Position numbers and translations under genes: made by a program
In this document: positions 1 to 64,000 of the stretch, in pieces
How positions within the stretch are numbered: position 1 is the first letter of the stretch
Layout of the letters: every line of letters starts with the position of its first letter
Notes under the pieces: generated by a model
What the model was told of the DNA's origin: nothing
Database searches by the model: none
Seen by the model: only the letters and a program-made list of their open reading frames with translations
NCBI GenBank assembly: GCA_900167895.1
Contig: FUZR01000001.1
Coordinates: 725,144-789,143 of the forward strand
DNA length: 64,000 nucleotides
Direction of reading: 5' to 3'
Origin: Bacteroidales bacterium WCE2004
Lineage (GTDB): Bacteria > Bacteroidota > Bacteroidia > Bacteroidales > UBA932

Positions 1-1016
1 GCCTCTGGCGAGAAGCTGCGGGCCTTGCCGCCCTCGGTGTATTTCGCCAGGAAGTGATTGACCAGCAGCGGGATGTCGTCGCGGCGCTCATCCAGGGACG
101 GCACGCGGAAGACGATCACGCTCAGGCGGTGGTAGAGGTCCTCGCGGAAATTGCCCTTGGCGATCTCGGCCTGGAGGTCCTTGTTGGTCGCCGCGATCAC
201 GCGGACGTCCACCTCGATGTCCTTGTCGGAGCCCACGCGGGAAAGCTTCTTCTCCTGCAGCACGCGCAGCACCTTGGCCTGCGCGGCGAGGCTCATGTCG
301 CCGATCTCGTCGAGGAAGAGCGTGCCGCCGTCGGCCTGCTCGAACTTGCCCTTGTGCTGCTTGATGGCGGACGTGAAGGAGCCCTTCTCGTGGCCGAACA
401 GCTCGCTCTCGATGAGCTCGCTGGGGATGGCAGCGCAGTTCACCTCCACGAACGGCATTGCGCTGCGGTTACTCAGCTGGTGGAGGTTGCGGGCCACCAG
501 CTCCTTGCCGGAGCCGTTGGGCCCGATCACCAGCACGCGCGCGTCGGTGGGCGCCACCTTGGAGATCATCTCGCGGATGTGCTGCATCGGCTCGGATTCG
601 CCGATCATGTCGGCGCCGTAGACCTTCTTCTTGAGGGCCTTGTTCTGCGTGGTGAGGCTGACCTTGTCGGTGGCGTTCTTGATCGTGATGAGGACGCGGT
701 TGAGGTCCAGCGGCTTCTGCACGAAGTCGAAGGCGCCCTTCTTGATGCAATCCACGGCCGTGTCGATGTCGGCGTGGCCGGAAATCATCACCACGGCGGC
801 GTCCAGGCCCATCTCCACGAACTTCCCGAGCACCTCGACGCCGTCCATGCCGGGCATCTTGATGTCGCAGAAGATCACGTCGAACTTCTCCTTGCCGACC
901 TTCTCCAGCGCCACGGCGCCGTCCTCGGCCGTATCTACTTCATAACCTTCGTCGGTGAGGATCTCCCCCAGCGAATTGCGGATTGCCCGCTCGTCATCTA
1001 CAATCAGAACTTTCAT
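1..1016 (-). CDS. Sigma-54-dependent response regulator, NtrC/AtoC type (C-terminus beyond window)
   Basis: Two-component transcription activator. The receiver domain (about residues 1-120) starts MKVLIVDDE and has the phospho-acceptor Asp51 in FCDIKMPGMDG, followed by the SGHAD and QKPLD segments. The AAA+ sigma-54 activation domain follows: Walker A GPNGSGKE at 165-172, an ESELFGHEKG stretch, and FLDEIGD as Walker B. The sigma-54 contact loop, usually GAFTGA, reads GSFTSA at 212-217. The frame runs off the left edge in the AAA+ domain after about 338 residues, so the DNA-binding helix-turn-helix is not visible. The start is the ATG at 1014-1016, 12 nt after metG, so it is probably the last gene of the DUF1015-recQ-dnaG-metG run. 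Family assignment is firm; its sensor kinase and targets are unknown. Confidence 0.93.
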   Translation of the reverse strand, partial: MKVLIVDDERAIRNSLGEILTDEGYEVDTAEDGAVALEKVGKEKFDVIFCDIKMPGMDGVEVLGKFVEMGLDAAVVMISGHADIDTAVDCIKKGAFDFVQKPLDLNRVLITIKNATDKVSLTTQNKALKKKVYGADMIGESEPMQHIREMISKVAPTDARVLVIGPNGSGKELVARNLHQLSNRSAMPFVEVNCAAIPSELIESELFGHEKGSFTSAIKQHKGKFEQADGGTLFLDEIGDMSLAAQAKVLRVLQEKKLSRVGSDKDIEVDVRVIAATNKDLQAEIAKGNFREDLYHRLSVIVFRVPSLDERRDDIPLLVNHFLAKYTEGGKARSFSPE

Positions 1017-1028
1017 AATGCTGCCCCT

Positions 1029-3083
1029 TTATCCAACAATCGCGCCATTGCTGACGGCCTCCTGCGGCGTGATGAAACGCATCGAGCCGTCGCCCTGCTT
1101 GGCCATCAGGATCATGCCGTGGCTCTCGATGCCGCGGATGGTGCGCGGCTGGAGATTGGCCAGGATGCAGATCTGCTTGCCGACCATCGCCTCCGGCGTG
1201 TAGTACTCGGCGATGCCGGACACGATCACGCGGCGGTCGATGCCCGTGTCGATCGTGAGCTTGAGGAGCTTGTCCGTCTTGGGGACGCGCTCCGCCTCCA
1301 GCACCGTGGCGGTGCGGATGTCCATCTTCTCGAACTCGTCGAAGGTGCACTCGGCCTTCTGCGGCGCCACCAGCTTGGCGGCCTCCGCCTTGGCGGCCGC
1401 CTCGCGCTCGGCGCGGATGCGGTCCAGGCGCGCGAGCTGCGCGTCGATGGCGGCGTCCTCAATCTTGGCGAAGAGCAGCTCCGCCGCGCCGAGCTGGTGG
1501 CCGGCGGGCAGGATCTGCGGCCGCCCGAGCACCTCCCAGTCGAGGGCGGAGCCGAGCATTTCGCGGAGCCGCTTCGCGGCGAACGGCGTGAAGGGCTCGA
1601 ACGCGATCGCGAGGTCCGCGCAGATCTGGAGGGAGATGTTGAGGATCGTGCCCGTGCGGTCGAGGTCGGTCTTGGCGACCTTCCAGGGCTCCGTGTCGGA
1701 GATATATTTGTTGCCGACGCGGGCGATGCCCATCGCGTCCTTGAGCGCTTCGCGGAACTTGAACTCCTCGATGTTCTTCTCCATCGAGGCCTTGAGCGCA
1801 GGAACCTGCGCGAGGGCCTCCTTGTCGATGTCTTCCAGGGAGCCGCAGGCCGGCACCTTGCCGCCGAAATATTTGTGCGTCAGCACCATCGCGCGGTTGA
1901 CGAAGTTGCCGAAGATGGCCACGAGCTCGCTGTTGTTGCGCTGCTGGAAGTCCTTCCAGCTGAAGTCGTTGTCCTTGGTTTCCGGGGCGTTGGCCGTGAG
2001 CACGTAGCGGAGAACGTCCTCCTTGCCCGGAAAGTCCTGCAGGTATTCGTGCGCCCACACGGCCCAGCCGCGGGAGGTCGAAATCTTGTCGCCCTCGAGG
2101 TTGAGGAACTCGTTGGCGGGGACGTTGTCCGGGAGGATGTAGCCGTCGCCGTAGGCCTTGAGCATCGCCGGGAAGACGATGCAGTGGAAGACGATGTTGT
2201 CCTTGCCGATGAAGTGCACGAGCCGGGTGTCGGGCGACTTCCACCACTTCTCCCAGCTGTCCGGCAGGAGCTCCTGCGTGTTGGAGATGTAGCCGATCGG
2301 CGCGTCGAACCAGACGTAGAGGACCTTGCCCTCGGCGCCCTCGACGGGCACGGGCACGCCCCAGTCGAGGTCGCGCGTGACGGCGCGCGGCTGCAGGCCG
2401 CCGTCCAGCCAGCTCTTGACCTGGCCGTAGACGTTGGAGCGCCATTCCTGGTGGCCCTCCAGGATCCACTCGCGCAGCCACTGCTCATAATCCTGCAGCG
2501 GGAGATACCAGTGGGTGGTCTTCTTCTTGACGGGCGTGGCGCCGCTCAGCTTGCTGTGCGGGTTGATGAGCTCCTCCGGGCTGAGGGTACTGCCGCACTT
2601 CTCGCACTGGTCGCCGTAGGCGCCTTTGTTACCGCACTTGGGGCAGGTGCCCACGATGTAGCGGTCGGCGAGGAAGGTCTTGGCCTCGGGGTCGTAGTAC
2701 TGCTCGCTCTCCCTGGTGATGAACTTGCCGTCGTCATAGAGCTTGCGGAAGAAGCCGGCGGCGTTCTTGGCGTGCACCTCGGAGGAGGTGCGGCCATAGA
2801 TGTCGAAGTGGATGCCCAGCCCCTCGAAGGAGTCCTTGATGATCCCGTGGTAGCGGTCCACGATGTCCTGCGGCGTGCAGCCCTGCTGGCGCGCCTTGAT
2901 GGTGATGGGCACGCCGTGCTCGTCGGAGCCGCAGACGTACAGCACTTCCCTGCCGCGCATCCGCAGGTAGCGGACGTAGATGTCGGCAGGCACATAGACA
3001 CCGGCCAGGTGGCCGATGTGGACCGGACCGTTGGCGTAGGGCAACGCACAGGTCACAAGGGTTCTTTTGAATTGTTTGTCCAT
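1029..3083 (-). CDS. metG: Methionine-tRNA ligase
   Basis: Charges tRNA-Met with methionine in the cytoplasm. The 684-residue protein has the class I signatures HIGH at 22-25 and a KMSKS-type KISTS at 333-337. A zinc knuckle is visible as CPKC (147-150) and CEKC (160-163). The anticodon-binding helical domain follows, and the last 110 residues form a tRNA-binding EMAP/Trbp111-like domain ([11 protein letters not shown], then NLQPRTIRG), the dimeric MetG architecture. Its ATG overlaps the dnaG stop by one base (TAATG), so translation is probably coupled to dnaG. Confidence 0.97.
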
Positions 3084-5083
3084 TATTTTGCGTTTTTTTC
3101 TCTTCCCATTTTCTGTTTGATCCGCCGCTGCGCGGCCTGGATCTTGACCATCTCCTGGAGGATGGCCGTCTCCTGCTGCTCCGACCCGGCCTGCGGGAGG
3201 TCGCGGCGGAGCTGCTCATAGCGGTCCTGCATGCGCCGCTCGGCATAGCCGAGGATGGCGCGCGGGACCTGCGCGACCAGCCAGGAAGCTTTGGTGGTCA
3301 TCGCATTCTCGAAGGCCTGGATCGTCAGGCGGTACTTCTCCGTGGAGAGCTGCGAGACGACCTCCGCCATGCCGCGGTCGGCGCTGTCCAGCAGGCCCTT
3401 GACGATCTCGGCCTGCCCGTAGCCCTCGTCATAGAGGGCGAAATAGGCGTCATAAACGGCCCTGTAGACGCTGTTGGCCATCTGCGTGCCGTCGCTGAAA
3501 GCGCCGCGGATAAAGTCGGCCACGCTGGGTTTGTCCTGCTCGCTGCCGCTGTAGTAGTCGGAGTCGCTCTCGAAATCCAGCTCGTCACATCCGTGACGGA
3601 GCAAAAAGTACAGCAAATCCCGTTCCGCGGGAGCGAGAATGCGGTTCTCTTCCTGCACTTTCTCGACAACCGGCTGGACGGGGGCCGCTTCGGGCTCCGC
3701 CGTGACCGTCTCCCAGGCGCTCGGCGGCAGGTCGTTGCGGCGCCGGCGCTCCTCGCGCTCCGCCGCCTTGAGGGCGTCTTCCTGGATCTTGCGGCGCGTC
3801 CGCGCGATCCGGTCGAAGAGGATCGACACCTCGATGCCGAAGCGCTGCGCCGTGGCCTCGGCATAGGTCGAGCGCTTGACGGCGTCGGGAATCTGCGCGA
3901 CCGTGTCGGCGATGTCGTTGATCAGGCCCGCCTTCTTGAGCGGGTCGCCCGCGGCCTGGCCGAGGAGCTTCTCCGTCTTGAAGACGACGAAGTCCTTCTC
4001 GTTGGCCGCGATGAACTCGCGCACCTCGTCCCGCGAATGCTTGCGGGAGAAGGAATCCGGGTCGTCGCCGTCCGGCAGCAGCACCACGCGGACGTTCATC
4101 CCCTCGGCGAGGATCATCGGCACGGCGCGCTCGGCGGCGTGGATGCCGGCCGAGTCGCCGTCGTACATCACGGTGATGTTCTCCGTGAATTTCTTGATCA
4201 GGCGCACCTGCTCCACCGTGAGCGAGGTGCCACAGGATGCCACGACGTTCGTGATACCGAGCTGGTGCATCATCACCACGTCCACGTTGCCCTCCACCAG
4301 GATGCAGCGGTCCTCCCGGGCGATGTCGCTCTTGGCGAAATAGATGCCCAGCAGGTTGCGGCTCTTGATGTAGATCTCCGTCTCCGGCGAATTGACGTAC
4401 TTCGCGGGATTGTCGGAGCGCAGCGTGCGGCCGCTGAAGGCGATCACGCGCCCGCTCACGGAGTGGATCGGGAACATCACGCGTTCGCGGAACTTGTCCG
4501 AGAGCGAACCATCGTCGTTCTGCACCGCCAGGCCGGCGCCCAGCAGGTATTCATCCTTGTAGCCGGCGGCGCGGGCGGCGTCCACGAGGGCGGTCCGCCC
4601 GGAGGGCGCCCAGCCCAGTCCCCAGCGCTCGATGGTGGCGTCCTCGATGCCGCGCGAGCGGTAGTACTGATAGCCCACGGCGCGGCCTTCGCCGTCCTTG
4701 AGCTGGTCGGAGAAGAACTTGCGGGCGAACTCCGACACCAGCAGCAGGCTCTCGCTGCGCTGCCGGCGGGCGATTTCTTCCGCGGACTCCTCCTCCTCGA
4801 CGATCTCGATGTGGTATTTGCGCGCCAGATAGCGCAGCGCCTCGACGTAGGAGCAGTGCTCCTGCTCCATCACGAAGCCGACGGCCGTGCCGGCCTTGCC
4901 GCAGCCGAAGCATTTGTAGATGCCCTTGGAGGGCGAAACGTAGAAGGAGGGCGTCTTCTCGTTGTGGAACGGGCAGCAGGCCACGAAATTGGCCCCGCGG
5001 CGCTTCAGCGTCACGTAATCGCTCACCACATCCGCGATCTGTGCGGTGTCCAGAATCAGATTGACGGTCTCCTGCGGTATCAC
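3083..5083 (-). CDS. dnaG: DNA primase
   Basis: Makes RNA primers for the replication fork. The 666-residue protein opens with a CHC2 zinc-binding domain (Cys37, His40, Cys58, Cys61), followed by the catalytic core with Toprim motifs VEGNVDVV and MYDGDSAG. The C-terminal third is less conserved and should hold the DnaB-interacting helical bundle. The start is a GTG at 5081-5083 that overlaps the recQ TGA (GTGA, 4-nt overlap); it gives the expected N-terminus [10 protein letters not shown] just ahead of the zinc motif. It sits between recQ and metG on the same strand. The partner helicase gene dnaB is at 46531-48000. Confidence 0.97.
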
Positions 5084-7296
5084 TGTGCGATCTCACATAG
5101 GAATTTCAGCCGGACAAGGCGGACTTCAATCTCGTAGTAGTCCGGTCCGAGCGCGTCGATGGCGGCCTGCACGTCGTCCGACGTGGCTTCCTCCTTGAAA
5201 TATCTATAGATCTCCTCGACGATGTCTGCGTCGATGTTGCACTCGATGTAGTAGTCCAGGTTGAGCTTGGTGCCGCTGGACACGATGGCCTCGATCTCGC
5301 CGAGCAGCTCGTCCATGTCCATCCCGCGCGCCTCGGCGATGTCTTCGAGGTCCATCCGCCGGTCGATGCTCTGGATGATCGCCACCTTGGCGGCGGACTT
5401 GTTGGGCGTGGACTTGACCACGAAGTCGTCCGGACGCTCGATCTCGTTCTCGTCGACGTATTTCTTGATCAGCTTGATGAACTCCTCGCCGAACTTGCGG
5501 GCCTTGCCCTCGCCGACGCCCTGGCAGTTCTTGAGCTCGTCGAAGGTCACCGGGTAGAGGATGGACATATCCTCCAGGGCCGGGTCGCCGAAGATGATCC
5601 AGGGCTGGAGCTTGAGGCGCTTGCCCAGGTCCCTGCGCAGGTCCTTGAGCATCGCGAGCAGCACCGGGTCGCCCGCGCCGCCGCCGGCCTTCATGGCCAC
5701 GGCGGCCGCCGCCGTCTCGTCGTCGTCCTCGTCGTCGCCGCCGGTGGCGGCAAAGACGCGGTCCTCCACGAGACGCAGCTCCCACGGATCCTTCTCGAAC
5801 TTCTCGCCCAGCTCCGTGACGTGGATCAGGCCGTAGGCCTCGATCTCCTTGACCAGCAGGTGGGCGGTCAGCCCCTGGTGGATGACGGTGCACCAGAACT
5901 TCTCGGAGTGCGGTGCGCCCTTGCCGAAGAACGGCAGCTCGTCGTGCTTGTAGGACTTGATGAGCGAATTGGACACCCCGGCCAGGATGTTGGCCAGGTG
6001 GTCCAGCTTGAAGTGCTCGGGAAGCGCCTGGATGAGGCGGATCACCAGCTGCATCTCCTTGCGGCCATCGAAGGTCGGCTTGGGATGGAGGCAGTTGTCG
6101 CAGCACTGGCAGTTGTCAACCGTGTATTCTTCGCCGAAATAATGCAGCAGGAGCTTGCGCCGGCACTGGCTCGACTCGGCGTAGGCCAGGACCTCGGAGA
6201 GCAGCTGGCGGCTGATCTCCTGCTCGGCGATGGGCTTGCCCTGCATGAACTTCTCCAGCTTCTGGATGTCCTTGTAGCTGTAGTAGGCGATGCAGATGCC
6301 TTCCTGCCCGTCGCGGCCGGCACGGCCCGTCTCCTGGTAGTAGCTCTCGATGCTCTTCGGGATGTCGTAATGGATGACGAAGCGGATGTCCGGCTTGTCG
6401 ATGCCCATGCCGAAGGCGATCGTGGCCACGATCACCTGGACCTCCTCCATCAGGAACTTGTCCTGGTTCTCCGCGCGCAGGCGGGCGTCCAGGCCCGCGT
6501 GGTACGGGAGGGCCTTGATGCCGTTGATGCACAGCAGTTCGGCCATCTCCTCCACCTTCTTGCGGCTCAGGCAGTAGATGATGCCGGACTTGCCGGGATT
6601 CTGGCGGATGAACTTGATGATGTCCTTCTCGGGATCCACCTTGTCGCGGATCTCGTAGTAGAGGTTGGGGCGGTTGAACGAAGACTTGAAGACCGCGGCG
6701 TCCGGGATGCCGAGGTTCTTGAGGATGTCGCTCTGCACCTTGGGCGTGGCCGTGGCCGTGAGCGCGATGATGGGCGCACGGCCGATCTGGTCCACCAGCG
6801 CGCGGATGCGGCGGTATTCCGGGCGGAAATCGTGTCCCCACTCCGAAATACAGTGCGCTTCGTCCACGGCGTAGAAGGAGATCCGGACCTCGCGCAGCAG
6901 CTGGACGTTCTCCTCCTTGGTCAGCGACTCGGGCGCCACGTACAGGAGCTTCGTCTTGCCGGAGAGCAGGTCCTCGCGGACCTCATCGATCTGCTGGCGC
7001 GACAGCGAGGAATTGAGGAAATGCGCGATGCTCTCCGAGCCGGCCACGAAGCCGCGCAACAGGTCCACCTGATTCTTCATCAGGGCGATCAGCGGAGAGA
7101 TGATGATCGCTGTACCATCCATCACCAGAGCCGGCAGCTGATAGCACAGCGACTTGCCGCCTCCGGTGGGCATCAGGACGAAAGCGTCACCCCCTCCAAT
7201 CAGGTGAGAGATGATCTGTTCCTGGTCCGCCTTGAAGGCGTCGTAGCCGAAAAACTCCTTGAGAGTCTTGTGAATCAGCGCCGAATCGGGTTTCAT
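5080..7296 (-). CDS. recQ: ATP-dependent DNA helicase RecQ
   Basis: 3'-5' DNA helicase for recombination and fork repair. The 738-residue protein has Walker A PTGGGKS at 43-49, DEAH at 145-148 with the aromatic loop SEWGHDFRPEY, and motif VI QETGRAGRDG near 321-330. The zinc-binding subdomain has Cys378, Cys396, Cys399 and Cys402. An RQC winged-helix region follows, then a low-complexity acidic/alanine linker, then an HRDC-type domain (TFDELKNCQGVGEGKA). The size matches Bacteroidota RecQ. The ATG lies 6 nt after the DUF1015 gene and the stop overlaps the dnaG start. Confidence 0.96.
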   Translation of the reverse strand: MKPDSALIHKTLKEFFGYDAFKADQEQIISHLIGGGDAFVLMPTGGGKSLCYQLPALVMDGTAIIISPLIALMKNQVDLLRGFVAGSESIAHFLNSSLSRQQIDEVREDLLSGKTKLLYVAPESLTKEENVQLLREVRISFYAVDEAHCISEWGHDFRPEYRRIRALVDQIGRAPIIALTATATPKVQSDILKNLGIPDAAVFKSSFNRPNLYYEIRDKVDPEKDIIKFIRQNPGKSGIIYCLSRKKVEEMAELLCINGIKALPYHAGLDARLRAENQDKFLMEEVQVIVATIAFGMGIDKPDIRFVIHYDIPKSIESYYQETGRAGRDGQEGICIAYYSYKDIQKLEKFMQGKPIAEQEISRQLLSEVLAYAESSQCRRKLLLHYFGEEYTVDNCQCCDNCLHPKPTFDGRKEMQLVIRLIQALPEHFKLDHLANILAGVSNSLIKSYKHDELPFFGKGAPHSEKFWCTVIHQGLTAHLLVKEIEAYGLIHVTELGEKFEKDPWELRLVEDRVFAATGGDDEDDDETAAAAVAMKAGGGAGDPVLLAMLKDLRRDLGKRLKLQPWIIFGDPALEDMSILYPVTFDELKNCQGVGEGKARKFGEEFIKLIKKYVDENEIERPDDFVVKSTPNKSAAKVAIIQSIDRRMDLEDIAEARGMDMDELLGEIEAIVSSGTKLNLDYYIECNIDADIVEEIYRYFKEEATSDDVQAAIDALGPDYYEIEVRLVRLKFLCEIAQ

Positions 7297-7302
7297 GATA
7301 AG

Positions 7303-8550
7303 TTAGTCTAAGGTGTGGATGGCGAGCCCGGAGCGGAGCTTGGGCTCGAACCAGGTCGTCTTGGGCGGCATGATATTGCCGGTGTCGGCAATATTGATGA
7401 GCTGCTGCAGGCTGACCGGGTATAAAGCGAAGGCTACCTTCATCTCGCCGCTATCCACACGGCGGGAGAGTTCGCCGAGACCGCGGATGCCGCCGACGAA
7501 GTCGATGCGGTCCGAGGTACGCAGGTCCTTGATGCCGAGAATCTTGTCCAGCACCAGGTTGGAAAGGATGGTCACGTCCAGCACCCCGATGGGGTCTGAA
7601 TCGTCATAGCGTCCGGGTTTGGCGGTCAGGCTGTACCAGGCGCCCTCGATATACATCGAGAAATTATGCAGCCCTGCGGGCTTGTAGATTTCTGCTTTCT
7701 CTGATTTGCGCTCGACGGTGAAGTCCTTCCCGAGGGCCTCGAAGAACGCTTCCGTGCTCAGGCCGTTGAGGTCCTTCACCACACGGTTGTAGTCGATGAT
7801 GGCGAGCTGGCTCTGCGGGAAGCACACCGCCATGAAGTAGTTGTATTCTTCATTGCCCGTGTGCGCAGGGTTCTGCGCGCGCTTCTCCGCGCCCACGCGC
7901 GCAGCCGCAGCCGTGCGGTGGTGGCCGTCGGCCACGTAGAAGGCGTCGACGTCGTGGGTGAAGATCTCGGTGATGCGGGCGTTGACCGCGTCGTCATCGA
8001 TCACCCAGAAAGTGTGGGTGAAGCCGTTTTCGTCGACGAACCTGTATTCGGGCGCGCCGGCGGCGGTCTTCGCGATGATGGCGCCGAGTTCGGCGTTGTC
8101 CTTGAAGGCGAAGAAGACGGGCTCGATGTTGGCGTTCTGGATGCGGACGTGGATCATGCGGTCGTCCTCCTTGTCCTTGCGGGTCAGCTCATGCTTCTTG
8201 ATGATGCCTTCGGCGTAGTCGTCGGTGTGGGCGCAGAGCACGATGCCGTACTGCGTGCGCTCGCCCATCGTCTGGGCGTAGACATAGTACTTCTCCTTGT
8301 CCTCGCGGACCAGCCAGCCTTTCTTCTGCCAGGCCTGGAAATTCTCCACGGCGCGGTCGTAGGTGCGCTGCTCGTGCTCGCCGGCGATCGGATCGAAGTC
8401 GATCTCGGGCTTGGTGATGTGCAGGAGGGACTTCTCCCCGGCCATCTTTTTCGCTTCTTCGGAATTCAACACATCATAAGGCGGCGCCGCAACTTCAGTC
8501 ACGATGCCTTTAGGCGGCCGCAGGGCGGCAAAAGGTTTGACTCGTACCAT
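7303..8550 (-). CDS. DUF1015 family protein
   Basis: A 415-residue cytosolic protein of the DUF1015 (COG4198) family, whose biochemical role I cannot state. Recognisable features are the N-terminal VRVKPFAALRP and APPYDVL segments and the motif DGHHR at 208-212. A DGHHR-type motif also occurs in ParB/Srx-fold proteins such as the free-serine kinases, which makes a phosphotransfer role conceivable but unproven. In Bacteroidota this family is often next to serC and serA, and here it lies directly downstream of them, separated by a hairpin and its own promoter-like box. A TAnnTTTG box ends 9 nt before the ATG. It heads the recQ-dnaG-metG run. Confidence 0.88.
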   Translation of the reverse strand: MVRVKPFAALRPPKGIVTEVAAPPYDVLNSEEAKKMAGEKSLLHITKPEIDFDPIAGEHEQRTYDRAVENFQAWQKKGWLVREDKEKYYVYAQTMGERTQYGIVLCAHTDDYAEGIIKKHELTRKDKEDDRMIHVRIQNANIEPVFFAFKDNAELGAIIAKTAAGAPEYRFVDENGFTHTFWVIDDDAVNARITEIFTHDVDAFYVADGHHRTAAAARVGAEKRAQNPAHTGNEEYNYFMAVCFPQSQLAIIDYNRVVKDLNGLSTEAFFEALGKDFTVERKSEKAEIYKPAGLHNFSMYIEGAWYSLTAKPGRYDDSDPIGVLDVTILSNLVLDKILGIKDLRTSDRIDFVGGIRGLGELSRRVDSGEMKVAFALYPVSLQQLINIADTGNIMPPKTTWFEPKLRSGLAIHTLD

Positions 8551-8559
8551 ATTTCACTA

Positions 8560-8567
8560 CAAAACTA
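8560..8567 (-). promoter_or_regulatory. -7 promoter box (TAGTTTTG) of the DUF1015-recQ operon
   Basis: Read on the minus strand this is a perfect match to the Bacteroidota -7 consensus TAnnTTTG. Only 9 nt separate it from the DUF1015 ATG, so the 5' UTR would be very short. No convincing -33 element is visible. Confidence 0.6.
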
Positions 8568-8603
8568 TATTCGAAGGTAATGCTTTTTTGTTAAAACACC
8601 AAA

Positions 8604-8632
8604 TTGCCCCGGCCGTTCTCCGACCGGGGCAA
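8604..8632 (-). terminator. Hairpin after serA
   Basis: A 9-bp GC-rich stem (8604-8612 with 8624-8632, TTGCCCCGG/CCGGGGCAA) stands about 25 nt after the serA stop. In the minus direction it is followed by a T-rich stretch that lacks a clean U-run at the stem base. It probably separates yigZ-serC-serA from the DUF1015 operon. The rest of 8551-8657 shows nothing beyond this hairpin and the promoter box. Confidence 0.6.
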
Positions 8633-8657
8633 ATCTCAATCATTCAATGCGTCCCGA

Positions 8658-9578
8658 CTACTTGTTCAGCTGGAACTTCGTGCAGCCGTCCTTGAAGAAG
8701 GAGACGATCTGGCGGGCGGCGGCGAGGCCGGCGTTGACGTTGGCCTCGGCGGTCTGGGCGCCCATCTTCTTGGGCGTGGCGAAGACGCGCAGGCCGAACT
8801 TCTCCTGCAGGGCGGCGAGGTTGTCCGGAGCCACGTCAGCGACGTATTTGAGGTCCGGGCGCTCCTCGAGCGCCTTGGCGAGGCCCGCCTCGTCGATGAC
8901 CTCCTTGCGGGCGGTGTTGACGAGGGTCGCACCCTTCGGCATCTTGGACAGCAGGTCATAGCCGATGCTGCCGACGGTCTGGGGCGTGGCGGGGATATGC
9001 AGGCTGACGTAGTCGCTGCCGGCATAGAGCTCGTCGAGCGTGGTGACAGGCTCGGCGCCGCCGGCACGGATCTGGTCCGGGGTGAGGAACGGGTCGAGGG
9101 CCTTGACCTTCATGCCGAGGGCGGCAGCCTTGGCGCCGACCAGCCGGCCCACGTTGCCGAAGGCCTGGATGCCGAGGGTCTTGCCCTGGATCTCGGAGCC
9201 GGTGGCCGGGGTGAACTGGGTGCGGGCCATGAAGATCATCAGCGCGATGGCGAGCTCGGCCACGGCGTTGGCGTTCTGGCCGGGAGTATTCATGGCAACG
9301 ATGCCCTTGGCCGTGCAGGCGGGCAGGTCGAGGTTGTCGAAACCTGCGCCGGCACGCACGACGATCTTGAGCTTGGGCGCGGCGGCGACGACCTCGGCGG
9401 TGACCTTGTCCGAACGGACAATCAGCGCGTCGGCGTCGGCGACGGCGGCGACCAGGTCGGCCTGGTCAGCATATTTCTCGAGCAGGGCGAGCTCATAGCC
9501 CGCTTCCTCTACAATCTGGCGGATGCCTGCGACCGCTGCGGCCGCGAAAGGCTTCTGGGTGGCGACGAGTACTTTCAT
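8658..9578 (-). CDS. serA: D-3-phosphoglycerate dehydrogenase, short form without ACT domain
   Basis: Oxidises 3-phosphoglycerate to 3-phosphohydroxypyruvate, the first step of serine synthesis. The 306-residue protein has the NAD-binding Rossmann glycines in GIQAFGNVGR (137-145) and the catalytic Arg224 in NTARKE. Where most family members have a catalytic His (TPHxG), this one reads TPKKMGAQ, with Lys270/271. This is the pattern described as type IIIK PGDH in Entamoeba and Bacteroides relatives. There is no ASB or ACT regulatory domain, so classical serine feedback via ACT is not expected. The ATG at 9576-9578 lies one base past the serC stop. A TTG further upstream (9599) would overlap serC and is less likely. 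Confidence 0.94.
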   Translation of the reverse strand: MKVLVATQKPFAAAAVAGIRQIVEEAGYELALLEKYADQADLVAAVADADALIVRSDKVTAEVVAAAPKLKIVVRAGAGFDNLDLPACTAKGIVAMNTPGQNANAVAELAIALMIFMARTQFTPATGSEIQGKTLGIQAFGNVGRLVGAKAAALGMKVKALDPFLTPDQIRAGGAEPVTTLDELYAGSDYVSLHIPATPQTVGSIGYDLLSKMPKGATLVNTARKEVIDEAGLAKALEERPDLKYVADVAPDNLAALQEKFGLRVFATPKKMGAQTAEANVNAGLAAARQIVSFFKDGCTKFQLNK

Positions 9579-9579
9579 C

Positions 9580-10653
9580 TTATGCGTGGATCTTGGCAAA
9601 TTCCTGCATCACGGCGACGAGGGCGTCGACATCCTCCTGCGTACAGGCATTGTAGAGGGAGGCGCGGAAGCCGCCGACGGAGCGGTGGCCCTTGATGCCC
9701 ACCATATCACGCTCGGTCGCGAACTTCAGGAACTCGTCCTGCAGGTCTTCGTGGCCTTCGGACATCACGAAACAGACGTTCATGATGGAACGGTCCTCCT
9801 TGGCGGCGGTGCCGACGAAGAGCGGGTTGCGGTCGATTTCGGCGTAGAGGGTCTCAGCCTTCTTGACGTTGATCGCGTGGATGGCGTCGATGCCGCCGAG
9901 GCCCTTGAGCCACTTCAGCATCTCGTTCATCACGAAGATGCCGAACACCGGCGGGGTATTGAACATCGAGAGCTTGTCGATGTGCGTGCGGTAGTCGAGC
10001 ATCGTCGGGATGTAGCGGGAGACTTTGCCGAGGGCGTCCTTCTTGACGATGGCGAAGGTCACGCCGGCAGGACCGGCATTCTTCTGCGCGCCGCCGTAGA
10101 TCATCGTATACTTGCTGACGTCGACGCGGCGGCTCAGGATATCGGAGGACATGTCCGCGATGAGGGGCACGGGGCAGTCGATATCTTCCTTGATCTCGGT
10201 ACCGTAGATCGTATTGTTCGTGGTGATATGGAAATAGTCCAGATCCTTCGGGATCTCATAGCCCTTCGGGATATAGTTGTAATTCTTGTCAGCGGAGCTG
10301 GCCACGGCAAAAGCCTCGCCGAGACCCTTGGCCTCCTTGAGGGCTTTCTTGGCCCAGACACCGGTCTCGAGATAACCGGCCTTGTGCTCCAGGAAATTCA
10401 TGGGAACATAAAGGAACTCGAGGCTGGCGCCGCCGCCCAGGAAGACGACTTCGTAGCCTTCGGGAATGTCCAGGATCTCTTTCCAGAGCGCGCGACATTC
10501 GTCCATCGTTTCATCCCAGCCCTTGGTGCGGTGGGAGATCGAAAGAAGGGAGACACCGGTGCCCTTGAAATCCTTCAGGGCCTCGATGGTGTTGTCGATG
10601 ACCGCCTGCGGAAGTACGCAGGGGCCAGCGTTGAAGACATGTTTTTTACCCAT
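9580..10653 (-). CDS. serC: Phosphoserine aminotransferase
   Basis: PLP enzyme converting 3-phosphohydroxypyruvate plus glutamate to phosphoserine; it can also serve pyridoxal phosphate synthesis. The 357-residue protein starts with the typical [10 protein letters not shown]. The PLP lysine is Lys191 in [12 protein letters not shown], and the C-terminus has the family's [11 protein letters not shown] segment. It is sandwiched between yigZ (17-nt gap) and serA (1-nt gap). No serB-like phosphatase is visible in the window, so the last step of serine synthesis must be encoded elsewhere or by an unrecognised protein. Confidence 0.96.
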
Positions 10654-10670
10654 TATCTGAATATGTTAAA

Positions 10671-11267
10671 TCAGCCGACTAAGATACCTAATCTTTCCAT
10701 ACTTTCCAAAAAGTCTTGCTCTAAAGAACGCCGGATCCGCACCTCGAGAGAGCATTCCGCCATAAACGATTGATTGCGCTGGGGAAGGTCCAGATCCTTG
10801 ACGGCTTTCATCACGGCAGGCAGGCTGTCATAGGAGAAATCCAGCCTGACCCAGCGCCCCGCCACCTTCTCCACGACCCGCGCGGAAGCGAGGGCGTCGG
10901 CAGTCGATGTCTTGTAGGCCCGGATCAGCCCGGGAATGCCGAGCTTGATGCCGCCGAAATAGCGGATGACGACCACGAGGATGTCGCTCAGGCCGGCAGA
11001 ATCGATCTGCCCGAGGATGGGGCGGCCGGCCGAGCCGGACGGCTCCCCGTCATCGTTGGCACGCCAGGCGGCGCCGTCCAGGCCCAGGCGCCAGGCATAG
11101 CAGTGGTGGCGCGCGTCGTGGTACTCCTTGCGGATCGAGGCGACGATCTGCTTGATCTCCTCCTCGCTCTCCACAGGATAGGCTTTCGCGATGAAACGGC
11201 TGCCGTTGTCCTTGAAAAGACCCTCCGAAAGCTCCGCGATGCTGAGATATGTGTCTTTTACCGCCAT
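10671..11267 (-). CDS. YigZ/IMPACT family protein (UPF0029)
   Basis: A 198-residue member of the YigZ/IMPACT family. The signature region is HCYAWRLG, then DDGEPSGSAG and VVVIRYFGGIKLG, which are the hallmark motifs of the N-terminal domain. A smaller ferredoxin-like C-terminal domain (DUF1949-like) occupies about residues 135-198. The molecular function is not settled; eukaryotic IMPACT binds GCN1, and the bacterial role is unknown. The ATG is 8 nt after a TAnnTTTG box. The gene leads the yigZ-serC-serA unit and is divergent from the acidic-tail protein at 11308. Confidence 0.9.
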   Translation of the reverse strand: MAVKDTYLSIAELSEGLFKDNGSRFIAKAYPVESEEEIKQIVASIRKEYHDARHHCYAWRLGLDGAAWRANDDGEPSGSAGRPILGQIDSAGLSDILVVVIRYFGGIKLGIPGLIRAYKTSTADALASARVVEKVAGRWVRLDFSYDSLPAVMKAVKDLDLPQRNQSFMAECSLEVRIRRSLEQDFLESMERLGILVG

Positions 11268-11275
11268 AGGCGAAC

Positions 11276-11283
11276 CAAAATTA
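11276..11283 (-). promoter_or_regulatory. -7 promoter box (TAATTTTG) of yigZ-serC-serA
   Basis: Perfect TAnnTTTG match on the minus strand, 8 nt before the yigZ ATG. It lies in a 40-bp intergenic region shared with a divergent plus-strand box at 11296. Confidence 0.55.
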
Positions 11284-11295
11284 GCGAATAATTCC

Positions 11296-11303
11296 TATCT
11301 TCG
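11296..11303 (+). promoter_or_regulatory. -7-like box (TATCTTCG) before the acidic-tail gene
   Basis: Matches TAnnTTTG except for C at the seventh base and ends only 4 nt before the ATG. It is the weakest box of the set, but its position agrees with the other near-leaderless starts. Confidence 0.4.
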
Positions 11304-11307
11304 CAAT

Positions 11308-11874
11308 ATGAATTACAGATACAGAGTCACCCTGGCCGGCATCAAAGGCTTCTACCGGGTTTATCTCGTGAACGGCGACAATTCGCTGTACACGTTCCAC
11401 AAGCAGCTGCGTTCCGATCTCGAGTTCCCGATGGACCAGCCGATCCTGTTCAAGGCGATGGACGCCGAAGGCGCCGTCGTGGCGCGCTACGCGCTGATGG
11501 ACATCGGCTTCGGCGCGGTGGACAACGTCACCGTCGCCGACACCGTCAAGGCCGGCGTGACCAGTTTCGTGTACTTCTACGACATCACCTCCAAGAAGAG
11601 CGTGATCATCACGCTCGAGGGCGAGACCACCGAGAAGGTGGCCACCCCGCGCCTGGTCGAATCCAAGGGTCCCATCCCGCTCGAGTTCGAGAACGGCTAC
11701 GTGGCCTTCGAGGACCTGCCCGAGGAGCGCAGGCGCCTGCCCGGCGAGTCGCGCCGCGGCAAGGGAGACGACGATGACGAAGACGATGACGACGAAGATT
11801 TCGAGGACGACGAGGACGAGGAGGATGAGGACAAGGAGGACGAAGAACTCGTCTACGACGAAGAAGAAGAATAA
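11308..11874 (+). CDS. pRiA4b ORF-3-like protein with a poly-Asp/Glu tail
   Basis: A 188-residue protein. The N-terminal 150 residues (YRVTLAGIKGFYRVYLV, later FYDITSKKSVIITLEGE) resemble the IS1096 TnpR/plasmid pRiA4b ORF-3-like fold often annotated in Bacteroides as a hypothetical protein; its role is unknown. The last 36 or so residues are almost only Asp and Glu, beginning right after RRGKGDDDDED. The ATG at 11308 is chosen because it starts the conserved segment MNYRYRV and follows a promoter-like box. An upstream in-frame ATG at 11191 lies inside divergent yigZ and is unlikely. It ends at a strong bidirectional hairpin. Confidence 0.8.
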   Translation: MNYRYRVTLAGIKGFYRVYLVNGDNSLYTFHKQLRSDLEFPMDQPILFKAMDAEGAVVARYALMDIGFGAVDNVTVADTVKAGVTSFVYFYDITSKKSVIITLEGETTEKVATPRLVESKGPIPLEFENGYVAFEDLPEERRRLPGESRRGKGDDDDEDDDDEDFEDDEDEEDEDKEDEELVYDEEEE

Positions 11875-11878
11875 AAAA

Positions 11879-11911
11879 AACCTGCAAGTCTGAAGCTTGC
11901 AGGTTTTTTTG
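11879..11911. terminator. Bidirectional rho-independent terminator
   Basis: A 10-bp stem AACCTGCAAG/CTTGCAGGTT (11879-11888 with 11896-11905) with a 7-nt loop is flanked by an A-run on the left and a T-run on the right. It serves the convergent ends of the acidic-tail gene and the FKBP lipoprotein gene. Confidence 0.9.
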
Positions 11912-11929
11912 TCTCTTGTCCGGCCGGAT

Positions 11930-12694
11930 CTACTCGGCGGACGCCTCGGCGACCTCGGCGACTTTGCCGACCTTGGTCACCTCCACGTTGAAGATCAGGG
12001 TGGAGTTGCCCGGGATGGCCTGGTTGCCCTGCTCGCCATAACCGAGCTCATACGGGATGAAGAGGTCGATCTTGCCGCCCTCGCCGACCAGCTGCAGGCC
12101 CTCGGTCCAGCCGGGGATGACGCGGTTGAGCGTCAGGCGGATCGGATCGGCATCGGCAGCCACCTCGTCAAACACGGTGCCGTCGAGGAGGGAGCCCTTG
12201 TAGCGCACCCACACGGTATCGCGCGGACCGGCCTTCACGTCGTTGCCGGCCTCGATGATCTTATACTGCAGGCCGGAACCGGTCGTGACGACGCCGTCCT
12301 TCTTGCCGTTGCTCTCGAGGAATTTCTCTCCCTTCTGCTTGTTCATCATCGCGACGCCGCTGTGACGCTTCTCCAGGTAGTTGTTGAACAGGTCGTTCAT
12401 CCGGTTGGGATCCACCTTGAACTGCTTGACGAATTCAGGGTCGCGGGAATCGCCCTTGGCGGCCACGAAATCCTTGATGCCCTTGACGACCTCGGCATAG
12501 TTGAGGTCGGAACCGAAATCGTAGTTCTTGACCCAGCTGCCGAAGTTGATACCGATCAGATAGCTCACGGAATCGACCTCGGCCTTGGTGGACCGGAATT
12601 CCTTGGGGAGCGTCTCCCCGGACGGCTGGCCGGAGCAAGCCGCCACAGACAGGCCCATCAGCAGGGCCGCGAAAATTTTGATTGTCTTCATCAT
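11930..12694 (-). CDS. FKBP-type peptidyl-prolyl isomerase, lipoprotein (FkpA-like)
   Basis: Periplasmic proline isomerase/chaperone anchored by lipid. The 254-residue protein has a signal peptide with a lipobox ending at Cys20 (LSVAAC). An FkpA-type N-terminal dimerisation region (YLIGINFGSW, NYLEKR) is followed by one FKBP domain from about 135 to 240. FKBP hallmarks visible are DTVWVRYKGSLLDGTVFDE, VIPGWTEGL and FIPYELGYGEQG. The gene is 23 nt downstream of the ROK kinase on the same strand with no box in between, so it probably sits at the end of the sugar-uptake operon. Confidence 0.93.
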   Translation of the reverse strand: MMKTIKIFAALLMGLSVAACSGQPSGETLPKEFRSTKAEVDSVSYLIGINFGSWVKNYDFGSDLNYAEVVKGIKDFVAAKGDSRDPEFVKQFKVDPNRMNDLFNNYLEKRHSGVAMMNKQKGEKFLESNGKKDGVVTTGSGLQYKIIEAGNDVKAGPRDTVWVRYKGSLLDGTVFDEVAADADPIRLTLNRVIPGWTEGLQLVGEGGKIDLFIPYELGYGEQGNQAIPGNSTLIFNVEVTKVGKVAEVAEASAE

Positions 12695-12717
12695 TATTTA
12701 CTTATAATCGTTTCTGC

Positions 12718-13680
12718 TTACAGTTCCCACGCGAGGGCCGAGGCGCCGAGGATGGCGGCGTCGGACTCCTTGAGCTGGGAGAAGATGATCTTGACCTTGC
12801 CCTTCCAGATCTTGAGGAGGTTCTCCTCCATCGCGCGCCGCATCGGCTCGTAGAGGAACTCCTTGGCGCGGGCGAGGCCGCCGAAGAGCACGATGGCCTC
12901 CGGGGCGCTGAACGCCACGAAGTCCGCGAAGCTCTGGCCGAGCAGCGTGCCGGTGTATTCGAACAGGCGCAGGGAGAAGTTGTCGCCCTGCTTGGCCGCA
13001 TCGTAGATATCCTTGGAGGTGATGTTCTGCAGGTCGCGCAGCGGGGTCGGCTGGCCGGAGGCCTCGAGCCACTCGCGGGCCGTGCGGGCGATGCCCATCG
13101 CGGAGCAATAGGCCTCGAGGCAGCCCGTCTTGCCGCAGCCGCAGGTGCGGCCGTTGTTGCGCACCACGCAGGTGTGGCCGAGCTCGCCGGCGAAACCGTC
13201 ATGGCCGTAGAGCACCTTGCCGTCCACGACGATGCCGCTGCCGACGCCGGTGCCGAGGGTGATCATGATGAAATTCTTCATGCCGCGCGCCGCGCCGTAG
13301 GCCATCTCGCCCACCGCCGCCGCATTGGCGTCGTTGGTCAGGGACACGGGGACGCCGCAGGCCTCGGAAAGCTTCTTCGAGAGGGGGACGGCCTGGTCGG
13401 CCGCCCACGCGAGATTGGGGGCGAAAGCCACCTCTCCGGTGTAATAATTGCCGTTGGGAGCACCCACACCGATGCCGCGGATGTCGTCCATGGTCATGTC
13501 TGCCTGCGCGACGCAGGACTTGACGGCCTCGGCGAGCGCGGCGATATAGGCGTCCGCGTCGCGGCCGAAGGTGTCCGTGCGGATCACGGTCTGGGAAAGG
13601 ACATCGCCACGGGCGTCCACGACGCCGAGCTTGGAGGTCTGGCCTCCGATGTCGATACCGACTACATACTGTTTGGACAT
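12718..13680 (-). CDS. ROK family sugar kinase (glucokinase-like)
   Basis: ATP-dependent kinase for a hexose such as glucose or an N-acetylhexosamine, in the cytoplasm. The 320-residue protein has the phosphate-binding motif GIDIGGQTSK at 8-17, the catalytic Asp in LTNDANAAAVGE, a second glycine-rich motif ITLGTGVGSG, and the ROK zinc motif CGCGKTGCLEAYC. It does not have the helix-turn-helix of NagC-type repressors, so it is an enzyme. It directly follows a FucP-like transporter gene (19-nt gap). That pairing suggests import and phosphorylation of the same sugar, but substrate cannot be read from sequence. Confidence 0.92.
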   Translation of the reverse strand: MSKQYVVGIDIGGQTSKLGVVDARGDVLSQTVIRTDTFGRDADAYIAALAEAVKSCVAQADMTMDDIRGIGVGAPNGNYYTGEVAFAPNLAWAADQAVPLSKKLSEACGVPVSLTNDANAAAVGEMAYGAARGMKNFIMITLGTGVGSGIVVDGKVLYGHDGFAGELGHTCVVRNNGRTCGCGKTGCLEAYCSAMGIARTAREWLEASGQPTPLRDLQNITSKDIYDAAKQGDNFSLRLFEYTGTLLGQSFADFVAFSAPEAIVLFGGLARAKEFLYEPMRRAMEENLLKIWKGKVKIIFSQLKESDAAILGASALAWEL

Positions 13681-13699
13681 AAGCTATATGGGTGTTTGA

Positions 13700-15004
13700 T
13701 TATTCGACAGGGATATCTTTGTTGACGTTCTTGCAGCCCCAGATGGCGTAGAAGAGGAGGTACGCGAGCATCGCGACGACCAGCCAGTAGGAGGTCATGT
13801 AGCTGACGTTCTTGGCGATGAGGTCCTGGAGGAACGGCATGACGCCGCCGCCGACCACCATCATCATGAACAGGCCGGAAGCCTGCTCGGTGTATTTGCC
13901 GAGGCCCTCGACGGAGAGGTTGAAGATACCGCCCCACATCAGGGACGTGCACAGACCGCAGAGGACGAAGAGGAGCGCCGTGACCGGAACCTGGTTCATC
14001 GTGAAGCCCTGACCGGCGATGTAGCCCGGCATGGAGACCAGGATGTCCTTCGGAAGCACGATGCCGAGGACGATGAGGATGATGGCCACGGAGGACACGA
14101 AGATCATCTGGGCGCGGGTGCTGACCTTGCCGCTGATCGCGGAGCTGAACGCACGGCCGACCATCATGAGCAGCCAGTACATGGCGGCGACGGCGCCACC
14201 GATGGCGGCGGCACCGGCCGTGCCGGCGGCGAAGGCGCCCTTGCCGTTCGGGTCAGCCAGGAAGAAGTTCAGCTGGGAAGGGATGCCGATCTCGATGCCG
14301 ACATAGAAGAAGATGGCGACGATGCCGAGTACGCAGTGGCGGAACTTCCACGGGCTGTGCTCGAAAACGACGGACTTGCGCTCCTGGGCCGGTTCGGGAA
14401 CCTTGACGAAGGAGATGATGATGAACGCCAGGGCGAACACGCCCATCGCGATGAAGAGCAGCGGTGCCACGTCGGACATCGCGGTCTTGTCGGTGACGGT
14501 GCCGATCAGCACGCCGACGAGGAACGGCGTGGCCGTACCGGTCAGGGAGTTGAGCGTGCCGCCGATCTGGATGAGCTGGTTGCCGCGGTTGCCGCCGCCC
14601 AGGATGTTGAGCATCGGATTGACGACGGTGTTGAGCATGCAGACGCAGAAGCCGCAGATGAACGCGCCGAGCAGATAGACGATGATGTTGGTGCCGATAC
14701 CGCCGATCATGGACTCCGGATTCACCTTGCTGGAGAACCACTGGACAAGCACGCCGAGGAAGCCGACGGCCAGGGCGATCAGGGTGGTCTTCTTGTAACC
14801 GACCTTGACCAGCATCTTGCCGGCTGGAATACCCATGAACAGATAGGCCAGGAAGTTCATCATGTTGCCCATCATGCCGGCCCACTCATATTTGACCTGC
14901 CAGATGTTGCCGAACGGTGCGGCCATGTTGGTGACGAAAGAGATCATCGCGAAGATGAAGCACATCGTCACGACCGCTACAATGTTTATTTTTTTCTTTT
15001 CCAT
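13700..15004 (-). CDS. FucP/GluP-type sugar:H+ symporter (MFS, FHS family)
   Basis: Inner-membrane sugar importer of the major facilitator superfamily. The 434-residue protein shows about 12 hydrophobic segments. Features of the fucose/glucose-galactose subfamily include GIPAGKMLVKVGYKKT after TM2, an NTVVNPMLNILGG segment and a central IQIGGTLNS. The ROK kinase follows on the same strand. The promoter is unclear: the 31-bp gap to the upstream kinase gene has no TAnnTTTG box, so it may be read through from the deoxynucleoside kinase promoters. Confidence 0.92.
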   Translation of the reverse strand: MEKKKINIVAVVTMCFIFAMISFVTNMAAPFGNIWQVKYEWAGMMGNMMNFLAYLFMGIPAGKMLVKVGYKKTTLIALAVGFLGVLVQWFSSKVNPESMIGGIGTNIIVYLLGAFICGFCVCMLNTVVNPMLNILGGGNRGNQLIQIGGTLNSLTGTATPFLVGVLIGTVTDKTAMSDVAPLLFIAMGVFALAFIIISFVKVPEPAQERKSVVFEHSPWKFRHCVLGIVAIFFYVGIEIGIPSQLNFFLADPNGKGAFAAGTAGAAAIGGAVAAMYWLLMMVGRAFSSAISGKVSTRAQMIFVSSVAIILIVLGIVLPKDILVSMPGYIAGQGFTMNQVPVTALLFVLCGLCTSLMWGGIFNLSVEGLGKYTEQASGLFMMMVVGGGVMPFLQDLIAKNVSYMTSYWLVVAMLAYLLFYAIWGCKNVNKDIPVE

Positions 15005-15035
15005 TTTGATTATTGTGTGGTTTTAGATTTCAGTG

Positions 15036-15674
15036 CTATTCGCCATACTGGACCTCCTTGGGCGCGAAGAGCCCGTAGAGCTGGGCGTCGATCATGTCGG
15101 TGACCTTCTCGAAGTCCTCGGGCCTGTTGCCGAACTTGATGTGGTCCGCGTCGATGATGAGGAGATTGCCGTCGTAGTCCTTGATCCAGTTCTCGTACTT
15201 CTCGTTGAGGCCGGTCAGGTAGTCGATGCGGATGCTCTTCTCGTATTCGCGGCCGCGCTTCTGGATCTGCGAGATGAGGTTGGGGATGCTCGAACGGAGG
15301 TAGATCAGCAGGTCCGGGTTGCCGACCAGCGACATCATCAGGTCGAAGAGGTCGGTGTAGTTCTCGAAGTCGCGGGTGCTCATCAGCCCCATGTCGTGGA
15401 GGTTGGGAGCGAAGATGCGGGCGTCCTCGTAGATGGTGCGGTCCTGGATGATCACGTCGTCGGTCTTGGCGATCTCGACCACGTCCTTGAAACGCTTGTT
15501 GAGGAAATAAATCTGGAGATTGAACGACCAGCGTTCCATATCCTCATAGAAATCAGACAGATAAGGATTGAAATCCACAGATTCGAACTTCGGGATCCAC
15601 CCGTAGTGCGCGGCCAGCATCTTGGTGAGCGTGGTCTTGCCGCTGCCGATATTGCCTGCAATCGCTATATGCAT
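15036..15674 (-). CDS. Deoxynucleoside kinase (copy 2)
   Basis: Phosphorylates deoxynucleosides for dNTP salvage. The 212-residue protein has the P-loop GNIGSGKT at 7-14, a QDRTIYED segment (the DRS-like substrate motif) and a lid RGREYEKSI. It belongs to the dAK/dGK group of small bacterial deoxynucleoside kinases. It is a clear tandem paralogue of the neighbouring gene: both start MHI[AG]IAGNIGSGKTTLT. It has its own TAnnTTTG box 22 nt upstream. Which copy prefers purine or pyrimidine deoxynucleosides cannot be decided here. Confidence 0.92.
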   Translation of the reverse strand: MHIAIAGNIGSGKTTLTKMLAAHYGWIPKFESVDFNPYLSDFYEDMERWSFNLQIYFLNKRFKDVVEIAKTDDVIIQDRTIYEDARIFAPNLHDMGLMSTRDFENYTDLFDLMMSLVGNPDLLIYLRSSIPNLISQIQKRGREYEKSIRIDYLTGLNEKYENWIKDYDGNLLIIDADHIKFGNRPEDFEKVTDMIDAQLYGLFAPKEVQYGE

Positions 15675-15696
15675 GTCTATCTTCTTTAAAATCTCA

Positions 15697-15704
15697 CAAA
15701 TTTA
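15697..15704 (-). promoter_or_regulatory. -7 promoter box (TAAATTTG) of deoxynucleoside kinase copy 2
   Basis: Perfect TAnnTTTG match on the minus strand in an AT-rich 36-bp gap, 22 nt before the ATG. Confidence 0.6.
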
Positions 15705-15710
15705 TAAAGA

Positions 15711-16325
15711 TTATTTAAAAAGCCCGTAGAGTTCCGCGTCAATCTTGTCCGTTATGAAAGAGAAATCCTCCGGACTCCCCTCGAAGTCCAGGCGGTCCGC
15801 GTCGATGACCAGCAGGCGCCCCTTGTAGCGGCCGATCCACTCCTCGTAGCGCTCGTTCAGGCCGCCCAGATAGTCCAGGCTCATCGACTGCTCGTATTCC
15901 CGGCCGCGCTTCTGGATCTGCCCCACCAGGTGCGGGACGCTGCAGCGCAGGTAGATCAGCAGGTCGGGCGGGCTGACCAGCGACATCATCAGGCGGAACA
16001 GCTGCATGTAGGTGTCGTAGTCCCGGTCGGAAAGGTTGCCCATGTCGTGGTTGTTGGCCACGAAGATCTCCACGCCCTCGAGGATGGTGCGGTCCTGGAT
16101 GATGACCTCGGACGACTTGGAAATGTCCAGCAGGTCCTGGAAACGCTGCGCCAGGAAATAGGTCTCGAGGTTGTAGGACCAGCGGGAGATATCCTTGTAG
16201 TAGTCTTCCAGATAGGGATTGAAGGTCACGGACTCGTATTTGGGAATCCAGCCGTAATGTTCAGCCAGTTTGCGCGTGAGCGTGGTCTTCCCGCTGCCGA
16301 TATTGCCTGCTATTCCGATGTGCAT
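15711..16325 (-). CDS. Deoxynucleoside kinase (copy 1)
   Basis: A 204-residue deoxynucleoside kinase, paralogous to the gene directly downstream. The P-loop GNIGSGKT is at 7-14, QDRTILEG follows near residue 80, and the lid reads RGREYEQSM. Pairs of neighbouring dAK/dGK-type kinases are known from lactobacilli, where the two subunits form a heterodimer; a similar arrangement is possible here but is inference. The gene is divergent from the metallo-beta-lactamase hydrolase. Confidence 0.92.
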   Translation of the reverse strand: MHIGIAGNIGSGKTTLTRKLAEHYGWIPKYESVTFNPYLEDYYKDISRWSYNLETYFLAQRFQDLLDISKSSEVIIQDRTILEGVEIFVANNHDMGNLSDRDYDTYMQLFRLMMSLVSPPDLLIYLRCSVPHLVGQIQKRGREYEQSMSLDYLGGLNERYEEWIGRYKGRLLVIDADRLDFEGSPEDFSFITDKIDAELYGLFK

Positions 16326-16345
16326 TCCGTTAGTGAGCTATCACA

Positions 16346-16353
16346 CAAAATTA
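16346..16353 (-). promoter_or_regulatory. -7 promoter box (TAATTTTG) of deoxynucleoside kinase copy 1
   Basis: Perfect TAnnTTTG match on the minus strand, 20 nt before the ATG. It is back-to-back with the plus-strand box at 16366. Confidence 0.6.
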
Positions 16354-16365
16354 ACACAAGTTTTG

Positions 16366-16373
16366 TAAATTTG
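16366..16373 (+). promoter_or_regulatory. -7 promoter box (TAAATTTG) of the MBL hydrolase
   Basis: Perfect TAnnTTTG match on the plus strand, 21 nt before the ATG at 16395. Confidence 0.6.
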
Positions 16374-16394
16374 CCAATCTTTAAACGCAAACGA

Positions 16395-17099
16395 ATGCTC
16401 AATATCCGCACCTTCACCTTCAACCTCCTCCAGGAGCGCACGTACGTGGCCTGGCAGGGAGAAGGCTCCTGCGTGGTCGTGGATCCCGGCTGCTACGGAC
16501 CCGCCGAACTGCAGGCGCTGGAGGACCTGCTCGCGCAGGAAAGGCTGACCCCCGCCGCCATCCTGCTCACGCACGGCCATTTCGACCACATCTTCGGCGT
16601 CAAGGCCCTGCAGGACCGCTTCGGCGGCATCCCGGTCTACATGCATCCCGCCGACGAAGCGGTGTTCGGATACGGCGCGGAGATGGCCGCCGGCCTGGGG
16701 CTCGCCCCCGCCGCGACGGACTTCCTCCGGACCCCCGTCCGGGACGGGCAGGTCCTCGAGGCCGCGGGCATCCGTTTCGAAGTCATCGCCACGCCGGGGC
16801 ACACGCCCGGCGGCGTCTGCTACCTCGTCCGCGAGGCGGACATCCTGTTCACAGGAGACACGCTGTTCGCCGGCTCCATCGGCCGCACGGATTTCCCCGG
16901 CGGGGAATACGACGACCTGATCCGCTCCATCATGGAGCGCGTGATCCTGCTCGACCCGGAGATCCGCATCCTGCCCGGCCACGGCCCCACCTCCACCATC
17001 GGCCAGGAGCGCACGGGCAATCCCTTCCTCGAGCCCTTCAACGAGCCCGAAGAGGAGCCGGACCCCGACCTGGAGCCCGTCGTCATCAGCCGGGAATAG
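16395..17099 (+). CDS. Metallo-beta-lactamase-fold hydrolase (glyoxalase II-like)
   Basis: A 234-residue hydrolase of the glyoxalase II/YcbL group, probably acting on a thioester or related metabolite in the cytoplasm. The metal ligands are visible: THGHFDH at 59-65 (HxHxDH), TPGHTPGG, FTGDTLF and LPGHGP. The frame is open far upstream, but the ATG at 16395 begins the conserved MLNIRTFTFN segment and sits 21 nt after a promoter-like box. Its stop is two bases from the end of the convergent DUF486 gene, with no terminator hairpin in between. Confidence 0.93.
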   Translation: MLNIRTFTFNLLQERTYVAWQGEGSCVVVDPGCYGPAELQALEDLLAQERLTPAAILLTHGHFDHIFGVKALQDRFGGIPVYMHPADEAVFGYGAEMAAGLGLAPAATDFLRTPVRDGQVLEAAGIRFEVIATPGHTPGGVCYLVREADILFTGDTLFAGSIGRTDFPGGEYDDLIRSIMERVILLDPEIRILPGHGPTSTIGQERTGNPFLEPFNEPEEEPDPDLEPVVISRE

Positions 17100-17100
17100 C

Positions 17101-17469
17101 TTATTTCAGGAAAACGAAGAAGACCGCGAGGATCAGGCAGACGAACGCGGCGAAGTGGTTCCACTGCAGGGGCTGACTCTGGAACACGAAATGCACGATG
17201 ACCGTGAAGACCGTCAAGGAGATGGCCTCCTGGATGACCTTGAGCTGCATCAGGTTGTAGGGGCCGCCGTTGCCCACGAAACCGATGCGGTTGGCCGGGA
17301 CGGTCAGGCAATACTCGAAGAAAGCGATTCCCCACGAGAAGAGGATGATGAGGATGAGCGGCCAGCCGGTCGAAACCTTCATCTCCTGCAGTTTGAGGTG
17401 GCCGTACCACGCGAACGTCATGAAGATGTTCGAGAAGATCAGCATCACGATGGTCCAAAATCCTTGCAT
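17101..17469 (-). CDS. DUF486/DMT-like small membrane protein
   Basis: A 122-residue inner-membrane protein with four predicted membrane helices, matching the DUF486 family distantly related to the drug/metabolite transporter group. Recognisable segments are NIFMTFAWYGHLKLQ and WGIAFFEYCLTVPANRIG. The transported substrate is unknown. The ATG at 17467-17469 is chosen because MQGFWTIVM is the usual family start; a GTG at 17490 would add seven residues and overlap the promoter region. A TAnnTTTG box lies 22 nt upstream. Confidence 0.88.
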   Translation of the reverse strand: MQGFWTIVMLIFSNIFMTFAWYGHLKLQEMKVSTGWPLILIILFSWGIAFFEYCLTVPANRIGFVGNGGPYNLMQLKVIQEAISLTVFTVIVHFVFQSQPLQWNHFAAFVCLILAVFFVFLK

Positions 17470-17491
17470 AACGCCTGTTTGAAAAAGCACG

Positions 17492-17499
17492 CAAAGATA
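17492..17499 (-). promoter_or_regulatory. -7 promoter box (TATCTTTG) of the DUF486 gene
   Basis: Perfect TAnnTTTG match on the minus strand, 22 nt before the ATG, in the 37-bp gap after the pbpC stop. Confidence 0.6.
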
Positions 17500-17506
17500 A
17501 TAAAAA

Positions 17507-19822
17507 TTACTTGACGGTGAACAGGATGGAACGCCGCGCGCCCTGCTCGTCGATCAGCGTGAGCCGGTGCATGCCCGGCGCCGGATCGACCCGCAGCTCA
17601 TGCTCGCCCGCGGTCTCCCCCACGAACGCGTCGTCGATGTGCCAGTAGAGCGTCGCAGCGGGGTCGGCGTGCGCGGCGCGGAACACCGCGCCGTTCTGCG
17701 CGCCGGACAGGCCGCGCGTCAGCACGATCGTGATGTCGGGCTGGGGATAGATGATCTCAATGGGATTCTGGCCCGACGAGGCCGCGTCGAAGAGCGGATG
17801 CTTCGGCGGCAGCGGCCGGTAGTCCAGATGTTTCTTCATATAATACCACTCCTGCGCGGGCGGGAGCACGAAACGCACCTCGGCGCGCATCTGCTCCGGC
17901 GGGCAGCAGCTGGTGTTGACCTGATAGCGCCCCCCGGCATCCAGGTGGACCAGGCGGTGGTAGCGGCACATCCCGGGCTGCTCCTCCACGTCGGGCACCC
18001 AGACGGTGTCGCGCTGCGGGCAGAGGTCGCTCGCGGGGAAGCCGCTCTGGTGGCAGACCTCGACCTGCGTCATCCCTTCGGTGGGACGCGCGAACCAGGC
18101 GGCGCCCGGCAGGGCCGAGAACACGTCGAACATCACGGGCGAGGCGTAGGAGACGCCCGTCACGCCGGCGCGGCCCTCGCCGTCGCTGTTGCCCACCCAC
18201 ACCGCGACCACCCAGTCGCGGTTCACGCCCACGCTCCACGCGTCGCGGTTGCCCCAGCTCGTACCCGTCTTCCAGGCAATCCTGCGCCCGGTGGCGAAGT
18301 CCATCCAGGACGCCTCCTCCTCCGGCCGGTTGGCGTTGGACAAGGCGTCGAAGGTCAGGTATGCCGCCGCGCGGCTGATCGGGATGCGCCGGGCGGGCAG
18401 GCGCTCGCGGTCCGCGTCCGCCAGGTAGGCAAGATCCTCATAGACAGGATCTCCGGCAAGCTCCGCCGCAAGGTAGTAATAGGCGCGGGCGAGCGTCTCC
18501 AGGGAGATCTCCGCACCGCCCAGGATGAGCGAGAGACCGTAGTGGTCGGCATCCTTGTCGACGGTGTCAAAGCCCATCGCCCGCAGGACGCCGAGGAAGC
18601 GCTCCGCGCCATACTGCTCCAGCATCCGCACGGAAGGCACGTTGAGCGAGCGCTCGATCACCTCGTGCGCGGGCACGGCCCCGTCGAAGGTGCGGCCGTA
18701 GTTGTGCGGGGAGAAATTGTTGTAGTTGTAGGGCGTATCCTTGACCAGCGAGGTGGGCAGGATCTCGCCCGCATCCAGCATCGCTGCATAGAGGAGCGGC
18801 TTGAGGGTGCTGCCGCTGGAGCGCGCGGCGGGGACCATGTCCACGTCGACGCCGCGCAGCCGGGGCGCGCAGCCGCGCGTATTTCCCCAGTAGGCGCGGA
18901 CCTTGCCGGTGTGGACGTCCACGACCAGCACGCCCATGTTGTCCACCAGATTGGTATGATAATTGTCAAAATGGCGCTTCACGACGGCGCCTACGGCCGT
19001 CTGGAGCGACGCGTCCAGCGTCGTGGCGCTGGGGCCGTCGCCCGCCTCGCGCCGGCAGCGCTCCAGCAGGTGGTAGGCCTCGTCGGGCATCGGGAGCGGC
19101 TTCTCCGGCAGGGGCTCGTCCTTGGCCAGGAGGCATTCCGTCTCATCGATGTACCCCTTCGCCTGCAGCTTGTCCAGCAGCGCGTTGCGCTTGGCGAGCA
19201 GGCGCTCCCGCCCCCGGCCGGGATGGATCAGGCCCGGGGCGTTGGGGAGCACGGCGAGCATCGCGCTCTCGCCCCAGGAAAGGTCGTCCGCGCTGCGCCC
19301 GAAATAGCGCCAGGCGGCCGCTTCCAGGCCGACGACATTGCCCCCGAAAGGGGCGTTGGAGGCATACAGGAGCAGGATCTTGCGCTTGGTACAGCGCATC
19401 TCCAGGCGCGTGGCGAGCACCATCTCGTAGAGCTTCTCGGGGAGGGTGCGCGGCGCGCCGGGCCGGCTCAGGCGGATCACCTGCATCGTGAGCGTGCTGG
19501 CGCCGCTGACCACCTCGCCGCGCGTGACGTTCTGCACCAGGGCGCGCCCGGCGGACAGGTAGTCGATGCCGAGATGCCACCAGAAGCGCTTGTCCTCGCA
19601 GGCGACGATGCAGCGGGCGAATTTATCGGGCACATGGTCCGAAGGCGGAAAGTACCACTGGCCGCCGGAGGAAATCCGGGCACCCAGCAGGGTACCGTCC
19701 TCGGCGACGAGCGTTGCGGACAAAGGGACCCTGAAGAGCTTGCCTGGCAGACAGAACAGATACCAAACTATCAGAGCGAACGGAATCGAAATCAAAAGAT
19801 ATTTTCTAACTTTGTCCTTCAC
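17507..19822 (-). CDS. pbpC: Penicillin-binding protein 1C
   Basis: Bifunctional peptidoglycan glycosyltransferase/transpeptidase-type protein anchored in the inner membrane. One N-terminal helix (about residues 8-26) is followed by the GT51 domain with catalytic Glu76 in CEDKRFWWHLG and GASTLTMQ. The transpeptidase domain has STLK, SLN and KTGTS motifs. The C-terminal region is the PBP1C-specific beta domain (BiPBP_C). At 771 residues it has normal length. The start is the GTG at 19820-19822: the frame is open further up, but that stretch is antisense to the A2M gene, and this GTG lies 5 nt after a TATTTTTG box. PBP1C and A2M are partners in many bacteria; here they are divergent rather than co-directional. 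Confidence 0.93.
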   Translation of the reverse strand: MKDKVRKYLLISIPFALIVWYLFCLPGKLFRVPLSATLVAEDGTLLGARISSGGQWYFPPSDHVPDKFARCIVACEDKRFWWHLGIDYLSAGRALVQNVTRGEVVSGASTLTMQVIRLSRPGAPRTLPEKLYEMVLATRLEMRCTKRKILLLYASNAPFGGNVVGLEAAAWRYFGRSADDLSWGESAMLAVLPNAPGLIHPGRGRERLLAKRNALLDKLQAKGYIDETECLLAKDEPLPEKPLPMPDEAYHLLERCRREAGDGPSATTLDASLQTAVGAVVKRHFDNYHTNLVDNMGVLVVDVHTGKVRAYWGNTRGCAPRLRGVDVDMVPAARSSGSTLKPLLYAAMLDAGEILPTSLVKDTPYNYNNFSPHNYGRTFDGAVPAHEVIERSLNVPSVRMLEQYGAERFLGVLRAMGFDTVDKDADHYGLSLILGGAEISLETLARAYYYLAAELAGDPVYEDLAYLADADRERLPARRIPISRAAAYLTFDALSNANRPEEEASWMDFATGRRIAWKTGTSWGNRDAWSVGVNRDWVVAVWVGNSDGEGRAGVTGVSYASPVMFDVFSALPGAAWFARPTEGMTQVEVCHQSGFPASDLCPQRDTVWVPDVEEQPGMCRYHRLVHLDAGGRYQVNTSCCPPEQMRAEVRFVLPPAQEWYYMKKHLDYRPLPPKHPLFDAASSGQNPIEIIYPQPDITIVLTRGLSGAQNGAVFRAAHADPAATLYWHIDDAFVGETAGEHELRVDPAPGMHRLTLIDEQGARRSILFTVK
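19807..19814 (+). promoter_or_regulatory. -7 promoter box (TAACTTTG) of the A2M gene
   Basis: Perfect TAnnTTTG match on the plus strand, 33 nt before the A2M ATG and inside the first codons of divergent pbpC. Confidence 0.5.
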
Positions 19823-19827
19823 AGACA

Positions 19828-19835
19828 CAAAAATA
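19828..19835 (-). promoter_or_regulatory. -7 promoter box (TATTTTTG) of pbpC
   Basis: Perfect TAnnTTTG match on the minus strand, ending 5 nt before the GTG start. It lies downstream of the A2M box, so the two promoters interlock. Confidence 0.5.
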
Positions 19836-19847
19836 ACACTTTTTTCA

Positions 19848-22800
19848 ATGAAAAAGATTCGCTTCATTCTCGCGCTGGCCGTGATGGCCGGCCTGATTGC
19901 CGGCTGCCAGGGCAGCGGCGACAAGAAAAGCGCCGGCCCTGCCGTCTCCGCCGTCCGCGGCGAGACCCACATGGCCCTTCCTTCAGAGAAAGCCCCTGCC
20001 TCTGCCGAGGATATCGACACCGAAGTGCCGACCATCCGCTTCATCAGCAAAGGATCCATCCTGCCGTCTTCCGGCAGCCTCGACCTGCTGTTTGGCTCCG
20101 TCTCGTATGCCAAGGCGCAGGTCCGTGTCAAGAAAGTGTTCAGCAACAACATCCTGCAGTTCCTCCAGCTGGACAGCTACGAGACCCGCTACGAGCTGTA
20201 CAAGGTCGCCGACGTCGTCGCCGACACCACCCTGGTGCTCGGAGACAAGGACGCCGACCACATCCGCGAGTGGAAGACCTACGGCCTGAGCCTCAACGAA
20301 CTCGTCAAGCCCGAGCCCGGCGCCATCTACCACATCGAGATCCGTGGCCGCGAGCCCCTCGTCGAGGAGGACTTCTGGGACAGCGACAGCTCGTTCGGCA
20401 ACTACGAGACCTATGCCGAGCGCAGCGTTGACCTGCTGGCCAGCAACCTCGCCCTGATCGCCAAGCGCGGCGACAAGGACACGGAGGTCTTCGTCTATGA
20501 CATTCTCAAGGGCAAACCGGTCTCCGGCGCCCGCGTCAAGCTCTACAGCTTCGCCCAGCAGGAGCTGGCCAAGGGCCAGTCCGACAGCGAGGGCCAGGTC
20601 TCGTTCCCGGCCCAGACGGAAGCCCGCTTCGTGGTGGCCACCAGCGGCGACCAGTATGCCTATCTCGACCTCAAGAACGAGAAGGCCCTCTCCACCAGCA
20701 ACTTCGACGTCAGCGGCACCACGCACGAAGGCGGCATCAAGGCCTACATCTTCGGCGAGCGCGGCGTCTGGCGTCCGGGCGACACGCTGCACGTCAGCGT
20801 GGTCACGCTCTTCGACGGCGCGCCGCTGCCTGCCGGCCACCCCGTCACCGCGCAGCTGCGCAACCCCGACGGCCAGCTCGTGCAGACCCTCTCCGAGCGC
20901 AGCTCCGCCTCCAACATCTACCATTTCCCGTTCACGACGGCACAGGACGCCCCCTCGGGCCGCTGGCGCGTGGACGTGAACATCGGCGGACAGACGGTCA
21001 GCAAAACGCTCCGCGTCGAGACCATCAAGCCCAACAAGCTGGACATCCAGATGCTCTTCCCGGCCTACATCACCTCCTATGCGAGCGACAACAGCCGCTT
21101 CGACCTGTCCGTGGCCTGGCTCTACGGCGCCCCGGGCAGCGACCTCAAGGTCAACGGCGAGGTGGAGATCACCTCCGCAGCCACCCGCTTCAAGGGCTGG
21201 GAGGCCTATGATTTCCAGGACGACGCCCGCTCCTTCGACGCCCAGACCCTCTACTATAAGGATTTCAAGACGGGGGCCAACGGCGAAGCCAGCATCAGCA
21301 CCCAGATGGACATCAACAAGGCCACCACGCCGGGCATGCTCAACGCCGGCTACACTTTCCGCGCGTTCGAGCCCGGCGGCGAATTCAGCACCAGCTACGG
21401 CAGCGTGAAACTGTCCCCGTTCAGCAACTACGTCGGCATCAAGACCGAGCTGAAGAAAGACCAGTGGGGTGACGCCTGCATCAAGGCCGGCATCGACCAG
21501 AAGTTCGACGTCGCCACGGTCGACGCCGACGGCAAGGCCACCACGACCGCCGGCCTGCACGTGGAGGTCTTCCACGTCAACTGGAACTGGTGGTGGAACG
21601 CCTCCGGCGAGATCGCCGGCTACATGGCCGGCCGGAGCAAGGAGCTCCTCTACGAGAAAACCATCTCCACCCGCGACGGCAAGGCCTCGTTCACCTATGA
21701 CTGGGCCGCCGCCCCCTACGGCCTCTACTACATCCGCGTCACCGACACGCACGGCGGCCACGCCACCTCGATGCTCTGCGAGGTCAACCGGGCCGACGCC
21801 ACCGACGCATCCGAAGGCTCCACGCAGCTCAACATGCTGATCGACAAGGAGAAATATACCGTCGGCGAGACGGCCCGCATCACGATCCCGTCCGCCGAAG
21901 GCGCCACCGCCCTCGTCTCCATCGAGAAGGGCGGCCGCATCCTGAGCACCCGCCGCGTCCAGTGCTTCGCGGGCAGCACGGAGATCCGCATCCCCGTGAC
22001 CGCGGAAATGACGCCGAACGCCTACGCCAACATCGCGCTGATCCAGCCGCACGGCAATGTCCACAACGACGCCCCGATCCGTCTCTACGGCATCAAGAAC
22101 ATCAGCGTGGAGGATCCCGCCTCGCACCTCAGCCCGGTGATCGACATCCCGGCCGAGACCAAGCCGGAGTCCACCCTCAGCTTCAAGGTCAAGGAAGAGA
22201 AGGGCCGCGCGATGAGCTACGTCGTCGCCCTCGTGGACGAGGGACTCCTCTCCCTGACCAGCTTCAAGACCCCGGACGCCTGGGCCGCCTTCTACGCCAA
22301 GGAAGCCCTGCGCGTGCGCACGTGGGATGAATATGATTCCGTCATCGGCGCCTACGGCGGCCGCATCGAGCAGCTGTTCGCGATCGGCGGTGACGACGAG
22401 GCCAGCGGCGCGCTCAAGCGCCAGGGCGCCGACCGCTTCAAGCCGGTGGTCGCCTACCTCGGCCCCTTCGACCTCAAAGCCGGCAAGACGGCCTCCCACA
22501 GCGTCCAGGTGCCGCAGTACATCGGTTCGTTGCGCGCGATGGTCATCGCCACCGACGGCAAGGCCCAGGGCAGCGCCGCCAAGAACGTCAGCGTGACCCA
22601 GCCCGTGATGGTCCAGGCCACCCTCCCGCGCACCCTCAGCATCGGTGAGACCATCCGCATCCCGTCCACGGTGATCGCCCTCAAGGACGGCGTCGGCAAG
22701 GTCAAGCTCAGCATCAAGACCGACGACCTGCTCACCGTCAAGGGTCCTTCTACCCTGGAGACCAGCGTCAGCAAGGCCGGCCAGCAGGTCGAGTACTTCG

Positions 22801-24416
22801 AGGTCCAGGTCGGCGACAGGACCGGCATCGCGCACGTGACCGTCACGGCGCAGGCCGGATCCGACAAGTCCGTCAGCCGCGTGGAGATCGACGTCCTCAA
22901 CCCCAACCCGGCCGTCACCCGCGTGCAGTCCTTCCTGATCGACGCGGGCCAGGCCAAGGACGCCACGGCCGAGCTCTTCGGCCTGCCGGGCACCAACTCC
23001 GTGAGCGTGGAGCTTTCCTCCATCCCGGCGATCGACCTCGGCAGACGCCTCAAATACCTGATCGAATATCCCTACGGCTGCGTTGAGCAGACCATTTCCG
23101 CCGCCTTCCCGCAGCTCTACCTGAGCCAGGTGATGGAGTGCGACGACAACACCGTGGCGCGCAGCGCCCGCAACGTCACCGCCGCCATCAACCGCCTGCA
23201 CAGCTTCCGCCGTCCGGACGGCTCGCTGAGCTACTGGCCGGGCAACACCGCCTCGTCCACGTTCGGCTCCGCCTACGCCCTCCACTTCCTGCAGGAAGCG
23301 GAGAACCAGGGCTACGCCGTCCCCGCCGACCTCAAGGCCGGCCTCATCCGCTACCTGACGGGCAGCGTTGTCAGCAACAAGAAAGAATCCGACTTCGTGC
23401 GCGCCTATGGTCTCTACGCCCTCGCTGCAGCCGGCAAGCCGCAGCGCAGCGCGATGAACCTGCTCCGCGAGAACGTCAAGAAGATGCCGCGCAGCGCCGT
23501 GTGGATGCTCGCCGGCGCCTTCGCCAGCGACGGCAAGAAGCAGGTGGCCACCAGCCTGACCAACGGCCTGCCGTACCTGGAGTCCAGCGCCGCCGGCTAC
23601 TACTACGACTGGTACGGCAGCGAGGACCGCAACATGGCCATCGCCCTGCGCACGTCCATCCTGACCGGCCAGAAGGAGACCGCCTTCGAGCTCGCCGAGA
23701 AGGTGGCCGCCCGCCTCAACGACAGCCAGCACTACATGAGCACCCAGGCCACCGCCTGGTCGCTCTACGCCATCAGCGACTATGCCCGCACGATTGCCGG
23801 CGGCGGCGTGAACGCCACCGTCAAGGGACCGGAGAAGAGCTATAAGATGAACACCTCCAAGTCCATCGTCCGCCAGGAGGTCGCCCTCGGCAAGGATGCC
23901 GCCGGCAAGGCCCAGCTCAACATCTCCAACACGGGCAGCGGCACGGTCCACGCCGTGGTGGCCGTGACCGGCACGCCGAAGGTCGGCAGCGAGAAGGCCA
24001 AGGCCGACGGCCTGACGCTCAAGATCAGCTACGTCGGCACCGACGGCCAGCCCGTCCGCGTGGACACGCTCTCCCGCGGCCGCAACTTCAAGGCCGTCGT
24101 GACCGTGACCAACACGGGCTCCGGCGCCGTCCGCGACCTCGCGCTGGCGCAGAAGTTCCCGTCCGGCTGGGAGATCCAGAACGACCGCGTGGGCAAGGAG
24201 AACTTCAGCTATCCTGCCGGCGTGACCTACCAGGATTTCCGCGACGACCGCGTCTACAGCTTCTTCGACCTGGGCGCCGGCCAGAGCGTGACCATCACCA
24301 CCGGCCTGACCGCCACCTACCCGGGACGCTTCTACCTCCCGGCCGTGAGTTGCGAGGCAATGTACGACGACAAGATCTCCGCCCTCGTCCCCGGACAATG
24401 GACGGAAGTCAAATAG
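19848..24416 (+). CDS. Bacterial alpha-2-macroglobulin lipoprotein
   Basis: Large periplasmic protease-trap protein thought to protect the envelope, typically paired with PBP1C, which repairs peptidoglycan. The 1522-residue protein starts with a signal peptide and lipobox LIAGC. It contains macroglobulin repeats, including an MG domain with AYIFGERGVWRPGDTLHVS, a bait-like region and the thioester motif CVEQ at 1078-1081 in EYPYGCVEQT, so the reactive thioester can form. The thioester helical domain and C-terminal beta domain follow. The ATG at 19848 starts the signal peptide (MKKIRFILALAV); the open frame upstream is antisense to pbpC. It ends at a strong bidirectional hairpin. Confidence 0.95.
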   Translation: MKKIRFILALAVMAGLIAGCQGSGDKKSAGPAVSAVRGETHMALPSEKAPASAEDIDTEVPTIRFISKGSILPSSGSLDLLFGSVSYAKAQVRVKKVFSNNILQFLQLDSYETRYELYKVADVVADTTLVLGDKDADHIREWKTYGLSLNELVKPEPGAIYHIEIRGREPLVEEDFWDSDSSFGNYETYAERSVDLLASNLALIAKRGDKDTEVFVYDILKGKPVSGARVKLYSFAQQELAKGQSDSEGQVSFPAQTEARFVVATSGDQYAYLDLKNEKALSTSNFDVSGTTHEGGIKAYIFGERGVWRPGDTLHVSVVTLFDGAPLPAGHPVTAQLRNPDGQLVQTLSERSSASNIYHFPFTTAQDAPSGRWRVDVNIGGQTVSKTLRVETIKPNKLDIQMLFPAYITSYASDNSRFDLSVAWLYGAPGSDLKVNGEVEITSAATRFKGWEAYDFQDDARSFDAQTLYYKDFKTGANGEASISTQMDINKATTPGMLNAGYTFRAFEPGGEFSTSYGSVKLSPFSNYVGIKTELKKDQWGDACIKAGIDQKFDVATVDADGKATTTAGLHVEVFHVNWNWWWNASGEIAGYMAGRSKELLYEKTISTRDGKASFTYDWAAAPYGLYYIRVTDTHGGHATSMLCEVNRADATDASEGSTQLNMLIDKEKYTVGETARITIPSAEGATALVSIEKGGRILSTRRVQCFAGSTEIRIPVTAEMTPNAYANIALIQPHGNVHNDAPIRLYGIKNISVEDPASHLSPVIDIPAETKPESTLSFKVKEEKGRAMSYVVALVDEGLLSLTSFKTPDAWAAFYAKEALRVRTWDEYDSVIGAYGGRIEQLFAIGGDDEASGALKRQGADRFKPVVAYLGPFDLKAGKTASHSVQVPQYIGSLRAMVIATDGKAQGSAAKNVSVTQPVMVQATLPRTLSIGETIRIPSTVIALKDGVGKVKLSIKTDDLLTVKGPSTLETSVSKAGQQVEYFEVQVGDRTGIAHVTVTAQAGSDKSVSRVEIDVLNPNPAVTRVQSFLIDAGQAKDATAELFGLPGTNSVSVELSSIPAIDLGRRLKYLIEYPYGCVEQTISAAFPQLYLSQVMECDDNTVARSARNVTAAINRLHSFRRPDGSLSYWPGNTASSTFGSAYALHFLQEAENQGYAVPADLKAGLIRYLTGSVVSNKKESDFVRAYGLYALAAAGKPQRSAMNLLRENVKKMPRSAVWMLAGAFASDGKKQVATSLTNGLPYLESSAAGYYYDWYGSEDRNMAIALRTSILTGQKETAFELAEKVAARLNDSQHYMSTQATAWSLYAISDYARTIAGGGVNATVKGPEKSYKMNTSKSIVRQEVALGKDAAGKAQLNISNTGSGTVHAVVAVTGTPKVGSEKAKADGLTLKISYVGTDGQPVRVDTLSRGRNFKAVVTVTNTGSGAVRDLALAQKFPSGWEIQNDRVGKENFSYPAGVTYQDFRDDRVYSFFDLGAGQSVTITTGLTATYPGRFYLPAVSCEAMYDDKISALVPGQWTEVK

Positions 24417-24417
24417 A

Positions 24418-24457
24418 AACAAAGATCCCCGACCGAGAGGCCGGGGATCTTTGTTTT
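24418..24457. terminator. Bidirectional rho-independent terminator
   Basis: A 14-bp stem, AACAAAGATCCCCG at 24418-24431 with its complement at 24442-24455, is followed by a T-run on the plus strand and has A-rich sequence on the other side. It ends both the A2M gene and the convergent nucleoside kinase gene. Confidence 0.92.
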
Positions 24458-25444
24458 ACAGCGTCTGGCCGCCGATAAACTCTCTCATGATCGAGGTCGG
24501 CGGGATGGCCGCGATCTCGGACGGCTTGAGGGCGCGGACAATCTCCAGGAAGTGCAGCAGCGACTGTGCCTTGGCGTAGGCCGGCGAAGACTCGCTGATG
24601 CCGCACAGGAGCGGCTCTGCGTAGTATTTCAGCAGGGGGATGTCATAGAGCGTGGAGGAGTTGAACACGATGTTGGCGTTCTCCTCGTAAGGGAAGATAT
24701 TGCGGATCTCGCCGCGACGCACGGACGGCCAGCGGAGGATGTTGTCCTCCGGGGAGATGCCGCGGGTGCGGTTGTCGCGCACGATGCGGCGCAACAGACG
24801 CTTGTCCGTGGTGGAGCCGTGGTCCTTCTCGCCGCCCGGCAGGGCCGAGAGGGCGGAGATGTAGATGTTGAAGATGCGGTCGCGCGGGATGTCCGGCGTC
24901 AGGTCCGGATTGAGGGCGTGGATGCCCTCCATGAAGAGGATGTCGCCGTCCTCCAGGCGCAGCGTCTTGCCGGTGAAGACGCGGTGCCCCTCCTTGAAAT
25001 CGAACTTCGGAAGCTCCACTTCCTTGCCCTCCAGCAGGTCGTTGAGCTGCTGGTTCAGGAACGCGACGTCCATCGCGGCCAGCGCCTCGTAGTCGCGCTC
25101 GCCGTGCTCGTCGATCGGGGTGTGCTCGCGGTCCACGAAATAGTTGTCCAGCTCGATCACCTTGGGTTTGAGGCCGAGCACGCGCGCCTGCTGCGCGATG
25201 CGCAGCGAGGAGCTCGTCTTGCCGCTCGAAGACGGCCCCGACATCATCACGATGCGGCAGCGGTTGCGTTTCCAGTAGATCTGGTCCGCCGCCTGCGCGT
25301 ATTTGCGCTCCTGGCGGGCCTCACAGAGGTTGATCAGCTCGATGGCCTTGCCGGCCTCGAGGGTCTCGTTGACTTTTTCGAGGGTGTCCACGCCCACGGC
25401 GCGGCACCAGTCCTGATACTCCGTTCTTGCAGCTTCAATCTTGG

Positions 25445-25448
<4 letters not shown>
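24456..25448 (-). CDS. Nucleoside (uridine) kinase-like protein, short form
   Basis: P-loop kinase of the uridine kinase/phosphoribulokinase family. The 330-residue protein has the P-loop GPSSSGKT at 71-78, LDNYFVDREHTP just after it, and FMEGIHALNP as the Walker B region. Bacteroidota homologues of this kinase are usually about 550 residues, with an N-terminal TGS and threonyl-tRNA-synthetase-like half; here that half is absent and only a 60-residue helical lead remains. The ATG overlaps the uvrA TGA by 4 nt (ATGA), so the short start looks genuine rather than a damaged gene. Confidence 0.85.
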
Positions 25449-28153
<2,705 letters not shown>

Positions 28154-28164
28154 GAGAAGGAAGA

Positions 28165-28172
28165 CAAAAATA
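28165..28172 (-). promoter_or_regulatory. -7 promoter box (TATTTTTG) of uvrA
   Basis: Perfect TAnnTTTG match on the minus strand, 11 nt before the uvrA ATG. It is back-to-back with the plus-strand box at 28186. Confidence 0.55.
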
Positions 28173-28185
28173 CAAAATTTATGGT

Positions 28186-28193
28186 TAACTTTG
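28186..28193 (+). promoter_or_regulatory. -7 promoter box (TAACTTTG) of the EamA-S41-recO unit
   Basis: Perfect TAnnTTTG match on the plus strand, 19 nt before the ATG of the EamA gene. Confidence 0.6.
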
Positions 28194-28212
28194 TCAAAAT
28201 CTCAACCGTTCT

Positions 28213-29064
28213 ATGTGGCTTTGGCTTACCGTCTGTTCTGCGCTGCTCCTCGGCATCTATGATGTCTTCAAGAAGCAGGCCCTCAAACAAAACGGGGTAT
28301 ACTGGATCCTGGTCGGCTCTTGCAGCCTCACCACCCTTTTCCTGGCCCCGTTCCTCACGGCGATTTCCCTGCAGGAGCACCTCATCGTCCTGCTGAAGGC
28401 CGTGCTCGTCTCGATCTCCTGGGTCTCCGGCCTGATCGCCATGAAGCACCTCCCGCTGACGACCGTCAGCACGGTCAAGGCCTCCCGGCCGATGTTCGTG
28501 GTCATCTTCTCCATCATCCTCTTCGGCGAGCGCCTCTCTCCCCTGCAGTGGCTGGGCGTGGCCATCGTGATGGCCGCCCTCTTCCTGAGCGCCCGCTCCA
28601 AGCAGCACGAGACGGACAAGGCGGCTTCCGCCAAGGGCATGTTCTGCATGATCATCTCCGTGCTTTCCGGCGCAGCCAGCGCCCTCTACGACAAGCATAT
28701 CATCAAGGGTTTCGAGCCCCTGGCGCTCCAGGGTTGGACCAATCTTTATATCACCGCGCTGCTGGCCCTGATTTTGCTGTTCCAGTACCTGACGGACAAG
28801 GACCAGTTCCAGCCCTTCGTCTGGGACTGGCGCATCCTGCTGATCGCCGTGCTGATCACCGCAGCGGACGCCGCGTACTTCTTCGCGATGAAGTCGCCGG
28901 ACGCCATGCTTTCCGTGGTCACGGTCATCCGCCGCTGCTCGGTGCTCGTCACGTTCCTGGGCGGCGCGCTGATCCTCAAGGAGGGTCATATCCGGGACAA
29001 GGCACTGGTCATGGTCCTGATGATGGCAGGCGTGGGCCTGCTGCTTTACGCCACTACGGCATAA
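28213..29064 (+). CDS. EamA/DMT family transporter
   Basis: A 283-residue inner-membrane protein with about ten helices and two EamA repeats, the architecture of drug/metabolite exporters. It has the internal-repeat junction after [19 protein letters not shown], and the second repeat ends with a similar [15 protein letters not shown]. The substrate is unknown. It begins a plus-strand run with the S41 peptidase (9-nt gap) and recO. Confidence 0.88.
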
Positions 29065-29073
29065 ACTTCAAGA

Positions 29074-30693
29074 ATGATGAAACGCATCCTACTCCTCATA
29101 GGTCTGGCCGGCATCGCGCTGTCCGCGGTCGCCCAGACTCCCCGCTTCAAGCTCGGCAAGTGGACCGAGATCCAGACCGCCATCCTCCAGGAGCTCAACC
29201 GCTCCTACGTGGACTCGCTGCCCGTCGACCGCATCGAGCGGCGCGGCATCGACGCCATGCTCGCCGACCTGGATCCCTACACGGTCTACATCCCCGAGGA
29301 AGAGAATGAGAACCTCCAGATGATGATCCACAAGACCTACGGCGGCATCGGCGCCGTGATCTACAAGCCCGACGTGCAGGGCCCGGTCATCATCAACGAG
29401 CCCTACGCCAACTCTCCGGCCGCCAAGAACGGCCTGGTGTGCGGCGACGAGATCTACGCCATCGACGGCGAACCGACCGCCGGCCTGACCTCCCAGCAGA
29501 GCAGCGAGAAGATGCGCGGCGAGCCGGGCACGCAGGTGACCTTCCACGTCAAGAAGCTCGCCACCGGCGAGATGGTGGACGTCGTCGTCACGCGCGAGAT
29601 GATCAAGCTCGGCGACATCGAGTACGCCGGCATGCTGGACAGCAAGTTCGGCTACATCTCCCAGAACGGCTTCACCGACGGCGTCGGCAACGAGTTCCGT
29701 CAGAAGGTGGCCGCGCTCAAGAAGCAGGGCATGCAGGCCCTCATCCTCGACCTGCGCGGCAACGGCGGCGGCCTGATGAACGAAGCCGCCGAGATTGTGT
29801 CCGCGTTTGTACCGAAGGGCTCCCTGGTCGTGTCCGCCCAGGGCCGCGACCCGCAGGCCAACTACGTCCTGCGCACCACCAAGGACCCGGTCGACGTCAA
29901 GCTCCCGGTTATCGTGCTCGTCGATTCCGGCTCCGCCTCCGCCTCCGAAATCGTGGCGGGCGCGCTGCAGGACATGGACCGTGCGACCATCATGGGCGAG
30001 CGCACCTTCGGCAAGGGCCTCGTGCAGAGCATCCGCTCCCTGCCCTATGGCGGCGAGCTCAAGGTCACGACGGCCAAGTATTACACGCCCTCCGGCCGCT
30101 GCGTGCAGGCGATCGACTATGCCCGCCGCCGCGAGGACGGCAGCGTGGCGAGCATCCCCGACTCGCTGACCCACGAATTCAAGACCGCCCACGGCCGCAC
30201 CGTGCGCGACGGCGGCGGCATCACGCCCGACGTCGAGCTCACGTTCCGCGAATACAGCCGCCTGACCTATTCGCTGGTCACCTACGGCATCATCGAGCAG
30301 TATGCGCTCGAGTTCGTGCGCAAGCACGCTTCCATCCCGGCCGTGGAGGAATTCCACCTCGGCCAGGACGACTACGAGGATTTCATCAACTTCGCCAAGG
30401 ACAAGGAGTTCGACTACCGCTCCTCCGCCAAGACCTATTTCGACCGCGCCAAGGAAGAGCTCAAGCGCGACGGTCTGGACACTGCGATGCAGGCGGAGCT
30501 CGACGCCCTCGAGAAGTCCCTCAACATGGAGAAGGAGGACTTCCTGCGCCTCAAGCAGAGCGAGATCGTTCCTTTCATCGAAGAGGAGATCGTCGTCCGC
30601 TACTACTTCCAGGAGGCCGGCGTGCAGATCCGCATCCGCTACGACGACGCGCTCCGCCAGGCCATGGCCAGCCCGCTGATCAAGCAGTACTGA
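29074..30693 (+). CDS. S41 family C-terminal processing protease
   Basis: Periplasmic serine protease with a Ser-Lys dyad. The 539-residue protein has an N-terminal signal peptide ending near Ala20-Gln21. A PDZ domain (INEPYANSPAAKNGL, GDEIYAIDGEP) is followed by the S41 domain with catalytic Ser287 in SGSASASEIV and Lys314 in ERTFGKGLVQS. A 170-residue helical C-terminal extension, typical of Bacteroidota CtpA-like enzymes, follows. Two start ATGs are adjacent (29074 and 29077) and cannot be separated. The stop overlaps the recO ATG (TGATG). Confidence 0.95.
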   Translation: MMKRILLLIGLAGIALSAVAQTPRFKLGKWTEIQTAILQELNRSYVDSLPVDRIERRGIDAMLADLDPYTVYIPEEENENLQMMIHKTYGGIGAVIYKPDVQGPVIINEPYANSPAAKNGLVCGDEIYAIDGEPTAGLTSQQSSEKMRGEPGTQVTFHVKKLATGEMVDVVVTREMIKLGDIEYAGMLDSKFGYISQNGFTDGVGNEFRQKVAALKKQGMQALILDLRGNGGGLMNEAAEIVSAFVPKGSLVVSAQGRDPQANYVLRTTKDPVDVKLPVIVLVDSGSASASEIVAGALQDMDRATIMGERTFGKGLVQSIRSLPYGGELKVTTAKYYTPSGRCVQAIDYARRREDGSVASIPDSLTHEFKTAHGRTVRDGGGITPDVELTFREYSRLTYSLVTYGIIEQYALEFVRKHASIPAVEEFHLGQDDYEDFINFAKDKEFDYRSSAKTYFDRAKEELKRDGLDTAMQAELDALEKSLNMEKEDFLRLKQSEIVPFIEEEIVVRYYFQEAGVQIRIRYDDALRQAMASPLIKQY

Positions 30694-31343
30694 TGGTCCA
30701 CCACACCCGGCTCATCATCCTGAACACTACCAAGGTCGGGGAACGCTCCCTGGTCCTGCACGCCCTCAGTCCCGACTGGGGGCGCCGCAGTTTCATCGCG
30801 TCCGTCCCCAAGGGCGGCGGGATGGCGCTCTTCCAGCCCCTCAACATCCTGGACGCCGAGGTGACGGAGAATCCCAAATCCGACCTCTGGCGCGTCCACG
30901 CGCTGTCCGCGCGCCATCCGCTGACGGGCCTGCGCACCAGCGCCGGCAAGAACGCGATGACGCTCTTCATGAGCGAGGTCCTCTACCGGACCATCCACGA
31001 AAGCGCCCGCGAAGAAGGCCTGTTCGAATGGTGCGAGCGCTCGATCCTGACCCTGGACGCGCTGCAGGGCGACTACGCCAACTACCACCTCCGCTTCCTG
31101 CTGGAGCTCGCCGCCGCCCTCGGCTTCTCGCCTTCGCTCGAAGACCTGATGCCTTTCGCGGGCGAGCAGCTCGCCGGCATCCGCGCCCTCGTCCAGTCGG
31201 ACTTCGGCGCGTCCATGCTCGTCCCGCTGAGCGGCGAGGCCCGCAGCGACATCGCCGATCGGCTCCTCCGCTACCTCAGCTACCACGCCGAGACCCGCAT
31301 CGAAGCCCGCTCGCTGCGCGTCCTGAAGGAACTATTCCGCTAG
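30693..31343 (+). CDS. recO: DNA repair protein RecO
   Basis: Mediator that helps load RecA in the RecFOR pathway. The 216-residue protein has the N-terminal OB fold (TRLIILNTTKVGERSLVLHALS) and the helical C-terminal domain (HLRFLLELAAALGF). The zinc-finger cysteines found in many RecO proteins are absent, as is common in Bacteroidota. The ATG at 30693 is chosen because MVHHTRLI is the expected N-terminus and overlaps the upstream protease stop by one base; the frame is open further up but that is antisense-free shadow of the protease gene. Confidence 0.92.
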   Translation: MVHHTRLIILNTTKVGERSLVLHALSPDWGRRSFIASVPKGGGMALFQPLNILDAEVTENPKSDLWRVHALSARHPLTGLRTSAGKNAMTLFMSEVLYRTIHESAREEGLFEWCERSILTLDALQGDYANYHLRFLLELAAALGFSPSLEDLMPFAGEQLAGIRALVQSDFGASMLVPLSGEARSDIADRLLRYLSYHAETRIEARSLRVLKELFR

Positions 31344-31370
31344 GCGCCGCCCGCCCGCACGTCCCGCTCC

Positions 31371-31399
31371 CCTGCTGTTTTTAAACAAGCGGGGGCAGG
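31371..31399. terminator. Weak hairpin between recO and the ABC exporter
   Basis: Inverted pieces CCTGC (31371) and GCAGG (31395) enclose TGTTTTTAAACA, giving an imperfect stem-loop in the 68-bp convergent gap. It lacks a clean U-run, so the call is tentative. Confidence 0.3.
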
Positions 31400-31411
31400 C
31401 CCGGGAAGGGC

Positions 31412-32101
31412 CTATTCCGCGAAGACGCGGGAGAGGGCGGCGTCGTATTTGGCAACGGCGTCCGCGCGCAGCTTGTCGGCGAGCAGGGGGTATTCGACGG
31501 GACGATAGGATTTGTAGATCCGCCCGTCCTGCAGGAGGTGGATCGCGTCGCAGAGCGGCGAGAGGGACTCGAGGATGTGGGAGGTGACGACGACCAGCTT
31601 GCCTGCAGCGCAGAGTTTCCGCAGGGCCAGCTGCAGGACCGATACCGACTCCAGGTCCAGCCCGTTGAAGGGCTCGTCCAGCAGGAGGACCTTGCGGTCC
31701 AGCGACAGGATGCCTGTCAGCGCCAGCTTCTTCTTCATTCCCGTGCTATAGGAATCGACGAAATGGTCCAGCGGCAAGCTGAAGACGGAGCATAGCGTCT
31801 CGAAGTCGAAGCCGCCGCCGCACGCCTGGAACAGCTTGAGGTAGTCCCGGCCGGTGATCCGCGAATAGAAGAAGGACTCCGTCTCCAGGTAGGCGATGTC
31901 CCTTCGGGAGAGCGGCGCCCCGTCGAAGCGGATGCAGTCCCGCTGCGCGGGAATCCCGTAGATGGCATTCAGCAGGGTGGTCTTGCCGGCCCCGTTGAAT
32001 CCGACGATTCCGTGGATCCCGCCGCGCTCCAGGGAGAGGTCGAGTTGGGAAAGGACGGTATGCGTCCCGTAGGAGACGGACAGATTATCGATCGTAAGCA
32101 T
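31412..32101 (-). CDS. ABC transporter ATP-binding protein
   Basis: A 229-residue ATPase subunit of an ABC-2-type exporter. Walker A is GFNGAGKT at 34-41, Walker B VLLLDEPFNGLD and the switch His lies in VVVTSHILES. The signature motif is divergent, YSTGMKKKL rather than LSGGQ, which is common in ABC-2 exporters with a CcmA-type ATPase. The gene overlaps the end of its permease partner by 17 nt. The substrate is unknown. Confidence 0.93.
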   Translation of the reverse strand: MLTIDNLSVSYGTHTVLSQLDLSLERGGIHGIVGFNGAGKTTLLNAIYGIPAQRDCIRFDGAPLSRRDIAYLETESFFYSRITGRDYLKLFQACGGGFDFETLCSVFSLPLDHFVDSYSTGMKKKLALTGILSLDRKVLLLDEPFNGLDLESVSVLQLALRKLCAAGKLVVVTSHILESLSPLCDAIHLLQDGRIYKSYRPVEYPLLADKLRADAVAKYDAALSRVFAE

Positions 32102-33032
32102 ATAGGAAAGTCTTTAAGTGCCGGACGGCATCGGAATAATATACGACGGTCAGGATGAGGGAGACAGGCAGGAGGAACGGGACAATGAATCCCAGCATGC
32201 CGATGGCCTGCATGGTCGTCCCGCCAAACGGCCGGCCGGGGGCGTACGACCTGTATTTGGCGCAGACGGAGGCGGCAATCTGGAGCGGGCAGAGGGCCAC
32301 CGGGATCAGGACGTAATAGGCCGTCTCCCAGTTGAAGGCGGCATAAAGGGCCAGGACCGGCAGGACCGGGACGGCCCAGAAGCGGATCTGCCGCCAGATC
32401 TTCCTGTGCAGGAACTGCCGCGCGGGCAACCCATCCAGGCAGAGCAGCGTCAGGGACTCACACTGCGAGTAAATGGCGCCGGAAGAGAACAGGACCAGCA
32501 GATAGACCAGCACGACCGACACGGCCGGGGCGAAACACAACGCGGCAGCCAGCACCAGCACGCAGCAGACGAACAGGCCTGCCTTGCGGAAAAAGGACAC
32601 GGTGTCCAGGTCCGGGAAGCAGACCGGGAGCGGCAGCGCCCGCCGGCGGGACAGCCGGGCGCTGCGCGGCACCGCGGCGACGAGCGGCGGCATGACCGCG
32701 TACAGCACCGCCAGGAGAAACTGCCCCCGGAGCAGGGCGATGACCGCGAAGGGGATGAGGCCCAGAGAATACTCCAGCGCGAAAAGCCGGAAAGGATGCG
32801 GCAGGATCCGCCTGCAGAAAGCGTAATCCTTCCGGTTCAGATGGACCAGCAACAGGATGGTGGCCGCAGCGCCCGCCACCTGGAAGCGCTGCGGAGCAAG
32901 GCCGGTCAACTCATAGACGGCATAAAGCGCCGCCGCGCACAACGCGAGCAGCACCACCTTCCCGAAGAAAGTCAATTCTCCGAGAATCCGGAACAGGATC
33001 TTGAACTTGAGCTGAAGGAGCTTGAGCAGCAC
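32085..33032 (-). CDS. ABC exporter membrane subunit
   Basis: A 315-residue, strongly hydrophobic protein with roughly eight to ten membrane segments, lying directly upstream of and overlapping the ATPase gene; this context is the main reason for the call. No recognisable family motif is seen. The start is a GTG at 33030-33032 (protein MLLKLLQLKFKIL), preceded by a purine-rich AGGGGAGG stretch that is one of the few Shine-Dalgarno-like leaders in the window. The 45-bp gap upstream (33033-33077) contains no promoter box. Confidence 0.75.
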   Translation of the reverse strand: MLLKLLQLKFKILFRILGELTFFGKVVLLALCAAALYAVYELTGLAPQRFQVAGAAATILLLVHLNRKDYAFCRRILPHPFRLFALEYSLGLIPFAVIALLRGQFLLAVLYAVMPPLVAAVPRSARLSRRRALPLPVCFPDLDTVSFFRKAGLFVCCVLVLAAALCFAPAVSVVLVYLLVLFSSGAIYSQCESLTLLCLDGLPARQFLHRKIWRQIRFWAVPVLPVLALYAAFNWETAYYVLIPVALCPLQIAASVCAKYRSYAPGRPFGGTTMQAIGMLGFIVPFLLPVSLILTVVYYSDAVRHLKTFLYAYDR

Positions 33033-33077
33033 GCCTCCCCTTATGAAAAAAGAGTGCCAGAGGCGGGCGGGCGGCAG

Positions 33078-33551
33078 CTATTTCACCAGGTTGATAGCGC
33101 CGAAGACGCCGAGGGAGGCGGCGAGCATGATGGCGGCGGCGAGCAGCAGGCCGCCGAAGATGTAGAGCATGCTCTTCTTGAAGTCCATGTCGAGCAGGCT
33201 CGCCGCGAGGGTGCCGGTCCAGGCGCCCGTGCCAGGCAGCGGGATGCCGACGAAGAGCAGCAGGGCGATGTAGAGGCCGGCGCCGGCTTTCGCTTCCAGC
33301 TTGCGGCCGCCCTTCTCGCCTTTCTCCAGGCACCAGGAGAAGAACTTGCCGACGTATCTCTTGTCCTTGCCCCAGACCAGGATGCGGCGGGCGAACAGGA
33401 AGATGAACGGGACAGGGAGCATGTTGCCGAACAGGGCGACGACCAGCGAGGGCACGAGCGGCAGGCCGAAGCCGACGGCATACGGGATGGCGCCGCGCAA
33501 CTCGATCAGCGGGACCATCGATATGAGGAAAACGATCAGGTACTTTTTCAT
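33078..33551 (-). CDS. Small multidrug export protein family (COG2426)
   Basis: A 157-residue inner-membrane protein with about four to five helices, matching the Sm_multidrug_ex family: SMVPLIELRGAIPYAVG at the N-terminus and GIPLPGTGAWTGTLAASLL in the middle are typical. Despite the family name, no transport function is established for most members. Its ATG overlaps the upstream gene's TGA (ATGA). Confidence 0.85.
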   Translation of the reverse strand: MKKYLIVFLISMVPLIELRGAIPYAVGFGLPLVPSLVVALFGNMLPVPFIFLFARRILVWGKDKRYVGKFFSWCLEKGEKGGRKLEAKAGAGLYIALLLFVGIPLPGTGAWTGTLAASLLDMDFKKSMLYIFGGLLLAAAIMLAASLGVFGAINLVK

Positions 33552-34036
33552 CGGATCTTGTTGAGGTAGTCTTTGACGGCGGCGAAAGCGGCCGTCTGGC
33601 TGGCGCCCGCGCCTTCCGGGGGCGTCACCACGAGGTCATACACGCCGCCCGGGAGCGGGCAGCAGCCCACCTTGAAGCGGGCGGTGCTGCAGCGGGCTTC
33701 ATATTCCGCGGCGAACTGGTCCGGGTTGCCGGCCAGCGAGATGAAGAGGTCCTCCTTGCGGGCGTCCCCACGGCCGCCACGGGCCCGGGGCTTGAGGTAG
33801 CCCCACCAGTTGAGGTCTTCCTTCTGCGGGCACAGGATGGTCACGGGAATCGCCTGGTAGTCGAAGAACTGCTGGACGGCGCGGCAGACCGGGCCAGGGT
33901 CTTCACCCATGGCCACGGCGTCCACGAACACCGTCGCGCTCCGCACCTTCTTCAGGGGCAGCAGCGACGTCGGGGCCGTGCTCCGTCCCTGACGGAGCGC
34001 ATACCAGCGGAAAAACGTCACGACGGGATTCTTCAT
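33548..34036 (-). CDS. Conserved Bacteroidota protein of unknown function (probably DUF6913)
   Basis: A 162-residue, apparently cytosolic protein with no recognisable catalytic motif. Features are a basic N-terminus, a central NWWGYLKPR, and an EDLFISLAGNPDQF segment. I assign it tentatively to DUF6913 from memory of Bacteroidota genomes in which it follows a PfkB kinase. The ATG at 34034-34036 overlaps the kinase stop by 4 nt (ATGA), and its own stop overlaps the next start in the same way, so the three genes are translationally coupled. Confidence 0.7.
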   Translation of the reverse strand: MKNPVVTFFRWYALRQGRSTAPTSLLPLKKVRSATVFVDAVAMGEDPGPVCRAVQQFFDYQAIPVTILCPQKEDLNWWGYLKPRARGGRGDARKEDLFISLAGNPDQFAAEYEARCSTARFKVGCCPLPGGVYDLVVTPPEGAGASQTAAFAAVKDYLNKIR

Positions 34037-35031
34037 CGGCCGTAGGACGCGGTCAGTTCGCGGATCTCCTGCTTGGCGACGCGCCAGCGCGGGATGTCGA
34101 TCTTGGTGCCCACCACCTCCACCACCTTGGCGGCGATGATGGAGCCGACCTCGCCGCAAGCCTTGAGCGGCAGGCCAAGGGAATCGGCGTAGAGGAAGCC
34201 GGCGGCGTAGGTGTCGCCGGCGCCCGTGGCGTCGACGGGGTCCGCCGGCCACGGCTTGATGCAATAGGACTCCTCGCCCCGCTGCACCCAGCTGCCGTCC
34301 TTGCCTACCTTGACCACGGCCGTCCGGCAGATCTCCGCGAGCTTGCCCAGGGCCGCCTGCGGGTCGGCCAGGCCCGTAAAGGCCCGCGCCTCCGTCTCGT
34401 TGGCGAAGACGATGTCGACGTATTTCTCCACGATGTCGTGCAGGAAGGCCAGGTTGGACTCCACGACATTGTAGGAAGCGAGGTCCAGGGAAATGATGCA
34501 GCCGGCGTCGCGGGCGAGCCCGACGGCACGGCGCACCAGGTCCTGGTTCTGCACCAGATAGCCTTCGATATGGAAATAGTCGTAGCCCTTGAACCACTCC
34601 GGATCGAGGTCCTCCGGCACAAGGTCGAGCGCCGCGCCGAGATAGACGGCGAAGGTGCGCTCGGCGTTGCCGCCGCTCACGAACACCATCGAGCGGCCGC
34701 TGGCGTGCTCGCTCGTCAGGAGGCGCGACTTGACGCCGTACTGCTCCTGGTCGCTCTTGAAGAGCAGGCCCAGCTCGTCGTTGCCGATCTTGCCGATGAA
34801 GCTCGACGGCATGCCGAAGATGGCGGTACACGTGATGGTATTGGCGGCCGAGCCGCCGGCGACATATTTCACGCCCATCGGCTTGAGGGCCGTCCAGATG
34901 CCGTCGCCCGTCTCCGCGTCCACGTGCTGCATGCTCCCCTTGGGGAGATGGAACTCGTGCAGGAGGGTGTCGTCCGGGAGGACGGCCAGGATGTCCGTCA
35001 AGGCGTTGCCTATTCCAAGGATAGATTTCAT
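34033..35031 (-). CDS. PfkB family carbohydrate/nucleoside kinase (adenosine kinase-like)
   Basis: ATP-dependent kinase of the ribokinase fold. The 332-residue protein has the N-terminal GIGNALTDILA, the substrate-region GGSAANT, and the C-terminal PfkB signature DPVDATGAGDTYAAGF with the catalytic Asp. The closest look-alikes are the adenosine kinase/inosine-guanosine kinase group common in Bacteroidota; the substrate cannot be fixed from sequence. The ATG at 35029-35031 lies 6 nt after a TATTTTTG box. The frame stays open upstream, but that region belongs to the divergent flippase gene. Confidence 0.9.
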   Translation of the reverse strand: MKSILGIGNALTDILAVLPDDTLLHEFHLPKGSMQHVDAETGDGIWTALKPMGVKYVAGGSAANTITCTAIFGMPSSFIGKIGNDELGLLFKSDQEQYGVKSRLLTSEHASGRSMVFVSGGNAERTFAVYLGAALDLVPEDLDPEWFKGYDYFHIEGYLVQNQDLVRRAVGLARDAGCIISLDLASYNVVESNLAFLHDIVEKYVDIVFANETEARAFTGLADPQAALGKLAEICRTAVVKVGKDGSWVQRGEESYCIKPWPADPVDATGAGDTYAAGFLYADSLGLPLKACGEVGSIIAAKVVEVVGTKIDIPRWRVAKQEIRELTASYGR

Positions 35032-35037
35032 ATCGTA

Positions 35038-35045
35038 CAAAAATA
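35038..35045 (-). promoter_or_regulatory. -7 promoter box (TATTTTTG) of the PfkB kinase operon
   Basis: Perfect TAnnTTTG match on the minus strand with exactly 6 nt to the ATG. The divergent plus-strand box lies 14 bp away. Confidence 0.65.
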
Positions 35046-35059
35046 ACACAAATAAATTG

Positions 35060-35067
35060 TATCTTTG
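35060..35067 (+). promoter_or_regulatory. -7 promoter box (TATCTTTG) of the flippase-like gene
   Basis: Perfect TAnnTTTG match on the plus strand with exactly 6 nt to the ATG at 35074. Confidence 0.65.
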
Positions 35068-35073
35068 CAGCCC

Positions 35074-36054
35074 ATGGCCAAGAAAGCTGCAAATATCCTC
35101 AAATACACCCTCTCCACCGCCCTTGCGGTGGTGCTGGTCTGGTTTGCCTTCCGGGGCGTGGACTGGAAAGCCTTCTGGGAAGGCGTGCAGCAGACCCGCT
35201 GGGTCTGGGTGGCGCTCTATTTCGTGGCCGCCATCCTGGCGCTCGTCTTCCGCGAGGAGCGCTGGATCGCCCTGATGCGCCCGCTCGACCCGAGCCTGCG
35301 CCGCCTGGGCGTCTGGGACGCCATCAACGTGGGCAACCTCGTCAACGTGGTGCTGCCCGGCGCGGGCGAATTCGTCCGCTGCGGCTACGTCTCCTCCAAG
35401 CGGATGAGCTACGACAAGGCCTTCGGCACCATCGCCTGCGAGCGCCTGTCCGACGTGGTCGCCATCCTGTTCCTCTTCGTCCTCGCCATCGTGCTCAAGA
35501 GCGAGAGCTTCGGGCCCTTCTTCACGGAGAACATCTGGGCGCCGCTGAGCGCCCGCCTCGGCGGCTCGCTCGTCTGGGTCGCCATCGGCGTGGTCGCGCT
35601 GATAGCCGGCTTCGTCTGGGCTGTCCGGCATTTCCGCGGCAGCGTCCCGTTCTTCGCCCGCATCAGCGATGCGCTCAAGGGCCTCGGGACGGGTTTCGCG
35701 AGTATCGCGAAGATGGAGCGCAAGTGGCCCTTCCTGCTCAGCACCGTCGGCATCTGGGCGATGTACGTGATGATGATGTACTGCACCATCCGCGCCCTGC
35801 CGATGCTGGACGCGCTCACGCTCACGGACGCGCTCTTCCTGTCGGCCATCGGCAACTTCGCCTCCGTGATCCCCGTGCCCGGCGGCATCGGCGCCTACCA
35901 CTACCTGATGGCGCTCTCGATGCAGAGCCTCTACGGCGCCAGCTGGGAGACGGGCATCCTGCTCGCCACCCTCGGCCACGAAGCCCACGCCATCCTGATC
36001 ATCATCATCGGCGTGATCTCCTACGTGCGCTTCTCGTTGCGTAAAAGGAAATAA
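35074..36054 (+). CDS. Flippase-like/lysylphosphatidylglycerol synthase TM-region family protein
   Basis: A 326-residue inner-membrane protein with about eight helices, of the LPG_synthase_TM (UPF0104/AglD-like) family. Typical segments are NLVNVVLPGAGEFVRCGYVS and ASVIPVPGGIGAYHYLM. Members lacking the soluble synthase domain, as here, are proposed lipid flippases; its lipid is unknown. The ATG at 35074 is preferred over an in-frame TTG at 35065 that lies inside the promoter box. Confidence 0.88.
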   Translation: MAKKAANILKYTLSTALAVVLVWFAFRGVDWKAFWEGVQQTRWVWVALYFVAAILALVFREERWIALMRPLDPSLRRLGVWDAINVGNLVNVVLPGAGEFVRCGYVSSKRMSYDKAFGTIACERLSDVVAILFLFVLAIVLKSESFGPFFTENIWAPLSARLGGSLVWVAIGVVALIAGFVWAVRHFRGSVPFFARISDALKGLGTGFASIAKMERKWPFLLSTVGIWAMYVMMMYCTIRALPMLDALTLTDALFLSAIGNFASVIPVPGGIGAYHYLMALSMQSLYGASWETGILLATLGHEAHAILIIIIGVISYVRFSLRKRK

Positions 36055-36058
36055 TTCT

Positions 36059-36066
36059 TATATTTG
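36059..36066 (+). promoter_or_regulatory. -7 promoter box (TATATTTG) of asnA
   Basis: Perfect TAnnTTTG match on the plus strand, 26 nt before the asnA ATG, starting right after the upstream stop codon. Confidence 0.6.
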
Positions 36067-36092
36067 CATACGTTAGTGTATTGCCTTACGTT

Positions 36093-37130
36093 ATGCAACT
36101 GATTCTTCCCGATCGATACGAAGATCTGCTCGGCGGCGCCGAGAACACCGAGAAGGCCATCAAGGCCGTCAAGGATATGTTCCAGAACAACCTTTCAGCA
36201 CAGCTGGCCCTGCTGCGCGTGACCGCTCCGATGGTCGTGCTCTCCGGGACCGGCCTCAACGACGAGCTGAACGGTGTCGAGCGCCCCGTTCGCTTCCCGA
36301 TCAAGGACATGGGCGAGCAGCAGGCCGAGGTCGTGCACTCCCTCGCCAAGTGGAAGCGCGCCAAGCTCGCGCAGCTGGGCATCGCTCCCGGGCGCGGCAT
36401 CTACACCGACATGAACGCCCTGCGTCCCGACGAGGAGCTGGACAACATCCACTCCATCTATGTGGACCAGTGGGACTGGGAGAAGGTCATCCGTCCGGAG
36501 GACCGCCACCTGGGCTTCCTCAAGCAGACCGTCCGCCGCATCTACGAAGCCATCAAGGTCACCGAGAACAAACTCTTCGTCGAGTTCCCGCAGATTGCGC
36601 CGGAGCTCCCGGAAGACATCCATTTCGTCCACGCCGAGGAGCTGGTGCAGCTCTATCCCGGCCGCACGCCGAAGGAGCGCGAGCATGAGATCGTGCGCCG
36701 CTACGGTGCCGTATTCATCATCGGCATCGGCGGCGACCTCTCCGACGGCGCGCCGCATGACGGCCGTGCCGCCGACTACGACGACTGGAGCAGCCCCAAC
36801 GAAGAGGGTTTCAAGGGCCTCAACGGCGACATCCTCGTCTGGAACCACATCCTGCAGCGCCCATTCGAGCTGTCCAGCATGGGCATCCGCGTGGACGCGG
36901 CCGCCCTGCACCGCCAGCTGGCGATCCGCGGCGAGCTCGCCAAGGAGAACCTCCCCTTCCACCGCAGCCTGCTCGACGGCAAGCTCCCCTGCACCATCGG
37001 CGGCGGCATCGGCCAGTCCCGCCTGTGCATGTACCTGCTGCGCAAGGCCCACATCGGCGAGATCCAGAGCAGCATCTGGCCGGACGAGATGGTCCGCCGC
37101 TGCGCCGGGGCGGGCATCAAACTAGTTTAG
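36093..37130 (+). CDS. asnA: Aspartate-ammonia ligase (asparagine synthetase A)
   Basis: Makes asparagine from aspartate, ammonia and ATP. The 345-residue protein is of the class II tRNA-synthetase-like AsnA family, with MQLILPDRYE at the start, YTDMNALRPDEELDNIHS, VDQWDWEKVI and the C-terminal GGGIGQSRLCMYLL. The ATG at 36093 is chosen because it starts this conserved N-terminus; a TTG at 36081 would add four residues. It is followed 70 nt later by tRNA-Arg. Confidence 0.95.
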   Translation: MQLILPDRYEDLLGGAENTEKAIKAVKDMFQNNLSAQLALLRVTAPMVVLSGTGLNDELNGVERPVRFPIKDMGEQQAEVVHSLAKWKRAKLAQLGIAPGRGIYTDMNALRPDEELDNIHSIYVDQWDWEKVIRPEDRHLGFLKQTVRRIYEAIKVTENKLFVEFPQIAPELPEDIHFVHAEELVQLYPGRTPKEREHEIVRRYGAVFIIGIGGDLSDGAPHDGRAADYDDWSSPNEEGFKGLNGDILVWNHILQRPFELSSMGIRVDAAALHRQLAIRGELAKENLPFHRSLLDGKLPCTIGGGIGQSRLCMYLLRKAHIGEIQSSIWPDEMVRRCAGAGIKLV

Positions 37131-37150
37131 GGATATTTCCGGAAAATCCG

Positions 37151-37158
37151 TATATTTG
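37151..37158 (+). promoter_or_regulatory. -7 promoter box (TATATTTG) of tRNA-Arg
   Basis: Perfect TAnnTTTG match on the plus strand, 42 nt before the mature tRNA, which leaves room for a processed leader. Confidence 0.6.
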
Positions 37159-37200
37159 CAGTCCGTTTCGCCGACAGGCGGACGGGTGCAGGTATGTGCT

Positions 37201-37274
37201 GGTCCCGTAGCTCAGTTGGATAGAGCAACAGCCTTCTAAGCTGTGGGTCGCGCGTTCGAGTCGCGCCGGGATCA
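37201..37274 (+). tRNA. tRNA-Arg(UCU)
   Basis: A complete cloverleaf of 74 nt without encoded CCA. The acceptor stem is GGTCCCG (37201-37207) with CGGGATC (37267-37273), discriminator A at 37274. The anticodon stem is ACAGC/GCTGT with loop CTTCTAA, giving anticodon TCT at 37235-37237, which reads AGA. The T arm is GCGCG-TTCGAGT-CGCGC. It has its own promoter-like box and terminator. Confidence 0.95.
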
Positions 37275-37275
37275 C

Positions 37276-37308
37276 AAAAAAGGTTCGCAGTCGCTGCGAA
37301 CCTTTTTT
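37276..37308. terminator. Bidirectional rho-independent terminator after tRNA-Arg
   Basis: A 9-bp stem GGTTCGCAG/CTGCGAACC (37282-37290 with 37294-37302), a 3-nt loop, six A before and six T after. It starts one base past the tRNA and also fits the end of the convergent yitT-like gene at 37314. Confidence 0.93.
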
Positions 37309-37313
37309 CGTTT

Positions 37314-38237
37314 CTATACACGGTGTCGTTTGTGTTCGGACCAGAGGCCGTAGACCTCGCTGACGTTGCCGGCGGTGATGAACGCCTGGATCTTGTTGTC
37401 CCGGATGAACTTCATCAGGTCGGCGAACTCGTCCTTGGTCAGCAGGCTCTGGATCTCCATCCGCTTCTCGCCCTTGTAGCCGCCCGTGACTTCGTAGAGG
37501 GAGCAGCCGCGCACGATCTTGTTGACGATGTAGTCGCGGATGACCTCGTGCTCGTCGGAGATGATGCAGACGCGTTTTCGCCGGCTGAGGCTCGCCATGA
37601 AGTAGTCCACGATCAGGCCGTTGATCCAGGTGCCGATCAGGCCGATGATCACCAGGCGGAACGGGTTCACGAAGAACGCCGTGCAGCAGATGACCACGCC
37701 GGCGATCGTCACCGAGAGACCGATGTCGAAGTGGAAATACTTGTTGACGATCTTGGCCAGGATGTCCAGCCCGCCGGTCGACGCGTTGATCCGGAACATG
37801 ATGGCCTGCGACATGCTCAGGATGAGCACGAAGCAGATCAGGTCGAACCAGAGGTCGCCCATCACGGACGTGGTCCCGGGGGCGATGAGCCGCTCGTTGG
37901 GGCAGATCTTCTCCCACAGGTCCATCATCGGACCCAGGATCAGGGCCGTGTAGCACGTCTTGATGCCGAACTCCTTGCCGATGAGGAAATAGGCCAGCAC
38001 CAGCAGGATGGCGTTGATGACGAGCACGACGGTCGAGACCTTGATCGCGATGCCTGCATTCTCGAACAGCGCGCTGATCACGATGGACAGACCGGAGATG
38101 CTGCCCACGACGATCTTGCTCGGGACGAGGAAATAATAGACGGAGGCCGCGGCGATGAACATGCCGACGGTCATGATAGAAAGCTCCTTCCAGAACTTGG
38201 CAGTTCTGAGAGGAGCTATCAGGGATTGCAGTTTCAT
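37314..38237 (-). CDS. YitT family membrane protein with DUF2179 domain
   Basis: A 307-residue protein with about five membrane helices (YitT_membrane) followed by a cytosolic DUF2179 domain from about residue 215 (RRKRVCIISDEHEVIRDYI, then GGYKGEKRMEI). Typical family segments are NASTGGLDILAKI and GSISGLSIVI. Function is unknown; some YitT members are linked to transport or regulation. It lies 37 nt downstream of nfnB on the same strand with no promoter box, so it may be the last gene of the nfnA-nfnB unit. Confidence 0.88.
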   Translation of the reverse strand: MKLQSLIAPLRTAKFWKELSIMTVGMFIAAASVYYFLVPSKIVVGSISGLSIVISALFENAGIAIKVSTVVLVINAILLVLAYFLIGKEFGIKTCYTALILGPMMDLWEKICPNERLIAPGTTSVMGDLWFDLICFVLILSMSQAIMFRINASTGGLDILAKIVNKYFHFDIGLSVTIAGVVICCTAFFVNPFRLVIIGLIGTWINGLIVDYFMASLSRRKRVCIISDEHEVIRDYIVNKIVRGCSLYEVTGGYKGEKRMEIQSLLTKDEFADLMKFIRDNKIQAFITAGNVSEVYGLWSEHKRHRV

Positions 38238-38274
38238 GTGGTTCAGCAGAACTTGGTTATTGTTCGTGGTAGTG

Positions 38275-39669
38275 TTATGCCTGCTTCAGATACTTGTCGA
38301 TGGCCTTGGCGGCCGTGCGGCCGGCGCCCATAGCCAGGATCACGGTGGCTGCGCCCGTCACGGCGTCGCCGCCCGCGAACACGCCCGGACGGGTGGTCGC
38401 GCCTTCCTCATTGGCCACGAGGCAGCCGCGACGGTTGGTCTCCAGACCCTTCGTGGTCTTGGAGATGAGCGGGTTGGGCGAGGTGCCGAGGGCCATGATC
38501 ACGGTCTCGGTCGGGATCTCGAATTCCGAACCGGGAATCGCCACCGGGCTGCGGCGGCCGCTCTCGTCGGGCTCGCCGAGCTCCATCTTGACGCACTTGA
38601 GGGCCTTGACCCAGCCCTTCTCGTCGCCGATGACCTCGACCGGGTTGGTCAGCATGTCGAAGATGATGCCTTCCTCGGCTGCGTGGTGCACCTCCTCGCG
38701 GCGGGCGGGAAGCTCGGCTTCCGTGCGGCGATAGACGATGTGCACCTCGGCGCCGAGGCGCAGGGCGGTGCGGGCCGCGTCCATCGCGACGTTGCCGCCG
38801 CCGACCACGCACACCTTCTTGCCGGCGTGGATCGGGGTCAGGTAGTCCTCGCGCCAGGCCTTCATGAGGTTGTTGCGGGTGAGGAATTCGTTGGCGGAGA
38901 AGACACCGTTGAGGTTCTCTCCTGGGATGTTCATGAATTTGGGCAGACCGGCGCCGGTGCCGATGAAGACGGCCTCGAAGCCTTCGTCGTCCATCAGGGA
39001 GTCGACCGTAATCGTACGGCCGGCGATGACGTTGGTCTCGATCTTGACGCCGAGCGCACGCACGTCGTCGATCTCGTGCTTGAGCACCTTGTCCTTGGGC
39101 AGACGGAACTCCGGAATGCCATATTCCAGCACGCCGCCGGCCTTGTGGAGGGCCTCGAACACGGTGACGTCATAGCCCCACTTGGCGAGGTCGCTGGCGC
39201 AGGCGAGGCCGGCAGGGCCCGACCCGATCACGGCCACCTTGTGGCCATTCTTGGGCTTGGCGCCGGCATTCTCGGCGGCGGGCTTGCCCTGCTCACGGGA
39301 ATAGTCGGCCACGAAACGCTCGAGCTTGCCGATCGCGACCGGCTCGCCCTTGACGCCCAGCACGCAGCTGCCTTCGCACTGCGTCTCCTGCGGGCACACG
39401 CGGCCGCAGACGGCGGGCAGCGAAGAATCTTCTGCGATTACGGCGGCGGCGCCGGCGATGTCGCCGGCAGCCAGCTGCGCGATGAAGCGCGGGATCTGTA
39501 GGCTGACCGGGCAGGCCGTCATACAGCGGGGATTCTTGCAGTTCAGGCAGCGGGACGCTTCGAGGAGCGCCTCCTCCTTGTTATAGCCATAGCACACTTC
39601 ATCGAAATTGGTGGCACGGACCTTCGGGTCCTGTTCGCGCACCGGTACACGGGGAATCCTGTTTGCCAT
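38275..39669 (-). CDS. NADPH-binding flavoprotein, NfnB/GltA type (glutamate synthase small-subunit family)
   Basis: A 464-residue iron-sulfur flavoprotein. The N-terminus has eight cysteines for two 4Fe-4S clusters (CLNCKNPRCMTACP and CGRVCPQETQCEGSC). An FAD-binding GSGPAGLA and an NADPH-binding VVGGGNVAMDAAR segment follow, and the C-terminal GDAVTGAATVILAMGAG closes the FAD site. It is encoded with an NfnA-like reductase whose gene ends 1 nt upstream and with no glutamate synthase large subunit visible. This pairing points to NADH-dependent ferredoxin:NADP+ oxidoreductase (electron-bifurcating transhydrogenase) more than to glutamate synthesis; a GltA annotation is common for such genes. 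Confidence 0.9.
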   Translation of the reverse strand: MANRIPRVPVREQDPKVRATNFDEVCYGYNKEEALLEASRCLNCKNPRCMTACPVSLQIPRFIAQLAAGDIAGAAAVIAEDSSLPAVCGRVCPQETQCEGSCVLGVKGEPVAIGKLERFVADYSREQGKPAAENAGAKPKNGHKVAVIGSGPAGLACASDLAKWGYDVTVFEALHKAGGVLEYGIPEFRLPKDKVLKHEIDDVRALGVKIETNVIAGRTITVDSLMDDEGFEAVFIGTGAGLPKFMNIPGENLNGVFSANEFLTRNNLMKAWREDYLTPIHAGKKVCVVGGGNVAMDAARTALRLGAEVHIVYRRTEAELPARREEVHHAAEEGIIFDMLTNPVEVIGDEKGWVKALKCVKMELGEPDESGRRSPVAIPGSEFEIPTETVIMALGTSPNPLISKTTKGLETNRRGCLVANEEGATTRPGVFAGGDAVTGAATVILAMGAGRTAAKAIDKYLKQA

Positions 39670-39670
39670 A

Positions 39671-40531
39671 TTACTTGCCCCTCCCTATTTTACAAACATG
39701 TTTCTCATTGGCCTCGGCTTCCTCGGCCTTGTACTGACCCTGGCGGCGCATCGCCTCGTCGAAGTCGACGAGGTAGCCGTCGAATTCCGGGCCCTCGACG
39801 CACGCGAAGCGCGTCTTGCCGCCCACGGACACGCGGCAGGCGCCGCACATGCCCGTACCGTCCACCATCAGCGTGTTGAGGCTCACGATGATCGGGAGCC
39901 CGAGCTTCTTGGCGGTGAGGGTGGTGAATTTCATCATGATCATCGGGCCGATCGCGACGGCCTGGGTATAGTTGTGTCCTTCGGCGACGAGCTTCTCCAG
40001 GAGGGCCGTCACCATGCCGTGAAAGCCTTCGGAACCGTCGTCCGTACAGATGAACAGATTGTCGCAGACAGCTGCCATCTCGTCCTTGTAGATGAGCAGG
40101 TCCTTGGTCTTGGCGCCGATGATGACATCGACGGCCACGCCGTGCTCGTGGAGCCACTTGGCCTGGGGATAAACAGGAGCAGTACCCACACCGCCGGCGA
40201 TAAAGATATATCGCATCGCGGACAATTTCTCCGCATCCATCTCGGTGAAATCAGAAGGAAGGCCGAGCGGGCCTACCACATCGTTGAACGCCTCTCCGGG
40301 TTCGTACGCAATGATGTCGGAGCTGGACGCTCCGATCTTCTGTGTGACAATCGTCACAGTCCCCCGCTTCGCATCGAAATCACTGATGGTCAGCGGTATC
40401 CGTTCGCCCTTCTCGTCCGCGCGGACAATCAGGAACTGGCCCGGTTTGGCGGCAGCTGCAAGCCGCGGGGCCTCTACTGTCATCCGACAAATCGTCGGTG
40501 TCAGCATATCTTTAGACAGGATTTGATACAT
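39671..40531 (-). CDS. NfnA-like ferredoxin-NADP+ reductase subunit (sulfide/dihydroorotate dehydrogenase-type FAD protein)
   Basis: A 286-residue reductase with FAD-binding (GERIPLTISDF) and NAD(P)-binding (FIAGGVGTAPVYP) domains and a 2Fe-2S cysteine set near the C-terminus (GMCGACRV, then FACVEGPEFDGY). It is the partner of the downstream NfnB-type subunit. The ATG at 40529-40531 (MYQILSKDML) is chosen because it lies exactly 6 nt after a TACCTTTG box; the frame stays open upstream through the neighbouring terminator and ompW-like gene, which is not coding. Confidence 0.9.
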   Translation of the reverse strand: MYQILSKDMLTPTICRMTVEAPRLAAAAKPGQFLIVRADEKGERIPLTISDFDAKRGTVTIVTQKIGASSSDIIAYEPGEAFNDVVGPLGLPSDFTEMDAEKLSAMRYIFIAGGVGTAPVYPQAKWLHEHGVAVDVIIGAKTKDLLIYKDEMAAVCDNLFICTDDGSEGFHGMVTALLEKLVAEGHNYTQAVAIGPMIMMKFTTLTAKKLGLPIIVSLNTLMVDGTGMCGACRVSVGGKTRFACVEGPEFDGYLVDFDEAMRRQGQYKAEEAEANEKHVCKIGRGK

Positions 40532-40537
40532 AACGTC

Positions 40538-40545
40538 CAAAGGTA
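40538..40545 (-). promoter_or_regulatory. -7 promoter box (TACCTTTG) of nfnA-nfnB
   Basis: Perfect TAnnTTTG match on the minus strand, exactly 6 nt before the ATG and 10 bp after the upstream operon's terminator stem. Confidence 0.65.
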
Positions 40546-40554
40546 CACAAAAAA

Positions 40555-40587
40555 TCCCCGACTTGTTATACAAGCCGGGGGTTTTTT
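40555..40587 (-). terminator. Terminator after the ompW-like gene
   Basis: A stem TCCCCGACTTG/CAAGCCGGGGG (40555-40565 with 40571-40581) with one mismatch, flanked by A-run and T-run on both sides. In the minus direction it ends the long rnf-containing operon. Confidence 0.88.
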
Positions 40588-40607
40588 CATCAAGGAAAAC
40601 CCTGATT

Positions 40608-41042
40608 TTAGAAGCGATAGCGGATGCCCAGCGCGAAACCGGTCCACCCGAACCCGCCGCCGTTGAGATAGATGGCGGGACGCCAGTCGAGGGAGAAGTT
40701 GACCGGGGCGGAATCAAGCTGGATTTCCGTTCCGATCTGCCCGACGACGGAGGCGTTGAAGTAGAAAACATTGTCTGCCGTTGCGGCGCCAATCTGGACA
40801 CCCGGGCCCGCATAGAAATTGAGGACGCCGGCGGAGCCGAGGTTGAAGTCATAGATGCCGGACACGTAGAACCCGTTGGGGCCCACGACGCCCAGATCGA
40901 TTTCGGCAAAATCATTGCCCAGCGTATGCTGGTACGAAACTTCTGCACCATAGCCGAGCCGGACGCCGAAGGCGCGCGGCTGGGCGGAGGCGACGGCCGC
41001 GAAAGCGAGCACGCCGACAAGGATAGCTACAATCTTTTTCAT
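40608..41042 (-). CDS. Small outer-membrane beta-barrel protein
   Basis: A 144-residue protein with an N-terminal signal peptide (MKKIVAILVGVLAFAAVASAQ). The mature part alternates polar and hydrophobic residues, with glycine and aromatics, and ends in a terminal aromatic (GIRYRF), the mark of outer-membrane barrels inserted by BAM. It resembles a short OmpW/outer-membrane-protein-beta-brl type barrel. It follows rnfA by 19 nt without a promoter box, so it may be cotranscribed with rnf; its function is unknown. Confidence 0.75.
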   Translation of the reverse strand: MKKIVAILVGVLAFAAVASAQPRAFGVRLGYGAEVSYQHTLGNDFAEIDLGVVGPNGFYVSGIYDFNLGSAGVLNFYAGPGVQIGAATADNVFYFNASVVGQIGTEIQLDSAPVNFSLDWRPAIYLNGGGFGWTGFALGIRYRF

Positions 41043-41061
41043 AATCTAGTCGTTTTAAAAG

Positions 41062-41664
41062 TTAAACGATACCGGAAAAACCGAGGAAGGCCATCGCCAT
41101 GATGCCCACGGTGATGAGGGCGATCGGAAGGCCCTTGAAAGCCTTGGGCACATCGTTGCCCGCCAGGTGCTCGCGCAGGCCGGCGAACAGGCACATCGCC
41201 AGGCCGTAGCCGAGCGAGGTCGCGATGGCGTAGACCACCGCCTGACCGAGGTTGAGCATGTGGGGCGCAGTGCCGCCGAAGGCAAATTCCTTGGTCACCA
41301 CGGTGATGGCCACGCCGAGGACGGCGCAGTTGGTGGTGATCAGGGGCAGGAAGATGCCGAGGGCCTGATAGAGCGAGGGACTGATCTTCTTCAGCACGAT
41401 CTCCACCATCTGCACGAGGGCGGCGATCACGAGGATGAAGGAGATGGTCTGCAGGAATTCCAGGCCGAAAGGCACCAGCAGGTAATGGTTCAGCAGGTAG
41501 GTCACCACGGTGGCGAGCGTGATCACGAAGCAGACCGCTCCGGACATGCCCGAGGCCGTGGAGAGCTTGTTGGACACGCCCAGGAAGGGGCAGATGCCCA
41601 GGAACTGCGCCAGCAGGATGTTATTGACGAAAATCGCCGAGACGAAAATGAGGAAATATTCCAT
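41062..41664 (-). CDS. rnfA: Rnf electron transport complex subunit A
   Basis: Membrane subunit of the ferredoxin:NAD+ oxidoreductase (Rnf), which couples electron flow to Na+ or H+ export. The 200-residue protein has six helices and the family segments NNILLAQFLGICPFLGVS and PLITTNCAVLGVA, where a cysteine binds the intramembrane iron-sulfur site. It is the last rnf gene in the order B-C-D-G-E-A, 6 nt after rnfE. Confidence 0.95.
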   Translation of the reverse strand: MEYFLIFVSAIFVNNILLAQFLGICPFLGVSNKLSTASGMSGAVCFVITLATVVTYLLNHYLLVPFGLEFLQTISFILVIAALVQMVEIVLKKISPSLYQALGIFLPLITTNCAVLGVAITVVTKEFAFGGTAPHMLNLGQAVVYAIATSLGYGLAMCLFAGLREHLAGNDVPKAFKGLPIALITVGIMAMAFLGFSGIV

Positions 41665-41670
41665 GGCGCA

Positions 41671-42255
41671 CTACTTTTTAGCGAGATACTTGTTGAACAG
41701 GACCATCAGGAAGCCCAGCACCAGGAAGGCGCCCGGGGCCATCACGAAGGCCAGGATGCCGTCGCCGGCGATGAACTTCCAGCCGAACACGGCGCCGCTG
41801 CCGAGGACCTCGCGCACGATGCCGATGACCGTCAGGGAAGCGGTGAAGCCGAGGCCCACGCCGATGCCGTCGAGGGCGGATTCGCCCACGGAATGCTTGT
41901 TGGCGAAGCCTTCGGCGCGGCCGAGGACGATACAGTTGACGACGATCAGCGGGATGAAGAGGCCGAGCGTCTCATAGACCGCAGGCGTGAAGGCCTGCAT
42001 CAGGAGCTGGAGCACGGTCACGAAGGTGGCGATCACGGTGATGTAGACCGGGATGCGGACCTTGTCGGGGACCATCGGGGCCACCAGCGAGATCACGATG
42101 TTGCTGAGGATGAGCACGAACATCGTCGCCAGACCCATCTCCAGACCGTTCATCGCGGAAGTGGTCGTGGCCAGCGTCGGGCACATGCCGAGCACCAGCA
42201 CGAAGGTCGGGTTGTTCTTGACGAAACCGTCGGTGATGAAATGCAGTTTACTCAT
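41671..42255 (-). CDS. rnfE: Rnf electron transport complex subunit E
   Basis: A 194-residue membrane subunit, related to RnfA by inverted topology. It has NNPTFVLVLGMCPTLATTT and FIPLIVVNCIVLGRAEGFA, including the conserved cysteines. The ATG overlaps the end of rnfG by 8 nt. Confidence 0.95.
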   Translation of the reverse strand: MSKLHFITDGFVKNNPTFVLVLGMCPTLATTTSAMNGLEMGLATMFVLILSNIVISLVAPMVPDKVRIPVYITVIATFVTVLQLLMQAFTPAVYETLGLFIPLIVVNCIVLGRAEGFANKHSVGESALDGIGVGLGFTASLTVIGIVREVLGSGAVFGWKFIAGDGILAFVMAPGAFLVLGFLMVLFNKYLAKK

Positions 42256-42811
42256 TGCTCTGTCCTCCTGCCAGTTGGTGATACACGTTCACGGCATTGG
42301 CGACCGCCAGCGCATAGGCGCGGGACGTGATCGTAGAAGCCGTGATGGCGTCCAGGTCGCCGCCGTCCTTGGTGACGGCGAGCTTCTTCGCAGCCGGGTC
42401 GAAACCGCGGAACTGCTCCATGAAATGCGCGTCCGTCGTGCACTTGGCGCCCAGGCCCGGGGTCTCGCTGTGCGAGAGGACCGTGGTGTTGTGCACGACG
42501 CCGGCCGTGTCGATGCCCACCATCAGGGTGAGGGCGCCGCCGAAGCCGGAGGTCGTGGAGATGACGGCGTAGCCGGCACCTTCCGCCTTGTAGTAGACAT
42601 ATTCCGTGCCGTTCACGTCGATCTTGCCCTGCTCGGGCACGCCGTCGAAGGCAGGGAGCACCGCGGCGATGGAAGCCGTGGTCTTGGCCTGTGCGGCCGC
42701 GTCGATCGGGTCCTTGGTCAGGGCGTAGGCGCCGCCTACGACGGCGGAGCAGACCAGGCAGATGACGGTCAGGCAGAGGGCCATATTTTTCAGTGTAGAT
42801 GCTATTGCCAT
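42248..42811 (-). CDS. rnfG: Rnf electron transport complex subunit G
   Basis: A periplasm-facing, single-helix FMN protein of 187 residues. The covalent-FMN motif is a variant, TASTIT at about 157-162 instead of the textbook SGATIT, with the acceptor Thr160 preserved. An FGGALTLMVGI segment and SHSETPGLGAKC precede it. Flavinylation by ApbE would be expected; no apbE gene is in the window. Confidence 0.92.
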   Translation of the reverse strand: MAIASTLKNMALCLTVICLVCSAVVGGAYALTKDPIDAAAQAKTTASIAAVLPAFDGVPEQGKIDVNGTEYVYYKAEGAGYAVISTTSGFGGALTLMVGIDTAGVVHNTTVLSHSETPGLGAKCTTDAHFMEQFRGFDPAAKKLAVTKDGGDLDAITASTITSRAYALAVANAVNVYHQLAGGQSNE

Positions 42812-42814
42812 AGC

Positions 42815-43801
42815 TTATGCCCTCCCATATTTTTTCTGGTGGAACCACATGTTGAGAAGCGGCACCGCGCAGTTCATCAGCAGGATCGCGAACGACATGC
42901 CCTCCGGATAGGAGCCGAAGTAGCGGATCATCATCACGATCACGCCGATGCCGATGCCGTAGATGATGCCGCCCAGGGTGCTCATCGGGGAGGTCACGTA
43001 GTCCGTGGCCATGAACAGGGCGCCGAGGAGCGCGCCGCCGGTCAGCAGGTTGAACGCCACGCCGGTGTACGCATCCGGGTTGATGCCGCTGAAGATGGCG
43101 GCGATGACGGCCATCGTGCCGAGGATGCTGAGCGGGATCCAGGGCTTGACCACGCGGCGGACCAGCAGGTAGACGAAGCCGAGCAGCAGGGCGCCGGCGG
43201 ACAGCTCGCCCGCGGAAGCGCCGAGGTCGAAGAAGAAGCTCGACCAGGTGTAGCCGTTGGTCTCCATGAACTGGCTGATGGTGCCGCCGGACTTGAGCGT
43301 CTCCTTGAGGACGCCCAGCGGCGTGGCGCCGGACACGGCGTCAGGAACGGAGAGGAAGCCGGCGGTCGGCGTCCAGTCCGTCATCTGGGCCGGGAAGGAC
43401 ACGAGCAGGAACACGCGGCCGGTGATGGCCGGGTTGAAGACGTTCTGGCCGATGCCGCCGAAGGGCAGCTTGGCCACGCAGATACAGACCACGGCGCCGA
43501 TGAACACGATCCACAGGGGAATCGAGGACGGCAGGTTCATCGCCAGCAGCAGGCCGGTGACGACGGCCGACAGGTCGCCGACGGTCGAGGGACGCTTCAG
43601 CATCCAGCGGGTGACGGCCCACTCCAGCAGCACGCAGGAAGCGACGCTGACCAGCAGGACGAGCAGCTCGGCCCAGCCGTAGGCCAGAATGGAGACCAGG
43701 ATCGCCGGGCAGAGCGCGATGATCACGTCCCGCATGATCTTGGCCGTAGAGACATCCGCATGGATGTGCGGAGAAGGAGATACGATATACTTCTTGTCCA
43801 T
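42815..43801 (-). CDS. rnfD: Rnf electron transport complex subunit D
   Basis: A 328-residue membrane subunit with about nine helices. The N-terminal SPSPHIH is a family mark, and the covalent-FMN motif SGAT is at 157-160 (Thr160). GGIGQNVFNPA is also typical. It lies between rnfC and rnfG with 3-7 nt gaps. Confidence 0.95.
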   Translation of the reverse strand: MDKKYIVSPSPHIHADVSTAKIMRDVIIALCPAILVSILAYGWAELLVLLVSVASCVLLEWAVTRWMLKRPSTVGDLSAVVTGLLLAMNLPSSIPLWIVFIGAVVCICVAKLPFGGIGQNVFNPAITGRVFLLVSFPAQMTDWTPTAGFLSVPDAVSGATPLGVLKETLKSGGTISQFMETNGYTWSSFFFDLGASAGELSAGALLLGFVYLLVRRVVKPWIPLSILGTMAVIAAIFSGINPDAYTGVAFNLLTGGALLGALFMATDYVTSPMSTLGGIIYGIGIGVIVMMIRYFGSYPEGMSFAILLMNCAVPLLNMWFHQKKYGRA

Positions 43802-43807
43802 ACGCGA

Positions 43808-45202
43808 TTACTTGTTGGTTGCGGCGGCCTTCGCGGCCTCGGCGGCGGCCTTGGCAGCGGCGGCGCGGGCGCGGATGACGCCCATCACCTGCCCCTTGGC
43901 CTGGCGGATGTTGTCCAGCAGGGGGATGTAGGCGGGGCAGCTGTACAGGCAGCAGCCGCATTCGATACAATCCTGGGCGGCGTTGGCCTCGAGGCCCTCG
44001 AGGTCGCCGGCCTTATAAAGTCGGTTGAGCAGGAACGGCTCCAGGCCCATCGGGCAGGCGTCCGCGCACTTGCCGCAGCGGATGCAGGACGCGGCCGGCT
44101 TGCGGCGCGTCATGCCCTCGCTGAGGTACAGCACGGAAGAGGAGCCCTTGACCGTGGCGGCGTCGAGGTTGCTGATGGCCTTGCCCATCATCGGGCCGCC
44201 GCTGATCAGCTTGGCGGCCGTCTCGGGGATGCCGCCGGCCTGCTCCACGATCCAGGAAAGGGGCATGCCGATCCGGAAGAGGTAGTTGTGCTGCAGGTTG
44301 CCGGGGATCTGGTCGCCCGTGATGGTGAGCACGTTGGTGATGAGCGGCTTGTTCTTCTGCACGGCCTCATAGACCGCGAGCGAGGTGGCGACGTTCTGCA
44401 CCACGGCGCCCACGTCGATCGGCAGGCCGCCGGACTTGACCTGGCGGCGCATCACGGCGTCAATGAGCTGCTTCTCACCGCCCTGCGGATAACGCTTCTT
44501 GAGCACCTTCACCTCGATGCCCGGATAACCGAGCTCGCGGACGGCGGCGCCCATCGCGGCGATGGCTTCGGGCTTGTTCTCCTCGATGCCGATCACGCAG
44601 CGGCAGCCGCCGAGCACCTTCTGCATGATGGCAGCGCCGACGACGATCTCCTTCGGGCGCTCGATCATGATGCGGTAGTCGCTCGTCAGGAACGGCTCGC
44701 ATTCGGCGCCGTTGAGGATCAGGCACTCGGCCACCTTGCCGGGAGCCGGGTTGAGCTTGACGTGCGCGGGGAAAGTCGCGCCGCCGAGGCCCACGACGCC
44801 GGCGGCCTTGATCTTGTCAAGGATGGCGGCCTTGTCGTCGGGGATGGCGGTCACAAGGTCCTTGCTGCGGTCGATCGCGGGATCCCACTCGTCGCCCTCG
44901 ACCGCAATCTCGACATGCATGACGGGATTGCCTGCGAGGTCCTTGCGGGGCGCGATGGCCTTGACCGTGCCGGACACGGGAGAATGGACGAAGGCGGAGA
45001 TGAACCCGCCCGGTTCCGCGATCACCTGGCCCACCTTGACGCTGTCGCCGACGGCGACGAGCGGCTTGGCCGGGGCGCCCAGGTGCTGGGCCATCGACAC
45101 GTAGACGGTCTGCGGGAGCGGGAGCTCCTCGATGGCGCATTCGCGGGCGTATTTGCTGTCGTGGGGGTGGACACCGCCCATCGAGAATGTCAGTTTACCC
45201 AT
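43808..45202 (-). CDS. rnfC: Rnf electron transport complex subunit C
   Basis: A 464-residue NADH-contacting subunit on the cytoplasmic side. A biotinyl-like N-terminal region is followed by the NADH/FMN-binding core (VGLGGATFPAHVKL, LILNGAECEPFLTSD) and two 4Fe-4S motifs, CIRCGKCADACPMG and CIECGCCLYSCPAY. The C-terminus is an Ala/Lys-rich tail. It overlaps rnfB by 8 nt. Confidence 0.95.
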   Translation of the reverse strand: MGKLTFSMGGVHPHDSKYARECAIEELPLPQTVYVSMAQHLGAPAKPLVAVGDSVKVGQVIAEPGGFISAFVHSPVSGTVKAIAPRKDLAGNPVMHVEIAVEGDEWDPAIDRSKDLVTAIPDDKAAILDKIKAAGVVGLGGATFPAHVKLNPAPGKVAECLILNGAECEPFLTSDYRIMIERPKEIVVGAAIMQKVLGGCRCVIGIEENKPEAIAAMGAAVRELGYPGIEVKVLKKRYPQGGEKQLIDAVMRRQVKSGGLPIDVGAVVQNVATSLAVYEAVQKNKPLITNVLTITGDQIPGNLQHNYLFRIGMPLSWIVEQAGGIPETAAKLISGGPMMGKAISNLDAATVKGSSSVLYLSEGMTRRKPAASCIRCGKCADACPMGLEPFLLNRLYKAGDLEGLEANAAQDCIECGCCLYSCPAYIPLLDNIRQAKGQVMGVIRARAAAAKAAAEAAKAAATNK

Positions 45203-46124
45203 TGGCTACCTCCTTTTTTTCTTCGGCGGCCTTCGGTGCTTCAGCAGCGGCGGCCTTGGCCTTGCGGTCGGCGATGCGTTTCTTGACGGCCTCCTTGTCG
45301 AGCTCCTTCGGGAAGTTCACGCCGTGGATGGCGCCGGTCGGACAGACCGCCTCGCATTCGCGGCAGAGCTTGCACTTCGCGGCGTCGATGTAGGCGACGT
45401 TGTCCACGACCGTGATGGCGTCGTGCGTGCAGGTCTTGGCGCAGAGGCCGCAGCCGATACACGCGTTGGCGCAGGCCTTCCTGGCCGCGGGTCCCTTGTC
45501 CTTGTTGACGCAGGACACGTACATGCGCATGCCGCGCGGTCCCTTGGGACGCAGCTCGATGATGTGCTTGGGGCAGGCCTTGGTGCAGGCGCCGCAGGCG
45601 GTGCACTTGTTCTCGTCGACGACCGGCAGACCCGTCTGCGGGTCCATCGACAGGGCGCCGAACTGGCAGGCCGCAACGCAGTCGCCGCAACCCAGGCAGC
45701 CGAAGGCGCACCCGGTGTCGCCGCTGTAGAGCGCGGCCTTGACACGGCAGGATTGCACGCCGTCATACTCGTTGATACGGGGGCGGGCGGAACAAGTGCC
45801 GTTGCAACGGACAACGGCCACTTGCGGTGCCTTCGCGGCAACGGTGAAGCCTAAGATAGAAGCCACCTTCTGCATCACCTCATCCCCGCCCACAGGACAA
45901 TACTGGTTGTCCAGACTGGTGGCTTTGACCGCCGCATCGGCGAAAGCGCGGCATCCGGCGAAGCCGCAGCCGCCGCAGTTGGCGCCCGGCATCACCTTCT
46001 CCACTTCGTCAATCCTGGGGTCTTCCTCAACCTTGAACTTGCGCGCCACCCAGAACAGGATGAGTGCAAGCAGAAGGCCCAGGACAGTCAGGATGGCGAC
46101 GGTCCAGATAAAAGTTTGTGTCAT
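45195..46124 (-). CDS. rnfB: Rnf electron transport complex subunit B
   Basis: A 309-residue ferredoxin-accepting subunit with one N-terminal membrane helix. The Fe-S domain has the 4Fe-4S motif GANCGGCGFAGCRAFA; four further ferredoxin-type clusters follow (for example CLGCGDCVAACQ, CTACGACTKACP, CIGCGLCAKTC, CKLCRECEAVCP). The tail is rich in Ala, Lys and Glu. It starts the rnf genes proper, 3 nt after rseC. Confidence 0.95.
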   Translation of the reverse strand: MTQTFIWTVAILTVLGLLLALILFWVARKFKVEEDPRIDEVEKVMPGANCGGCGFAGCRAFADAAVKATSLDNQYCPVGGDEVMQKVASILGFTVAAKAPQVAVVRCNGTCSARPRINEYDGVQSCRVKAALYSGDTGCAFGCLGCGDCVAACQFGALSMDPQTGLPVVDENKCTACGACTKACPKHIIELRPKGPRGMRMYVSCVNKDKGPAARKACANACIGCGLCAKTCTHDAITVVDNVAYIDAAKCKLCRECEAVCPTGAIHGVNFPKELDKEAVKKRIADRKAKAAAAEAPKAAEEKKEVANG

Positions 46125-46127
46125 TAT

Positions 46128-46544
46128 TTATTTAATATTAAATACGTATTCTTTGCGTAGACGGTCCCGCAGCAGCCAGATCACGCCATAGTACACGGCG
46201 ACGGCGCCGATGGCGCCCAGGCCTGCGAGAAGTTCGGAGCCGCCCGCGGCCAGGATACCGAGCAGGGCGGCCACCATCACGAGCAGGGGCACCACATACG
46301 CCAGCCAGACGGCCTTGTGGCCCATGGTGGCGCGCAGGACGACGGACACTTCCTGTCCGACGGTGTAGTTGTCCCAGCCGCGGGTCGGCACCTCGACCTG
46401 CTTGACCTTGCTGTCGCCCAGGCTGCAGAGGCCCCGGGCGTGACAGGCGGCACAGGCGGATTCGGACACGATCTCGACAGTCGTGAATTCCGGCGTGACC
46501 GAGACGATCCGGCCGCGATGGCTTATCTCACTATAAGAACTCAT
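46128..46544 (-). CDS. rseC: RseC/MucC-like SoxR-reducing system protein
   Basis: A 138-residue inner-membrane protein with two helices in the second half. The N-terminal domain has the clustered cysteines ACAACHARGLCS typical of RseC. In many bacteria RseC is linked to SoxR reduction together with Rsx/Rnf; in Bacteroidota it commonly precedes rnfB as here. It overlaps dnaB by 14 nt. Confidence 0.88.
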   Translation of the reverse strand: MSSYSEISHRGRIVSVTPEFTTVEIVSESACAACHARGLCSLGDSKVKQVEVPTRGWDNYTVGQEVSVVLRATMGHKAVWLAYVVPLLVMVAALLGILAAGGSELLAGLGAIGAVAVYYGVIWLLRDRLRKEYVFNIK

Positions 46545-48000
46545 TGTTGACCATTGTGTTCATCGCCGAGTCGATGGTCATCGCAGCCCGCATGTCGAGC
46601 GAGTCGTCCAGTTCGACGAACTTGATCTGCTCGCTCTTGAAGAGCATGTCGATGTCGCAGGTCTCGCCGTTGCGGTGCTTGGCGATGATGATCTGCGTCT
46701 TCTCCTTGTCCTCGGGATTCTCGCTCAGGCCCACGAAGTCGGGCCGGTGGATGAAGAGCACCATGTCGGCGTCCTGCTCGATGGAGCCGGACTCGCGCAG
46801 GTCGGACAGCTGCGGCTTGCCGCCGCCGCCCTGCCGCTGCACGGCCTGGCGGGAGAGCTGGGAGAGCGCGATGATCGGCACGTCGAGTTCCTTGGCCGTA
46901 GCCTTGAGCGTACGGGAGATGGCGGCCACCTCCTGCTCACGCATGCCCTTGAGCTCCGCGGGGCCCTGCATCAGCTGCAGGTAGTCCACGAAGATCAGGC
47001 GCACGCCCTTGTTCTTGACCAGGTTCTTGGCCTTGGTGCGGAACTCCATCAGCGGAAGACCCGGCGTGTCGTCGATGTAGAGCGGCGCCTTGGAGAGGGC
47101 CTTCAGCTTGTATTCGAGCTGCTCCCACTCGTAGTCCTCGAGCTTGGCGCCGCCCTTGATCTTGTCGGCGGGCAGGCCGGACTCGGAGGTGATCAGACGC
47201 TTGACCAGCTGGATGGCGGACATCTCCAGGGAGAAGAACGCCACGGCCATGTGGTGGTCGACGGCTGCGTTGCGCGCCAGGTTGAGCGAGAAGGCCGTCT
47301 TACCGACGGAAGGACGGGCCGCCAGGATGATGAGGTCGGATTTCTGCCAGCCCATCGTGATGCGGTCGATGCTGTAGAAGCCCGACGGCACGCCGTTGAG
47401 GCCGGTGTTGCCCTGCATCTCCTGGATGTCGGTCATCGCCTCGTTGATGAGGCTGCCGATATCCTGCACCTCGCGGCGGACGTTGCTCTGGATGGCGTCG
47501 TAGACCTTGCTCTGCGCCTTGTCGATCAGGTCGTCGACCTTGATCGAATCGTCGAACGAATCCCGGAGGATGTCGTAGGAAGCGGAGATGAGGTCACGCT
47601 GGATGGTCTTCTGCTTGAGGATCTTGACGTAGTACTCGATGTGCGCGGCGGAACCGACCTTCTCGGACAGGTTCGCCAGCACGACCGCACCGCCCACGGC
47701 CTCCAGGTTGCCCTGGGCCTTGAGCTCGCTGCTGACCGTGATGATGTCGACCGACGTGTGGTCCGTGACGAGGCGGGACATCGCCTCGAAGATCATCCGG
47801 TGCTTGGGGTCGTAGAAACAGGAGGGCGTGAGCTCCTCCATCGCCAGGTCGACGCACGAAGGCTCCAGCAACATCGCGCCCAGGACGGCCTCCTCGACAT
47901 CGGGGGCCTGGGGCGGCTTGTTGCCGATCTCCAGGCCGAGCGTCTCGAGGTTGACCGTCTGGTCTTTCTTGCGAGGATTGCCGGGCCGCTGCGCAGGCAT
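46531..48000 (-). CDS. dnaB: Replicative DNA helicase
   Basis: Hexameric 5'-3' fork helicase. The 489-residue protein has the N-terminal DnaG-interacting domain (about 30-130), a linker, and the RecA-like ATPase with Walker A ARPSVGKT at 228-235, Walker B FVDYLQLM and the arginine-finger region LRESGSIEQDADMVLF. No intein is present. It lies between cdsZ (5-nt gap) and rseC, so it is in one unit with the rnf genes. Confidence 0.96.
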   Translation of the reverse strand: MPAQRPGNPRKKDQTVNLETLGLEIGNKPPQAPDVEEAVLGAMLLEPSCVDLAMEELTPSCFYDPKHRMIFEAMSRLVTDHTSVDIITVSSELKAQGNLEAVGGAVVLANLSEKVGSAAHIEYYVKILKQKTIQRDLISASYDILRDSFDDSIKVDDLIDKAQSKVYDAIQSNVRREVQDIGSLINEAMTDIQEMQGNTGLNGVPSGFYSIDRITMGWQKSDLIILAARPSVGKTAFSLNLARNAAVDHHMAVAFFSLEMSAIQLVKRLITSESGLPADKIKGGAKLEDYEWEQLEYKLKALSKAPLYIDDTPGLPLMEFRTKAKNLVKNKGVRLIFVDYLQLMQGPAELKGMREQEVAAISRTLKATAKELDVPIIALSQLSRQAVQRQGGGGKPQLSDLRESGSIEQDADMVLFIHRPDFVGLSENPEDKEKTQIIIAKHRNGETCDIDMLFKSEQIKFVELDDSLDMRAAMTIDSAMNTMVNNEFL

Positions 48001-48005
48001 GGCCG

Positions 48006-48839
48006 CTAGATCTCAGGATTGACGATGATGCGTCCGCAGTGCTCGCAGATGACGAGCTTCTTGCCGGAAGCGATGTCCAGGATGCGCTGCGGGGTGATGG
48101 TGTGGAAGCAGCCGCCGCAGGCGTCGCCATAGGTGCCGTCCTCGTGCCTGGGGAACAGCGTGACCACGGCGAGGTGGTTGTGGGCGTTGCCGCGGATGCG
48201 CTCATAGGCGCTCAGGGTGCGCTCGTCGATCTTGGCGGCGCAGGCGGCACGCTTGGCCTGGAGGGCTTTCTCCTCCTTGGCGGTGGACTCCACGATCGTG
48301 GCGAGCTCCTCCTGCTTGGCCTTGAGGTCCTCCTCACGGATGAGGATGCGGTCGGCGATGCGCTCGCGGTCCAGTTTGCGCTCCTCGATGGCCGCGCGGG
48401 CCTCGCCGATGTTCTTCTCGGCGATGGCGCGGAGCAGGCCCTGGTTCTCCAGTTCCTTGTTGATGGAATCGAACTCGCGGCTGTTGGAGATGTTCTCCAG
48501 CTGGCTGCGATACTTCTCGATCTCGGCGTCCAGTTCGACGATCTGCTTGTTGGCGGCGTCGATGCTTTCGTTGTACCCTTCGATCAGCTGGTCGATCTTC
48601 TCGGACTTGGCGTGCAGGCCGGCAAGCTCCTCCTCGAGGAGGGCGACCTCCGCAGGCAGTTCGCCGCGCAGGTGGACCAGTTCGTCGATGGCCACGTCGG
48701 CTTCCTGCAGTTCGTAAAGGACCTTGAGCTTCTCCTGGGTACTCTGCTCGGACTCCGCAAAATTCTTGCGCAGCGAGACGAAGGTCTCGCGCTCGTCGAT
48801 CGGAGTCTGCACTTTCGTTGTTTTCTTGGTGGTAGCCAT
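48006..48839 (-). CDS. Zinc-ribbon/coiled-coil protein (CdsZ-like, C4-type zf-RING_7)
   Basis: A 277-residue protein with a long alpha-helical coiled-coil region (about 25-210) and a C-terminal zinc ribbon CGGC...CEHC (about 240-275). It matches the family once called DUF164/C4-type zinc ribbon, in which some members bind nucleic acid. The role in Bacteroidota is unknown. It begins the long dnaB-rnf unit; its promoter box lies 41 nt upstream. Confidence 0.85.
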   Translation of the reverse strand: MATTKKTTKVQTPIDERETFVSLRKNFAESEQSTQEKLKVLYELQEADVAIDELVHLRGELPAEVALLEEELAGLHAKSEKIDQLIEGYNESIDAANKQIVELDAEIEKYRSQLENISNSREFDSINKELENQGLLRAIAEKNIGEARAAIEERKLDRERIADRILIREEDLKAKQEELATIVESTAKEEKALQAKRAACAAKIDERTLSAYERIRGNAHNHLAVVTLFPRHEDGTYGDACGGCFHTITPQRILDIASGKKLVICEHCGRIIVNPEI

Positions 48840-48880
48840 ATAATTATACTTTATTTATTGCTGCGTTTTATACCAATTTG

Positions 48881-48888
48881 CAAAATTA
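48881..48888 (-). promoter_or_regulatory. -7 promoter box (TAATTTTG) of the cdsZ-dnaB-rnf unit
   Basis: Perfect TAnnTTTG match on the minus strand, 41 nt before the cdsZ ATG; it overlaps the last codon and stop of the upstream MerR gene by three bases. Confidence 0.55.
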
Positions 48889-49206
48889 CGAAATATTTTT
48901 CTTAATCTCCATAAGTTGGGCCCGGATTTCCTTCAGCGATTCGATCGCCTTGACGCTCCGGTCCACGGGGCGGCGGTCGGCGGCCAGCTGCAGGGCGGCG
49001 CCTTCCAGAGTGAGACCGCGGTCCTTGACCAGGTGGTGGATCTGCTTGAAAGTCTCCACGTCGGCCGCGGTGAACTGACGGTTGCCCTTCGCGTTGCGCT
49101 GGGGCTTGATGAATTTCGGGAAGGAGTTGGACCAGAATCGAACCAGGGACACGGATTCATCCAGGATCCCGGCCACTTCACCGATCGAATAGAATAGTTT
49201 CTCCAT
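48886..49206 (-). CDS. MerR family transcriptional regulator
   Basis: A 106-residue DNA-binding protein with an N-terminal MerR winged helix (FYSIGEVAGILDESVSLVRFW, then RQFTAADVETFKQIHHL) and a short dimerising coiled coil, but no effector-binding domain. Such minimal MerR proteins are conserved in Bacteroidota with unknown targets. It is 15 nt downstream of an M23 peptidase gene in the same direction. Confidence 0.88.
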   Translation of the reverse strand: MEKLFYSIGEVAGILDESVSLVRFWSNSFPKFIKPQRNAKGNRQFTAADVETFKQIHHLVKDRGLTLEGAALQLAADRRPVDRSVKAIESLKEIRAQLMEIKKNIS

Positions 49207-49221
49207 ATATCGTTAATCCAT

Positions 49222-50181
49222 TTAATCCATTGATTGCAGGGTGTTCGCCGACATGTACAGCATGTTCACGTATTCCGAAGGGCTGACGGAGGCGAAGAAA
49301 AATCCGACAGGATCCCGCCCGGCGCCGTCCTTGCGCACTTCGTAGTGCAGGTGCGGGGCGAAGGCCTGGCCGGACATGCCGACCGCGCCGATCCGGGCGC
49401 CGGCACGCACCCGCTGGCCGGCCCGGACGTTCATGCTCTCGAGGTGGGCGTAGACCGTCTCGTAGCCGCCGGCGTGGGAAATCCGCACTGTGTTGCCGGT
49501 CGACTTGCTGGACGAGGCCGAGACCACGGTGCCGTCGGCGGCGGCCAGCACGGGCGTGCCGCGCGCCACGATCAGGTCGAGGCCCTCGTGATAGACATAG
49601 GCCTTGTAGAAAGGATTCATCTTGCGGCCGGTGGACGCGCCGACCTGCGGATAGGTGATGTCCTTGATCGGGAGGATCATCGGCGGGAGGACCGTCGCGG
49701 AGTCGGACAGGGCCTGGAAAATGCGCCCGAAGGCCGCGTCGACCAGCCGGCTGCGCTGCAGCAGGCTGTCCGCCTTGTTGCGGGCGTAGCCGAGCAGCTC
49801 CTGCTCGGGGATCGCGTCGACATCCACGAAGGAACCGTCCTCCTCCATCGGGTCCAGCATCGGAGCACCGGGAGAATGGAAGACCAGGCCGTAGATCTCG
49901 TTGTCCTTGTACTGGAGGTTGGCGATCGCGTCGCCCAGCAGCTGCTCGCGCTCTTCCAGGTCGGGATAGAGGCGCTCGTACATCCGGATCTCCTGGCGCA
50001 GGCGGCGCTCGGTGTCCGTACGGAACACCAGCGAGAAAGCCAGATAGACCAGCACGGCAAGCGTGAAGGTCAGGAGCATATACGCCAGCACCAGCAGCAG
50101 GGTCTTCCCGACCTTGCTCGGCACCTTGCCGAAACGGAAATTCTCGGCATCGAATATGACCGGGATGATTCTTCTAGCCAT
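49222..50181 (-). CDS. M23 family peptidase (second of a tandem pair)
   Basis: Zinc metallopeptidase acting on peptidoglycan peptides from the inner membrane. The 319-residue protein has one N-terminal helix (about 27-50), a coiled-coil region and a C-terminal LytM domain with YHEGLD (His/Asp metal ligands) and HLHYEV. All metal ligands are present, so it is probably active. It overlaps the first M23 gene by 8 nt. Confidence 0.9.
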   Translation of the reverse strand: MARRIIPVIFDAENFRFGKVPSKVGKTLLLVLAYMLLTFTLAVLVYLAFSLVFRTDTERRLRQEIRMYERLYPDLEEREQLLGDAIANLQYKDNEIYGLVFHSPGAPMLDPMEEDGSFVDVDAIPEQELLGYARNKADSLLQRSRLVDAAFGRIFQALSDSATVLPPMILPIKDITYPQVGASTGRKMNPFYKAYVYHEGLDLIVARGTPVLAAADGTVVSASSSKSTGNTVRISHAGGYETVYAHLESMNVRAGQRVRAGARIGAVGMSGQAFAPHLHYEVRKDGAGRDPVGFFFASVSPSEYVNMLYMSANTLQSMD

Positions 50182-51196
50182 TGCCTTTCTTGCTGCGCCG
50201 GAGCAGCTCCGTCGTACTGGTGCGCTTGCCGACCGGCGATTCCTGCACGCGGGTGCCGATCATCGAGCGGTATTCGTCAAGCGACATGTTGAAATCCATA
50301 TAATTCATCGGGTTCACCCGGTCGCCGCGGTAGACTACCTCGTAGTGCAGGTGGGGGCCGGTGGACTTGCCCGTCGAGCCGATGTTGCCGATCTGCTCGC
50401 CGCGCCTGACCGGCATTCCCGCCACGACCGTGATCACGCTGAGGTGCGCGTACCGGGTCTGGTAGCCGTAGCCGTGGTCGATGATGACCTGGTTGCCGTA
50501 GCCGTTGGTCTTGAACTCCGCCATGGTCACGATGCCGTCGCCGGTGGCGTAGACGGGCGTGCCCGTGGGGCCGGCCATGTCCTGGCCGCCGTGGCGCTCG
50601 CCGCCGCCGTAGACCGGGTCCGTGCGGTAGCCGAAGCCGCTCGACAGGTGGACCCTGTTGCGGTCGGGCAGCACGGGCGGCACGCTGGGCACGCAGGCAA
50701 GCATGTCGCCCGCGGTGCGGGCCAGCATGCCGACTTCGTCCAGCGCCTTGCCCTGGATGTAGGTGCGCTTGGTCAGGCCGTCCAGCCGCCGCACGGTCCA
50801 GCCCAGGGAGGAATTGGTCCCGAGCCGGTCCACCTCGGCGTAGCGGTTGACGCCGCCCAGGCCGGAATTCTTGACGGCGTCGGGGATCTCTCCCAGGCCG
50901 TAGATCGAGCGGTACACCTGGTCGTCACGCTGCTCGATGGCGGTCAGCGTGCGGTCGTAGAGGTCCAGGCGGTTGGAGAGCACCTCCATCTTGGCCTCCC
51001 ACGCGGCCGCACGGCGCTTGAGCATCGCGGTCTTGGGCAGGTCCCAATGGAACACGGAGGTGTAGAGCCAGAAGTACAGCAATACGAAACCCGCGGCGGC
51101 CACGATGGCCACCGCCAGACGGACGTGCTTGAGATACCTGGGTTCTTCCTTCTCCTCGTACAGCAGCGTTTCAGGGTTCAGTACATACTTCGGCAT
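50174..51196 (-). CDS. M23 family peptidase (first of a tandem pair)
   Basis: A 340-residue membrane-anchored LytM-domain protein, paralogous to the next gene. After a charged start and one helix (about 25-45) comes a coiled coil and then the catalytic domain with RHGGQDMAG (His and Asp ligands) and PHLHYEV. The N-terminus MPKYVLNPETLLYE lies 7 nt after a TATCTTTG box. Confidence 0.9.
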   Translation of the reverse strand: MPKYVLNPETLLYEEKEEPRYLKHVRLAVAIVAAAGFVLLYFWLYTSVFHWDLPKTAMLKRRAAAWEAKMEVLSNRLDLYDRTLTAIEQRDDQVYRSIYGLGEIPDAVKNSGLGGVNRYAEVDRLGTNSSLGWTVRRLDGLTKRTYIQGKALDEVGMLARTAGDMLACVPSVPPVLPDRNRVHLSSGFGYRTDPVYGGGERHGGQDMAGPTGTPVYATGDGIVTMAEFKTNGYGNQVIIDHGYGYQTRYAHLSVITVVAGMPVRRGEQIGNIGSTGKSTGPHLHYEVVYRGDRVNPMNYMDFNMSLDEYRSMIGTRVQESPVGKRTSTTELLRRSKKGNG

Positions 51197-51203
51197 GGGG
51201 GTG

Positions 51204-51211
51204 CAAAGATA
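51204..51211 (-). promoter_or_regulatory. -7 promoter box (TATCTTTG) of the M23-M23-merR unit
   Basis: Perfect TAnnTTTG match on the minus strand, 7 nt before the ATG. Confidence 0.6.
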
Positions 51212-51247
51212 AGGGAAATCCCTTTAAATAACAAAAGAGATTTCTCT

Positions 51248-51269
51248 GATGGATACACGATTATCCATC
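51248..51269 (-). terminator. Possible terminator after the LptF/G-Fmt gene
   Basis: An 8-bp stem GATGGATA/TATCCATC (51248-51255 with 51262-51269) with a 6-nt loop, followed in the minus direction by a second small palindrome and a T-rich patch. The 107-bp region 51197-51303 otherwise holds only the M23 promoter box. Confidence 0.4.
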
Positions 51270-51303
51270 ATCATCGAAAGTAAGCGAAATGGGAATCCGG
51301 CGC

Positions 51304-53715
51304 CTAAACGGCCTTCCAGGACTGCGGGTCGCGGAATCCCTTGAGGAATTCGGCGACGGCCATCTTCTTCTTGCCGGCCAGCTGGACCTCCGTCAGGGCC
51401 AGGGCGCCGTCGGCGGTGGCGACGGCGAAATAGGTCTTGCCGTCGGAGAGGACGGTGCCGGGCTCCGCGTGCAGGTCCGGGCGCTTCTCGGTGCGGTAGA
51501 TCTTGAGGACAGATCCTTCGCTGCGCTCAGGCTGGCAGGGGACGAGCTCGGTGAAGGCCGCCGGATACGGGGAGAGACCGCGGACGAGGTTGTATACCGC
51601 GTCGGTGGAGCGGGTCCAGTCGATGTGGCAGAGCTCCCGGGTGAGCTTCGGCGCCGGCTTGAGCTCCTCGGAGCCCTGGATGAAGGAGCGCTGGACGCGC
51701 AGCTCGACGTTGTGCTGGATCAGGCCCTCGACGGTCTGCAGGACCAGGCCGGAGCCGATCTCCATCAGCTCGTCGTGCAGCTCGCCGGCTGTCTCGTCCG
51801 GCCGGATGCGGCACTCCTCGCGGAGGATGATGCCGCCGGTGTCGATGTCCTTGTCGATCATGAACGTGGTCACGCCCGACATCTTCTCGCCGTTGATGAC
51901 GGCCCAGTTGATCGGGGCGGCGCCGCGGTACTGCGGGAGCAGCGCCGCGTGGAGGTTGAAGGTGCCGAGTTTCGGCATCGACCAGACCTCCTCCGGCAGC
52001 ATCCGGAAAGCCACGACCACGAACAGGTCGGCCTTCCAGGCGCGCAGCGCCTCGAGGAATTCCGGGTCCTTGAGCTTGACCGGCTGGAGCACGGGGATGC
52101 CGTGCGCCACGGCGTATTGCTTGACGGCGCTCTCGTTCACCTTGAGGCCGCGGCCGGCGGGCTTGTCGGCGACGGTCACCACGCCGACAATCTTGTAGCC
52201 GGCCTGGACGAGGGCGTCGAGCGGTTTGACGGCAAATTCGGGCGTGCCCATATATACAATGCGCGTAGGGCGGAACACGCGGGAGACGCGGCTCACGAGC
52301 CTGCGCCACCAGGTCTTCAGTTGGTCCATGTTGAAAAGTTCTGCATCCCGAAGCGCCCGCCAGGTGAAGTAGGCGCCGATCGGGGCGATGATGGCGCAGG
52401 CTATGAAGACGCCGACAGGCGTCTCGACGGCGCCGTCACGCGCCAGCTTGCTGCCGGAAATGTTGATGACATAATAGAGGACGAAGAAGAGCACGGACAC
52501 GATCAGTCCCACGCCGAGGCCGCCCTTCTTGCTGCGCACCAGCGCGCCCATCGGCGCCCCGATGAAGAAAAGCAGGAAGCAGGCGAGCCCGGAGGCGAAT
52601 TTCTCCAGGTAGGCCAGGTCGGTCTGCCGGAGGTTGTAGCTCTGGTCGTAGGAGTCGAAGCGGAAATTGGTGATCTCCGCGCTGAGCTTCGTGACGTTGT
52701 CGGCGGCGCGGATCCGGGCCTGCGCGTCCTCGTCCGGGTTTTTCCACTGCAGGAAACCCGGCGCACGGAAATCCGACCGTTCCTTGTTGCGGAACGCCGT
52801 ATCCAGCTGGCGGGCCATCACCAGGGAGCCATGGTGCTGGACGATCCGGTAATGCTGGCGGTGGAGCGAATCCAGATACGTGCGCAGCGAATCGCTCTGG
52901 TGGAGGAGTTCGCGCGGCTGCTTGCTCCTGACCGCGTTGTCGAAGCGCGCCGAGTCGGATTTCTCGAAGTTGTAGTTCTTCAGCGGGATGAGCAGCTCCT
53001 GCCGGGCGAAGTTGATGTGCTGCAGGTTCAGCGTCGTGTCGTTGTAGCGCAGGGTGTTGTCCTCGCGGTAGCTGGACCCGTGGTAGAGGGTGAAGGTCAG
53101 GTATTCCTTGCTCCTGGCCATCTTCAGCATGGCGGAGTCGGCCAGCGTCACGGAGATGTTGCCCTTGTGGGCGGAGTGGTCGTAGACCTGCACGTCGTAG
53201 AGCATGCGGGACGTCTTGTCCTGGTCGCCGACCCGGAGGATGTAGCCGTCGATGCCGTCGTAGAAGGTCCCCGGCGGGATCTTGATCTCGTCCTTGGTGC
53301 GGGCGATGTCGTCGCGCAGGGTATAGATCTGGTTGAACGCGTGCGGCACGACCCGCGAGCAGACCACATAGGTGCTGCCTCCGATCAGCAGGGCGAGCAC
53401 GCCCAGCGGCAGGAGGACGCGGCCGAGCGAGATGCCCGCGGCGCGGATGGCCATCAGCTCCCCGCGCTCGCTGAACTGACCGATGGTCATCGTGGAGGCG
53501 AGCAGGGTCGCGAGCGGCAGCGCGAGCGGCAGGGCCAGGCTGCACACGCCCCAGAACAGGAATTCCAGGATCGTGCGGATGCCCAGGCCCTTGCCGACCA
53601 GCTCATCGATATAGAGCCAGAGGGTCTGCATCATCAGGATGAAGACTACGACGAGGAAGATCGCAACGAACGGTCCGATGAACGACTTCAATATGAAGCG
53701 GTCGAGCTTCTTCAT
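51304..53715 (-). CDS. LptF/LptG (YjgP/YjgQ) permease fused to methionyl-tRNA formyltransferase
   Basis: One 803-codon frame encodes two unrelated proteins. Residues 1 to about 470 are an LptF/LptG-type permease of lipopolysaccharide transport: three N-terminal helices, a large periplasmic beta-jellyroll, then three helices ending in PVGVFIACAIIAPIGAYFTW. From about 480 to 803 is a complete methionyl-tRNA formyltransferase: RIVYMGTPEFAV, the catalytic NLHAALLPQYRGAAPIN with Asn and His, DIDTGG with Asp, and a C-terminal domain. The junction reads MDQLKTWWRRLVSRV and is cytoplasmic by topology, so a functional fusion is possible. An ATG at residue 463 and a GTG at 480 could start free Fmt. A short REP-like insertion is read in frame at 51511-51540. 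The gene follows alaS by 18 nt. Confidence 0.9.
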   Translation of the reverse strand: MKKLDRFILKSFIGPFVAIFLVVVFILMMQTLWLYIDELVGKGLGIRTILEFLFWGVCSLALPLALPLATLLASTMTIGQFSERGELMAIRAAGISLGRVLLPLGVLALLIGGSTYVVCSRVVPHAFNQIYTLRDDIARTKDEIKIPPGTFYDGIDGYILRVGDQDKTSRMLYDVQVYDHSAHKGNISVTLADSAMLKMARSKEYLTFTLYHGSSYREDNTLRYNDTTLNLQHINFARQELLIPLKNYNFEKSDSARFDNAVRSKQPRELLHQSDSLRTYLDSLHRQHYRIVQHHGSLVMARQLDTAFRNKERSDFRAPGFLQWKNPDEDAQARIRAADNVTKLSAEITNFRFDSYDQSYNLRQTDLAYLEKFASGLACFLLFFIGAPMGALVRSKKGGLGVGLIVSVLFFVLYYVINISGSKLARDGAVETPVGVFIACAIIAPIGAYFTWRALRDAELFNMDQLKTWWRRLVSRVSRVFRPTRIVYMGTPEFAVKPLDALVQAGYKIVGVVTVADKPAGRGLKVNESAVKQYAVAHGIPVLQPVKLKDPEFLEALRAWKADLFVVVAFRMLPEEVWSMPKLGTFNLHAALLPQYRGAAPINWAVINGEKMSGVTTFMIDKDIDTGGIILREECRIRPDETAGELHDELMEIGSGLVLQTVEGLIQHNVELRVQRSFIQGSEELKPAPKLTRELCHIDWTRSTDAVYNLVRGLSPYPAAFTELVPCQPERSEGSVLKIYRTEKRPDLHAEPGTVLSDGKTYFAVATADGALALTEVQLAGKKKMAVAEFLKGFRDPQSWKAV
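51511..51540. repeat. REP-like short palindromic repeat inside fmt
   Basis: The plus-strand run AGATCCTTCGCTGCGCTCAG followed by GCTGGCAGGG closely resembles the dispersed intergenic repeat seen in many bacteria as an AGATCCTTCGCT-type element ending in a GATGACA-like tail. On the coding strand it gives the peptide CQPERSEGSV inside the C-terminal domain of Fmt. I see no second copy in the window, so this rests on resemblance to known repeats. Confidence 0.5.
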
Positions 53716-53733
53716 CCTGAAGGTGGAGCTTGT

Positions 53734-56364
53734 TTAACGCGTGGCGGTTTCGACGAGGGCGTCGAGGGCCTGCTTGAGGCCGTCGACGTTCTTGCCGCCG
53801 GCAGTCGCGAGGCCGGGCTGGCCACCGCCGCCGCCCTGGATGAACCTGGCGGCGTCGCGGATGTCCTTGCCGGCGTTGCGGCCCGCGGCCACGAGGTCGT
53901 CGGAATACATCAGGACCAGCTGCGGCTTGCCCTCGGAGGCGTACGCGCCCACGAGAACGGTATTCTTCAGCTCCTTCTGGAGCGTCAGCGCGGCGTTGCG
54001 CACCAGCGCGGAATCGCACTCCTGGCCGGCCTCGGCGGCGACGATCAGCTGGACGCCGCCCTTCGGCTGCGCCTTGGCGGCGAGCTGACGGGCGAAGTCG
54101 GCCGCCTTCTGCTTCGCGAATTCTTCCGCCTGCTTCTTGAAGGTGGCGTTGTCCTCGAGCATCTTCTGGATGGCGCCCGCGAGGTCGGGGGCGTTGTTGA
54201 AGAAGCCGCGGGCGGTCTTGATCAGGCTCTGCATGCCGCAGACGAGCTCCTCGGCCTGCGCGCCGGTCACGGCCTCGATGCGGCGGATGCCGGCCGCGAT
54301 GGCGGACTCGCCGGTGATCTTGAAGAAGCCGATGTTGCCGGTGGCGGAGGTGTGGCAGCCGCCGCAGAGCTCCACGCTCGGGCCGAAGCGGACCACGCGG
54401 ACGCGGTCGCCGTATTTCTCGCCGAAGAGCGCCATGGCGCCCAACGCGCGGGCCTCGTCCATCGTGGCGTCACGCTTCTCCGCCAGCGGGAAATTGCTGC
54501 GGATCAGCTCGTTGACGCGGCTCTCCACCTGGGCGATCTGCTCGTCGGAGAGCTTCTCGAAATGGGAGAAGTCGAAGCGGAAACCCTGGTCGCCCACGAA
54601 GGAACCCTTCTGCTCCACGTGGGTGCCGAGAATCTCGCGCAGGGCGCGGTGCAGCAGGTGCGTGCAGCTGTGGTTGTTGGCGATACGCTGACGGCGGTCG
54701 GCCTCAACGCTGAGCTTGAAGGCGCCGCTGCAGTCCTGCGGCAGGCGCTCCGCGATATGGATGGTGAGGTTGTTTTCCTTGACGGTGTTGAGGATGCGGA
54801 TCTGCTCGCCGTCGGCGGCGGTGATCACGCCCGTGTCGCCGATCTCGCCGCCCATCTCGCCGTAGAACGGGGTGCGGTCGAAGACCAGCTGGAGCATCTC
54901 CTTGTTCTTCTGGACGACGGTGCGCTGCTTGAGCAGCAGGGCGCCCTCGACCTCGGTGGTGTCGAAGCCCACGAACTCGACGTCCTCGCCCTCGTGGTAG
55001 ACCGTCCAGTCGCCGAAGGTGTTGGCGGTGGCGTTGCGGGCGCGGTCCTTCTGCTGCTGCAGCTCGGCCTGGAAGCCCGCCTGGTCCACAGTGAAGCCGT
55101 TCTCGGCGGCGATCAGCTCCGTCAGGTCGATCGGGAAGCCGTAGGTGTCGTAGAGCTTGAAGGCGTCGGCGCCGGCGATGACCTTGCTGTCCTTGCTGCG
55201 CTCCATGCACTCGTCCATCAGGCGGATGCCGCGGTCGAGGGTGCGCAGGAAGGCCATCTCCTCCTCGCGGATGACGCTCTCGATGAATTTCTGCTGCCGG
55301 GCGATCTCCGGATAGGCCTCGCCCATGTCGTCCACGAGCTGCTGGACGAGCTGGCAGAGGAAGGGCTCGCTGAGCCCGAGGAAGGTGTAGCCGTAGCGGA
55401 CCGCGCGGCGCAGGATGCGGCGGATCACGTAGCCGGCCTTGACGTTGGACGGCAGCTGGCCGTCGGCGATGCTGAAGCTGATCGCGCGGATGTGGTCCGC
55501 GATCACGCGCATCGCCACGTCGGTCTTGTCGGACTCGCCGTATTTGTGGCCGGAGAGCGCGCCGATGCGGGCGAGCATGCCGGTGAAGACGTCGGAGTCG
55601 TAGTTGCTGTTCTTGCCCTGGAGCACGGCGCAGAGGCGCTCGAAGCCCATGCCGGTGTCGATGTTGCGGGCGGGCAGGGACTCGAGGTGGCCGTCGGCCA
55701 TGCGCTGGTACTGCATGAACACGAGGTTCCAGATTTCGATCACGTGCGGGTCGGACTTGTTGACCAGGTCGCGGCCGGCGATGCCGGAAGCGGCCTTCTC
55801 CTCCGCCGTGCGGATGTCGATGTGGATCTCGGAGCAGGGGCCGCAGGGGCCGGTCTCGCCCATCTCCCAGAAGTTGTCGTGCTTGTTGCCCAGGAGGATG
55901 TGGTCCTCCGGAAGATATTTGCGCCAGGCCTGCTGCGCCTCGGTGTCGAGCGTGGTGCCGTCTTCGGCGGCGCCCTCGAACACGGTGGCGTAGAGGAGGT
56001 TCTTGTCGATCTTGTAGACCTCCGTCAGCAGCTCCCAGGCCCAGTCGATGGCCTCGGACTTGAAGTAGTCGCCGAAGCTCCAGTTGCCGAGCATCTCGAA
56101 CATCGTGTGGTGGTAGGTGTCGTGGCCGACTTCCTCCAGGTCGTTGTGCTTGCCGCTCACGCGGAGGCACTTCTGGGAGTCGGCGGCCCGCAGGTACGGG
56201 GCCTTGGCATTGCCCAGGAAGATGTCCTTGAACTGGTTCATGCCCGCATTGGTGAACATCAGGGTCGGGTCGTTCTTGACCACCATCGGTGCGGACGGCA
56301 CGACGGTATGGCCCTTGGATGCAAAGAATTCGAGGAATTTCTGTCTGATTTCCTTGGAGGTCAT
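53734..56364 (-). CDS. alaS: Alanine-tRNA ligase
   Basis: Charges tRNA-Ala. The 876-residue protein has the class II catalytic domain ([26 protein letters not shown]), the tRNA-recognition helical region, the editing domain with NHSCTHLLH and [10 protein letters not shown] as zinc ligands, and a C-terminal DHHA1 oligomerisation domain. The ATG at 56362-56364 is the conserved start; the frame is open 14 codons further up, through the promoter region, and that is unlikely to be translated. Confidence 0.96.
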
Positions 56365-56388
56365 ATGTTTTTCGCTTTTAATATTTTC

Positions 56389-56413
56389 CAAAACTAATCG
56401 AACCACAAAAGTA
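56389..56413 (-). promoter_or_regulatory. Two candidate -7 boxes (TAGTTTTG, TACTTTTG) of alaS
   Basis: Minus-strand TAnnTTTG matches at 56389-56396 and 56406-56413 lie 24 and 41 nt before the alaS ATG. The nearer fits the spacing of most other promoters here. The rest of the 152-bp divergent gap 56365-56516 is AT-rich without another feature. Confidence 0.5.
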
Positions 56414-56483
56414 ACACTTTTCCGGCAAATAACGAAACGCGCGTGCGCATATTATAACGCCCTCTTTATTTTGCAGAATTCAT

Positions 56484-56491
56484 TATCTTTG
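56484..56491 (+). promoter_or_regulatory. -7 promoter box (TATCTTTG) of the polyferredoxin gene
   Basis: Perfect TAnnTTTG match on the plus strand, 25 nt before the ATG at 56517. Confidence 0.6.
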
Positions 56492-56516
56492 TAGGACACA
56501 CCGTTTTTATCCACAT

Positions 56517-57995
56517 ATGCTACGTAAAATCCGAATCGCCCTGGCGGCTGTCTTCTTCGTGGGGATCACGCTGCTGTTCGTGGGCATCGGCCAGGACTGG
56601 CTGGGCTGGATGGCCAAACTCCAGTTCCTGCCTTCGGCCCTGGCCCTCAACCTCGTCGTGGTCGGCGTCATCCTGCTGGCCAACTTCCTGTTCGGCCGTC
56701 TCTATTGCTCCACCATCTGCCCGATGGGCGTCTTCCAGGACATCGTGATCCGGCTGCGCCGCACCGTCGGCAAATGGCAGCAGGACGCCCAGGCCCGCCG
56801 CCTCAAGAAGCTCAAGGAGAGCGGCTCCGCCGAAAAACCGAAAGTGAAGCAATACCTCAAGCGCTTCGGCTACGTGTCCGAGCACAGATGGGTGCGCTAC
56901 CCGGTGCTGGTCCTGTCGGTCGTCTCGATCTTCGTCAGCGGCCAGATGCTCATCGCCCTGATCGCGCCGTACAGCGCCTACGGGCGTGTGGTGCGCAGCC
57001 TGGTCGGCGCCGCCTCCGGCTCCGTCGTCCCCGCCCTGCTCGTCACGGGCCTGGTGACGCTCGCCGTCATCGTGTGCTGCGCCTGGCTCTGGGGCCGCGA
57101 ATACTGCAACACCGTCTGCCCGGTCGGCACGTTCCTCAGCCTGGTGAGCCGCTTCGCGCTGTTCCGCCCGACCATCGACACGGACAAGTGCACGAAGTGC
57201 GGCCGCTGCGAGCGGGGCTGCAAGGCATCCTGCATCGATGCCAAAAGCCACAAGATCGACTATTCGCGCTGCGTGGTGTGTTTCGACTGCGTCGACAACT
57301 GCCAGGAGGGCGCGCTGAAATACCGCTTCGCCGGATTCGGGAAGAAAGCCGGCAAGGCCGGAGGCGAAGACAAGGCCGACGGCGGCCGCCGCGCTTTCCT
57401 CGCTACCACGGCGCTGGTCGGCACCGCGCTGGCCGCGAAGGCCCAGCATGCGCAGGGCGGCTTCGCGGAGGTGCTCCCCAAGCAGGCCCCCGAGCGCGGC
57501 ACGCGCCTGGTGCCTCCGGGAGCAGGGAGCGTGCAGTCATTCTACGACCACTGCACCGCCTGCCAGCTCTGCGTGAGCGCCTGCCCCAACGGGGTGCTGC
57601 GTCCGTCTTCCGACTTCGGGCACTTCCTCCAGCCCCAGATGGGCTATGAGAACGGCTTCTGCCGCCCGGAGTGCCACGCCTGCAGCGACATCTGCCCGGC
57701 GGGCGCCATCCGTCCGCTGAAGCCCGGCCAGAAGCAGACCGTCCAGATCGGCCTGGCGCACGTCAACCTCGAACTCTGCTTCGCCGCCAAGGGCGAAGCC
57801 AGCTGCGGCAACTGCGCGCACCACTGCCCTTCCGGCGCCATCCGCATGGTCACGGTCGAAGGTTGCGCCTACCCGGTGCCGACCGTCTCCGAGGCGCAGT
57901 GCATCGGCTGCGGCGCCTGCGAGTTCCTGTGCCCGTCCCGCCCGGTCAGCGCCATCACCGTACGCGGGAATTCCGTTCACCACACCAACGCTTGA
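56517..57995 (+). CDS. Membrane polyferredoxin (NapH-like) with internal twin-arginine segment
   Basis: A 492-residue iron-sulfur protein. The N-terminal half is NapH-like: four helices, with cysteine motifs CSTICP (64-69) and CNTVCP (197-202) at the membrane edge, then two 4Fe-4S motifs (CTKCGRCERGC and CVVCFDCVDNC). In the middle stands a Tat-like signal GRRAFLATTALVGTALAA (Arg291-Arg292). The C-terminal half carries more 4Fe-4S motifs (CTACQLCVSACP, CHACSDICP, CGNCAHHCP, CIGCGACEFLCP). This looks like a NapH unit joined to a NapG-like exported ferredoxin. It probably passes electrons between the quinone pool and the neighbouring Tat-exported reductase, 5 nt downstream. Confidence 0.88.
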   Translation: MLRKIRIALAAVFFVGITLLFVGIGQDWLGWMAKLQFLPSALALNLVVVGVILLANFLFGRLYCSTICPMGVFQDIVIRLRRTVGKWQQDAQARRLKKLKESGSAEKPKVKQYLKRFGYVSEHRWVRYPVLVLSVVSIFVSGQMLIALIAPYSAYGRVVRSLVGAASGSVVPALLVTGLVTLAVIVCCAWLWGREYCNTVCPVGTFLSLVSRFALFRPTIDTDKCTKCGRCERGCKASCIDAKSHKIDYSRCVVCFDCVDNCQEGALKYRFAGFGKKAGKAGGEDKADGGRRAFLATTALVGTALAAKAQHAQGGFAEVLPKQAPERGTRLVPPGAGSVQSFYDHCTACQLCVSACPNGVLRPSSDFGHFLQPQMGYENGFCRPECHACSDICPAGAIRPLKPGQKQTVQIGLAHVNLELCFAAKGEASCGNCAHHCPSGAIRMVTVEGCAYPVPTVSEAQCIGCGACEFLCPSRPVSAITVRGNSVHHTNA

Positions 57996-58000
57996 GCCCT

Positions 58001-59332
58001 ATGGACAGAAGAGATTTTTTGAAATCCGCAGGCCTGGGTGCCGCCGCGCTCGGCGTAGCCGCCTGCGCTCCCGGCGCCGTCAAGGACACGGCCGCCGATA
58101 CCGGCAACAAAGACCTCCACGGCGAGATGCTCCAGAACTTCCCGGGCATCGGCACCCTCGGCTACGGCTGCATGCGCTGGCCGACGGTCAAGGGCGAGGA
58201 CGGCCGTGACCACATCAACCAGGAGGAAGTCAACCGCCTGGTGGACTTCGCCCTCGCACACGGCGTCAACTACTTCGACACCTCCCCCGTCTATCTGGGC
58301 GGCGACAGCGAGCGCGCCACCGCGGAGGCGCTCAACCGCCACCCGCGCGAGGAGTGGCTGCTCGCCACCAAGCTGTCGATGTTCGGCCCCAGCAGCTTCG
58401 ACGACTGCGTGCGGATGTACCGCCGCTCGCTGGAGATCTTCAAGACCGACCACATCGACTACTACCTGCTGCACGCCATCAGCGACCTGGAAGACTACAA
58501 GCGCCGCTTCGAGAACAGCGGCATCGTGGACTTCCTCGTCAAGGAGCGCGAGGCGGGGCGCATCCGCCACCTCGGCTTCTCCTTCCACGGCCACCAGCAG
58601 GGCTTCGACGACATGATGGCCCTGCACGACAAGTACCACTGGGACTTCGTGCAGATCCAGATGAACTATATGGACTGGGAGCACCCCAGCGGACGCAACA
58701 CCCGCGCCGACTACCTCTATCAGGAGCTGGACAAGAGGGAGATCCCCATCGTGATCATGGAGCCGCTGCGCGGCGGCGCGCTGGCCGAGATTCCCGCGCA
58801 GCTGACCGACCAGCTCAAGGCCCGCGAGCCGGAGCGATCGGTCGCCTCCTGGGCGTTCCGCTACGTCGGCAGCTTCCCGCGCGTGATGTGCGCCCTGTCG
58901 GGCATGACCTACATGGAGCACCTGCAGGACAACCTGGAGACGTTCCTGGATTTCAAGCCGCTGGACGATGAGGGGAAGAAATTCCTCATCGGCATCGCCG
59001 ACCAGATGGTGAAGTACCCGCTGGTCAGCTGCACCGGCTGCCAGTACTGCATGCCCTGCCCCTACGGCATCAACATTCCGGGCATCTTCAAGTTCTACAA
59101 CGACAATGTCACCGCCGGCACCTACGTGGTCAGCAAGGAGCAGGAAGGCTACGCCAAAATGCGCCGCAAGTACCTGCTGGCGTACAACGAGGCCATCCCG
59201 ACGGTCCGCCAGGCCGACCACTGCATCGGCTGCGGCCGCTGCGAGTCGCTCTGCCCGCAGAACATCCGGATCCCGCGCGAGCTGCGCCGGATCGATGCCT
59301 ACATCGAGTCGTTGAAGCAGGAGACGCTATAG
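58001..59332 (+). CDS. Tat-exported aldo/keto reductase with C-terminal ferredoxin domain
   Basis: A 443-residue protein with a twin-arginine signal (MDRRDFLKSAG) and a lipobox-like VAAC at Cys22. The aldo/keto reductase barrel has GYGCMRWP, the catalytic Tyr in FDTSPVY and Lys in ATKLS. Two 4Fe-4S motifs follow, CTGCQYCMPCP near 350 and CIGCGRCESLCP near the end. The ATG at 58001 is chosen because it begins the Tat signal. It follows the polyferredoxin gene by 5 nt; the pair suggests an extracytoplasmic reductase fed by membrane electron transfer. Substrate unknown. Confidence 0.9.
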   Translation: MDRRDFLKSAGLGAAALGVAACAPGAVKDTAADTGNKDLHGEMLQNFPGIGTLGYGCMRWPTVKGEDGRDHINQEEVNRLVDFALAHGVNYFDTSPVYLGGDSERATAEALNRHPREEWLLATKLSMFGPSSFDDCVRMYRRSLEIFKTDHIDYYLLHAISDLEDYKRRFENSGIVDFLVKEREAGRIRHLGFSFHGHQQGFDDMMALHDKYHWDFVQIQMNYMDWEHPSGRNTRADYLYQELDKREIPIVIMEPLRGGALAEIPAQLTDQLKAREPERSVASWAFRYVGSFPRVMCALSGMTYMEHLQDNLETFLDFKPLDDEGKKFLIGIADQMVKYPLVSCTGCQYCMPCPYGINIPGIFKFYNDNVTAGTYVVSKEQEGYAKMRRKYLLAYNEAIPTVRQADHCIGCGRCESLCPQNIRIPRELRRIDAYIESLKQETL

Positions 59333-60157
59333 GGATTCTTCCTTCGCCGCGCGGAGTTTCTGGCGGCGGGTCTCGGCGGAATCGTGACCGAAAAGCAGGC
59401 GCGGGCCCTCGGCTTCGCGCCACTTTTTTGTGTCGAACTCCTCCGGGTCGCGCGGGCTCACGAACGGCCCGTCATGGTCGATCACGAACGACAGGTACGT
59501 GATCGGGTAGCCCTGCTGCAGGAACAGGTTCTCATAGAACGTCTTCACCTCACGGACCACAGGCTGTATGCTGTCCTTCGAGGCATATAAGTCGTTCGTG
59601 CAGGCGAGGACCTGCAGGCCGTTGGCCGCGCAGACGGCGCGGGCGTATTCGTGCAGGAAGCGGGAGTCCGTCTTGAGGTGGACGATGCCGCCGGGACGCA
59701 TGAAGTTGCGGTAGCGCTCCAGGAAGAGCGGCGAGCAGAGGCGGGAATTCTCGCTGCGGTACTGCGGGTCGGAGAAGGTCAGCCACACCTCGGACACCTC
59801 GCCGGGAGCGAAGAAGGCGGAGATGAACTCGACGCGCGTACGCAGGAAGCCCACGTTGGACAAGGCGTGCTCGGTGGCGTATTTGGCGCCCTTCCACAGG
59901 CGCGCGCCCTTGATGTCCACGCCGATATAGTTGCGCTCCGGATCGCGCTCCGCGAGGGCGACCGTGTATTCGCCCTTGCCGCAGCCCAGTTCCAGGACGA
60001 TGGGGCGGTCGTTGCCGAACCGCTCCGCCCAGTGGCCCTTGACGGCGTGGTCGCGCAGGTGGAAATAGCCGTCGGCGAGCAGTTCCTGCGCCGAAGGCTG
60101 GAGGAGGCAGGAGAACGTCTCGTTCTCCGCGAATTTGCGTAGCTTATCGTGTCCCAT
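59327..60157 (-). CDS. trmB: tRNA (guanine-N7)-methyltransferase
   Basis: Methylates G46 of tRNA using S-adenosylmethionine. The 276-residue protein has the SAM-binding motif ELGCGKGEY and the family segment WLTFSDPQYR where most members have TFPDP; then PGGIVHLKTDS. A C-terminal extension of about 50 residues is longer than in the E. coli enzyme. The ATG overlaps gldH by 14 nt. Its stop and that of the convergent aldo/keto reductase share the palindrome CTATAG. Confidence 0.88.
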   Translation of the reverse strand: MGHDKLRKFAENETFSCLLQPSAQELLADGYFHLRDHAVKGHWAERFGNDRPIVLELGCGKGEYTVALAERDPERNYIGVDIKGARLWKGAKYATEHALSNVGFLRTRVEFISAFFAPGEVSEVWLTFSDPQYRSENSRLCSPLFLERYRNFMRPGGIVHLKTDSRFLHEYARAVCAANGLQVLACTNDLYASKDSIQPVVREVKTFYENLFLQQGYPITYLSFVIDHDGPFVSPRDPEEFDTKKWREAEGPRLLFGHDSAETRRQKLRAAKEESL

Positions 60158-60578
60158 GCTCTTTCTTCTTGCAGATAACGCCGAGCCCGAGGATCTCGTC
60201 GGCCGCGTCCACGGGACGCACGCTCAGCTGCCAGTCGCCCGCCCTCGCGGGCACCATCCCGCTCCGGTACAGCTCCTTCGTCCCGTCGGGCGACACCGTG
60301 CGCAGATAGACCGACTCGGAGAGACCGTCGCCGGCGGGGTCCAGCCACTGCGCGTTGAGACGCACGTTGTCCAGCCGCCGCCCGGTCGACCGGGTATAAA
60401 ACCAGAAATCATAAGCCGCCGTGGTGTCCTTCAGCGGCAGCGTGAAGACATAGACGCCGCCCCGGACCTCCTCCCGGCGGAGGAAAAGCTCCACGCCGTC
60501 GGGCTCGGAACAGCCCGGCAACATCAGCCCGCAGGCCAATGCCGCCAGCAGCGCCCACTTGCCCCGGCGCGCGAGCAT
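60144..60578 (-). CDS. gldH: GldH-type gliding motility lipoprotein
   Basis: A 144-residue lipoprotein with a signal peptide and lipobox MLPGC. The mature domain resembles GldH of gliding Bacteroidota: DFWFYTRSTGRRLDN, LNAQWLDP, and the C-terminal ILGLGVICKKK. Many non-gliding Bacteroidales keep gldH next to ricT, as here, so it does not by itself mean gliding. The ATG at 60576-60578 lies 1 nt after the ricT stop; the open frame further upstream only retranslates ricT's repeats. Confidence 0.85.
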   Translation of the reverse strand: MLARRGKWALLAALACGLMLPGCSEPDGVELFLRREEVRGGVYVFTLPLKDTTAAYDFWFYTRSTGRRLDNVRLNAQWLDPAGDGLSESVYLRTVSPDGTKELYRSGMVPARAGDWQLSVRPVDAADEILGLGVICKKKEHGTR

Positions 60579-60579
60579 C

Positions 60580-61959
60580 TTACTCGGAGGATTTGTTGGC
60601 CTGCGGCTTCTGGCCGCCGTTGCCATTGCCGTTTCCGTTGCCGCCGCGGCCCCGGTTGCGCCCGCCCCGGCCGCGGTTGCGGCCATTGCCGTTGCGCTGC
60701 TCGCCGGAAGCCTGCGCCTTGTCGCCGTTCTGCGCGGGACGCGCTTCCTTCTGGGCCGGACGTGCTTCCTTGCCGTTCTGGGCAGCGGGCGCGGCCTGGG
60801 CCTGCGCGCCCTCCTTGGCGCCGCGGCCCTTGGAGCGGCCCTTGCCGCCGCGGGAACGCTTGCGCTTGGGCGCGTCGAAGCGGCTGATGCTGTCGTCGCC
60901 CACCGCCGTCACGAACTCGGGGATGTTGGGCTCCGGCTCCGTGCGCAGCGACTCGGGCTTCTCGCCGTTGCGGTTCATCTCCAGGATGTCCCACACCTCG
61001 GCGGCATCCAGCGCGTAGAGGTCCGCGTCGGAGGTCTTGTCGTAGGAGAAATACATCACCTCGCGCAGGATGTCCGTCTTGCGCAGCCAGGCCAGGCCGT
61101 CCTCGAACTCGAGCGGTCCGCTGACCTTGGGGATGTGCGACTGGGCGTCCAGGTAGGTCGCCACCTCGTAGTTGAGGCAGCACTTGAGCTTGCCGCACTG
61201 GCCCGCGAGCTTCTGCGGGTTGAGCGACAGGTCCTGGCAGCGCGCGGCCGCCGTGGAGATGCTCTGGAAGGAGGAGATATAGTTGGCGCAGCACAGCTCG
61301 CGGCCGCAGATGCCGAGACCTCCGATGAGGCCGGCCTCCTGCCGCGCGCCGATCTGCTTCATCTCGATGCGAATGCGGAATTCCTCGGCGAACACCTTGA
61401 TCAGCTGACGGAAGTCCACGCGGCCGTCGGCGATGTAGTAGAAGATGGCCTTGGAGCCGTCTCCCTGGAACTCGACGTCGCCGATCTTCATCTCCAGGCC
61501 CATCTCGGCCGCGATGCGGCGGGCCTTGATCATCGTGTCCTGCTCGCGGGCGATGGCCTCCTGCCACTTCTCGATGTCGCTCTGGCGGGCCTTGCGGTAG
61601 ATCTTCTTGAACTGGGCCGTCTCCGGGTCGATCCCGCGGCTGCGCATCTGGCGGCCGACGATCGGGCCCTCCAGCGTCACGATGCCCAGGTCCTGCCCCG
61701 TCGTGGCCTCCACGACCACCAGGTCGCCGAGCCGGACGTTCTGCGAGGAGTCATTGATATAGAACCCCTTGCGCGTGTTCTTGAAGCGCACCTCGAAGAG
61801 ATTGCGGTAGGTGCCGTCGTCGGCGTCTTTCAGCCAGTTGTAGTCGCCGAGCTTGCAGCAGCCGGCGCGGTAGGTGCAGCGGGTCTCGCCCGTGCCCTCC
61901 TCGTGGGTCACCACGCAACCGCGGAAGCAGTCGTATTGGATGGATTCGTTTGTCGTCAT
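60580..61959 (-). CDS. ricT: RicT/PSP1 (YaaT) family protein with RGG-rich tail
   Basis: A 459-residue protein of the PSP1/YaaT family, which in Bacillus is part of the Y-complex that assists RNase Y. The PSP1 core (about 20-340) has the cysteine clusters CCKLGDY, CGRELCCANY and CGKLKCCLNYE. The last 90 residues are low complexity: Lys-Glu-Ala-Arg-Pro repeats, then NRGRGG and GNGNGNG repeats, an RNA-binding-like tail. It overlaps holB by 4 nt (ATGA). Confidence 0.9.
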   Translation of the reverse strand: MTTNESIQYDCFRGCVVTHEEGTGETRCTYRAGCCKLGDYNWLKDADDGTYRNLFEVRFKNTRKGFYINDSSQNVRLGDLVVVEATTGQDLGIVTLEGPIVGRQMRSRGIDPETAQFKKIYRKARQSDIEKWQEAIAREQDTMIKARRIAAEMGLEMKIGDVEFQGDGSKAIFYYIADGRVDFRQLIKVFAEEFRIRIEMKQIGARQEAGLIGGLGICGRELCCANYISSFQSISTAAARCQDLSLNPQKLAGQCGKLKCCLNYEVATYLDAQSHIPKVSGPLEFEDGLAWLRKTDILREVMYFSYDKTSDADLYALDAAEVWDILEMNRNGEKPESLRTEPEPNIPEFVTAVGDDSISRFDAPKRKRSRGGKGRSKGRGAKEGAQAQAAPAAQNGKEARPAQKEARPAQNGDKAQASGEQRNGNGRNRGRGGRNRGRGGNGNGNGNGGQKPQANKSSE

Positions 61960-62939
61960 ATCAGTAAAAACAGGCGGTCGGTCATGTCGGTGAAGAGGAT
62001 CTTCAGGTTGACATTACGGCCGATGAGGGTCTGTGTACGGTCCAGGACCTCGAGGGCCTGGCGCGGAAAAGTCTTGCGGCAGCGGGCGGCCCAGGCACGG
62101 GCCTGCGGGGAGATCTCCCCGGCACCTTCGATCCCCTGCTGGGCCAGGAAGACCTGGCGCAGGCGGTCTGCCGCAAAGGTGCAGAAGGATTTGGCGCTCT
62201 CGCGCGAAGGCAGGGCGGCGAGCCGGTCGGCGACGTCCAGGGCGCCCAGGAGGTCCTTGCCCAGCAGGGCGTCCATCAGCTCGTCCAGCAAGCCGGCGTC
62301 GGCGAAACCGGGCGCGGAGGCCGCGCCGGCCGCACGGACGCGGATGCGCTGGCAGCGCGAGGCGATCGTGGGCAGGACGCGCTCCATCTGGTGCGCGATG
62401 AGCAGGAACTGCGTCTGTGCCGGCGGCTCCTCGATAATCTTGAGGAGGCGGTTGGCGGCCTCGGCGTTCATCCGCTCGGGCAGGTAGATCACCACCGCCC
62501 GCCAACCGCCCTCGAGCGCGCTCAGGGAGAGCTTCTCCAGCAGGCGGCGCGACTCCGCGACGGCGATCATCGGGACCTTGCCCGCGAGGCCCAGCGCGTC
62601 GGTGAGCTCCGCTTCGCGGAAAGCGGGACGCTCGGCCACGAGGCGGCGCAGCGGCTCCAGGAACTGCTCGGAGAGCGCGCCGGCGGCCGTCGGGAAGACG
62701 AAGTGCACGTCGGGATGGATCAGGCGGCCGATCTTGCCGCAGGACGGGCAGCGGCCGCAGGAATCGCCGCCGCTGCGCTCGCGGCAGAAGAGATATTGCA
62801 GGAACGCGAGCGCGATCGGGAACGCCCCGCCGCCGTCGTCCTCGTGGAAGAGGATGGCGTGCGGGATGCGGCCTTCGTCCACCATGCCGGTGAGCGCCTG
62901 CTTCACATCATCGTTGCCTTGTATCTGCGCAAACGTCAT
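61956..62939 (-). CDS. holB: DNA polymerase III delta-prime subunit
   Basis: Clamp-loader subunit. The 327-residue protein has the AAA+ fold, with ILFHEDDGGGAFPI at the place of the P-loop (typically degenerate in delta-prime), and a zinc motif CGRCPSCGK. The sensor-1 region reads ANRLLKIIEEPPAQTQFLLI, with the SRC-like IASRCQRIRV downstream. It overlaps the polyprenyl synthetase and ricT genes by 4 nt each. Confidence 0.92.
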   Translation of the reverse strand: MTFAQIQGNDDVKQALTGMVDEGRIPHAILFHEDDGGGAFPIALAFLQYLFCRERSGGDSCGRCPSCGKIGRLIHPDVHFVFPTAAGALSEQFLEPLRRLVAERPAFREAELTDALGLAGKVPMIAVAESRRLLEKLSLSALEGGWRAVVIYLPERMNAEAANRLLKIIEEPPAQTQFLLIAHQMERVLPTIASRCQRIRVRAAGAASAPGFADAGLLDELMDALLGKDLLGALDVADRLAALPSRESAKSFCTFAADRLRQVFLAQQGIEGAGEISPQARAWAARCRKTFPRQALEVLDRTQTLIGRNVNLKILFTDMTDRLFLLI

Positions 62940-63904
62940 ACTTGTCTGAATTGGTTATAACGGGCGATCTCGGCCAGATAGTCCCTGGCCGGGGTGTCCG
63001 GAAAAACATCCAGGGCGCTCACCGCACGGTCAATCCATTCCGAGAGGCGGCGGGCGGCCTTCCCGACCCCGTCGCGCTCCGCCACGAAGCGGCGGATCTC
63101 GTCGCAATGCTCCGGATGGGACGGGATCTCCCGCACCAGCGCCCGGATTTCCGCTTCGCGCGGGGAGCCCTTCAGGGCCTCCAGCAGCGGAAGCGTGATC
63201 TTCTGTTCTTTCAGGTCCACGCCGACCGGCTTGCCGAGCGTATCCGAGCCGGCATAGTCCAGGATGTCGTCCTTGATCTGGAAAGCGATGCCCAGCGCGG
63301 CGCCGTAGGCGATGGCCGCCGCCTGCTGCTCCGGATCGGCGTCGACCGACAGGGCCGCCGCCTCGGACGCCGCCACGAAGAGCGAGGCGGTCTTGCAATG
63401 GATGATCCGCAGGTAATCCGCCTCCTGCGTGTCGCAGGAAGAGGCCTTCTCCAGCTGGAGCATCTCGCCCTCGGCGAGGTCCGTCAGCGTCTTGGCAAAA
63501 GCCCGGATCATCGGGTCGCGGTGCTCCGTGTCCACGATCAGGCCCACGGCGCGGGCCAGCCAGTAGTCGCCCACCAGCACCGCCGGGCCGGGCCCGAGCA
63601 GGGCGCTCAGCGTGGGACGGCCGCGCCGCTCCGCGCTCTCGTCGGCCACGTCGTCGTGGATGAGGGTGGCGTTGTGCAGCAGCTCCGACGCCGCGGCACA
63701 GCAGATGCTGTCTCCGTTCGGAGCGGCGATCGCCCGGGCGATCAGCAGCGTGATCATCGGGCGGAGCTGCTTGCCGGAATTGGACAGGATCCGGTCGTTG
63801 GTATCTTTGAGCAGGTCGACATCGGAATGCAGCCGGTCCCGGATCAGGGCCAGCACACGGTCCCAATCCGCACCAAGGTATTCGATGATCTCCTGTCTGC
63901 TCAC
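62936..63904 (-). CDS. Polyprenyl synthetase (prenyl diphosphate synthase)
   Basis: Chain-elongating prenyltransferase that probably makes the side chain for menaquinone. The 322-residue protein has the first aspartate-rich motif DDVAD in LIHDDVADESAERRG and the second DDILD in FQIKDDILDYAG, with the GKQLRP region upstream. Product length cannot be read reliably. The start is a GTG at 63902-63904 that overlaps the TGA of the next upstream gene (GTGA). Confidence 0.92.
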   Translation of the reverse strand: MSRQEIIEYLGADWDRVLALIRDRLHSDVDLLKDTNDRILSNSGKQLRPMITLLIARAIAAPNGDSICCAAASELLHNATLIHDDVADESAERRGRPTLSALLGPGPAVLVGDYWLARAVGLIVDTEHRDPMIRAFAKTLTDLAEGEMLQLEKASSCDTQEADYLRIIHCKTASLFVAASEAAALSVDADPEQQAAAIAYGAALGIAFQIKDDILDYAGSDTLGKPVGVDLKEQKITLPLLEALKGSPREAEIRALVREIPSHPEHCDEIRRFVAERDGVGKAARRLSEWIDRAVSALDVFPDTPARDYLAEIARYNQFRQV

Positions 63905-64000
63905 AAAAGTTCTTTCACGGCCTCGACCGTCTCCGGGAAGCGGACCAGGTCGCGGGAAGCCGCGTCCATCATCCCCCGCTCCACATAGCGGTCGAGCTGA
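63901..64000 (-). CDS. C-terminal end of an unidentified protein
   Basis: Only the last 32 codons plus stop are in the window. The visible peptide (LDRYVERGMMD...FPETVEAVKELL) is not enough to assign a family. Its TGA overlaps the GTG start of the polyprenyl synthetase gene, so the operon continues to the right of the window. Confidence 0.6.
   Translation of the reverse strand, partial: QLDRYVERGMMDAASRDLVRFPETVEAVKELL

Follow-up and report, generated by a model that had tools for sequence, protein, structure and literature searches.

An uninterrupted reading frame joins an LptF/LptG-type permease to methionyl-tRNA formyltransferase in a genus and several related genera of Bacteroidales

Bacteroidales bacterium WCE2004 encodes methionyl-tRNA formyltransferase (Fmt) in one reading frame with an LptF/LptG-type permease, and the same fusion is real and has been kept across many species of its genus and family. 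The gene lies in a stretch of 64,000 nucleotides of contig FUZR01000001.1 that was analyzed in full (the window), and it probably specifies one bifunctional protein, in which the only Fmt of the cell would sit on the cytosolic tail of a lipopolysaccharide (LPS) exporter and which would have formed repeatedly at a compacted gene pair. Both halves belong to known families. A preliminary description of this DNA knew of no such LptF-Fmt fusion, and searches of an open-access library likewise gave none, neither as the only Fmt that a lineage has nor with repeated origins.

The gene occupies the minus strand of the window (Table 1), where an ATG opens a frame of 803 codons that is free of internal stops. 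As the preliminary description had it, this frame holds a complete permease and a complete Fmt, a reading on which the ORF, Pfam, and NCBIfam agree. The Pfam LptF_LptG domain scores 217.3 bits against a gathering threshold of 27.9 and is matched over profile positions 1–353 of 353, Formyl_trans_N and Formyl_trans_C score 119.5 and 82.1 bits, respectively, and the NCBIfam fmt model scores 233.8 bits, above its cut-off of 201.5. The permease half falls below the curated cut-offs of the equivalog models for both LptF (TIGR04407, 135.1 versus 230) and LptG (TIGR04408, 93.8 versus 240), so that its identity as F or G is not settled by them. Known permeases of the LptB2FG complex (PF03739) lack the 320-residue enzyme tail found here. 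Compared with known Fmt (TIGR00460), the fused copy has both Formyl_trans domains but no conserved start of its own, being preceded by a membrane protein. N587, H589, and D625, which we take to be the catalytic N, H, and D, are invariant in all 38 aligned fused proteins, as is G521-R522-G523, presumably the GRG of the basic tRNA-binding loop; this alignment was preferred to a motif count over 138 fused loci, in which the D-motif pattern (120 loci) and the basic-loop pattern (128 loci) were too strict.

Table 1. Positions in the window of the fused gene, its parts, its candidate internal starts, and the gene upstream
Feature	Position	Strand	Basis or remark
Fused lptF-fmt gene, 803 codons and stop	51304..53715	-	ORF, Pfam, NCBIfam
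LptF/LptG permease domain, residues 6–453	52357..53700	-	PF03739
Basic linker, residues 461–484 (24 residues)	52264..52335	-	Charge count; helix 463–481 in model
Fmt domain, residues 485–797	51325..52263	-	TIGR00460; PF00551 at 485–658, PF02911 at 690–795
Candidate internal start ATG, residue 463	52327..52329	-	Shared by 18 of 20 close rows, counting the own copy
Candidate internal start GTG, residue 480	52276..52278	-	In own copy only among 20 close rows
alaS, directly upstream of the fused gene, 18-nt gap	53734..56406	-	ORF

Permeases of the LptF/LptG kind have six membrane segments and a cytosolic C-terminus. Six hydrophobic segments are seen here, three before and three after a soluble part, followed by the basic tail, and a structure model of the protein matches Lpt permease and Fmt structures (with ArnA and sugar N-formyltransferases also among the matches), all of which is compatible with the earlier suggestion that the fusion is topologically possible. 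The linker is 17–34 residues long in fused cases and carries a positive charge in all 137 (of 138) cases in which it was measured; where the domains of unfused loci lie less than 150 bp apart (44 loci), the tail of LptF is similar, with a positive charge in 43. By the positive-inside rule, the positive charge of the linker would place Fmt on the cytosolic side of the membrane. The helix in the linker is modeled at low confidence (block means of 55 and 59 over residues 461–480), and at a pTM of 0.44 the model does not predict the relative position of the two halves.

The genome itself (2.32 Mb in five contigs, 95% complete) was found to encode no other Fmt above the cut-off, two partial matches scoring 62 and 60 bits, so that the fused gene must supply Fmt if the cell formylates its initiator tRNA, unless a further gene lies in the missing 5%. 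Two peptide deformylases are also encoded, and ribBA lies elsewhere in the genome, away from the fused gene. The preliminary description had raised the matter of separate copies of either partner: there is a second LptF/LptG permease, one being the fused protein and one separate, and no second Fmt above the cut-off. A second, separate permease was also found in nine of ten other fused genomes searched, the tenth (G119, 80% complete) showing one, and in six of the ten (G064, G106, G076, G111, G101, and G065) the second gene lies approximately 2–4 kb from the fused one. A 2007 survey (PMC1971073) records fmt in all sequenced bacteria except two. Three genomes of the order and phylum samples (G274, G233, and G426; 95–99% complete) have no Fmt above the cut-off, only short formyltransferase-like matches, and it is possible that they have lost initiator formylation; the genome of G274 is only 1.2 Mb.

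A single frame of 791–862 aa spans both halves in 33 of the 37 genomes of the same genus (own included), counting that of G001, which is without its first 15 residues. In G025 the frame is broken within LptF but runs on through the junction, G010 and G004 hold Fmt-end fragments close to a contig start, and G014 (70% complete) gives a single weak match (2.9e-4). No stop occurs at the junction in the 34 same-genus genomes where it is visible. Within the family sample, 138 of 149 genomes were matched, and 48 of these are fused, with a frame of at least 796 aa and one match each at E ≤ 1e-30; the frames of G127 and G162 are shortened (684 and 591 aa), and those of the remaining 88 do not exceed 396 aa. 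A set of 79 named loci contributed 71 fused ones, some cut by contig ends, along with one pair of truly separate genes (L105), three contig-edge pieces (L106, L109, and L110), and three Saprospiraceae loci with the permease only; these counts and the genome counts are not independent, as the same organisms may occur in both. The one further named locus, L101, is an otherwise fused gene with a frameshift within its fmt half. Outside the family, no frame of fusion length was seen: none of the 140 matched genomes of the order sample has a frame above 392 aa, and none of the 146 matched genomes of the phylum sample reaches 700 aa, the longer frames there being those of G397 (523 aa), G420 (457 aa), and G412 and G349 (660 and 672 aa, with one stop counted in each).

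The best 120 of 4586 database matches, the first of which is the protein itself, all have the three Pfam domains at lengths of 767–839 aa. Only eight of these 120 are named, all eight as Fmt alone, which is a gap in labeling. Identity among fused proteins goes down to 43%, and the 58-residue junction is identical in L054 and the same-genus L011. The preliminary description had worried that the frame could come from an assembly error, that reads might reveal an in-frame stop near the junction, or that all close relatives might have two separate genes; the genus gave neither the stop nor the separate genes, and wherever the junction can be seen within the genus the two halves are joined, as they are in several genera related to it. 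Chance and an artefact of assembly or sequencing are excluded, for the same join recurs in assemblies of many species and in database proteins.

Outside the genus, 127 members of the family were matched; the neighborhood of fmt was compared in 105 of these and in one genome each of 15 other families. The family loci comprise 37 fused and 68 separate ones, and the two domains of the latter lie within 250 bp of each other at 45 loci, 420–510 bp apart at ten (all of g45), and 1.7 kb apart at two; at the other 11, no lptF was found upstream of fmt in the 1.4–7.1 kb fetched. In g45, LptF (e.g., that of L148) has an extra C-terminal stretch of approximately 135 residues ahead of fmt, in place of a fusion. 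Among the other families, lptF stands 3.7–3.8 kb upstream of fmt in four and touches it, unfused, in one (f15, G050), while ten of the 15 have no lptF in the 2.4–7.1 kb fetched, so that the ancestral order rests on four families. In some of the other families, the order is lptF, two glycosyltransferase genes, ribBA, and fmt. For example, Pfam identifies all three intervening genes of L223 (a group-1 glycosyltransferase, a family-2 glycosyltransferase, and ribBA), whereas two of the three were tested in L221, and the assignments in L222 and L224 come from visual inspection of the open frames. An initial supposition that sua5 and a chloride channel gene would lie between lptF and fmt was wrong. 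In g31 and g32, ribBA alone intervenes, and in the remaining unfused genera lptF and fmt mostly touch or overlap, by 4 nt in L118, L183, L187, and L192 and by 1 nt in L150 and L217 (if the start codon closest by is used). These unfused relatives resemble the overlapping gene pairs that are described in PMC10666635 as coupling translation, the difference being that the lptF-fmt pair has gone on to full fusion. The contact between the two genes in G050, which belongs to another family of the order, is a second, independent compaction. At this locus (L220), the TAG of lptF is followed, 24 nt on, by the ATG of fmt in the same frame; an 821-residue open frame in G050 had been considered as a fusion and was rejected on account of this stop, a separate measurement of the frame giving 319.

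On a tree of 111 rows, 49 of them fused, the state must have changed no fewer than four times, and placing all 49 in one clade was rejected (p = 8.9e-42). With g47 left out, one clade for the 19 fused of 37 rows was also rejected (p = 4.2e-6), and a single origin for all fusions was thus discarded with and without that genus. In the 37-row test, a grouping of g1/g41 with g30/g26 was rejected (p = 3.1e-4) and one of g1/g41 with g39/g40/g27/g29 was not (p = 0.60), both part-groups having been named after the tree was seen, which makes their p values looser than that of the group of all fused rows; both trees were of the quick kind, without bootstrap. As a common origin of g1/g41 and g39/g40/g27/g29 was not rejected, we infer a minimum of three independent changes of state rather than of four. 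The fused g47 sits with the unfused g47 at full support in the 111-row tree; this genus has one species of each kind, and a short alignment of the two shows, besides other differences, gaps of 4 nt at the stop codon of lptF and of 15 nt ahead of it, presumably from a change toward fusion. Since the outgroups and several earlier-branching genera are unfused, fusion is favored over fission as the direction of change, although change counts cannot prove it.

The following route would account for these patterns. Residues 1 to approximately 460 would form an LptF-type permease half of the LptB2FG exporter of LPS, with a short basic tail past the last membrane helix running straight into a full Fmt, which, tethered to the membrane in the cytosol, would formylate initiator Met-tRNA there. 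The fusion presumably goes back to the loss, in this family, of the genes that had separated lptF from fmt, which would have left a pair that touched or overlapped and was probably translationally coupled; small indels or stop losses may then have fused the two independently in several lineages. A single polypeptide in the cell, activity of both halves, their topology, and the coupling of the ancestral pair are what this sequence comparison suggests, and the cell probably tolerates the tether without requiring it.

It is conceivable that the frame is fused and that free Fmt is also, or mainly, made, through initiation at ATG-463 or a GTG or through cleavage of the linker, though we consider this rather unlikely. 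Both internal starts named in the preliminary description, ATG-463 and GTG-480, are present as stated, and the former recurs in most close rows; moreover, a Met stands at −11 or −9 in part of the genus, so that internal initiation is possible in places, and the confidence of the model in the linker is low. Start codons at the junction occur, however, at chance frequency. Among 132 fused genes with a readable anchor (six of 138 were dropped), 57 lack any ATG, GTG, or TTG in the 12 codons at −14 to −3 relative to the Met of MGTP, where codon use predicts 59, and 34 have an ATG there, where 41 are expected; with the named loci left out, the counts are 30 and 19 of 66, respectively. Eight of 20 close rows (own included) have no start codon from −16 to −3, and none of the best 120 of 4586 database proteins has a Met at −14 to −3, GTG and TTG being invisible in proteins. 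No synonymous constraint was seen at the junction either, the four-fold-site difference over 19 close rows (own included) being 0.34–0.40 there, 0.36 overall, and 0.22 in the first 20 codons (window mean 0.365, SD 0.084), in a test that is weak because some inner windows have values nearly as small as that of the true start (0.25 at 601–620 and 0.26 at 765–784). The release of free Fmt through an internal start is thus weakened and, as far as these codons go, appears unsupported. Far less likely still is a C-terminal half that acts on LPS as a sugar or lipid A formyltransferase. ArnA is a formyltransferase fused to a dehydrogenase, with a role connected with LPS, and the protein described here resembles it in having a formyltransferase domain within an LPS-connected fusion; the fold is common to both, as the structure matches indicate. 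ArnA, however, acts on another substrate and has its formyltransferase at the N-terminus, and the sequence here scores as Fmt: the fmt equivalog cut-off is exceeded, while the ArnA model (NF005998) gives 145.1 against a cut-off of 777, the best solved relatives of the C-terminal half are Fmt at 216 bits versus ArnA at 112, and no other Fmt above the cut-off exists in the genome. An ArnA-like function was accordingly rejected on the profile scores.

A different question is whether the tether was selected, because formylation at the membrane, or an amount of Fmt tied to that of the LPS exporter, was beneficial, and whether the fusion recurred for this reason. There has been more than one independent change of state, and the fusion is kept over deep divergence. 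Moreover, alaS, which precedes the fused gene in many relatives as well, and lptF are mostly equally tight and are in one frame at none of the 174 loci where alaS was seen (named loci may repeat others; alaS is 2 kb off in g47 and g49 and was unseen in g31, g32, g38, and g45). Together with the recurrence of the fusion, the lack of any alaS-lptF fusion is a hint that proximity is not the whole reason for the joining of lptF and fmt. The control is a weak one, however, as LptF may be harmed by an attachment at its opposite end; 55 of the 68 fetched unfused family loci outside the genus have their domains within 600 bp and stay unfused, and there is no known functional link between LPS export and Fmt. 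Selected tethering is an unlikely explanation, and a tolerated fusion is held to be the more likely one. Were the convergent welding of Fmt to the exporter adaptive after all, which we doubt, it would fix the amount of Fmt to that of the exporter and hold formylation at the inner membrane; an entire lineage of gut bacteria would then couple its protein synthesis to the growth of the envelope, with initiation perhaps held at the membrane as well.

An enzyme of translation that nearly all bacteria have thus occurs, in a genus of uncultured bacteria common in the gut and rumen and in several genera related to it, solely as the C-terminal part of a membrane transporter. The family presents the stages side by side, i.e., separate, compacted, touching, and fused genes, with the last stage reached more than once. 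This natural series bears on when the fusion of unrelated neighbors is tolerated and when it is favored, and on whether Fmt must be free in the cytosol.

Finally, other features of the window surround the gene. The plus-strand translation of the same interval is an antisense frame. An antisense open frame of 1702 residues (window 51289–56397, plus strand) runs opposite alaS and the fused gene, and we regard it as a side effect of how codons are used in G+C-rich DNA. On the minus strand, the fused gene is followed by two overlapping M23 peptidase genes and a further gene that we take to be MerR-like (window 48886–51196).
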